Assembly: GCA_013297655.1 (NCBI GenBank)
Contig: JAAFHV010000073.1
Coordinates: forward strand, 1 to 35,339
Direction: 5' to 3'
From: Myxococcales bacterium
GTDB lineage: Bacteria; Myxococcota_A; Polyangia; Polyangiales; Polyangiaceae
DNA: 35,339 nucleotides
Shown: positions 1 through 35,339 of the stretch, piece by piece
Layout: every line of letters begins with the position of its first letter
How positions within the stretch are numbered: position 1 is the first letter of the stretch
Translations under genes and position numbers: made by a program
The notes under the pieces: model-generated
The model's input: only the letters and a program-made list of their open reading frames with translations
What the model was told of the DNA's origin: nothing
Databases searched by the model: none

Positions 1-2
1 CC

Positions 3-311
3 GGCTTCGGTCCCCCCGGCGGCGGCTTCCCGCCCCCCGGCGGCCCGATGATGCCCGGCGCGGGTGGTGACGTGAACACCACCCTCCCGATCATCCTCGG
101 CGTCCTGTCGTGCCTTTGCTGCGGCTGGTTCATCGGCCTCATCCTCGGCATCATCGCGATCGTGATGGCGGTGCAAGCCGGCAACGCGAAGAACATGGGC
201 GACATCGAAGGTGCGCGGAGCAAGGCCAAGACCGCGACGATCCTCGCCTCCGTCGGTCTCGGTATCGGCATCCTGCTCGACATCATCGGCGGCGTGATCC
301 AGAACATGTAA
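3..311 (+). CDS. CD225/dispanin-like small membrane protein (5' end missing)
   Basis: The frame is open from the first bases of the window, so the start lies upstream. The visible N-terminal part is Gly/Pro/Phe-rich (repeated GGFPPPGG-like residues). It is followed by two hydrophobic segments, the first containing a CLCC cysteine pair and the second near the C-terminus. Between them lies a short polar stretch with the pattern GD(I)xGARSKAK. This order (membrane segment with CC, a GDxxxA..S..AK loop, second membrane segment) is the CD225/dispanin pattern, also seen in bacterial DUF4190-like proteins. Such proteins are small, sit in the cytoplasmic membrane, and mostly have no known role in bacteria. 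An internal ATG at 48 could serve as a start, but the open Gly/Pro-rich lead looks like part of the same protein. An intrinsic terminator follows closely. Confidence 0.7.
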   Translation, partial: GFGPPGGGFPPPGGPMMPGAGGDVNTTLPIILGVLSCLCCGWFIGLILGIIAIVMAVQAGNAKNMGDIEGARSKAKTATILASVGLGIGILLDIIGGVIQNM

Positions 312-331
312 GTCGCGCCCCGCGGCTTCGA

Positions 332-370
332 GAAGAACGCTCGCTCCTCCAGGGGCGAGCGTTTCTCTTT
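332..370 (+). terminator. Intrinsic terminator after the CD225-like gene
   Basis: A perfect 9-bp inverted repeat (arms 336-344 and 355-363, 10-nt loop) is followed by the T-rich run 362-370 on the plus strand. It lies 25 nt after the stop codon at 311 and faces the convergent operon that ends at 437. The opposite strand has a pyrimidine-rich tract too, so it may work in both directions. Confidence 0.7.
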
Positions 371-436
371 TGGCGCGCCGCGCCGAAATCGTCAGCACAT
401 CCAGGCAGATCGGAAGGCCGTGCGCGTGTCACGAGC

Positions 437-673
437 TCACGGCTTCGCGGCGCGGATCCTCGCGAGCACGGCGCGCGCGGTACCGGTGCGCCCATCGGAC
501 GAAGCAGATGCCTCGAGCCTCCGCTCGCGCAGGCTCTCCTCGTAGGCCTCTCGGCGACCGGCCTCGTCGAGATCGAAGAACGCGGGAGACCACACGATCT
601 CGCCCGTGGCGCGCGACTCACGGTAGGCGCCCGCGGCAGCGGCGACGAGGGCTTCCTTTTCTTCCTCCGTCAC
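437..673 (-). CDS. Small protein co-translated with ECF sigma factor
   Basis: A 78-residue protein starting with GTG at 673-671. The start overlaps the TGA stop of the sigma factor (672-670) in a GTGA arrangement, which implies translational coupling. It begins TEEEKEALVAAAAGAYR and has an acidic, helical first half followed by an Arg-rich segment with the pattern REAYEESLRERRLEASAS. It has no membrane segment, no cysteine pair and no zinc-binding motif, so it does not look like a classical membrane or ZAS anti-sigma factor. I do not recognise the family. Its position suggests that it modulates the sigma factor or works with it, but that is inference from context only. Confidence 0.6.
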   Translation of the reverse strand: MTEEEKEALVAAAAGAYRESRATGEIVWSPAFFDLDEAGRREAYEESLRERRLEASASSDGRTGTARAVLARIRAAKP

Positions 674-1254
674 GCGCCACCTCCCGCGGGTGAAAACGAG
701 AGGTCGATGCCCTTGGCGCGCAGGCACTCGTAGAGCGCACGCTTTGCGCGAGTCACGTTCTGGAGGAACGTGTTGCGACGCATCGTGAGCCTCTCCGCGA
801 GCGTCTCGTCGGGGACCATTCCGCTGTTTTCGAGCCGCGCGACGATGACCCTTTTCGCCTGCGCGGGCAGCTCTTCGATGCAGTCGTGGGTCGCGGCGCG
901 CAGGAGCACGTCCGGGGCTTCGTCCGTGCGATCGAGCGACGCATGCTCGACCGCTCGTTCGTACGTCTCGGGATCGAACGAGGCCTCGCGGCGCTTGCGG
1001 AGCTCGGAGATCGCCACGTTTCGTGCGGTGCGGACCGCGAAGCGCAAGAGGGCATTGGGCCGCCCGTCGGGGACGATCCGACCGGCGGCCTGCCACACAC
1101 GAAGGAGCGACTCTTGGAGCACCGCCTCGGTGTCGACCACCGCGGCGAACGAGCGGAGCGAGACGCGCACCTCGTGCTCGACGAGGGAGAGCCATGCGCC
1201 GAACGCGTCGGCGTCTCCCCGTCGAATTCCGTCGAAGTGAACGTCCGCGTCCAT
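670..1254 (-). CDS. ECF-type RNA polymerase sigma factor
   Basis: A 194-residue sigma-70 family protein of extracytoplasmic-function size. Region 2 lies at about residues 20-90, with the LQESLLRVWQAA helix and the RFAVRTARNVAISELRKRR segment typical of region 2.3-2.4. Region 4 lies at about 125-185, beginning ELPAQAKRVIVARL and ending in a helix-turn-helix, ETLAERLTMRRNTFLQNVTRAKRAL. Region 3 is absent, as expected for ECF factors. The ATG at 1254-1252 overlaps the TGA of the upstream VIT/VWA gene by one base, and its own stop overlaps the next small gene. It is therefore the middle member of a coupled three-gene operon. No transmembrane anti-sigma gene is adjacent, so control may instead depend on the VIT/VWA protein or the small protein (inference). 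Confidence 0.88.
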   Translation of the reverse strand: MDADVHFDGIRRGDADAFGAWLSLVEHEVRVSLRSFAAVVDTEAVLQESLLRVWQAAGRIVPDGRPNALLRFAVRTARNVAISELRKRREASFDPETYERAVEHASLDRTDEAPDVLLRAATHDCIEELPAQAKRVIVARLENSGMVPDETLAERLTMRRNTFLQNVTRAKRALYECLRAKGIDLSFSPAGGGA

Positions 1255-3791
1255 CAGAAGTGCGCCACGAGCGTACGCGTAGAAGAGGCGGTCTCGATTT
1301 CGACACCCGTCACGTCCGCCGCGAGCGGGCGCGTCGCGCCGACGAGCTTGCCGACGAAACGAATCATCATCCCGCCGCCGTACGTTCCCTCTGCGGTCGA
1401 GAGCGTGCGATCGAGGTCGAGCGCGATCCGTTCGCCGCTCGCGAGGACGAGGAACACGCGCACCTCGCGGATCTCCGTCTCGTCCGCGAGGCGAACCTCG
1501 ACGACGGCGCGATCCCCGTCGAGCTTGCGAAGCCGCGCGTGGAGCGACGGAGATGCGTCGCTCTCCGCGGCGCCTCCCTTCGCCGACTCCTCACGAAGCT
1601 CTTCGCTCTCGTTCGACGCGGGCGGCGGCGGCGGCGCTCCTCGCGATGCCGAGGAGGCGCTCTCTTCCTTTCGCTTCTTCTGCGGGCCGAACACCGCCTT
1701 CTTCGCGCGATCGAAGAACGAGTCTCGCGGAGCTTCGCGCTTGGCCTCGGGCGCCCCCTCGTCCGCCGCGACCTTGCGCGCGGCCTTCGGAGGTGCGCCA
1801 CCGAGCGCTCCCGGTGCACCCGTCGGAGCAGGAGGAGGCGGAGCTGCAGGTGGACGTGCCATCGGCATCGCCATCGACGGAGACGCCACGACGGCGCGCG
1901 CGAGGGTCGTCGACGACGCAGGCCTGAGGCCGGCCCCGGTCGCCGACATGCCGAAGGGGAGCGCCTGCGCCACCTCTTCGTGACGCGAGGCCTTCGTCGG
2001 ATCGACGGTGACCTCCGAGTCGATCGCGACGAACGAGGTTCGTTTCGTCACGATCCCGAACGCGAGCCCGAGACGCTCCGTTTCTTGGTCGGCCTCCTGC
2101 GACGAGCCGAAGTCGCCCGCCGCGAGCCGAAGCTCCACGTCGCGCACCGCCTCTCGGCCGTAGAGCGCGCGGACGTGGGGACGCTCGACGCCATCCGGAA
2201 CCACGCGAATCTCTTGGCGATACTCGCCCTTCGCGGTGCGCCCGGTGAGCACCAAGGTGCCTCCTTCGCGCGGCAGCCGGATCGGGATCAACGAGGGCGC
2301 CTCCGCGTGGAGATCTTGGATCTTCTCGATCGCGCACGCGACCTCGAAGAGGCCCGCCGCGGTCGCCCGTTTCACCTCGAGACCGGTGACGAGCGGAGCC
2401 CCCGTACGCGCGAGGAGGCGGGTGACGAGCGGCTCGACGTCTTCCCCGACACCACAAATGATCTCGAGCCCACGCCCCGCGCGCGCCGCCGGAGCGAGGA
2501 GCGAGCGGTTCACCGCGGAGCCGACGCCGACCGTGTGAACGCGTGCACCATGCACGTTGTCGCGAAAGATCGCGGACACGATCTCGCGCTCGAAGCCGAT
2601 GAGGCCGTCGGTCACGAGCACGACCTGCGCGCTCCGCCCCGGACGAACGTCACGGAGCGCGCGCAGGATCCCGGTCCGCATCTCTGTGCCTCCGGAGGCA
2701 CGAAGGCGCGAGAGCCACGCGAGCGCGTCGGCCTTGGTCGCTTTTGTCGCCCGCGAGGGCAACGTCCGGAACGAGCGCGTGTCGTTCGAGAACTCCACCA
2801 AGTGGAGCGTGTCCTCGTCGCCGAGGCGATCGACCAGCGCGCTCGCGACGCGGCGCGCTTGTTCGAGTGGCTCCCCGCCCATCGAGCCGCTCGTATCGAG
2901 GAGGATCGTGAGATCGCGCGGCGTCGCTTTTCCTGCGGCTTCGGCGGGAGGCACCACCGTCACGAGCGCGTAGGCCGCGTCGTCGCGGTCGTCGACGTGA
3001 ACCGCAGCGATCGCCGACGCAGCCTCCAGCGCCGCGTCCCAACGCACGACCAGATCGCGATCGAGAGGCGCTTTTCCCTCGCCGCCGAAGCCGACGCGGA
3101 ACGTGCCGGCGCGGTCTCGTGCGCACTGGAGCGCGTGGGTCGGCGACTCCGGCGAGCGCCCCTCCGGGAGCATGTCGCCGACGTCGAGCACGAGCGACAT
3201 GCGCGGGGTGACCGCCGAAACCTCCGCGATCGTGACCGTGAGCGCGGCCGCGTCCTCCACGCGTCCGCTCTCGCCGAGGTAGCGCGGCGCGACCGTCATC
3301 GGGAAGCGGAGCTCCCACTGTCCCCTCCCCGGCATTGCCTGCGCTTCCAGCGGCGCGATCGCGGCGTAGACGAGCCTCGCGTCGACGGTGATCTTCGCGA
3401 CGACCGCGGTGTGGGGCGGCACGTTCCCGATCTCTTGCGTGAACACGGTGGTGCGCTCTTCTTCGAGCAGCGCCGCGGTGTGCCCGGACACGATCGCGTC
3501 GTCGAAGCGCTCGCGGGCCTTCGCCTTCGTGTCCACCTCGCCCACGATCGTGCGCTCTCCGATCTCGAAGCGAAAGCCGGTGACGGCCGCCTCGTCCGGG
3601 AGCGGCAGCTTGTACGTCACGTGGAGCGGGTCGGCGTGCGGGTTCTCGAAGCGCTGCTCGATGACGTAACGAACGATCCCGCCTTCGGCTCGCGCGTGGA
3701 GGCGGCAATCGCGGAGCGGGAGGGTTCGAGCGTCGGCGCGCGCGGCGGTGGACGTGACGGATGGGACAGAGAGGGCAGCGAGGTTCGACAT
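1254..3791 (-). CDS. VIT and von Willebrand factor A domain protein
   Basis: An 845-residue protein. Residues about 15-145 form a VIT domain (pattern YVIEQRFENP, then TYKLPLPDEAAVTGFRFEIGER and a following KAKARERFDDA helix). Residues about 290-450 form a VWA domain with the MIDAS motif DTSGSM at 299-304, a later GGTEMRTG threonine and LVTDG. A low-complexity Pro/Ala/Ser linker (about 620-740) leads to a small C-terminal beta-rich domain. VIT/VWA proteins resemble inter-alpha-trypsin inhibitor heavy chains and bind ligands through a metal ion. No convincing signal peptide or membrane segment is seen. The start at 3791 is chosen over upstream frame extension because AAGGAG at 3799-3804 sits seven bases before the ATG. 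The gene is coupled to the downstream ECF sigma factor gene (shared base at 1254), which suggests a joint regulatory role. Confidence 0.88.
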   Translation of the reverse strand: MSNLAALSVPSVTSTAARADARTLPLRDCRLHARAEGGIVRYVIEQRFENPHADPLHVTYKLPLPDEAAVTGFRFEIGERTIVGEVDTKAKARERFDDAIVSGHTAALLEEERTTVFTQEIGNVPPHTAVVAKITVDARLVYAAIAPLEAQAMPGRGQWELRFPMTVAPRYLGESGRVEDAAALTVTIAEVSAVTPRMSLVLDVGDMLPEGRSPESPTHALQCARDRAGTFRVGFGGEGKAPLDRDLVVRWDAALEAASAIAAVHVDDRDDAAYALVTVVPPAEAAGKATPRDLTILLDTSGSMGGEPLEQARRVASALVDRLGDEDTLHLVEFSNDTRSFRTLPSRATKATKADALAWLSRLRASGGTEMRTGILRALRDVRPGRSAQVVLVTDGLIGFEREIVSAIFRDNVHGARVHTVGVGSAVNRSLLAPAARAGRGLEIICGVGEDVEPLVTRLLARTGAPLVTGLEVKRATAAGLFEVACAIEKIQDLHAEAPSLIPIRLPREGGTLVLTGRTAKGEYRQEIRVVPDGVERPHVRALYGREAVRDVELRLAAGDFGSSQEADQETERLGLAFGIVTKRTSFVAIDSEVTVDPTKASRHEEVAQALPFGMSATGAGLRPASSTTLARAVVASPSMAMPMARPPAAPPPPAPTGAPGALGGAPPKAARKVAADEGAPEAKREAPRDSFFDRAKKAVFGPQKKRKEESASSASRGAPPPPPASNESEELREESAKGGAAESDASPSLHARLRKLDGDRAVVEVRLADETEIREVRVFLVLASGERIALDLDRTLSTAEGTYGGGMMIRFVGKLVGATRPLAADVTGVEIETASSTRTLVAHF

Positions 3792-3879
3792 GGCAAGGCT
3801 CCTTGGTGCGCTCGGCCGACACGTTCGACGTCGGCGCACGCTCCCCCAACGCAGCGAGCCTGGTGGTTGGTGACGTCGC

Positions 3880-3902
3880 GCGAGTCGTTTTTTTCGACTC
3901 GC
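3880..3902. other. Perfect hairpin with a seven-thymine loop upstream of the VIT/VWA operon
   Basis: An 8-bp perfect inverted repeat (3880-3887 and 3895-3902) encloses exactly seven T residues on the plus strand (seven A on the minus strand). It lies in the 141-bp gap between the SDR gene and the VIT/VWA gene, both on the minus strand. There is no T-run after the stem in the minus direction, so it is not a standard terminator for the SDR transcript. It could be an attenuator, a processing site or a protein-binding site. Confidence 0.35.
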
Positions 3903-3932
3903 ACAACCCACTGAAATAAAACGGCTATTCGT

Positions 3933-4622
3933 TCACGCGCGGCCGTAAACGGGTAGCTCGGCGCCCGAAATATCACGCGCGGCCTCGGAGAGCAGGAACG
4001 CGATCACCCCTGCGGCGGACGCGGTCGAGACCCAGGTCGTCGGGTCGACGTCGGGCATCGCCTTTCGGTTCGCGGGGGTGTCCATCGTGCTCACCAAGAT
4101 CGCGTTTACCCGCACGCCGAACGGGAGCACCTCCGCTGCCACCGCGCGGGCGAGGCTCACCGCGGCCGCTTTGCTCGCCGTGTACGCGGCGGAGCCCGCG
4201 CCCTGCCACGGGCGCTCCACGTTGCGCGAGCCCACCACCACGACGCTCCCGTTTTTTCGCGCGACCATACCGGGGAGCAAGCTCGCGAACGCGGAGTGCA
4301 CCGTCATCGTGTTGAGCTCGATCATCGAAGCGAGCGAGCGGTCGCCCTCGTGAAGCGGCGTTCCTCCTGCCCACCCTCCCGCGACGAGCGCGGCGCCGGT
4401 CACGGGCCCGCCGCTCTCTTTTTCGAAACGCGCGACGGCGGCGGCGAACGCCTCTGCGCTCGTGTCGGCGAGGCCGAGCGGCACGCCGGACAGCTCCTTC
4501 GCGAGGTCGCGGACCGCGTCCTCGGTGCGATCGAGGAGCCCCACCGTGTGCCCACTTTTGGCCAGCGCTCGGGAGAGCTCACGACCCAACGCACCGCCCG
4601 CACCCGTGATCAAGGTTCGCAT
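3933..4622 (-). CDS. Short-chain dehydrogenase/reductase (SDR) family oxidoreductase
   Basis: A 229-residue classical SDR. The N-terminal Rossmann motif TGAGGALG spans residues 6-13. The catalytic set is visible: Asn104, Ser132 (in VVGSRN), Tyr147 and Lys151 (YTASK). The usual NNAG motif is replaced by a VAGGW version. The C-terminus keeps the pattern GVRVNAILVSTMDTPANR and the ISGAELPVYGRA end typical of SDRs where NAD(P)-bound enzymes close. The substrate cannot be told from the sequence. It stands alone between the upstream lipoprotein gene (72-bp gap) and the VIT/VWA operon (141-bp gap), all on the minus strand. The ATG at 4622 has a weak AGGA-like site about nine bases upstream. Confidence 0.88.
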   Translation of the reverse strand: MRTLITGAGGALGRELSRALAKSGHTVGLLDRTEDAVRDLAKELSGVPLGLADTSAEAFAAAVARFEKESGGPVTGAALVAGGWAGGTPLHEGDRSLASMIELNTMTVHSAFASLLPGMVARKNGSVVVVGSRNVERPWQGAGSAAYTASKAAAVSLARAVAAEVLPFGVRVNAILVSTMDTPANRKAMPDVDPTTWVSTASAAGVIAFLLSEAARDISGAELPVYGRA

Positions 4623-4694
4623 CGGCGGATCCTACGGGCCTCACGAACCCGAGCGTGAGGACAAAGACAAAGGTGCGCGCCGCTTACGGAGCGC

Positions 4695-7628
4695 TCAGGG
4701 CGCCTTCAGCGAACACCGCGCGGGCTGGCGGTAGTCGAAGCCGGCCCCGAGCACGAGGCGCGTCGCCTCACCGCGCGGCAAGACGCGCATCACGGTCCAG
4801 CGCTCCGCTTTGCGTCCTTGTTCGATGTCGTAGCCGCGCATGCGCATCTCGAGGCCTTCGAGGCAGACCCGCTGCTCGCCCCAACGCACCCGCGCGAAGA
4901 GCGGCCCGCTGTTCTCGGGGCCCTCTTGCGCGCCGTCGAAATGGATCCACTCGTTCGTCACCTGCACCGTGGCGCGGAACCCGGAGGCGTCCGCTTTGCA
5001 CGCCGGATCGTCGACCGCGACGAGGGTCGACCAGGGCGCGAGCTTGCTCTCTTTGCCCTTCGCTTGGAGGAGGCGCGCCGGATCGCCGATCGACGCGGGC
5101 TCGTTGCCGCTCGCGAGGCGAATGACCGCGATCTCACCGTGGGGACCCACCGCGACGGCGTCCGGGTTCGATGGATAGCGGTCGGTGTCTTGGGTTCCCT
5201 TGAGCTCGAAGACCTGGGTGAGCGCGCCGCCGCGGAAGAGCTTGTGGACCACGCTCTGCATCCCGTTGCTCGCGAGGATGACGAGCTCGTCGCCGGGCAG
5301 CTCGGCAGCAGAAATCGGAGTGAGGCTCGAGTCTTCCGGCAAGAGCGCGACGCGCGGGCCTCCGCCGCGAAACAACGCGACGACGCGATCGCTCGCGAAG
5401 AGCATGCCCCCTGGCGACGCGGGGTCGTTCGGCGTGGTGGGGACGGCGCGGTTGAACGTGATGTCGCCCAGCAAATCCTCGAGCGAAATCGAGCTCCCAC
5501 GCACCGCCGGGGCGATGTCCTGCGCCGTCACGACCCCGGTGCGAATCGTCGCGCTCGGATCGAATGGGAATACGTAGTGAAACGTGTGACGGAACGCGCC
5601 GGGGCCGGAGCCGGTGGTGCCGTACGACATCGCGCGCTTCGACTGTTCGTCGCCGTCGCCTCCCTCGCTGCCATTCACGGGGTGCAGCGAGCCGCGGGGG
5701 TAGTGGTTCGCGTCGACTCCGCTCGGCAAGAGCACGGCGCCGAGGTCCGGCTCACGGTCGCCGGTCGCGATCGTGCGACCCTTCGACGGCAACGAAGACT
5801 CGCACGCGACGATGCGCGGCTTCGCGAACGACGCGACCTCCGCCGGCGGCGGGACCTCGACCTTCTTCATTCCTGGCTTCGGAGGATCCGGGAGGTATCC
5901 GACGCGGAGCCACGGCCCGAAGATGCACCCGAGGGTGCCGCACTGGACCGCGTTCGTAGGGCGCTTCACCGTCGTCGACGCGAGATGGGAAGGAGGCGCC
6001 GCGATCTCGGTCCAGGCGATGCCGCGGTCGATCGTTTGGAAGATGCGACCTTCCTGGCTCACGCCGATGCCGCGCGCACCGGAAAATCCGTAGATCGCGT
6101 TGTCGCCGACGAACGTGCTCGCCTGTGGGGGCCCGGTGACGGGGATCGTGACCGCGCGGCCGCCGTGCCAGCCACGGATCGTTCCGTCGGGCATGAAGGT
6201 CCACTCACGATGCACCGCTGTCGCTCCGTAGTACGCCTTGCTCACGTAGCCCTTGAGGGCGGGCGGAAAGTCGGAGTCCGCGAAGGTGCGCACGTCGCCA
6301 GTGACAAGATCCGTGATCGTGGGCGGCTTCGCTTGGAGCGCGAGGGAAACGGCTGTTCCGTCGGACCGCGGGACCACGTAGCCGAGCGTCACCGCGGCGC
6401 CTCCGTCTGCCGTCGCCGAGCGTTCGACCCAAGACCCCTGCCCGCTCCGAATGCACGCCACGCCGTCGCGCGGCGGGCCCGAGCAAGGCCCTCCGTACGC
6501 GAGCGAGCCGTCGTCGCCGACATAAAAAGGCAACGTGCCGGCGAACGATTGCTCCACCTGCGGCGACTTCCCGTAGAGCGTGCCGGAGACCACGAAGCGC
6601 TCCGGGTTCACGCCGTGACGGGTGCACAAGAAGAGCGCGTCCTCGGGCGTACGCACGCCCTCGCACTGGGCATCAACGGGAAATTTCCCAGTCTGAACGG
6701 AGAGGATGTCGCCGCGACGGAGCGAGATCCGGAAGAGGTCGCCCATGTTCGCGACGAGGCCGACGCCCTCTTCTTCGGCGGGCACGCCGGCACGGACCGC
6801 CGTGCGCGCGGGAGACTCTCCCCCGCGCCATCGGGCGTCGCGATCCTTCGCCGGGACCGCGGGCACGCCGTCGACGCGGCCGAGGCGACCGTCGGGTTCG
6901 AGGCGCGCGCTCGTGTCTTCTTGGCTCGAAACGTAGATCGCGTCCTCGCGTGGCTCGATCGCGCTCGGGGAGCCCTTGAGCTGCGCCGTCACGTCGCGCC
7001 AGGTCTTGCCCGCGTCGGTCGTCGCGAGGAGGCGCGCTGTGTCGGTGAGCACGAGCCCGAGGCCGTCGTCGCGGGTCGCGATCTCGGAGAGGCCGGCTGG
7101 CTCCAGCGCCACTCGCTCGCCGGTCCCGATCTTGATCATCCACCTTTGGCCGTCGGAGCTGCGCACGAGCACACGGTCGAAGCCGAAGTCGATCGCGTGG
7201 ATGTGACCATCGGGGAAGTACGCTAAAGGCTTGAGCTTTCCGTCGAAGCGATCCGCGTGGTAAATCGACGTGTCGTTGTGAAAGAGGATCCCGCCGCCGA
7301 GCCTGTGCGGCACCTCGACGGCGGCGGTGAGCGCGCTCTTCGCGACCTCGTTCGAGACCCGCATGTGGCCACCGCTCGCGACGACGCGCACGCCATCGAC
7401 GAGGAGGCCGGTCTCCGATTTTCCGATCGGGAGCGAGTCGGTGGTGGTGCCGCCCCAGGGCGCGAGCACGTAGGGCGAAGGGTCTTCTTGGACGGCGGCC
7501 CCGGCGTCGTCGCTCGCGGGCACGGCGTGGGCGACGGTGGCGGGCTTCTCGTGCGGACCGCACGCGAAGAACGAAGAGAATACGACGGGCCCGAGGGCCG
7601 CGAGAGTGGCGAGCACGCGAGGCTTCAC
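4695..7628 (-). CDS. Large lipoprotein with Asp-box (BNR-like) repeats, probable beta-propeller
   Basis: A 977-residue protein with a lipoprotein signal peptide: n-region KPR, a hydrophobic stretch, and the sequence SSFFAC with Cys23 as the lipidated residue. The body contains sialidase-type Asp-box motifs (ATTDAGKTWRDV and QTIDRGIAWTEI) and many short beta-strand repeats, which suggests a beta-propeller. The GTG start at 7628-7626 overlaps the TGA of glnE (7627-7625) as GTGA. That fixes the start, because the open frame extends much further upstream without a signal peptide. No sialidase catalytic set (Arg triad) could be identified, so the Asp-boxes probably serve only as fold elements. Likely location is the outer membrane or periplasmic face; the function is unknown. 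Confidence 0.75.
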   Translation of the reverse strand: MKPRVLATLAALGPVVFSSFFACGPHEKPATVAHAVPASDDAGAAVQEDPSPYVLAPWGGTTTDSLPIGKSETGLLVDGVRVVASGGHMRVSNEVAKSALTAAVEVPHRLGGGILFHNDTSIYHADRFDGKLKPLAYFPDGHIHAIDFGFDRVLVRSSDGQRWMIKIGTGERVALEPAGLSEIATRDDGLGLVLTDTARLLATTDAGKTWRDVTAQLKGSPSAIEPREDAIYVSSQEDTSARLEPDGRLGRVDGVPAVPAKDRDARWRGGESPARTAVRAGVPAEEEGVGLVANMGDLFRISLRRGDILSVQTGKFPVDAQCEGVRTPEDALFLCTRHGVNPERFVVSGTLYGKSPQVEQSFAGTLPFYVGDDGSLAYGGPCSGPPRDGVACIRSGQGSWVERSATADGGAAVTLGYVVPRSDGTAVSLALQAKPPTITDLVTGDVRTFADSDFPPALKGYVSKAYYGATAVHREWTFMPDGTIRGWHGGRAVTIPVTGPPQASTFVGDNAIYGFSGARGIGVSQEGRIFQTIDRGIAWTEIAAPPSHLASTTVKRPTNAVQCGTLGCIFGPWLRVGYLPDPPKPGMKKVEVPPPAEVASFAKPRIVACESSLPSKGRTIATGDREPDLGAVLLPSGVDANHYPRGSLHPVNGSEGGDGDEQSKRAMSYGTTGSGPGAFRHTFHYVFPFDPSATIRTGVVTAQDIAPAVRGSSISLEDLLGDITFNRAVPTTPNDPASPGGMLFASDRVVALFRGGGPRVALLPEDSSLTPISAAELPGDELVILASNGMQSVVHKLFRGGALTQVFELKGTQDTDRYPSNPDAVAVGPHGEIAVIRLASGNEPASIGDPARLLQAKGKESKLAPWSTLVAVDDPACKADASGFRATVQVTNEWIHFDGAQEGPENSGPLFARVRWGEQRVCLEGLEMRMRGYDIEQGRKAERWTVMRVLPRGEATRLVLGAGFDYRQPARCSLKAP

Positions 7629-10615
7629 GAAGCACCGTTTGGAAGAAGGGGATCGCTCGGCATGGCGGGCTCCGGAGGTGTCGTGACGGCGACGTCGGCC
7701 TGCGAAGGAGGAGGTTCCCTCCCCAGCACCCCGAGATACACCGCACGAACGTCCTTCGTCACCGAGTGTACGTGAGCAAAGAGCGCCTGGGCGGCCGATC
7801 CGTCGGGCCCGTCGCGCATCCCGAGGCGGCGCGCGAGGAGGGTCATTCCTGCTTTTCCCTCCTCGATCACGGTCCCGGAGGTGCCGGTCGACACCCGGAG
7901 GGCCTGCTCGAGCCTCCGGAGGGACCGGTAACCATCGCCGAGCACCGCCGCGTCGTGTGAGTCGAGGACCGCGTGCGCCTCGAGCGCGACGAGGGCCGCT
8001 TCCGTGTCCTCGGTCCGCACGTCGTCGTAGTGGCCGTACGTCATTTGGAGATACTGAACGGCGAACTCGACGTCCGCGATTCCGCCGTAGCCCACTTTGA
8101 GATCGAGCCGGAGGCGACCTTCGCGTCGTTCGCGACCGAGCTCGTGCTCCATGCGAAGGCGGAGCGCGTGCATTCGGGCCGCCGGCGGCGCACCACGATC
8201 GTAGGCCGCTTGGCGCGCGACCGCGATGACCTCCTCGCCAAGGGCGGGATCTCCGGCGACGACACGGGCGCGAAGCAACGCTTGGCGCTCCCAATCGGCC
8301 GCCTCCGGATCTTTGCCCGCGCGCTCGGCGTGGTACTTCCGGAAAGCGGAGACAGGCACCACGAGCAGGCCCTGGCTACCAGAAGGACGGAGCCGCGTAT
8401 CGAGCTCGTAGCCGGGGCCCTCGCCGTGCGGCACGCTCACGAGGCGAAGCACCCGCTGCGCCGTTCGCACGTATTTTTCCGCGATGTCGTCGTCGTCCGT
8501 GTCGCGGTAGACGAAGAAAATATCGAGATCGGAGCCGTAGCCGAGCTCACGTCCGCCGAGCTTTCCCATCCCGACCACCACGAGCCCATCGGCGATCCCG
8601 CGCTCTTCCCCGGCGGTGCGGAGGGCGCGCTCGAGGCTCTCTTCGGCGAGGGCGGTGAGCACGCGCTGCGCTTCGCGGGAGCCGATCTCCCCGGAGAGCT
8701 CGGCGAGGCCCACCTCCATCGTCACCCGCCCCTTCGCGCGACGGAGCGCGCCGACGAGCGCCTCGGCCGGATCGTCGTCGTGCTCGTTCGGGGTCGCGAT
8801 CTCCTCCGACACCGCAGCCCGCGCGCTCTCCGGAGTGGGCGCGCCGCGGCCGAAAAGAAGCCTATCGACGAGCTCGGGGTGGCCCGAGAGGGCGCCGCCG
8901 AGGAACGCGCTCGCCCCGAAGAGACCCACGAGGCGGGAGAGCACGCGGAGATCGTTCGCGAGGAGGCGTACGTAGACGCCCGGTGTCTTGAGACGCGAGA
9001 AGAACGCGCCGAGGAGCCGAGAGGCTTGCTCTGGATCGGCGGCCTCCGCGAGCGCGCGCACCGTCTCTCGTGCGACGGCGGGAAAGTCGTCGCGTGTCTT
9101 CGATCCGAGCGGATCCTCGGGCCTCTTCGCGAGCGCGAGCAGGTGGCGCGGCGAATCCGGAGCGAGGCCGAAGCCGGTCGGAAGCGCCTCGCGCACGCGC
9201 TCTTCTTCGCCGCTGTCGAGCGCGACGAAGAGCTTGACGATTTCGGTCGGTGTCTCGTCGGCGCCCTCGACCACGATCGAGGCGAGCCGCTTCGCGACCG
9301 TGCCGCGCACCTTCGCGAGGTCGGCCAAGAACGCGTCGTCGGAAGCAAACCCGAGGCTCCGCGCGATGTCGGAGAGCACCTCTCCGCGAGGCAAATCGTG
9401 GGTATGGAGGCCGGTCGCGTTTTGGATTCGGTGCTCGATGCGACGGAGGGCAAGGTACCCGTCACGCACGTCGCGCGCTTCGCGCTCCGTCACGAGGCCG
9501 CGCGACCGCAGACGCAAGAGAGCGTCGAGGGTGCCTTGTGCGCGAAGCGACGGATCCTTGCCCCCCCAAATGAGCTGGAGCGATTGCACGAAGAACTCGG
9601 CCTCGCGGATCCCGCCGACGCCGTGCTTCAAGTCACGATCCGGATCGTTCGAGAGCTCGGCGCGCGACCGGACCACGAGCTCGGCCATCTCGGCCGCGAT
9701 GCCGGGCCGCACCACCCGGCGCCACACGAACGGCGTGAGCGCCTCGAGCACCCGCGCCCCGAACGCGAGATCGCCCGCGATCGGCCGCGCGCGGAGCAGC
9801 GCCGCGCGCTCCCACGTGCGTCCCCACGTCTCGTAATAACGCTCCGCCGCGGCGAGCGCGTTCACGAGCGGTCCGCGCGATCCCTCGGGGCGAAGGCGCA
9901 AATCCACGCGCCACACGACGCCGTCGGCGGTCGCGTCGTCGAGGGTCGACGTCATGCGCTGAGTAACCCGAACGTAGAGCTCGTGAAGCGTGACGTCTGC
10001 CTCTTTGCCGTCCTTCACCACCGCGCCGTCGTCGGTCTCGTAGAACGGCAAGAGGTCCACGTCGCTTCCGGCGTTGAGCTCGTAGCCGCCGAGCTTTCCC
10101 ATCCCGAGCACCACGTAACCGCAAGGCGTTCCCTGCGCGGTCATCGGCTCGCCGAAACGCGCCTTCGCCCACGCGAGCGCCTCGTCGAGCGCGGTGCCGA
10201 CCACACGATCGGCGAGGTCGGACAGCTCGCGGGCGGCCACGTCGACGTCGCCCCACGTGGGGAAGAGCTCCCGCGCGGCGATGCGCATCTTCTCGCGCCG
10301 CGCGAAGATTCGGAGCCCGCGGCGAACGGCCTCCGCGTCGCCGAGGTCGGGACAATACTCGCGAGCCAACCTATCGTAACCTTTCACATTTCTGCGAACT
10401 TTAAGGCCCGAGCGCGCGATCGCGACGAGGTCCTCTGGGTGCGCCTCGAGCGCGCGCCGGTACGCGGGATACGCGGTCGCGAGGAGGGCGCCGAGCATGC
10501 ACGTGTCGTCGGTCGCGGGCAGGTTGCGATCGCGCAGCATCGCGCCGACCTCGAGCTTCGTGCGGGCGATCGTGTCTCCCGCGCGTTCCAGGAGCGGATT
10601 CTTCGGCCACGCCAT
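7625..10615 (-). CDS. glnE: Bifunctional glutamine synthetase adenylyltransferase/deadenylase GlnE
   Basis: A 996-residue protein, close to the roughly 950 residues usual for GlnE. It has two nucleotidyltransferase domains. The N-terminal one (adenylyl-removing) has GMGKLGGYELNAGSDVDLL at 171-189, and the C-terminal one (adenylylating) has GMGKLGGRELGYGSDLDIF at 682-700. Each is followed by a helical GlnD/PII-uridylyltransferase-like linker with conserved features (HGVGGIREAEFFVQ and VGYGGIADVEFAVQ). GlnE adds or removes AMP on glutamine synthetase in response to nitrogen status. The ATG at 10615 is chosen because it starts the conserved protein, and upstream in-frame residues are Arg/Pro-rich non-conserved sequence. 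It is divergent from the CPBP protease gene and coupled to a downstream lipoprotein gene. Confidence 0.95.
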   Translation of the reverse strand: MAWPKNPLLERAGDTIARTKLEVGAMLRDRNLPATDDTCMLGALLATAYPAYRRALEAHPEDLVAIARSGLKVRRNVKGYDRLAREYCPDLGDAEAVRRGLRIFARREKMRIAARELFPTWGDVDVAARELSDLADRVVGTALDEALAWAKARFGEPMTAQGTPCGYVVLGMGKLGGYELNAGSDVDLLPFYETDDGAVVKDGKEADVTLHELYVRVTQRMTSTLDDATADGVVWRVDLRLRPEGSRGPLVNALAAAERYYETWGRTWERAALLRARPIAGDLAFGARVLEALTPFVWRRVVRPGIAAEMAELVVRSRAELSNDPDRDLKHGVGGIREAEFFVQSLQLIWGGKDPSLRAQGTLDALLRLRSRGLVTEREARDVRDGYLALRRIEHRIQNATGLHTHDLPRGEVLSDIARSLGFASDDAFLADLAKVRGTVAKRLASIVVEGADETPTEIVKLFVALDSGEEERVREALPTGFGLAPDSPRHLLALAKRPEDPLGSKTRDDFPAVARETVRALAEAADPEQASRLLGAFFSRLKTPGVYVRLLANDLRVLSRLVGLFGASAFLGGALSGHPELVDRLLFGRGAPTPESARAAVSEEIATPNEHDDDPAEALVGALRRAKGRVTMEVGLAELSGEIGSREAQRVLTALAEESLERALRTAGEERGIADGLVVVGMGKLGGRELGYGSDLDIFFVYRDTDDDDIAEKYVRTAQRVLRLVSVPHGEGPGYELDTRLRPSGSQGLLVVPVSAFRKYHAERAGKDPEAADWERQALLRARVVAGDPALGEEVIAVARQAAYDRGAPPAARMHALRLRMEHELGRERREGRLRLDLKVGYGGIADVEFAVQYLQMTYGHYDDVRTEDTEAALVALEAHAVLDSHDAAVLGDGYRSLRRLEQALRVSTGTSGTVIEEGKAGMTLLARRLGMRDGPDGSAAQALFAHVHSVTKDVRAVYLGVLGREPPPSQADVAVTTPPEPAMPSDPLLPNGAS

Positions 10616-10697
10616 TCGGTGGAGTCTACACGCCCTCGTTTGGGGCCGCGCCGGTCTCGCATTGCCGAATGCCGCGCCCTGGCCTAGACGGGGCGCC

Positions 10698-11384
10698 ATG
10701 TTTCAGCCGGTGCTCCTCGGCGTCGTGGTGCTCGTGGTGGCGATCGCGACCTACTTCGGGTTCCTGCCCGCGCGCGCCGGGAGCCCGTCGCTCTTCCTCG
10801 TCATCGGCTTGCCGAACGTGCTCCTCGCGACGTTCGCCGTCGTGCGGGCCAAGCGCGACGGCGTGTTGAAAGAGTGGTTCGGCGTGCGCGGGGGCGACTT
10901 CTCGATTGGCTTCCTGACCGCAGCGGCGCTCTTCGCGGGCACGTGGGCGTTCACGAAGGCGTTCATCCCGGTCGGCTCGCCGCGCGACGCATGGCTCGCG
11001 CGCATCTACCTGCAGACGGGTGATCCAGCGAAGCTCCGCGCCCACGTCGCGCTCATGGTGATCGGCCTCGTCGGAATGGCCATTTGCGAAGAGATCATCT
11101 GGCGCGGGCTCGTGGTCTCGCTCCTCGAGGAGAAGGTCGGCTCGCGTCGCGCGTGGCTCTATGCGCCGGTGCTCTACGCCGTCGCGCACCTCCCCGCGGC
11201 GTTCGCGCTCGCCGATCCGAAGGCGGGGCCGAACCCCCTCTTGCCGCTCGCGGCGCTCGGGTGTGGGTTCCTCTGGAGCTTTCTCGCACGGAAGCTCGGC
11301 CGCCTCACGCCCGGAATTTTCTCGCACGGTCTCTTCCTCTGGTGCGTCGTGATGATGTTCCGGATGTGGGGCCCTTCCGTCTGA
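10698..11384 (+). CDS. CPBP family intramembrane metalloprotease
   Basis: A 228-residue integral membrane protein with about six hydrophobic segments. The family signature is present: EExxxR as E131-E132-I-I-W-R136, then an F/YxxxH-type motif around H164 (YAVAHLP) and H210 near the C-terminus (GIFSHGLFL). CPBP (CAAX protease and bacteriocin-processing) proteins cleave or bind peptides inside the membrane; bacterial members serve in bacteriocin immunity, signalling or protein processing. The start at 10698 is the first ATG of the hydrophobic protein; the upstream in-frame extension is the antisense side of glnE. It is transcribed divergently from glnE across an 82-bp gap. The substrate is unknown. 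Confidence 0.85.
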   Translation: MFQPVLLGVVVLVVAIATYFGFLPARAGSPSLFLVIGLPNVLLATFAVVRAKRDGVLKEWFGVRGGDFSIGFLTAAALFAGTWAFTKAFIPVGSPRDAWLARIYLQTGDPAKLRAHVALMVIGLVGMAICEEIIWRGLVVSLLEEKVGSRRAWLYAPVLYAVAHLPAAFALADPKAGPNPLLPLAALGCGFLWSFLARKLGRLTPGIFSHGLFLWCVVMMFRMWGPSV

Positions 11385-11556
11385 GAGCCGAGCGCGTCGC
11401 TTCTGCGAGCAATCTCGCGGGGCTCGCGTCGCGCGCCGCTCCCGATTCCGTGACCGAGACCGCCCGCGTGGTGTCCGCGTCGGCGCGGCGGGCGGCGCCG
11501 AGAGTGCTCGCTAATTTCGCGGGGCGTACTTAGCTTCGCGCTCGAGGGAGACATTC

Positions 11557-12678
11557 ATGGCCAAGTTCCAACTCGGCGAAGCCGGCTCCGGCCTTCGTCG
11601 CATCGTGATCTTCGTGGGTCTTTTGCTCGTGGTCTCGTTCCTCGGCTGCTCGATGACGAAGCGCGTGGACGCCGGGCACGTGGGCATCCGCGTGAAGCTC
11701 GCCGGCGACAACCGCGGCGTTCAAGACATGGAGCTGAAGACGGGCTGGGTCTTCTACAACCCGATGTTCGAACAAATCGTGCTCTTCCCCACCAGCGTGC
11801 AAAACGTGGTGTGGACGCAGAGCGCGCACGAGGGAGCCACCGCCCACGACGAGAGCATCACGTTCTCCTCGTCCGAAGGCGTGAACGTGAACGGCGACAT
11901 CGGCCTCTCGTTCCACATCGATCCGCCGCTCGCGCCGAAGCTCTACGCCCGGTTCCGGCAGAACGACATGATCGTGCTCGCCAACGGCTACATGCGGAAC
12001 GTGATCCGCGAGGCCTTCAACGAGGTCACCTCCACCATGCAGGTGCAAGACATCTACGGCGCCGGCAAGTCCAAGATGCTGAACGACGTGCAAAAGAAGG
12101 TGCGCGACATCCTCGGCAAGGACGGCATCATGATCGATCAGCTCACGATCAACGGCGCCCTCCGCCTCCCCGAGAACGTGGCGCAGGCGATCAACCGCGC
12201 GATGGAAGCGACGCAGAACGCGATCCAAAGCGAGAACCGCGTCCGCCAAGTTCGCGCCGAGGCCGACCAGGCCGTCACTCAGGCCACTGGCGCCGCCGAG
12301 GCCACGCGCCAAAAGGCCCAAGGCGAGGCCGACTCCATCCTCATTCGGGCGCGCGCGGAGGCGAAGGCGAACGAGATCATCCGCATCAGCGTGTCGCCGA
12401 CGGTGCTCCAGTACCGCAGCCTCGAGCGCTGGAACGGTCAGCTTCCTATGTATACTGCATCGAATGGGCAGCTCCCGATGATGACGATCGACGCGGCCAA
12501 GCTCGGCGGAGGCATGGACGAAGGGGCGCGCCAAAAGCGGTTGAAGGAGCTGCTCGACGAGGCGCCGCCGGCGCTGCACCCGAGCACGAGCGGGGTGAAG
12601 CCCAGCGAGCCAGTCGCACCCCCGACACCCCCTCCTGCGACGACCGTGCCCGCCACGCCCGGCGCGAAGGTCCCTTGA
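11557..12678 (+). CDS. SPFH/Band 7 (prohibitin-like) membrane protein
   Basis: A 373-residue protein. A single N-terminal membrane segment (about residues 15-32) is followed by the SPFH domain: VDAGHVGIRVKLAG, then GWVFYNPMFEQIVLFPTSVQ and SSEGVNVNGDIGLSFHID. Residues about 195-290 form a long charged helix rich in Ala, Glu, Gln and Arg, the coiled coil typical of prohibitins and HflK/C-like proteins. The last 60 residues are Pro/Thr-rich and probably disordered. SPFH proteins oligomerise into large membrane-attached rings and scaffold proteases or lipids. GAGGGAGA about eight bases before the ATG supports this start. It stands alone; the 330-bp region downstream has strong inverted repeats. 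Confidence 0.9.
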   Translation: MAKFQLGEAGSGLRRIVIFVGLLLVVSFLGCSMTKRVDAGHVGIRVKLAGDNRGVQDMELKTGWVFYNPMFEQIVLFPTSVQNVVWTQSAHEGATAHDESITFSSSEGVNVNGDIGLSFHIDPPLAPKLYARFRQNDMIVLANGYMRNVIREAFNEVTSTMQVQDIYGAGKSKMLNDVQKKVRDILGKDGIMIDQLTINGALRLPENVAQAINRAMEATQNAIQSENRVRQVRAEADQAVTQATGAAEATRQKAQGEADSILIRARAEAKANEIIRISVSPTVLQYRSLERWNGQLPMYTASNGQLPMMTIDAAKLGGGMDEGARQKRLKELLDEAPPALHPSTSGVKPSEPVAPPTPPPATTVPATPGAKVP

Positions 12679-12782
12679 CGTCGCTCCCTCGACGGCCCGA
12701 TGCGCGTGCGGCTGGTGCACGTGCATCGATTGCAATCCCGCGTCATTGCCCGTTTTCCCCGCAGAACTACGCCAAGCGTGAC

Positions 12783-12847
12783 GCACGGAGCGTATCTCCA
12801 ACGAGATATGCAAAATCTCGTGCCGTGCGAGCAGTTCGACTCGCACG
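12783..12847. promoter_or_regulatory. Cluster of overlapping inverted repeats between the SPFH and Roadblock genes
   Basis: This lies in the 329-bp gap 12679-13007. A perfect 8-bp repeat pairs 12824-12831 with 12840-12847. A second set pairs 12783-12788 with 12823-12828, enclosing 12801-12807 paired with 12815-12821 (ACGAGAT/ATCTCGT). The segment 12824-12828 belongs to both, so the two foldings exclude each other. This is the layout of an attenuator-like leader or of overlapping protein-binding sites. There is no T-run, so a simple terminator is unlikely. I see nothing else recognisable in the gap. Confidence 0.4.
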
Positions 12848-13007
12848 CCCGGCCTAGTGTGTTACGTCTCGTGTTGACGAGCGCTTGCGTTGAGCGAGAC
12901 CGAGAGCCGCCCGAACCATTGCAGTACGTTCGAGCGCCTCGGGGGTGGTTGGGACTCTGCCAATACGGCAACAGCAGCGCGTCGTCGCTCCACTAGAAAG
13001 GGCCCCC

Positions 13008-13376
13008 ATGCCGTCCGAGAAACAGACCCAGGAAACCTTCGAGAAGATCGCGAACGACATCCCCGGCTTCATTGCCTGCTCCCTCGTCGATCTCGACTCC
13101 GGCATGACGCTCGGAGCCCGCTCCGCCCGTGGCGACTTCGACCTCACCGCCGCGAGCGCCTACAACAGCGAGATGGTGAAGCAGAAGCTCAAGATCATGA
13201 AGGCGCTCAACCTTCAGACTCACATCGAGGACATGATCATCACCCTCGGTGACCAGATCCACCTCATCAAGGTGATCAACCCGGGCACGTTCGTTTACCT
13301 CGCCGCCGACCGCGCCTCCGCCAACTTGGCGATCGTGCGCAACTCGGTCGCGAAGCACGCCGCCACCCTCGGTTGA
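13008..13376 (+). CDS. Roadblock/LC7 domain protein (MglB-like partner of a GTPase)
   Basis: A 122-residue single-domain protein. The pattern TFEKIANDIPGFIACSLVDLDSGMTLGA, then a helix over NSEMVKQKLKIMKAL and the strands MIITLGDQIHLIKVINPGTFVYLAADR, is that of the Roadblock/LC7 fold. Such proteins dimerise and act as partners or GTPase-activating factors for small Ras-like GTPases (MglB for MglA). The GTPase gene follows after only 31 bp. The ATG at 13008 follows AGAAAGGG; the longer upstream frame has no conserved residues. Whether it activates the neighbouring GTPase is inferred from the pairing. Confidence 0.8.
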   Translation: MPSEKQTQETFEKIANDIPGFIACSLVDLDSGMTLGARSARGDFDLTAASAYNSEMVKQKLKIMKALNLQTHIEDMIITLGDQIHLIKVINPGTFVYLAADRASANLAIVRNSVAKHAATLG

Positions 13377-13407
13377 GAGGTTCGCGCGCGCGGGGTAGCC
13401 TGCCTTC

Positions 13408-14820
13408 GTGTCGTTTCTCGATCCGGAAGATCACGCCCTCGTCCTGAGAGTCGTGTTCGACGGTCCGCCCGAAGCCGGGAAGACCACGAGCGTGCGTTCC
13501 CTCGCGCGTACCTTCGGGCGGCCCGTCGAGACCCCGGCGGAGCACGAGGGCCGCACCGTCTTCTTCGACCGACTCGAGCATCGCGCGGGGATGTTCGAGG
13601 GCTCTCCGATTCGTTTGCACATTTTGAGCGTGCCGGGCCAGAAGCGCTGGGCCCGGCGGCGCGCCCACTTGATCGCCGACGCCGACGTGGTCGTGTTCGT
13701 CGGTGACACCACCCGCGCCGCGTTCGACGCGACCGTCGCTGCTCTCGCCGAGCTCCGTCGCGAGCTCGACGCGCGCCCCGGGCCGCCTGTCGGCGTCGTG
13801 TTTCAAGCGAACAAGCGCGACCGCGCGGACGCCGTCCCGATGGACGTGGTCGCCGAGCGGGTCGGGTCCGAGCGGGTCGCTGTCTTCGAGACGTCTGCCT
13901 CCGACGGGGCCGGCGTGCGCGAGGTGCTCGTGTTCGCGGTGAAGCTCGCGCTCGATCGGGTCCGCGCCGGTGCGCCGCTCGATATCGCGCTCGCGGAAGA
14001 TCCGAGGCTCGCGAGCGCGCTCGAGCTCGAGGCGTTGCTCCGCGGGGTCGAGGGCTCCGCGCTCGACGAATCGCACGCGAGCTCCCCGTCGTGGCCGCCC
14101 GCGGGCGGCGCGCGCGCGGCCGACGAGCACGATGGCCTCGTGTGGCCACCAGTGGAGGGCCGCATCTTGCTCGCCGAGGCGACTCGCACCGGAGTCGACC
14201 TCCGCGCTGCGACGGGAGGCGATCGTGTGCTCGGGCTCGGCGCCGCTTGGCGGCTTCATTCGAGCGCGGACGCGATCTTCGAGTCCATCGACGACGGCCG
14301 CGACGCGCTCGTCGGTTGGGCTCGACTCCATACGAAGGCGCGAGACTTGGTCTCCCCGCGGCGATGCATCGTGCTCTTCGAGACAGCAGACGATCGATGG
14401 CGCTTATGGCAGATCGTTCACCGCGAGCCCAACCTGAGAGAGATGGAAGAGCGCGGCCCCCTCGGCGTCGTAGCGGCGCTTCGTCACGTGTTGGCTGGCC
14501 GCGCGGCGTGTCGGACGATCGGGGTCGAGCTCCCGTGCACCTTGGACACCCTCGGCGCGCGCGACGACGGCCGCGTCCAGTTCGTCGGTCCGATACCGCT
14601 GATCCCGCGCCCGAGCGCCGACGCCACTCTCGACGAGCTCACCCTCGATCTCGCGAATCACCTTGCGACGACCACGGAGCCTGCGGCCCGCCTCCTCCAC
14701 GCGGTGGCCGAGCTGCTCGCCGAAGTGCGCACGATGGACGAGGACCGCGAGGTGATCGCGCTCTTGGAACGGCGGCTCCGACATGCCCTTACGGCAACCG
14801 TCACAGAAAAGTCTCCGTAG
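13408..14820 (+). CDS. MglA-like Ras-family GTPase with C-terminal extension
   Basis: A 470-residue protein starting with GTG. Residues 1-190 match MglA in motif order: P-loop G19-PPEAG-KT (24-26), TVFFDRLE, SVPGQ (74-78, MglA-type instead of DxxGQ), NKRD (135-138) for guanine, and ETSAS (161-165). MglA is a switch for polarity and motility in Myxococcus, and MglA-like proteins pair with Roadblock proteins, as here. MglA itself is about 195 residues; this one has about 270 more. The extension includes a segment starting near 225 (DEHDGLVWPPVEGRILLAE) with a mixed alpha/beta look, and a helical C-terminus; I do not recognise it. The extension could be an effector or a target domain. There is no clear Shine-Dalgarno site for the GTG. 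Confidence 0.82.
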   Translation: MSFLDPEDHALVLRVVFDGPPEAGKTTSVRSLARTFGRPVETPAEHEGRTVFFDRLEHRAGMFEGSPIRLHILSVPGQKRWARRRAHLIADADVVVFVGDTTRAAFDATVAALAELRRELDARPGPPVGVVFQANKRDRADAVPMDVVAERVGSERVAVFETSASDGAGVREVLVFAVKLALDRVRAGAPLDIALAEDPRLASALELEALLRGVEGSALDESHASSPSWPPAGGARAADEHDGLVWPPVEGRILLAEATRTGVDLRAATGGDRVLGLGAAWRLHSSADAIFESIDDGRDALVGWARLHTKARDLVSPRRCIVLFETADDRWRLWQIVHREPNLREMEERGPLGVVAALRHVLAGRAACRTIGVELPCTLDTLGARDDGRVQFVGPIPLIPRPSADATLDELTLDLANHLATTTEPAARLLHAVAELLAEVRTMDEDREVIALLERRLRHALTATVTEKSP

Positions 14821-15016
14821 CGCCGCGCGTACTCCAATGCCGCGTTGTGTAAAGCGTTTCGGGTGGCATAAACGCAATTTTCAGTCATAGATCTGAGATT
14901 CCGGGCCGCTCACAGTTTGTGCGCGCCGAATTGAGTGGAGTCGTGCTTTCGTCGTCGAACGGGCCTTGGGGAGGAACCGCTCGACGAGCTCGAACCAAAG
15001 GTCACCTCAGCTCCCC

Positions 15017-16030
15017 ATGCCCTCGTCCGCATCCATTCCCCGAGCAGAGCTATCCGCCTCGCGCGTGTCGTCTGCGTCGTCGCTACCACCGCCTTCGCGG
15101 GGGAGCGCGCTCGGGGCGCTGCGGTCACTGACGGACGAGTCGAGCGACCTCGGGCAGCCTACCCTCGACACGGCCGATCTCGACGCCCTCATGGACCGCG
15201 CGCGTGACTTGCTAGAGCGCGGCGTCGTGGTCCTCTCCGAGCTCCAACGCCAAGACACGCGCGACGACGACCTCGATATCGAAACCGTCGACGATCTCTT
15301 CTCGGACAACGAGCCCGCGCGTTCGTCGCGGCCACGAGTGTCGGACCTTTGTTTCGCCGGGCTCATGGAAATCAAAGGGTCGCTCCGTGAGCTCGGCGAC
15401 GCGCGCGAGCACGACACGCGTCACGCCGCGATCGAGTCGGCGGGACGAAAGCTACGCCGCGCGCTGAGAGCGGTGCTGTCGATCGCCGCCGAGGGCACCT
15501 CGATCCCGCCCCTGCCCGCCGCCACGAACGAGGAGGTCGAGTCGGCCCTCGCGGTGCGGCGCATCTACGCCACGTTCCGCCGTGGGCTCCGACGCGCGGA
15601 CGGCAACACACCCGAGAGCGTGCTTCGCGCCGTGCAATACGCAGCGGGGGCGATCGCGGCCCTCGTCGGCTCGCCCGAGTACGCGTCCCTCCGCGCGTCC
15701 GATCGCGCGATGCTGCGCGGCCTCCGCGATCGCGCGTTCGCCTGGGCGCGTGGGTCACGCGGGGTCGCGGAAGGCCTCTCCGTCCTCGAGGACATCCACA
15801 CGAGCGCCAACCTCCTCCGCGGCATCAACCAGCGCCAAGAGCTGCGCGTCCACGACTGGGACGCGCTCGCGCGGCTCCCGAGCGCGCCGACCAACGAGAA
15901 GCTGATCCTGCTCATGCGCCTCGAGGGCCTCGACGACGGGCTCGACCAGCTCATCGAGCGGATGCGGACCGGCGAAAATGTCGACGAGCTCTGGCGCCTC
16001 GTCGCGCGGCGCATCGGCGATCTTCGCTGA
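15017..16030 (+). CDS. Helical protein of unknown function near the GTPase pair
   Basis: A 337-residue protein with no recognised domain. The N-terminal 50 residues are Ser/Ala/Pro-rich and probably disordered. The rest is predicted largely helical, with Arg-, Ala- and Leu-rich segments (for example LMDRARDLLERGVVVLSELQRQ and SAGRKLRRALRAVLSIAAEG). No signal peptide, membrane segment or catalytic motif is seen, so it is likely cytoplasmic. The ATG at 15017 is the most plausible start; a TTG at 14966 is in frame but adds low-quality sequence, and neither has a good ribosome-binding site. It lies 196 bp after the MglA-like gene on the same strand, so it may be an accessory or target of that switch, but the gap leaves room for its own promoter. 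Confidence 0.65.
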   Translation: MPSSASIPRAELSASRVSSASSLPPPSRGSALGALRSLTDESSDLGQPTLDTADLDALMDRARDLLERGVVVLSELQRQDTRDDDLDIETVDDLFSDNEPARSSRPRVSDLCFAGLMEIKGSLRELGDAREHDTRHAAIESAGRKLRRALRAVLSIAAEGTSIPPLPAATNEEVESALAVRRIYATFRRGLRRADGNTPESVLRAVQYAAGAIAALVGSPEYASLRASDRAMLRGLRDRAFAWARGSRGVAEGLSVLEDIHTSANLLRGINQRQELRVHDWDALARLPSAPTNEKLILLMRLEGLDDGLDQLIERMRTGENVDELWRLVARRIGDLR

Positions 16031-16115
16031 AGTCCGCGCGTAGCCGATTTCGCAGCGGTTTCTTGGGGTCAGCCACGTGCACCCGCAACCGCCATTCGGT
16101 ATAGAGACCCCCGCC

Positions 16116-17198
16116 ATGGCTGCCGTCTCACCGAGCAACTCGTTTTCGATTTCCCTGACGGACCCCGTGTTTCACCCGCCCAAGGGCGAGCGTGGCGCGG
16201 CGGAGCGGTTCTTCCTCAAGTTCATCGAGGACGAGCGCGACCTCCCCTTCGTGTGGCTCTCGCTCCAGATCGCGTTCATCGTGATCCCGAGCGCGGTCGC
16301 GGTCGCGTTCGCGCCGATCGGCTGGTGGACGTGGACCTTGGTCGCCCCCGCGTACTGGGCGCTCATCTACCTCGGGTACACCGATCGCTTCATCTTGATG
16401 ATGCACAACGTGAGTCATCGCCCGTTCTTCAAGAAGCCACTCAAGGGCCTCGTCGCGTACGTGCCTTGGCTGCTCGGGCCCTTCTTCGGCGAGACGCCGG
16501 AGGGTTACTACTCGCACCACGTCGGCATGCACCACGCGGAGAACAACCTCCCGACCGACCTCTCGTCGACGATGGGCTACCAGCGCGACAGCTTCCTCGG
16601 CTGGCTCGTCTACTTTTTCCGCTTTTTCTTCCTCATTCTCATCGAGCTTCCGATTTATCTGTCGAAGAAGAAGCGCGGGAAGATGGGCGTGAAGGCCCTC
16701 GTCGGCGAGACGTTCTACTGGTCGTGCTTCGCGCTCGCGGCGTGGAAGAGCTGGCAGGGCGCGGTCATCGTGTTCGGCGTCCCGTACGTCGTCACCCGCG
16801 TGCTCATGATGGCGGGCAACTGGGGCCAGCACGCGTTCATCGACGCGAGCCAACCCGGCAACAGCTACGTGAACAGCATCACGTGCATCAACTCCCGCTA
16901 CAACCGTCGCGCGTTCAACGACGGCTACCACATCGGTCATCACGTGAAGGCGAACCGCCACTGGACCGAGATGCCGGAGGACTTCGAGCGCAACATTCCG
17001 CGCTACGCGAAGGAAGGCTCCATCGTCTTCCAGGGCGTCGATTTCTTCATGGTGTGGCTCTACTTGATGCTCGGTCGCTACGACTGGCTCGCGAACGCCT
17101 ACGTAGAGCTCGACGGCAAGGGTCGCTCGAAGGAAGAGATCATCGCGCTCCTCAAAGAACGCACGAAGCGCATCCCTGTCGAAGCGTCGGCCGGCTGA
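16116..17198 (+). CDS. Membrane-bound fatty acid desaturase family protein
   Basis: A 360-residue integral membrane protein with about five hydrophobic segments. The three histidine boxes of the membrane desaturase/hydroxylase superfamily are clear: HNVSH (97-101), HHVGMHH (134-140) and GYHIGHH (271-276), with an extra GQHAF His239. These bind two iron ions for O2-dependent desaturation or hydroxylation of acyl chains. The N-terminal polar part precedes the first membrane segment at about residue 45, and the C-terminus is cytoplasmic and charged. The ATG at 16116 is preferred over the in-frame GTG at 16077. Substrate (acyl-CoA, phospholipid or other) and regiospecificity are not evident. No electron-donor gene is adjacent. 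Confidence 0.88.
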   Translation: MAAVSPSNSFSISLTDPVFHPPKGERGAAERFFLKFIEDERDLPFVWLSLQIAFIVIPSAVAVAFAPIGWWTWTLVAPAYWALIYLGYTDRFILMMHNVSHRPFFKKPLKGLVAYVPWLLGPFFGETPEGYYSHHVGMHHAENNLPTDLSSTMGYQRDSFLGWLVYFFRFFFLILIELPIYLSKKKRGKMGVKALVGETFYWSCFALAAWKSWQGAVIVFGVPYVVTRVLMMAGNWGQHAFIDASQPGNSYVNSITCINSRYNRRAFNDGYHIGHHVKANRHWTEMPEDFERNIPRYAKEGSIVFQGVDFFMVWLYLMLGRYDWLANAYVELDGKGRSKEEIIALLKERTKRIPVEASAG

Positions 17199-17227
17199 CC
17201 GCGTCCTACGCTCGCCTTTGTACGTCG

Positions 17228-17261
17228 ATCGCCCCGTTCCCCCAAAAGGGCGCGGGGCGAT
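17228..17261 (+). terminator. Probable terminator hairpin after the desaturase gene
   Basis: A 9-bp perfect inverted repeat (17228-17236 and 17253-17261) lies about 30 bp after the desaturase stop, in the 316-bp gap 17199-17514. The loop holds an inner CCC/GGG pair. There is no strong T-run after it, so termination strength is uncertain. Confidence 0.4.
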
Positions 17262-17439
17262 GCCGTTTGACGGCCGGTTCGACCCGGAGTATGGGGACAT
17301 TGGTCGGGAAAGGTTGTTGGGCGTTCGAGCCCCGATCTTTCGCGAGGCTCGCAACCCCCCGAACCGCAGGTTCTGGGCGACACGAGACACGCCGTCGTGG
17401 AATCCGGCACGAGTGCTCGGGACGACGAAGCCGACCGAA

Positions 17440-17459
17440 GCGCCCCTCGAGAGGGGCGC
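17440..17459. other. Strong hairpin upstream of the HARE-HTH gene
   Basis: An 8-bp GC-rich perfect stem (17440-17447 and 17452-17459) with a four-base CGAG loop lies 55 bp before the HARE-HTH start. It probably sits in the 5' untranslated region or near the promoter. The sequence alone does not say whether it is a leader hairpin, a terminator for upstream reading or a binding site. Confidence 0.35.
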
Positions 17460-17514
17460 ATGACGATCGAAGCGCGCACATATTCCGCGCGAATCACGAG
17501 GACGAACAGAACCC

Positions 17515-19113
17515 ATGACGTTCACCGAAGCCGCGGCCGAGGTCTTGCGCATCGCCGGCAAGCCACTCCACTACAAGGAAATTACCGAGCTCGCCGTCGA
17601 GAAGAACCTGCTCTCCCACGTGGGGAAGAGCCCCGAGGTCACGATGGGAGCCCGCCTCGCCGCGCTGCTCAAGAAGGAAGACAAGTCGAACCCCATCGTC
17701 CGCATCAAGCCGGGCGTCTTCGCTCTCCGCGACTGGAACGAGAAGAAGAAGGGCAAGAAGGGCGCTCGTGAGGACGAGGCCGAGGCCACCGACGCGAACG
17801 ACGACGCCTCCGAGGTGAACGCGCTCGAGGTCGAAGCCGCCACCCGCATCGCGGCCGAGGCCAAGCACGACGACGACGAGGACGCGCCCCCGGTGGTCGT
17901 CTCCGGCGAAGACCAGCTCCGCCGCAACCTCGCCGCCAGCGGCGCCGAGCTCTTCGACGACGAGGACGACGACGATCAACCGATCCTCGCCGCGCCTCCC
18001 AGCAGCAACGCGGCCCTCCCCGCCGACGGCTCGGCCGACGGTGGTCGCCGTCGTCGTCGTCGTCGCCGCCGTGGCCGTGGCGGACGTGAGGGTGACGTCG
18101 CGGGAGAGCCCGTGGTCGCCGATCGCGCCGACCGCCCGGATCGTCCGGAGCGCGGAGCCGAGCGCCCGGAGAGCCCCGGCTTCACCGTCGAGGGCGACGA
18201 CACCGCGCCGACGCGCGATCCGCTCGCTCCTGCTCCGCGTCCGCAAATCCGCGAGCGTCACCAGATCATGGCCGGCGGCGCGCCGACCGGGATCGACGCT
18301 CCTCCCCCCGGCGAGTCGGAAGATCTCGCCGGTCGCGAGCTCGCCGACGCGGCGCTCGTCATTCTCGGTGGCTTCGATCGCGGCCAAGGCCCCGTCTCGC
18401 AGCGCACCCTGACCGACGCGCTCCTTCGCCGTGGCCGCCTTGGTGGCGATCCGCAGCTCGCGCAGTCGCAGCTCATGGCCTCGCTCCGCGCCGACAACCT
18501 GCGTCGCCAGGCGCAGGGCCAGCGCACGCGGTTCCGCTTCGCGCAGGGCTATCGCGTCGCGCTCACCGATTGGAGCATGAGCCCCGATCTCGTTCGCCTC
18601 GAGCAAGAAGCAATGGCCGCCGTGGAGCGCTTCCGTGAGGCTTCCCGCCGCACCATGCTCCGCAAGCTCCAGGAGCTGCCCGGCCACGCGTTCGTGGAGC
18701 TCGTGCTGCTCGGCCTCGAGCGCGCCGGCATGACGAACGTGCGCACGGTACGTCGCGCGGGCTCCCCCGGCGGCGAGTCGCACTTCTCGGCCACCCACAA
18801 GAACGGCGCGGACGAGATCCGCACCGCCCTCGTCGTCCGCCGCGACGGCCGCGAGATCGGCCGCGAGCGCGTGAGCGACATCCGCGGCGCTCTGCACCAC
18901 TACGGCCCCGCGCAGGCGGGTTGGCTCCTCACCACCGGCCAAGTGCTCTCCGGCGCGCGCGAAGAGGCCTCGGCCCCGAACGCCGCTCCGGTCGCGCTGT
19001 TCGACGGCATGAGCCTCGCGCGCCTCCTCGAGGAGAGCGACGTCGGCGTGGTGCGCACGCGCCTCGTCACGGCGATCCCGGATCTCGAGCTCTTCGAGAC
19101 CCTCCGCGGCTGA
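17515..19113 (+). CDS. HARE-HTH protein with polyarginine linker and Mrr-like C-terminal domain
   Basis: A 532-residue protein. Residues 1-73 form a HARE-HTH winged helix (FTEAAAEVLRIAGKPLHYKEIT, ending RIKPGVFAL). An acidic region (about 84-155) and a basic run of nine arginines (178-186) follow, then a disordered Pro/Arg/Asp-rich stretch to about 270. Residues 275-355 look like a second winged helix. Residues about 388-525 resemble the Mrr-type restriction endonuclease fold (HAFVELVLLGLERAGMTNVRTVRR, later GWLLTTGQVLSGAREEA, ALFDGMSLARLLEE). The usual (E/Q)xK catalytic motif is not kept: the equivalent strand reads ALVVRRDG, so nuclease activity is doubtful. HARE-HTH domains are known in RNA polymerase delta and in restriction and chromatin proteins. 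Likely a DNA-binding regulator or nuclease-derived factor. Confidence 0.75.
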   Translation: MTFTEAAAEVLRIAGKPLHYKEITELAVEKNLLSHVGKSPEVTMGARLAALLKKEDKSNPIVRIKPGVFALRDWNEKKKGKKGAREDEAEATDANDDASEVNALEVEAATRIAAEAKHDDDEDAPPVVVSGEDQLRRNLAASGAELFDDEDDDDQPILAAPPSSNAALPADGSADGGRRRRRRRRRGRGGREGDVAGEPVVADRADRPDRPERGAERPESPGFTVEGDDTAPTRDPLAPAPRPQIRERHQIMAGGAPTGIDAPPPGESEDLAGRELADAALVILGGFDRGQGPVSQRTLTDALLRRGRLGGDPQLAQSQLMASLRADNLRRQAQGQRTRFRFAQGYRVALTDWSMSPDLVRLEQEAMAAVERFREASRRTMLRKLQELPGHAFVELVLLGLERAGMTNVRTVRRAGSPGGESHFSATHKNGADEIRTALVVRRDGREIGRERVSDIRGALHHYGPAQAGWLLTTGQVLSGAREEASAPNAAPVALFDGMSLARLLEESDVGVVRTRLVTAIPDLELFETLRG

Positions 19114-19162
19114 GACCGAACGCGGGCGTTTCTTAGCCCTCGGCGATCTTCGTCAACCTTCT

Positions 19163-19199
19163 ACGCGCGTCGCTCGAGCCTCGGCTCGTCGGCGCGCGT
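19163..19199. terminator. Long hairpin after the HARE-HTH gene
   Basis: Nearly perfect inverted repeat: outer 7-bp arms 19163-19169 and 19193-19199, inner CGAGCC/GGCTCG arms around a TC loop, with only a small bulge between. A second perfect 7-bp hairpin follows (19209-19215 with 19221-19227). They lie 50 to 110 bp after the stop at 19113 and are good candidates for terminating the HARE-HTH transcript. Only short T-runs follow, so this is tentative. Confidence 0.45.
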
Positions 19200-19252
19200 C
19201 GTCGTTTCCGCGCGGTCGAGCCGCGCGACGACGCTCGGGTGCAAGGGCCTGA

Positions 19253-19414
19253 ATTCATGAATGATTCTCCCCTGTCACTGGCGGCCAGCCGCTCGGTGGA
19301 CGGGCACGCGGACGACGGCTCGGCTTGCTGCGTCAGCAAACGCCCCGAGACGTGCCCGCGAGCACCTGGAAGCACCCCGATAGGCGGTTTCGGGTGCTCC
19401 GCGAGCACCTGGAA
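19253..19414. promoter_or_regulatory. Palindromes and short direct repeats upstream of a lipoprotein gene
   Basis: The 420-bp gap 19114-19533 has no convincing gene. Besides the hairpins at its start it holds a 10-bp perfect palindrome (19253-19262, ATTCATGAAT), a repeat TTGCTG-cgt-CAGCAA (19325-19339) and GGTGCTC-cgc-GAGCACC (19393-19409). A 14-base direct repeat occurs at 19358-19371 and 19401-19414, and a looser third copy around 19422-19437 shares the CACYTGGAA core. Such clustering suggests binding sites for a regulator of the lipoprotein gene at 19534, but which factor is unknown. Confidence 0.35.
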
Positions 19415-19533
19415 CACCCCGCAACACTTGGAACACCGCCGACAGCGGTCTCGACGGGTCCGGTCGCACGAGCGACACACGGAATCGCGGCGGCGTTGAG
19501 GTCGTTCGAGATGCCGTGCATTCTCGCGCCGCC

Positions 19534-21000
19534 ATGAAGCTCCGAAGGTACGCCGCGCTCGCCCTCTGCCTTCTGCCTACGGTCGGCTGTTCGAGCTGCT
19601 CGAAGGACGAGAAAACCCCCGCCAACGACGGAGGCGCGACGACCACGACCGAGGCCGGGCCCAGCGGCTCCACCACGGCGCCGGACGCCGCGGCCGCGCG
19701 CGCCGCGTTCTGCCGGGTGAAGGTGCCCACGTTCGTCGTGGACCGTGGCGTGCGCGCCGAGACGGGAGTCACCCTCGCGGCATGGTCTCGTACGGTCGCC
19801 GTGCAGACCGATGCGGGGAGCCTCGCCGTCGGCGACGGAGGCGCGACGTCCCCGAGCCCAGACGCTGCGGCCGACACCTCGGGCGGCGCCGACGCTGCCG
19901 ACGCAAGCGCCGCCGCGTCGGAGACCGGGCCGCGGATCGCGCTCGGGTACGCCAAGGGGCACGGGAAACCTTTCGTCGCCGAGCTCGGCGAGGACGGCGC
20001 CGCGCGCATCGTACCCGTCCCCTCGACCCTTACGCTGCTCGAGGAAAAACCGGCCGAGGGCACCCGCCGCGTGGTGCAACGGGTCGTCCCGCTTTCTCCC
20101 ACTGCCGCTGGCGCGGAGGCCGCGGTCGACTACGTCGAGACGGGCCGCGACAAGACCCGGCGAGTGCACTGCGGGCCCGCGAGCGGCGGTCCGTTCGTGT
20201 CCACCAGCGGCGCGAGCCTCGTCGCCGGCGCCGCCGACGCGACGAGCGAGACCATCGAGTGCCGCACGATCCGCGGCCCGAGCGGACCTACCGCCCTCGA
20301 GAGCACCCTCACCGTCGACGGCACCCGCATGCTCGCCGAGCTGCTCGTCGGCAAGACGAAGATCGCCGCCCGCGAGACGCCGATGAAACCGAGCGACAAG
20401 GCAAACGAGCGCTACGCGTTCACCCTCCTCGGTCACGCGAATCGAGGCGGGTTTTCCGCGGCGACGGCGCGCTTCAACGGCAACGTGGTGGTCGTCACGA
20501 GCGCCGACGGCACCGACACGGTCGCGCAGTTTTGGCTCGGGACGGCTACCAACGCACCTTCCCCTACCTTCTCGGCGAGCGGCCTCGTGGTGGCGACGAC
20601 CCTCAACGGAAAACCCGAGGTCTACGTCTCGACCGCAGAGCCGACGAAGAAAAACGCCGCGAAGCTCGACGCCGTCTCCAAGCCCGAGCCGCGACCGATG
20701 GACGACGGCCCCGAGGGCGTGACCGAGCGCGGCGCTCCGTTCGTCGAGGGCGACGCGGGCGTGCTCGTGCTCGTGGATACCGTGGGCGGAAAGAAGGTCG
20801 CGCGCGTTCACCCGCTCGGCGCGCCGAGCCCGAGCTCGCCGCTCCCGTACGTCTTCGCGCCCGCCGAAGGCAGCCTCGTCGAGGCGAAGGTGATCCGCAC
20901 CGGGACCGGGCAAGGCGATCTCGTGCTCGCGACCGTCACGCTCGATCCGAAGCGCGGCGGGGTGCTCGAGGCGACCGTGCTCACCTGCGGCACCAAGTAA
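19534..21000 (+). CDS. Lipoprotein of unknown function
   Basis: A 488-residue protein with a lipoprotein signal: KLRRY n-region, a hydrophobic core and TVGC with Cys19 as the probable lipidated residue. The next 110 residues are rich in Ala, Asp, Gly, Ser and Thr and look disordered, apart from one cysteine-containing stretch (AFCRVKVPTFVVDRG). The remainder is beta-rich with repeated patterns such as GYAKGHGKPFVAEL and FWLGTATNAPSPTF, compatible with a beta-propeller or beta-sandwich. No catalytic motif is recognised. The ATG at 19534 gives a proper signal peptide and is preferred to an in-frame ATG/GTG upstream. It begins a run of four exported proteins on the plus strand. Confidence 0.72.
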   Translation: MKLRRYAALALCLLPTVGCSSCSKDEKTPANDGGATTTTEAGPSGSTTAPDAAAARAAFCRVKVPTFVVDRGVRAETGVTLAAWSRTVAVQTDAGSLAVGDGGATSPSPDAAADTSGGADAADASAAASETGPRIALGYAKGHGKPFVAELGEDGAARIVPVPSTLTLLEEKPAEGTRRVVQRVVPLSPTAAGAEAAVDYVETGRDKTRRVHCGPASGGPFVSTSGASLVAGAADATSETIECRTIRGPSGPTALESTLTVDGTRMLAELLVGKTKIAARETPMKPSDKANERYAFTLLGHANRGGFSAATARFNGNVVVVTSADGTDTVAQFWLGTATNAPSPTFSASGLVVATTLNGKPEVYVSTAEPTKKNAAKLDAVSKPEPRPMDDGPEGVTERGAPFVEGDAGVLVLVDTVGGKKVARVHPLGAPSPSSPLPYVFAPAEGSLVEAKVIRTGTGQGDLVLATVTLDPKRGGVLEATVLTCGTK

Positions 21001-21102
21001 CGCCTCCCTCGCGCGGCCGCACGAGGCGCTCCACGCGACGCCCGGGATTTGCCAAAGAATCGAGGGATTGCGCGGGACTCGGAGGAGGCTAGTCTGACGC
21101 GC

Positions 21103-23205
21103 ATGTCCGTTCGGCCCGCGCCTCGCTCTTCCCGGCGCCTCTTCGGGGGCCTCGCCGCCCTCCTCGCGGCGGGCGCGCTGTCGTACGCGTGTCTGCCAGG
21201 TGGCAAGGGCTTCGAGCCCGGTGACGTCGCGGACGGCGGTGGCCTCTCGCTCGGCGATGGAAGCCCGATCGGCCCGCGCAGCGACGTCGATCTCGGAGAT
21301 CCTTTTGCCCTCGATGGGCTCTTGCCGTCTCACGGTCCGTTCAGCGGAAAGACACGCGCGCTCGTCTCCGGGCGTGGGTTCGTCCCCGATATGCGCGTGT
21401 TCGTCGGCGGCGTCGAGGTCCCGAAAGACGCGCTCTTCGCCACCAGCGCGACCCGCCTCGCGATCGAGGTTCCTCCAGGAAAACCCGGCCCCGCGGAGGT
21501 GCGCGTTCGCAACGTGAAGACCGCAGAGGAGCGCGTGCTCACCGAGGGCTTCTTCTACGACGCGTTCGTCATTCGCCCCGACACCGGCGCCACGAGCGGC
21601 GGCACTCGCGTCGCGCTCGAAGGCAATGGCACCACCTTCGCCGCCGGGACCACCGTCGCGATCGGCGGAAAACCCTGCGCCGACGTCGCCGTCGCGGACG
21701 CAACCCACCTCACGTGCACCACCCCGGAGAACACCGCCGGCGCAAAAGACGTGGTCGTCACGAGCGGCGTGGACCGCGTGCAAGCACGCGACGCTTTCAC
21801 CTACAACGACTCGGTCGACGGCTACCGCGGCGGTCTCTCGGGAGGCGTGCTCGCGGGGCGGATCAAGGTCCTCGCGTTCGACTCGTACACGGGCAAAGCC
21901 CTCGTCGGCGGCACGGTGGTGCTCGGGAGCGACCTCGCCACCGCGAAGACGGCGAAGGTCTCCGTGAGCGGCGCGGTCGAGGTCTCCGATCCGTCGCTCA
22001 CCGGCAAGGTCACCGTCTCGGTCGCCGCCAAGTGCCACCAGCCCATGACCTTCGTCGACGTCCCGGTCGACACCGTCACGGTCTACCTCGATCCCGTGCT
22101 CGATCTTTCGTGCATCGAAGGCGATCCCCCTTCGGTCGGCGGCGGAGGCGGGCGCTTCGGCGGGATCATCGAGGGCCAGATCGTGTTCCCCGGCGGGGTC
22201 GAGTTCCGTCGCGCGGGCTGGTCTGGGGTGCCCGCCCCCACGCGCCCCACCGAGCGCATGGCCGCGTACGTGTTCTTCTCGCAGGGCTCGCCCGGCGAGC
22301 GGTTCGTCCTCCCGGACGCCGCGGTCGCGATCACCCCCGATTCTCCCGGCGACGCGGGTTACCTGTACTCGGTCGTCGGCGCGCCGGGAAATCACACGCT
22401 CTACGCCGTCGCCGGACTCGAGGACCGCACGGAGTCTCCGCCGCGGTTCGTCCCCTACGTGCTCGGCGTCGTGCGCGGCGTGGGCCTCGGCGCGAAGCAG
22501 CGCGTCGTCGGCACCGACATCTTCATGAACGTCGTCGCCGATCACGCGCTCACCATCGCGGCGGCGCCCCCTGGCCCCAGCGGCCGCGGCCCCGATAGGC
22601 TCGTCACGCAGGTCGCGATGAGCCTCGGCACCGGCTTCGCCACGCTGCCCCTCGGCGAACGCATCACGCCGCTCCCCCTCTCCGGCCCGATCCCGTTCGT
22701 CGGCCTCCCGTCGCTCGATAGCGCGGTGGCGACCGAGAGCTACGTCGTGTCAGCGCGCGCCGTCTCCGGCCCCAAAGAGACGGTCCCGGTGAGCGTGGTC
22801 TCGCGAGTGCGCACCACGTCGACCAACACGCCGCTCGCGCTCGGCGGCTTCTTGCCGGTGCCGAAGATGGCGGAGCCCTCGGTCGGCGCGTGGGATGGCA
22901 AACGTGTCCGCTTCTCGCTCTCCCCGGAGGTCACCACCGCCGATCTCGTGAAGCTCACCGTCTCGTCGGGCAACGGGCTCGTCTCGTGGACCATCGTCGC
23001 GCCAGGCTCCGTGCGCGACGCGGCGGTCCCCGACTTGTCCGCGCTGCCGGGTCCCGATCCGCTCGGCCTCACGCGCGGTCCCATCAACTCGACCCTCTCG
23101 CTCGCGCGGATCGAGGGCTTCGACTACGCCCGGCTCCGCTTCGGGCACCTCGCGTCGGGCTCGTGGTCGGCGTACGCGATCGACGCGCTCGGCGGCGCTT
23201 TCTGA
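21103..23205 (+). CDS. Lipoprotein with two IPT/TIG domains
   Basis: A 700-residue protein. The signal peptide has an Arg-rich start (RPAPRSSRR) and ends ALSYAC with lipidated Cys30. Residues about 70-150 and 155-238 each fit an IPT/TIG immunoglobulin-like domain (GPFSGKTRALVSGRGFVPDMRVFVGG; GATSGGTRVALEGNGTTFAAGTTVAIGG). Residues about 245-345 look like a carboxypeptidase-regulatory-like beta-sandwich (GRIKVLAFDSYTGKALVGGTVVLGS). The rest is beta-rich with no known domain. IPT/TIG domains mediate surface binding or adhesion. GGAGGAGG sits 14 bases before the ATG, rather far but the best site available. It is followed after 20 bp by the IgGFc-binding lipoprotein gene, so the two are probably co-transcribed. 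Confidence 0.82.
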   Translation: MSVRPAPRSSRRLFGGLAALLAAGALSYACLPGGKGFEPGDVADGGGLSLGDGSPIGPRSDVDLGDPFALDGLLPSHGPFSGKTRALVSGRGFVPDMRVFVGGVEVPKDALFATSATRLAIEVPPGKPGPAEVRVRNVKTAEERVLTEGFFYDAFVIRPDTGATSGGTRVALEGNGTTFAAGTTVAIGGKPCADVAVADATHLTCTTPENTAGAKDVVVTSGVDRVQARDAFTYNDSVDGYRGGLSGGVLAGRIKVLAFDSYTGKALVGGTVVLGSDLATAKTAKVSVSGAVEVSDPSLTGKVTVSVAAKCHQPMTFVDVPVDTVTVYLDPVLDLSCIEGDPPSVGGGGGRFGGIIEGQIVFPGGVEFRRAGWSGVPAPTRPTERMAAYVFFSQGSPGERFVLPDAAVAITPDSPGDAGYLYSVVGAPGNHTLYAVAGLEDRTESPPRFVPYVLGVVRGVGLGAKQRVVGTDIFMNVVADHALTIAAAPPGPSGRGPDRLVTQVAMSLGTGFATLPLGERITPLPLSGPIPFVGLPSLDSAVATESYVVSARAVSGPKETVPVSVVSRVRTTSTNTPLALGGFLPVPKMAEPSVGAWDGKRVRFSLSPEVTTADLVKLTVSSGNGLVSWTIVAPGSVRDAAVPDLSALPGPDPLGLTRGPINSTLSLARIEGFDYARLRFGHLASGSWSAYAIDALGGAF

Positions 23206-23212
23206 AGGCACA

Positions 23213-23218
23213 AGAGGT
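23213..23218 (+). promoter_or_regulatory. Ribosome-binding site supporting a CTG start at 23226
   Basis: AGAGGT lies between the stop of the upstream gene (23205) and the CTG at 23226, at a spacing of seven bases. The alternative TTG at 23244 has no purine-rich site before it. It therefore favours CTG as initiator. Confidence 0.45.
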
Positions 23219-23225
23219 CAAAATC

Positions 23226-25178
23226 CTGTCTCGTTTCGTACGTTTGGGCTGGTCCGCTCTCGCAGGGTTGGTCGCCGTTTCTGCCCTCTCCACGATCGGC
23301 GCGTGCCAGTTCGATCCGGCCTACCGCGACACGGAGGACGCCCGCGCGAGCTGCGTCGAGGGCACGGTCGTGTGCGACGGCAAGGTGCTCCAGCGCTGCC
23401 AGGGCGCCGTCTTCGTCACCACCGACGACTGCGGCGCGAAGGGCTTGCTCTGCTCGTCGAAGCTCCAGCGCTGCGCCACGTGCGAGCCCGGTGCCGCGCG
23501 CTGCGACGGCGCCACCGTGGTCACCTGCAACGGCGACGGGGCGACCGAAGGCCGCGGCGAGATCTGCGACGCCACCAAGAAGATCGCGTGCCGCAGCGGC
23601 GCGTGTGTCGACCTCTGCAAGCTCGCCGAGCAGAACCGGTCCAACGTGGGCTGCGAGTACTGGGCGGTCGATCTCGACAACGCGGTGACGAGCTCCGGCA
23701 GCGCCGCCGCGCAGCAGTTCGCGGTCGTCGTGTCGAACGCGCAACCCGATCTGCCCGCGAAGATCCGAGTCGAGGAAGACACCGCGAAGCCGGGTGAGCC
23801 GGCGAAGGTGCGCGTCGTCGCGGAGGGCACCGTGAACCCGCGCAACCTCGAGGTCTTCAAGCTCGGCCCGAAGGAGGTCGACGGCTCGCCGGAGGGCACG
23901 TTCGACACCGGGCCCGGCACCGCGCTCACCCGCGGCGCGTTCAAGGTCACGAGCGACGTGCCGATCGTCGCTTACCAATTCAACCCGCTCGAGAACGCGA
24001 ACGTCTTCTCGAACGACGCCTCGCAGCTCCTCCCCGTCGCATCGCTCACCGGCGCCGCGCAAGGCTCCTACGTGATCGCGGGGTGGCCACAAACGATCGC
24101 GCGGAGCGAGAACCCGGCGACCGATTTTGGCACCAATTTGCGCGCCTTTTTGGCCATCGTCGGTACCCGACCGGACACGAAGGTCACGGTGAAGAGCACC
24201 GCGCGCATCATCTCTGGCGGGCCCACGTTCCTCCCGCAGGGCACCCCCAAGGGCGGCACCGTCGAGGTCACGCTCCAGCCGTTCGAGGTCTTGAACTTGG
24301 AGACCGGCGACTTCAACGCCGACTTCACCGGCACGATCGTCTCGGCCGACAAACCCGTCGCCGCGTTCCCCGGGAGCGAGGCCTCCGACGCGCCGTTCTT
24401 CGACACGCTCGCCGAGCGCCAATGCTGCGCCGACCACCTCGAGGAGCAGGCGATCCCCACCCGCGCGGCGGGCAAACGTTACGTGCTCGGGCGGGTGCCG
24501 AACCGTTCACGCGCGGTCGCGGCGGCGGGCGGTGGCGTCGGGCCCTTCGACGAGCCCGAGTACTACCGCGTCGTCGCGGTGAACCCCGGGAAGACGACCG
24601 TAAAGACCACCCTCGCGCCGCCCTACGCCGAGCTCACCCTCGACGGCGTCGGCGCGAACGTGACTATTGTGACGACCCGCGATGGGTTCCTGGAGGCCGA
24701 TCAACCGGTGATCGTGGCCGACGTGCAAGTGAGCCAAGACGGCGCGGGCATCCCGCGTGGCCTGCCGGGAGGCGATCCGAGCCTCACCTTCGTGCCCCCG
24801 GTGGAGCAGTGGCGCTCGGACTACGTGCTGCTCACGCCAGACAAATACGCCTTCGATTTCCTCGTCCTCACCGCGCCGCGCGAGGCGCAGCTCTTCCTCG
24901 ACGGCACGCCCGTGAATGCGACCACGTGCGAGATCGCCGGCACCGACGGCAAGGGTCGCGATACGTCGGCGTATCTCGTCTACCGCTGCCAGCTTTCGTT
25001 CCCCACGATCGACAACACGATCCGTCCGCCAGACAACGTCTTGCCCGGGCGCCAGAACGACGGCGTACACCGTGTGCAGGCCGACTACCCCGTCGGTGTG
25101 CTCGTCTACGGCTTCGACTCGTTCGTGAGCTACGCCTACGCTGGCGGCACGGAGCTCACCGAGATCAACGTTCGCTGA
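23226..25178 (+). CDS. IgGFc-binding-domain lipoprotein, likely CTG start
   Basis: A 650-residue lipoprotein. From the CTG at 23226 the signal peptide is complete: SRFVR n-region, hydrophobic core, and TIGAC with lipidated Cys27. AGAGGT at 23213-23218 is seven bases before that CTG. No ATG or GTG is in frame near the signal peptide; a TTG at 23244 is the alternative but would remove the positive n-region. Residues about 35-135 are Cys-rich (VVCDGKVLQRCQGA, ATCEPGAARCDGATVVTC). The main body matches the IgGFc-binding protein N-terminal domain, with the pattern VTSDVPIVAYQFNPLENANVFSNDASQLLP and a later ADKPVAAFPGSEA. Bacterial members are surface proteins of unclear role. The 20-bp gap to the IPT/TIG gene suggests one operon. 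Confidence 0.8.
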   Translation: MSRFVRLGWSALAGLVAVSALSTIGACQFDPAYRDTEDARASCVEGTVVCDGKVLQRCQGAVFVTTDDCGAKGLLCSSKLQRCATCEPGAARCDGATVVTCNGDGATEGRGEICDATKKIACRSGACVDLCKLAEQNRSNVGCEYWAVDLDNAVTSSGSAAAQQFAVVVSNAQPDLPAKIRVEEDTAKPGEPAKVRVVAEGTVNPRNLEVFKLGPKEVDGSPEGTFDTGPGTALTRGAFKVTSDVPIVAYQFNPLENANVFSNDASQLLPVASLTGAAQGSYVIAGWPQTIARSENPATDFGTNLRAFLAIVGTRPDTKVTVKSTARIISGGPTFLPQGTPKGGTVEVTLQPFEVLNLETGDFNADFTGTIVSADKPVAAFPGSEASDAPFFDTLAERQCCADHLEEQAIPTRAAGKRYVLGRVPNRSRAVAAAGGGVGPFDEPEYYRVVAVNPGKTTVKTTLAPPYAELTLDGVGANVTIVTTRDGFLEADQPVIVADVQVSQDGAGIPRGLPGGDPSLTFVPPVEQWRSDYVLLTPDKYAFDFLVLTAPREAQLFLDGTPVNATTCEIAGTDGKGRDTSAYLVYRCQLSFPTIDNTIRPPDNVLPGRQNDGVHRVQADYPVGVLVYGFDSFVSYAYAGGTELTEINVR

Positions 25179-25282
25179 GCCCGCGGCGCAAATAAAGCAC
25201 CAACCACTCTTTCTCGCCCCGCGGCACGATCGAAGCGGAGAGTACGTTGCCCGGGGTGGCGGGCCTTGCTACCTCTCGGGGC

Positions 25283-26443
25283 ATGCTTTCTTTGCGTAGC
25301 GGCTACCTCGCGATCGCCACCTTGCTCGTCGCGAGCCTCCTCGGGGCCTCCGCCCTCGCGGCCGACAGCGCCTCCCCGAACGTGGCCCCGGCCGCGAAGA
25401 AACCCGCTCCGCGTCCGGTCGCGAAGAAGCCTCCGCCGCCGACGCTCCCCGCGCCGAGCGTGGCCCTCGACCTCGAGGCGCCCGCGCAGGGGCCGCTGTT
25501 CACGATGAGCCTCAAGAACACCGGGACCGTCCCGCTCCGCGTGGTCACGGACGTGCGCCTCCTACGGCTCACGCTTCCGCCGCTCCCAGGCCCGGTTCCG
25601 AAGGGAAAAAAAGCTCCAAAGCCCATCGTCTGCTCGGTGCCGGCGGCGAACCGGCCGCAGGGTGACGGCGACGCGCGCGTGCTCCCGCCGGGCAAGACGT
25701 ACGTGCAAAAGTTCGACGTGCGCACCCTCTGCTTCTCGGCCGACGCGAGCGCCGCCTTGGACGCCGCGACGAGGATCTCGGCCGCGTACGGGTTCGACTC
25801 GAAATCGCTTTTGCCTCCGTTCGTCGTGAGCCCGCTCGACCCCACCGAGAGCGAGCCTACGCCCACCATCGCGAGCGCGAAGGACGTGCAGATGGCCGAG
25901 AAGGACCTCGCCCCGCACGCGGTGGTGCCCAAGGTCGCGCCGGTCACTCCTTCGCAGAACGGCACCCCGCGGGACGCCGACATCGGCCTCCCTCGGCTCA
26001 GCCTGACGGCCACTGCCCGCATCGACACCGACTCCGCCGACTCGGCGACCCTCACCGCCACGCTGAAGAACGACTCGTCGCGCGCGGTGAGCCTCGCGCT
26101 CCGCCCGTTCGTTCTCGTGCTCGACGTGACGAGCCCGAGCGGCCACACGACGACCTGCAACGTCGCCGGCAACACCGCTCTGTCGCGCGATCTGCTCGCC
26201 ACGATCGGCCCCGGCCGCGCGGCGAGCCTCTCCGTCGCGCTCGGTCGCTTCTGCAACAAGGGCACCTTCGACGAACGAGGCATCTACGCGGTGCTCGCCC
26301 ACGTCGACACCCGAAAGACGGACATTTCGGGCCGAACGGACGGCATCTTCCTCGGCGAGATCGCCGCCGCGACGCCGTCGCTCGTCCGCGTCCGCGCGGG
26401 CACGGTGCCGGTCGTGAACGCGCTCAAGCCGCGCATCGACTGA
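25283..26443 (+). CDS. Secreted/periplasmic protein of unknown function
   Basis: A 386-residue protein with a type I signal peptide (LSLRSGYLAIATLLVASLLGASALAA, cleavage near ALAA-DS). After it comes a basic Ala/Pro/Lys-rich stretch (about 30-65) typical of a cell-wall or periplasm-spanning linker. Two beta-rich segments follow, each with a pattern of the kind LKNTGTVPLRVVTDVRL and LKNDSSRAVSLALRPFVLVLDV, suggesting two similar immunoglobulin-like domains. The cysteines are few and could pair (one in VCSVPAANR, one in TLCFSA, one in TTCNVAG, one in FCNKG). No enzyme motif is recognised. The ATG at 25283 is chosen because it starts the signal peptide; a longer in-frame lead from 25247 does not fit one. 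Its stop codon lies in a hairpin shared with the convergent GIY-YIG gene. Confidence 0.72.
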   Translation: MLSLRSGYLAIATLLVASLLGASALAADSASPNVAPAAKKPAPRPVAKKPPPPTLPAPSVALDLEAPAQGPLFTMSLKNTGTVPLRVVTDVRLLRLTLPPLPGPVPKGKKAPKPIVCSVPAANRPQGDGDARVLPPGKTYVQKFDVRTLCFSADASAALDAATRISAAYGFDSKSLLPPFVVSPLDPTESEPTPTIASAKDVQMAEKDLAPHAVVPKVAPVTPSQNGTPRDADIGLPRLSLTATARIDTDSADSATLTATLKNDSSRAVSLALRPFVLVLDVTSPSGHTTTCNVAGNTALSRDLLATIGPGRAASLSVALGRFCNKGTFDERGIYAVLAHVDTRKTDISGRTDGIFLGEIAAATPSLVRVRAGTVPVVNALKPRID

Positions 26444-26465
26444 CGCGCGTCGAAGGACGCGTCAG
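26440..26465. terminator. Bidirectional hairpin holding both stop codons of convergent genes
   Basis: A perfect 8-bp inverted repeat (26440-26447 and 26458-26465, 10-base loop) contains the TGA of the secreted-protein gene (26441-26443) in one arm and the TGA of the GIY-YIG gene (26462-26464, minus strand) in the other. The two genes are only 18 bp apart, so this probably acts as a compact terminator for both directions. There is no T-run. Confidence 0.5.
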
Positions 26466-26770
26466 GCCTCCGATCGACTCGCGACGACGTCGGCGACGAA
26501 GGTCTCGAGGCGCGCGCGTCGCGCGACGAGGTGAACCTTCAGCGCGCGCGGCAGCTTCTTGAACCGCGCCTCCACCGCGAGCGCGTCTCCCTTCGCGCCA
26601 CACGGCTGCGCGGCGCGGAGACGGAGGGGCCCTCGCCCACGCGTGTAACGTGCACCCTTTCCGTCGCGATGCATCGCGAGGCGCGCGCGGACGTCTTTTG
26701 CGATCCCCGCGTAGAGCGAGCCGTCACCGCACCCGAGGACGTAAAAGCTCCAAGCCTCCGCCGTCGCCAT
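26462..26770 (-). CDS. GIY-YIG nuclease-family protein
   Basis: A 102-residue single-domain protein. The N-terminus WSFYVLGCGDGSLYAGIAKDVRARLAMHR matches the GIY-YIG core (YVL-x-Y-x-G-I, here FYVL and LYAGI), with the conserved Arg in the following helix (VRARLAMH) and a later ALAVEARFKKL carrying the glutamate. It belongs to the small YhbQ/UPF0213-type group of roughly 80-100 residues. Family members are predicted DNA or RNA endonucleases of unclear function. The ATG at 26770 is chosen because it starts the core; the in-frame lead further upstream is Arg-rich non-conserved sequence. It lies 124 bp after the crotonase gene on the same strand. Confidence 0.88.
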   Translation of the reverse strand: MATAEAWSFYVLGCGDGSLYAGIAKDVRARLAMHRDGKGARYTRGRGPLRLRAAQPCGAKGDALAVEARFKKLPRALKVHLVARRARLETFVADVVASRSEA

Positions 26771-26894
26771 CGTCGCGCACGCTAGCAGAGGCCCGCGTCT
26801 ATCGTAAACGAGGTTTACCTTCGTGTGCCGGGCTCCACGCGCGCCCTCGGTCACGGCCCACCGACGGCGATCCGCTTCGAGCGACGCGTGCGGC

Positions 26895-27683
26895 TTACTT
26901 TCCTGTCCAGACGGGCTTCCGCTTTTCGAGGAACGCCATGAGCCCCTCGCGTGCGTCGTCCGTGGCGAGGCACTCGGCGAGCTTGGCGCGGAGGAACGGC
27001 AGCGCACGCTCGAGGTGCATCTCGTCTTGTGCGGCGAACGCTCTTAGGCCGAGCCGCAACGTCGCGGGGCTCTTCTCGAGCAAACGCGCGACGATCGCGG
27101 ACACCTCGCCGTCGAGGGCATCGGCGGCGACGACTCGGTTCACGAGCCCAACGTCTTTTGCGGCTTGGGCGCTCAGCTTCTCGCCGAACAGCATCATCTC
27201 GAGGAGCCGACGTCGTGGGACGTGCTTCGCGAGCACCGCCATGATCATCATCGGGAAGAGGCCCACGTCGACCTCTGGCGTACCGAGCTGCGCGCCGTCG
27301 CTCGCGATCGCGAACGTGGACGCGGCGACGAGCCCGAGCCCCCCGCCCATCGCGTGCCCGTTCACCCGCGCGACGATGGGCTTCTCGAAGCGCATCATCG
27401 CGAGCAAGAGATCCGCGTAGTCGCCCTTGGGAGGCAAGTCGCTCGGCTCTCCGCTCGCGATCGAAGCGAAATCGCCGCCCGCGCAGAACGCTTTGCCCGC
27501 CCCGGTGAGCACGACCACGCGCGTGCCCTCGTGCTCTTGCGCGTCGGCGAGGGCCCAGAGAAGCTCGTTCATCATCTGCGGGCCGATGGCGTTGCGGCGC
27601 TCGGGGACCGAGAGCGTGATCGTGGTGACCGCGCCCTCGTGACCCGCGACGATCTTTCCGTACGCGCGGCTGGGGAGGCTCAT
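26895..27683 (-). CDS. Enoyl-CoA hydratase/isomerase (crotonase) family protein
   Basis: A 262-residue crotonase-fold protein. The oxyanion-hole segments are visible: FCAGGDF (66-72) and HAMGGGLGL (110-118), followed by GTPEVDVGLFP (134-144). Of the two catalytic glutamates of mitochondrial enoyl-CoA hydratase, the second is present (Glu137 in PEV), but the first (in GGGCE) is replaced by Gly117. This suggests an isomerase, or another crotonase reaction, rather than a standard hydratase. The ATG at 27683-27681 overlaps the TGA of the BKACE gene (27682-27680) as ATGA, so the two are co-translated. It is the last gene of the marR-BKACE-crotonase operon and probably acts on a CoA ester made or used by BKACE. 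Confidence 0.88.
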   Translation of the reverse strand: MSLPSRAYGKIVAGHEGAVTTITLSVPERRNAIGPQMMNELLWALADAQEHEGTRVVVLTGAGKAFCAGGDFASIASGEPSDLPPKGDYADLLLAMMRFEKPIVARVNGHAMGGGLGLVAASTFAIASDGAQLGTPEVDVGLFPMMIMAVLAKHVPRRRLLEMMLFGEKLSAQAAKDVGLVNRVVAADALDGEVSAIVARLLEKSPATLRLGLRAFAAQDEMHLERALPFLRAKLAECLATDDAREGLMAFLEKRKPVWTGK

Positions 27684-28594
27684 GCCTGCGCCGTGGGCTG
27701 CGTACCGGCGGGTTTGTCCGCCTTCGGGGCGTACTCGGCGAGGCGCAGGATCTTCTTCGCCTCCTCGACGGTCGCCACTTTGCGGCCGACGTCACGCGCC
27801 ATCCGCGCCGCGACCTCGATGAGATCGCCGTTCGATCGTGCCATCTCTCCGGAGGGCAAATAGAGGTTGTCCTCGAGGCCGGCGCGGATGTTTCCGCCGA
27901 GAACGAGCGCCGAGCCGATCATGCGCCAACCGGACTTGGAGATCCCGATGACCTCCCACTCGCTACCGCGCGGCATGATCTTGGTTTGGAGCTGGAGGCT
28001 TTCCACCATCGGCGGGATGCCACCGAGCACGTTCATGATGAACGAAAACTGAAGCGGCTCCTTCAGGAGGCCCATGTCGATGAGCGGCCAGATCCCGTGC
28101 GTGTGGCCGGTGTCGAAGCACTCGAGCTCCGGCTTCACGCCGGCCGCGTTCATCGCCTTCAGCAGCTTCGTGATCTTCTCGTAGGTGTTCGGGAACACCA
28201 TGTCGAAGACGAAGTTTTTCCGGTTCTCGGAGTACTTCGCGTAGTTCATCGTGCCCATGTTGAGGGCGCCGATGTGCGGCTTCGACTCGGTGAGGTACGT
28301 GCACTGCTCGCTCACGTCCTCCAAGATCGTACCGGTCGAAAAATTGAGGAGGATCGGGCACCTGGCCTCGATCTCCCTTTTGATCTCGGCGAACACCTTC
28401 GGGCTGAAGGTGGGCGACCCGTCGTCGTTACGGGCGTGGAGGTGCACCACGCTCGCGCCCGCGTCGTAGGCGCGCTTGGTCTCTTCGGCGATCTCCTTCG
28501 GCGTGTACGGGATGCCCGCGCACTGCTTGCGGTTCGCGAGCACGCCGGTGACGGCGCAGGTAATCACGCAGAGATCGGGATCACGGTCGGTCAT
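27680..28594 (-). CDS. BKACE (beta-keto acid cleavage enzyme, DUF849) family protein
   Basis: A 304-residue TIM-barrel protein. The zinc-binding HLHAR motif (V-V-H-L-H-A-R-N, near residue 50) and the loops LLNFSTG, ECFDTGHTHG and a C-terminal NIRAGLEDNLYLPSGEMARSN are characteristic of 3-keto-5-aminohexanoate cleavage enzyme (Kce) and its BKACE relatives. The family condenses a beta-keto acid with acetyl-CoA to give acetoacetate and a new CoA ester. The exact beta-keto acid cannot be read from the sequence. The ATG at 28594-28592 overlaps the MarR TGA (28593-28591) as ATGA. The neighbouring crotonase probably handles the CoA ester product. A longer in-frame lead exists upstream but is the shadow of the marR gene. 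Confidence 0.92.
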   Translation of the reverse strand: MTDRDPDLCVITCAVTGVLANRKQCAGIPYTPKEIAEETKRAYDAGASVVHLHARNDDGSPTFSPKVFAEIKREIEARCPILLNFSTGTILEDVSEQCTYLTESKPHIGALNMGTMNYAKYSENRKNFVFDMVFPNTYEKITKLLKAMNAAGVKPELECFDTGHTHGIWPLIDMGLLKEPLQFSFIMNVLGGIPPMVESLQLQTKIMPRGSEWEVIGISKSGWRMIGSALVLGGNIRAGLEDNLYLPSGEMARSNGDLIEVAARMARDVGRKVATVEEAKKILRLAEYAPKADKPAGTQPTAQA

Positions 28595-29103
28595 CGGTCT
28601 TGCCCTTCCAGCTCTTTTGCCTTGTCGCCCACGGCCTCGTCGACGTCGCGACGAACGATCGCCTTCACGCGCTTCGACACCTTCGACAAGATCCTCAAGA
28701 GCTCCCGCATCTCGTCCTTCGTGAGGCTCGAGAGCGCGCTCTGGAACACCTTCATCGGCTCGATCGGGATGTCCTCCGCGAGCTGGCTCCCCTTCGCGGT
28801 GAGCTTGATGATGACGACGCGGCGGTCCGCCGTAGACCGCTCGCGCACCACGAGCCCCTCGCGCTCCATCCGATCGATGATGCCGGTGACGGTGCTGTTC
28901 TGGGCGCGGATCTTCTCCGACAGCTCCGAGAGCGACAGGTCGCCGATTTGCTCCAAGATTTTCACGACGGTGAGCTGCGGCCCGGTGAGCTGCGCGCGAC
29001 GGGCGAGCTCCTTCGTGATGCGGCGGCTCTCCGTATAGAGGTAGATGATCGTCTCCAGGATCTGCTGGACGTCGTCTTTGATGCTCGGCTCGAGCTTCTG
29101 CAC
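28591..29103 (-). CDS. MarR-family transcriptional regulator
   Basis: A 170-residue winged-helix regulator. The MarR core runs from about residue 40 (LTGPQLTVVKILEQIGDLSLSELSEKIRAQNSTVTGIIDRMEREGLVVRERSTADRRVVIIKLTAKG), with the helix-turn-helix and the DRR wing. Dimerisation helices flank it. It starts with GTG at 29103, with no good ribosome-binding site; no better start is in frame. It heads the marR-BKACE-crotonase operon, and a perfect palindrome lies 39 to 54 bases upstream of its start. It probably represses its own operon and is released by a pathway-related ligand, as is common for MarR regulators. Confidence 0.9.
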   Translation of the reverse strand: MQKLEPSIKDDVQQILETIIYLYTESRRITKELARRAQLTGPQLTVVKILEQIGDLSLSELSEKIRAQNSTVTGIIDRMEREGLVVRERSTADRRVVIIKLTAKGSQLAEDIPIEPMKVFQSALSSLTKDEMRELLRILSKVSKRVKAIVRRDVDEAVGDKAKELEGQDR

Positions 29104-29141
29104 GAAGGGCTCGTTTCGGAAATGGGGCTCTCCCCAAAATT

Positions 29142-29157
29142 GTTTCGTGTACGAAAC
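29142..29157. promoter_or_regulatory. Palindromic MarR operator
   Basis: The 16-bp sequence GTTTCGT-gt-ACGAAAC is a perfect inverted repeat with a two-base centre. It sits 39 to 54 bases upstream of the marR start and 80 bases before the divergent GNAT start, in the 133-bp divergent gap. A half-site CGTTTCG at 29112-29118 may be a second contact. Size, position and symmetry fit MarR-type autoregulation; it may also affect the GNAT gene. Confidence 0.65.
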
Positions 29158-29236
29158 TTTTACTCACGAATGGCTTCCCGTCAACGGCCATCGCCGCGCA
29201 CGAGGCGCCGATCGTGCCCTACTCTGTCTCCACGCC

Positions 29237-29773
29237 ATGACGATCCTCTTCACGAAACGCCTCGAGCTCGTGCCCGTCACGTTCGATCTCGTCGAGGCCG
29301 TGCTCTCCGAGCGGCGCGACGACGTGAGGCGGATCGTCGGCGCCGAGCTCCCCGACGCGTGGCCCGGTCGCGCCCTCGTCGAGCGCGCGTTCAGCGCGTC
29401 GATCGAGGCGATCCAAAAGGACCCCGAGCACCGCCTCTGGGGCGACCGCCTCCTCCTCACGCGCAAAGAGGACGGACCGCAGCGCCTCGTCGGGAGCGTG
29501 GTGTTCCACGGCTCGCCGCGCGACGGCGGCATGGTGGAGGTCGGCTACGGAGTGGAGGAGTCTTCCCAAGGCCAGGGCTACGCCACCGAAGCCACCATCG
29601 CGCAGGTCGATTGGGCGCTCGCGCAGCCCGGCGTGCGTCGCATCGAAGCGACCACCCCGCCGTGGCACTCGGCCTCGGTGCGGGTCCTCGAGAAAGCAGG
29701 GTTCGTGAGGGTCGGTCTCGACGATCACCCGTTCCTCGGCGAGATCCTCCGCTTCGGCCGCGATCGCGCCTGA
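29237..29773 (+). CDS. GNAT-family N-acetyltransferase
   Basis: A 178-residue GCN5-related acetyltransferase of the RimJ/RimL type. The acetyl-CoA binding motif is SSQGQGYATEAT (Q/RxxGxG/A), preceded by the strand MVEVGYGVEE. The C-terminal motif with ASVRVLEKAGFVRVG is typical of the family. The N-terminus FTKRLELVPVT fits RimJ/L proteins. Substrate (a protein N-terminus, an amino acid or an antibiotic) is not evident. The ATG at 29237 is chosen because the longer upstream frame is antisense to marR and non-conserved. It is transcribed divergently from marR, and the operator at 29142-29157 lies between them. Confidence 0.88.
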   Translation: MTILFTKRLELVPVTFDLVEAVLSERRDDVRRIVGAELPDAWPGRALVERAFSASIEAIQKDPEHRLWGDRLLLTRKEDGPQRLVGSVVFHGSPRDGGMVEVGYGVEESSQGQGYATEATIAQVDWALAQPGVRRIEATTPPWHSASVRVLEKAGFVRVGLDDHPFLGEILRFGRDRA

Positions 29774-29853
29774 GGCCGGCCTGCTTCTCGCGAAGGTGCT
29801 GCAAATGGCAGGAACGCGTGCATCATGCAGGTGATGCGATCGGCCGAAACGAC

Positions 29854-29883
29854 GCGAGGGCCACGCGGCCGCGCGACCCTCGC
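29854..29883. terminator. Hairpin after the GNAT gene
   Basis: A perfect 7-bp repeat (29854-29860 and 29877-29883) encloses an inner palindrome CGCGGCCGCG, 80 bp after the GNAT stop. It is in the convergent 334-bp gap 29774-30107 and may stop transcripts from both sides. No T-run follows. Confidence 0.35.
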
Positions 29884-29904
29884 CCCCAGGCCAATCGCGC
29901 TGCT

Positions 29905-30111
29905 CTAGAGCACCAAACCGCTCGATGACCGAGGATTTTGGCCGAGCTGCGCGCCGTGCGAGACGCGACGACGCTCCTTGGAAGTCCCTGACGAGGGACG
30001 AGTCCGACGACTGCGAACCGAGGAGGAGCAACGAAGCCGACCCTTGGAGGTCCCCGACGAGGGCGACGCAAATCGGCGAAGCCAACCGAATCGAGCGGGT
30101 TGGTGCTCTAG
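29905..30111. mobile_element. MITE-like element with 22-bp terminal inverted repeats
   Basis: A 207-bp segment whose ends (29905-29926 and 30090-30111) are inverted repeats of 22 bp with one mismatch. The outermost bases read CTAG at both ends. If the TA is the duplicated target, the element proper is 29908-30108, flanked by TA at 29906-29907 and 30109-30110, as for elements mobilised by IS630/Tc1-type transposases. Inside are two imperfect 21-bp direct copies starting CTTGGA (29977-29997 and 30043-30063, 19 of 21 identical), each followed by a CGAAGCC(G/A)ACC block (30032-30042 and 30077-30087). No transposase is present, so it would be non-autonomous. It fills most of the convergent gap between the GNAT and ferritin-like genes, and its right end supplies the ferritin stop codon. 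Confidence 0.6.
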
Positions 30112-30878
30112 GCCGCTACGCGACGCTCGTGGCGCTTCTCCCACGCGTCGCCCGCGCGGAGACCGAGCCGATCGAGGCCGGGCACGATCGCCTGCGCGAC
30201 GGTGTCGTAGAAGAGCCCGCGCGCCTCGCGACCGGAGCACAAGCCGAGCGCGGCGCCGCCTTCGCAGAGCACCGCGCCGAGAGGGAGGTGCGCGAGCTCG
30301 TGGCGCTCGAACGCGACGGGCAAGTAGGCCTCGAGATCGGCTCTTTCCTCGGTCGACATGCGCTCGAGGATCGTGGGGAGGAGGCGCCACCCGAAGCGCG
30401 CGTGACCGACCTCGTCGGCCCAGATGCGCGTGAGCAACGTGTGGAGGGTCCCCGGTGCCATGTCGTCGCGCTCTTGGCCGATGAGCGCGACGGCGACCGT
30501 CTCGGCCATGCACGCGATCGAGACCACGTTCCGCGCGAGCGCGCAGAGCGGCGTGGTGTCTTCGTGATCCGGAAACGCGTCTGCGGCGGGGACATCGGCG
30601 ACCGCGCGTCCGCCCGCAGCGACGACGACGGCGCCGCACATGATCCCGTGGCGTCGCTCTTCTTCTGCGAACGCGAGGCACTCGTCGTGGAGGTCGGCGC
30701 CGAGGCTCGCGCGCTCGATCTGCGCCGCGAGACCCTCGAATACGCGCGCCGAGCCGTGCTCGTTCACCATTCGGCCGAGCCACGTGAGGACCGTTCGGTC
30801 GCGAAGCGGTTCTGGAACGACGACGTCGAGAGTCGACGCGATCTGCGCCGATTCGAGGTGGAGATCGAGGACGCTCAC
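30108..30878 (-). CDS. Ferritin-like diiron-fold protein
   Basis: A 256-residue helical protein. Two ExxH motifs (Glu74-x-x-His77 in EERRH, Glu156-x-x-His159 in DEVGH), plus Glu40 and Glu126 placed between them, form the set expected for a four-helix-bundle diiron site, as in ferritin-like, rubrerythrin and AurF-type proteins. It lacks a signal peptide, so it is probably cytoplasmic. The GTG start at 30878-30876 overlaps the TGA of the upstream lipoprotein gene (30877-30875) as GTGA. The TAG stop (30110-30108) lies in the right terminal repeat of the MITE-like element. Iron storage, oxygen-dependent oxidation or sensing are all possible. The pairing with a Cys-rich lipoprotein is unusual and may be functional. 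Confidence 0.78.
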   Translation of the reverse strand: MSVLDLHLESAQIASTLDVVVPEPLRDRTVLTWLGRMVNEHGSARVFEGLAAQIERASLGADLHDECLAFAEEERRHGIMCGAVVVAAGGRAVADVPAADAFPDHEDTTPLCALARNVVSIACMAETVAVALIGQERDDMAPGTLHTLLTRIWADEVGHARFGWRLLPTILERMSTEERADLEAYLPVAFERHELAHLPLGAVLCEGGAALGLCSGREARGLFYDTVAQAIVPGLDRLGLRAGDAWEKRHERRVAA

Positions 30879-31363
30879 GCCAGCCCCCGGTGCGCCCGCG
30901 GCCGCCCGGCGAACGCGGGCGGAACCGGCGGGCCCCAAGGGGTGCAGTGGCGCCCGTTCGACTCCACGTCTACCCCGCAGCAGCCTACGTCGCGAAACTT
31001 CTCGATCTTGTTCGGCTCGCTCGACGCCTCGATCGCGTCGCAGCACGCGACGAGCCCAGGGTCCTTGCTGAGCGGACGCGGCGGGTTCCAAAATTCGGCC
31101 CCCGCGTCGTCGCCGAAGGCAGCGCGGAGCTTGGCTTTGCAACCATCGAGCGAGGTCGGCGAGGGTGGCGCGCCGGGCGATCCGCACGCGATCGCGCCAC
31201 TGGAGGACGGGGCCCCAGTCCCGAGCGTCACGTCTTGCGGCGCTGCTTCGCCTTCGCGCCCCGGCTCGCGGGTCACCGATCCCCCGCAGCCCGAGACGAA
31301 GAGCGCACCGAGCGCGACGCGCACCGCCGCGGACAAAGCACGGCTTCCACCATCGTTCGACAT
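30875..31363 (-). CDS. Small Cys-rich lipoprotein coupled to a ferritin-like gene
   Basis: A 162-residue protein with a lipoprotein signal (ALGALFVSGC, lipidated Cys26). After a disordered Gly/Ser/Pro-rich part it has a compact domain with cysteine residues: DGCKAKLRAAFGDDAG, VACCDAIEA, DVGCCGVD and RHCTPWGPPVPPAF. The two adjacent Cys pairs and the CTPWGPPVPP end look like a conserved small module. I do not recognise a named family. The start is supported by GGAGGAGG five to six bases before the ATG at 31363. The GTGA overlap with the ferritin-like gene shows translational coupling, and the pair may form an envelope-to-cytoplasm redox or iron-related unit (inference). It is divergent from a LysR gene. 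Confidence 0.75.
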   Translation of the reverse strand: MSNDGGSRALSAAVRVALGALFVSGCGGSVTREPGREGEAAPQDVTLGTGAPSSSGAIACGSPGAPPSPTSLDGCKAKLRAAFGDDAGAEFWNPPRPLSKDPGLVACCDAIEASSEPNKIEKFRDVGCCGVDVESNGRHCTPWGPPVPPAFAGRPRAHRGLA

Positions 31364-31445
31364 GACGTTCCTCCTCCAAGTAAGCGCCGCGGGCCCCTCG
31401 CCGACGCGGCTCACCAAAGCTACGTCGCCGATCGAAGCAGGACCA

Positions 31446-31483
31446 TTCGTATGAATTGCACGCCATCGTAAGGTTCATCCGTA
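31446..31483. promoter_or_regulatory. Candidate LysR-type binding site between divergent genes
   Basis: Inverted copies of a TTCATMCGWA-like sequence occur at 31446-31455 (minus) and 31474-31483 (plus), 18 bp apart. They are in the 130-bp gap between the Cys-rich lipoprotein and the LysR gene, just before the LysR start. LysR regulators typically bind such dyads upstream of themselves and a divergent gene. Confidence 0.3.
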
Positions 31484-31493
31484 CAATCGGCCG

Positions 31494-32372
31494 ATGCTCC
31501 CTTCGATCGAGTCCCTCCGCTGCTTCGAGGCCGCGGCGCGCACCCTCCACTTTCGCTCGGCGGCGCGCGCGGTCGCGCTCACCCCCGCCGCGTTCGGAGA
31601 GCGCATCAAGAAGCTCGAGGACGATCTCGGCGTCTCGCTCTTCGCGCGCACCACTCGAAGCGTGCAACTTACACGTGAGGGGCTGACGCTCCTTCCCCTC
31701 GCACGCACGTGCCTGATGGCGGCGGAGGCGTGCGCCACGCTTGGCGAAAAGGCGCAGCCGCCGCTCACCCTTCGCCTCGGCACCCGTCATGAGCTCGGTT
31801 TGTCGTTCGTGGTGCCCTCCCTCGACGTGCTGCACGCGAAGCTGCCCCACCTCGAGGTGAACCTCTACTTCGGCTCGGGGCAGGACTTGCTCCTTCGTCT
31901 GCGATCGTTCGACATCGACTGCGCGATCACGTCGAGCGTGCTCACCGATCCGAAGCTCGACGCGCAGAAGCTCCACCGCGAGGACTACGTGCTCGTCGCG
32001 CGCGCCGATCTCGCGCGCACGATTCGGAAGCCGCAAGACACCGCGGCGCACGCGCTCCTCGACTCGTCGCCGGAGCTGCCGCTGTTTCGCTATTTCCGCG
32101 ACGCGGTGGGGAGCCCTTCGCTCGGGTTCGCGCGCACGGTGAGCCTCGGCACGATCGAGGCGATCCGGATGCGGGTGCTCGCCGGAGCCGGCGTTGCGGT
32201 GCTGCCCGCGTATCACGTGCGGAGAGACCTCGAGAAGAAGCGCATCGTCCGGCTTTTTCCGAAGATCGTGCCGGTGAACGATCACTTTCGCCTCGTGTAC
32301 CGAAAGGACGACGTGCGACGGCCCGTCTACGACGACGTGGCGCGCGTACTCGCCGCGGAGACGCTTCGATAG
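31494..32372 (+). CDS. LysR-family transcriptional regulator
   Basis: A 292-residue protein. The N-terminal winged helix runs from residue 1 to about 60: SIESLRCFEAAARTLHFRSAARAVALTPAAFGERIKKLEDDLGVSLFARTTRSVQLTREG, close to the GcvA/LysR consensus. Residues about 90-290 form the substrate-binding domain in two lobes (LRLGTRHELGLSFVVPSLDVL, GFARTVSLGTIEAIRMRVLAGAGVAVLPAYHV). The inducer is unknown. The ATG at 31494 has no clear ribosome-binding site and may be near-leaderless. It is transcribed divergently from the Cys-rich lipoprotein/ferritin pair, which is the most likely target in the LysR tradition. Confidence 0.9.
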   Translation: MLPSIESLRCFEAAARTLHFRSAARAVALTPAAFGERIKKLEDDLGVSLFARTTRSVQLTREGLTLLPLARTCLMAAEACATLGEKAQPPLTLRLGTRHELGLSFVVPSLDVLHAKLPHLEVNLYFGSGQDLLLRLRSFDIDCAITSSVLTDPKLDAQKLHREDYVLVARADLARTIRKPQDTAAHALLDSSPELPLFRYFRDAVGSPSLGFARTVSLGTIEAIRMRVLAGAGVAVLPAYHVRRDLEKKRIVRLFPKIVPVNDHFRLVYRKDDVRRPVYDDVARVLAAETLR

Positions 32373-32449
32373 CGACGTGGGATGGTCGGACCTCGCGCGG
32401 TTCCGGCCGTTCCGTTGGCGTTCGTGAAAATCCGCGGTATGGCAGGGGC

Positions 32450-33421
32450 GTGAGCAACAAACGGGCACTCTTCTCGATCGGGCTCGTCGCGTTCGCGCTC
32501 CTCTCCGTCGCCACGAGCGAAGCCGAGGCCGGAAAACACGGCAAGACCGCCGCCGCCGGCGCTACCGAGCCCGCCGCCAAGCCCCGCCCCGCCCTCGCCC
32601 CTGATCCCCCCGCGGAAGAGACCCCGCGCGTGATCCCGCCGGTGTCGATCGTGGTCGACGGCGCGCAGGTGCGTTGCCGAGAGCACGCCGCGCAGCCGTT
32701 CTTGATCCGCGGGAACTGGTTCAAGAAGGGCACCGACTCGAACAAGGCGCTCGCGGAGGCGATCCGCTATCGCACGGAAAAGTATGGTTATTTTCAGGGT
32801 TACGGCAACCCGAAGGACAACGCGCATCCGCCGCGGTTTTACTCCGAGACGGTGAAGTTCATGGGCTTGCCCGTGACGGTGAACCAGAAGGTCGCGCTCG
32901 CTCTTCGGTGCGTCGAAGCGGCCCTCAACGCGACCCCGGCGAAGGACGAGTACCACCCGCACTCGGCGGGCGGCATCCGCTTCGCGAACACCTACCGAGG
33001 GAGCGAAATCTCGAACCACGTCTACGGCATCGCCCTCGACATCGAGCCCGATCGCAACACGTGCTGCGGCTGCGTCGCCCCCTGGACGGAGCACCCGCTC
33101 TGCCAGCGCCGGGTCACCAGCATTTACGATCGCATGGCGATGCCGAAGAGCTGGGTCGCCATCTTCGAGCGCTTCGGGTTTTATTGGCTCGGGCACGACG
33201 TGCTGCAGGACACGATGCACTTCGAGTTCCTCGGCGACCCCGAGAAGATCCTCGATCGCAGCGCCACCGTCGCCCCCGCCACGAGCGCCGGCCCAGCGTC
33301 GTCGGCCGCCCCCGCGAACCCGTTCCCCGCGCTCGTGCCGCCCGGCCCGCCCGCCGCGCGCCCCGTCGTGCCAGGCGCTCCGCTCGGCCTCGTGAACCTG
33401 CTCGACGCTGGCGTTCGCTGA
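32450..33421 (+). CDS. M15-type peptidase (VanY/D-Ala-D-Ala carboxypeptidase-like)
   Basis: A 323-residue exported protein. The signal peptide ends near SEAEA-G; it is followed by an Ala/Pro-rich linker to about residue 65. The peptidase M15 zinc site is visible: SNHVYGIALD with His190 and Asp197, and TMHFEF with His257 and Glu259. Family members trim peptidoglycan stem peptides (D,D- or L,D-bonds). A Cys-rich loop (NTCCGCVAPWTEHPLC) and a Pro/Ala-rich C-terminal tail are unusual additions. It starts with GTG at 32450, after a GGCAGGGGC sequence; a nearby ATG at 32439 is out of frame. Which bond it cleaves cannot be told. Confidence 0.85.
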   Translation: MSNKRALFSIGLVAFALLSVATSEAEAGKHGKTAAAGATEPAAKPRPALAPDPPAEETPRVIPPVSIVVDGAQVRCREHAAQPFLIRGNWFKKGTDSNKALAEAIRYRTEKYGYFQGYGNPKDNAHPPRFYSETVKFMGLPVTVNQKVALALRCVEAALNATPAKDEYHPHSAGGIRFANTYRGSEISNHVYGIALDIEPDRNTCCGCVAPWTEHPLCQRRVTSIYDRMAMPKSWVAIFERFGFYWLGHDVLQDTMHFEFLGDPEKILDRSATVAPATSAGPASSAAPANPFPALVPPGPPAARPVVPGAPLGLVNLLDAGVR

Positions 33422-33517
33422 TCGCGCAGGCTCGCGGAAACAGTGAACGCCGCTCACAATGAGGGAGTCGTCTGCGAAAAGTGGCCGTGGCCGCGCCAAT
33501 AACCCTACGCTAGCCGG

Positions 33518-34990
33518 GTGATACGCGAGCGCGTCTGGAAGACCGTGGCCGAAGAGCTTCGCCACAAGTTCGGCACCTTGCTCGACGTACGCGACGTACG
33601 CCGCGTCCGGCGCGTGGCCGGCGACGCATGGGCGGTCTCGGTGGTGCTCGCCACGAGCGGGGGTGACATCCACGTCGCCGATCTGGTCGTCGACGACGCG
33701 GGCGCGATCGCCCCGACCCTCGGCGCCGATCACCTCGTCGACGCCGTGAAGCGCTCGCTCGTCGTCGTGTCCCCTCCGCCATCGATCGACGAGCTCGCCG
33801 ACTTCGGCATCACGGTCGGCGACGAGGACGCGCCGCCGTCGTCGCTCGGGCTCGATCGTTTGCTCGAGGCGCAGGTCGTGGAGCAACCGATCGCCGAGCG
33901 CGCGCAGGTTGCGCTTTCGAAGGGGGATCGCAAGTCGCTCTTCGAGGCGCGCGAGCTGCTCCCGAAGCTCCTCGGCGATCACGAGCGACGCGGCGTGACG
34001 CTGCTCACGATGGCCGAGGTCGAGTCGAAGCTCGGGGAGCCTTCGCTCTCGCGTGGTTATCTCGAGGCCGCGTCGCGTGAGTTCGCGGACCGCTTCGATC
34101 TCGACGCCCTCGAAAAGGCGGCCGCGGTCGCGCTCCAGCTCTACGGGCGCGAGGGCTACGCCGCCTCGCCTATCTACACGCTGCTCGAGCAGAGCCGGGC
34201 GCGCCTCAAGCCGATCGGCGATTTGTTCGATTCGCGAAGCTTCGCGTGGCTACCGGAGCCGATGCGCTCGCGGCTCTTGCCACACGTGCGCACCCGCACC
34301 CTCGCGCCCGGCGAGACGCTCGTCGCGGAGGGCGCACCATCCGAGAACGTGTTCGTAGTGAAGAGCGGGCTCCTCGGGGTGTGGCTAGAGAAGCCCGAGG
34401 GCGGCTCGTGGCTCGTGCGCTGTTGTTTCCCCGGCTGGCTGCTCGGCGAGTCGAGCGTCCTCGGCGGCCCCGAGCCGCGCTGCACGGCGACATTGAAGGC
34501 GGAGCGCGTGAGCGAGGTCTTCGTGTGCTCTGCGAAGGTGGTCCGCGAGCTCATGGAGGAGGATCTCGCGTTCGGGCAGCGGATCGCGGAGACGAAGCAG
34601 ATCCACCGCATCGACTCGTTTTTCTCGATGCACGAGACGATGGGCCAGCTCGACGTACGCGTACGCGACGACATTCTCTCGTGTCTCCAGCGCCTCGAGA
34701 CCTTCGAGAGCGACACGCTCCTTCTCCCCGCGAACGAGGTTCCGACGGTGGCGTGCTTGGTCGCGAGGGGCACGATAGGTCTCTTCGCGGACGGCAACGA
34801 GGTGCCGATCGGCGTCGTCGAGGCCGACTCGTTTTATGGGGTGAGGGACGCGATTCATGCGATCGCCCCGAGCTACGCTGCCATCGCGAGAGCGGGCACG
34901 ACGGTCGCGTTTTTCGAGGGAAAGAAGCTGCAAAAGCTCTGCGAGCGCAGCCCCGAGCAGGTTATCGCCGTCCTAGAACGCCTAGGCTGA
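33518..34990 (+). CDS. Protein with two cyclic-nucleotide-binding-like domains
   Basis: A 490-residue protein starting with GTG. The N-terminal 230 residues are alpha/beta and helical, without a recognised domain, and look like a regulatory or TPR-like part. Residues about 240-365 are a cyclic-nucleotide-binding fold: GETLVAEGAPSENVFVVKSGLLGVW, then the phosphate-binding cassette region LLGESSVLGGPEPRCTATLKAE, where Gly-Glu and Arg fit the PBC motif. Residues about 375-485 form a second, more degenerate copy (LLLPANEVPTVACLVARGTIGLFADGNEVPIGVVEADSFYGV) with no clear PBC. No DNA-binding helix-turn-helix is visible at the C-terminus, so it is not an ordinary CRP. It may be a cAMP- or cGMP-controlled scaffold. 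It ends 29 bp inside a possible opposing open frame. Confidence 0.75.
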   Translation: MIRERVWKTVAEELRHKFGTLLDVRDVRRVRRVAGDAWAVSVVLATSGGDIHVADLVVDDAGAIAPTLGADHLVDAVKRSLVVVSPPPSIDELADFGITVGDEDAPPSSLGLDRLLEAQVVEQPIAERAQVALSKGDRKSLFEARELLPKLLGDHERRGVTLLTMAEVESKLGEPSLSRGYLEAASREFADRFDLDALEKAAAVALQLYGREGYAASPIYTLLEQSRARLKPIGDLFDSRSFAWLPEPMRSRLLPHVRTRTLAPGETLVAEGAPSENVFVVKSGLLGVWLEKPEGGSWLVRCCFPGWLLGESSVLGGPEPRCTATLKAERVSEVFVCSAKVVRELMEEDLAFGQRIAETKQIHRIDSFFSMHETMGQLDVRVRDDILSCLQRLETFESDTLLLPANEVPTVACLVARGTIGLFADGNEVPIGVVEADSFYGVRDAIHAIAPSYAAIARAGTTVAFFEGKKLQKLCERSPEQVIAVLERLG

Positions 34991-35339
34991 AAGGCGGGGC
35001 GCTTTTCGCCGATAGCGGCGCCCTGGCGGCGTCGGGCGTGCTCAGCAACAGGAGTTGCTTCCGCGCGACCCTCCTTGCCAGGGCTTGCTCTCGACGAAAA
35101 TCGCCCCACCTTTCGTCTCGGTTGGGGAGGCGCGGGCGCTCCGCTTCCGCGGGAGACGCGGGGCGCTTCGCTTCCGCGGGAGACGCGGGGCGCTCCGCTT
35201 CCGCGGGAGACGCGGGACGCTCCGCTTCCGCGGGAGACGCGGGGCGCTCCGCTTCCGCGGGAGACGCGGGACGCTCCGCTTCCGCGGGAGACGCGGGGCG
35301 CTCCGCTTCCGCGGGAGACGCGGGACGCTCCGCTTCCGC
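34962..35339 (-). CDS. Possible repeat-containing coding frame (3' part, runs off window)
   Basis: From the window end leftwards the minus strand stays open for 126 codons to a TAA at 34964-34962. It reads a nine-residue repeat of the pattern PASPAEAER, then a non-repetitive tail (RLPNRDERWGDFRREQALARR...). Base differences between copies are synonymous in this frame (CGC/CGT) except one Glu-to-Lys. That is what coding selection would give, but the same holds for a plus-strand frame (RSASAGDAG). The end overlaps the 3' end of the cyclic-nucleotide-binding gene by 29 bp. It may be the C-terminus of a gene on the next contig part, or chance in a GC-rich repeat. Confidence 0.3.
   Translation of the reverse strand, partial: AEAERPASPAEAERPASPAEAERPASPAEAERPASPAEAERPASPAEAERPASPAEAKRPASPAEAERPRLPNRDERWGDFRREQALARRVARKQLLLLSTPDAARAPLSAKSAPPFSLGVLGRR
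35134..35339. repeat. 27-bp tandem repeat array reaching the window end
   Basis: About 7.5 copies of a 27-bp unit, with copies starting near 35137, 35164, 35191, 35218 and every 27 bases after. From the third copy on, one position alternates G and A, giving a 54-bp higher-order period; the second copy has a C-to-T change. Each unit contains a CCGC/GCGG self-pairing core. 27 is a multiple of three, so a frame can stay open. No spacers exist, so this is not CRISPR. The stretch 34991-35133 before it holds no gene I can support apart from the possible opposing frame. Confidence 0.85.

Follow-up and report, generated by a model that had tools for sequence, protein, structure and literature searches.

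MITEs are usually viewed as deletion remnants that are defined by their ends only. The SDRs of cyanobacteria, which Elhai reportedly described in 2008, are said to be very small mobile repeated elements. The prokaryotic MITEs ERIC, Correia/NEMIS and RUP have been reviewed (PMC10969869, PMC2229807). CGTC-tagged REP repeats are palindromes of 20-40 bp with CGTC at one end and a 4-nt loop, for which no dedicated transposase is known (PMC3733652). For IS630, a preference for CTAG/TA targets is indicated by the title of Tenzen and Ohtsubo (1991), as cited in PMC2170065.

In the window, that is, the whole stretch of 35,339 nucleotides that was analysed, a mobile palindromic element was delimited between two convergent genes (Table 1). 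As claimed from the letters alone, the element has 22-nt inverted ends (29905-29926 and 30090-30111, 95% complementary) with TA inside CTAG at both edges, and no transposase ORF was present inside it in the ORF list. The right end also supplies the TAG stop of the ferritin-like gene, as had been stated, the minus-strand ORF ending at 30108 in the right CTAG; its match to DUF455 was sub-threshold only. The window copy was among the most diverged of its family, with 87% identity to the family consensus, and had no plasmid match.

Table 1. Positions in the window of the element, its parts and the neighbouring genes
Feature	Position	Strand	Evidence
Left TA, target duplication copy	29906..29907	.	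sequence, inside CTAG 29905-29908; CTA/TAG flanks of most copies; single CTAG in nested-insertion paralogue
Whole element: 154-bp unit plus two cassettes, 201 bp without TA copies	29908..30108	+	inverted ends, TIR pattern, copy catalogue
Left terminal inverted repeat GAGCACCAAACCGCTCGAT	29908..29926	+	
Right terminal inverted repeat, reverse complement GAGCACCAACCCGCTCGAT	30090..30108	-	
Right TA, inside CTAG 30108-30111; contributes to the minus-strand gene's TAG stop	30109..30110	.	
Core 5' strand: outer-stem strand plus GAGACGCGACGACG (putative G.A ladder)	29950..29973	+	
Cassette copy 1 in the core 5' strand; 27-bp form with net insertion 29970-29996	29970..30000	+	
Core apical segment	30001..30019	+	
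Core 3' strand GAGGAGGAGCAACGAAGC	30020..30037	+	
Cassette copy 2, degenerate 27-bp form, second insertion site	30038..30068	+	
Ferritin-like gene, downstream part; TAG stop in right CTAG	30108..30908	-	weak DUF455 match
GNAT acetyltransferase gene, convergent, end about 130 bp before the element	29045..29773	+	

The TIR pattern was found 58 times in the host genome compared with 0 times for a reversed-pattern control; therefore, the element is not a chance structure. This genome, from a soil bacterium of the Polyangiaceae, comprises 9.9 Mb in 546 contigs and is fragmented, with several copies of the element at contig ends. The catalogue comprised 62 copies, and 47 of these were complete, with both ends present. 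From a basic unit of 154 bp, the length of the copies grew by 27 or 34 bp per cassette. Three copies were identical across the 154 bp with unrelated flanks, and CTA/TAG flanks were detected for 25 copies among those with both ends.

One copy (L089) was nested at CTAG in another hairpin repeat, two paralogues of which (L056 and L081) were uninterrupted and carried a single CTAG. This comparison is an empty-site test inside one genome, and shows that the element family is mobile, since the site is unoccupied in the paralogues and has one CTAG only. A 2-bp and a 4-bp duplication are inseparable at this site, because both CTAG and TA are palindromic. The sequence-only reading had proposed a mobile MITE and had named a single copy without empty sites as the opposite outcome; what was found were many copies with TA/CTAG edges, identical copies at unrelated sites, and empty sites in the nested paralogues and, for a sister family, in a related Sorangium strain. 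With its terminal inverted repeats, target-site duplication, lack of a transposase gene, multiple copies and mobility, the element has the properties by which MITEs are recognised, and its assignment as a MITE-like, protein-free, non-autonomous mobile palindrome is supported.

The second dispersed hairpin repeat, the family that the nested copy had entered, also has a copy in the window (34984-35125, minus strand), and further copies at L056, L060, L061, L071 and L081. Short tandem repeats with a unit like CGCTCCGCTTCCGCGGGAGACGCGGGG occupy 35130-35339, up to the end of the window.

In 15 of 55 elements, an edge also served as a coding frame's TAG stop, compared with 10 of 123 CTAG sites used as controls (Fisher p 0.0017); these counts are approximate, as coding was called from composition. 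Part of this enrichment may reflect survival and not targeting. When a gene stop lay at the edge, the genes entered the left end in nine copies and the right end in six, a small sample in which no strand preference relative to the genes was detected. This speaks against the element working as part of a 3' UTR with a fixed orientation, and weakens the earlier idea of a shared 3' structure for the two genes. A fixed local RNA structure, or a bidirectional terminator, for the two convergent genes would agree with the position of the element, with the stop codon that it supplies and with the strong folding of both strands, which fold better than shuffled sequences (z -8.3 for the plus strand and -5.8 for the minus strand). 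However, the multiple copies, the nested insertion with empty paralogues, the identical copies elsewhere and the lack of a T-run after the stem make such an origin extremely unlikely. An effect of the mobile element on its two neighbour genes is possible.

The internal 21-bp direct copies noticed by the sequence-only reading are real (29980-30000 and 30046-30066, with two mismatches in the first 18 positions), but their description was incomplete, as they belong to a separate hairpin cassette. A search with the cassette pattern AAGTCCCTGACGAGGGACG, allowing up to 2 mismatches, revealed 140 copies in the host genome compared with 0 for the reversed control. Within the MITE, the cassette is an insertion of 27 or 34 bp that may or may not occupy each of three fixed ACG sites, and at one site its orientation is inverted (3 complete copies); at least one cassette was carried by 25 of the 47 complete copies. 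Outside the MITE, other palindromic repeats contained the cassette as well. It was also detected near tRNA-like sequence, where it formed head-to-tail arrays, and within coding genes, where it was apparently in frame. Cassettes of 27 or 34 bp in MITEs and coding genes represent a second, smaller layer of mobility.

In four coding genes (L062, L049, L077 and L084), the in-frame cassette comprised nine codons, reading DPWKSLTRD on one strand, and in L062 it was present twice in tandem inside an apparent Rhs-like gene. Four tandem 27-bp cassettes were located at L065:294-393, by an apparent tRNA gene cluster. Two further palindromic families of the same genome, one formed by L074, L076, L079 and L080 and the other by L059, L078 and L083, had ends CTAGAGCGCCGATCAGG in one case and CTAGCAGGCTGCTGAA in the other, and both carried the cassette at ACG sites.

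Kinship with IS630 had been proposed for the element, with an IS630/Tc1-type transposase of the same ends moving it at TA in CTAG. This fits the IS630 preference as it appears in the title cited in PMC2170065, and the only IS630-type element of the host (L107:799-2296) was located at CTAG too. However, no full IS630 copy with the same ends was found in the host genome, where the single DDE_3 gene had unrelated ends (GTACCTCGACACAG) and an in-frame stop. No DDE_3 gene was present in G028, the genome with the closest sister elements, or in G004, and the DDE_3 genes of G020, G033 and G046 lacked a matching pair of ends. Considering also that the Sorangium sister family described below pairs with an IS5-type element, an IS630 origin is quite improbable.

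The host genome had no match to DDE_Tnp_1 (PF01609) or DUF4096 (PF13340), nor to the Y1 transposase (PF01797); a RAYT-mobilised GTAG REP was dropped as a candidate in view of the latter result. In view of the fragmentation and of the several copies at contig ends, the transposase could be missing from the assembly.

In Sorangium cellulosum So ceGT47 (G171), which belongs to the same family as the host, the TIR of a sister element (GAGCGCCGAACAAAACC) matched that of an 889-bp IS5-type element (GAGCGCCTAACAAAACC). This IS contained DUF4096 and DDE_Tnp_1 reading frames, its copies were flanked by TTA/TTA, and six DUF4096 matches were detected in the genome. Matched TNA flanks were present in 8 of 10 copies of the sister element; the 3-bp TNA duplication replaced a 4-bp one considered before, once the termini had been defined by the IS and the ten copies compared. 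One locus of the sister family aligned without gaps over 317 bp (94%) to a Sorangium genome that lacks the element, revealing an empty site. In two strains, a second locus also continued across the junction without interruption, although the bases at the junction differed and the alignment was less clean. An IS5-type transposase acting in trans is, therefore, the best-supported mechanism for the Sorangium sister family, and by analogy we infer an IS5-type mover for the family of the window. The length of the target differed, being TA in the host family and TNA in the Sorangium sister; TNA and TA targets belong to IS5 subgroups (IS1031, IS427). Regular repeats resembling a CRISPR array were present beside the IS5-type element of So ceGT47 (L350:2100-3180).

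When homologues in related genomes were compared, an interior of nearly fixed length was kept, whereas the ends and arms differed. This interior core is the new point of the analysis, beyond what the sequence-only reading had described. Its layout is a stem strand, RAGGCGCGACGACGA, a hairpin of 17-19 nt, GAGGAGGAGCAACGNAG and the second stem strand. The 80 nt were modelled as a variable outer stem, a tandem G.A ladder between single C-G pairs and a variable apical hairpin, the conserved strands being read as C-G pairs with three tandem G.A/A.G steps between them, which is a reading of facing bases and not a computed structure. In G004, one step of the ladder was UU/AA instead of GA/AG.

In a set of 23 sequences, the covariation score was 0.298 compared with 0.109 after shuffling, and 79.5% of the cells were paired compared with 67.0%; none of 500 shuffles was as high in either assay, and slid registers gave worse results. 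The RNAalifold consensus recovered only part of the proposed structure. Per-pair counts are understated, as the apical stem pairs in two registers. In 57 non-redundant matches picked by their loops, the mean energy of arm pairing was -46.6 kcal/mol for own partners compared with -29.2 for swapped ones, 33 of the 57 preferred their own partner over all others, and the apical segment folded at -5.7 compared with -1.9. Because these loci were chosen by core sequence, conservation of the core among them is built in, and independent evidence comes from the arms and the apical segment. Selection on the core is well supported. Complementarity of palindrome arms from templated correction of DNA quasipalindromes can explain part of the covariation without RNA, although such correction would tend to remove, not keep, G.A mismatches. 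The element has also multiplied in copies whose core carries a cassette in the 5' strand, and an intact core can therefore not be an absolute requirement: a hairpin at this place is tolerated, or else some moves do without the core.

The distribution of the core was followed with a covariance model, by which 51 of the 183 genomes of the order had the core, frequently in many copies, and with a pattern of the loop residues only, which matched at least 113 stretches from many phyla, compared with fewer than one expected by chance according to our own arithmetic. Among the matches listed were Gemmatimonadota, Acidobacteriota, Bdellovibrio, Burkholderiales, Elusimicrobia, Omnitrophica, Planctomycetota and Eisenbacteria; many of these genomes are metagenome-assembled, and individual names could reflect mis-binning, which would however not account for so wide a range of phyla. 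Many loci had a palindrome of about 160 bp with CTAG at the ends, whereas those of Burkholderiales, Elusimicrobia and others had shorter palindromes without CTAG, and the TIRs differed between genomes with the same core. The viral contigs, phages, plasmids and E. coli genomes searched lacked the core. When a resident protein partner was sought, the ORFs near the 113 listed core loci shared no cluster above 5 loci. The window had no match at gathering to the Rfam 15 covariance models, and nine homologue loci assayed at E up to 1 gave two chance-level matches only, far below their gathering scores. A text search for the core sequence returned no relevant paper within the open-access literature. 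The core is a candidate RNA motif absent from Rfam, its novelty being judged on Rfam 15 and the open-access literature.

An old, horizontally spread MITE with a merely inherited, functionless core would account for the patchy distribution, the high copy number and the lack of an associated protein. Such an origin is improbable, as the loop residues were retained and pairing stayed intact despite wide divergence of the TIRs, apical stems and arms. Recurrence of one interior structure with different ends in many phyla suggests that something selects for the core. This could be a function of its own as a structured RNA (regulatory RNA, ribozyme or protein-binding RNA), with the transposon-ended palindromes as vehicles. 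The exact loop sequence and G.A ladder kept over phyla while the stems change, the UU/AA step of G004 and the different TIRs around the same core point in this direction, whereas the lack of orientation bias relative to neighbouring genes and the spread of cassette-interrupted core copies make it rather doubtful, even though it is compatible with the explanation preferred below. We tentatively propose that the core may be an undescribed, widespread structured RNA or single-stranded DNA element that was repeatedly packaged with different transposon ends and has its own function in the life cycle of selfish elements.

The preferred explanation, which we consider likely, is that of a protein-free MITE of 154 bp with cassettes of 27 or 34 bp, moved in trans by a DDE transposase and with its core under selection. 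The transposase would cut at GAGC...GCTC, duplicate TA and prefer CTAG. Judging from the Sorangium sister, it was probably IS5-type, and has since been lost from the host genome or was not assembled; an IS5-type parent of the host family would be expected to have GAGCACCGAAC ends. As CTAG is palindromic, insertion there would leave the TAG stop in place, which is proposed as the reason why many copies lie exactly at gene ends. Selection would maintain the 80-nt core as a structure folded from RNA or single-stranded DNA, and the core may be part of what the element needs for persistence or multiplication, through binding of the transposase or a host factor, or through protection of the hairpin. 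Through this core, the idea that a structured nucleic acid can be the lasting part of a selfish element can be put to the test.

Compared with known mobile elements, the Sorangium sister shares its ends and TNA target with IS5-family elements (DUF4096 plus DDE_Tnp_1, as in the 889-bp example of So ceGT47), whereas the MITE has no transposase and only the ends in common. The cassette is similar to the SDRs of cyanobacteria in its size of 21-27 bp and its apparent mobility within other repeats. With CGTC-tagged REP repeats (PMC3733652) it shares the short palindrome that ends in a CGTC tag, seen on its reverse strand (CGTCCCTCGTCAGGGACTTCCAAGGGT), as well as the size of this palindrome, the 4-nt loop, the presence within coding genes and the lack of a known transposase dedicated to it. 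However, its stem is of 6 bp (GTCCCT/AGGGAC) and includes part of the tag, whereas REP stems are of 8-9 bp after the tag; it forms head-to-tail tandem arrays (C274 and C201), whereas REP are mostly head-to-head dimers, and, unlike REP, it sits at ACG sites within MITEs. The element itself is, like ERIC, Correia/NEMIS and RUP, small and protein-free, with inverted ends, a short target duplication, many copies and a stable hairpin, often at the 3' ends of genes. In a BLAST search, E. coli genomes had no match to the core. Unlike these prokaryotic MITEs, the family of the window has an internal structured core that is common to genera and phyla with unrelated ends.
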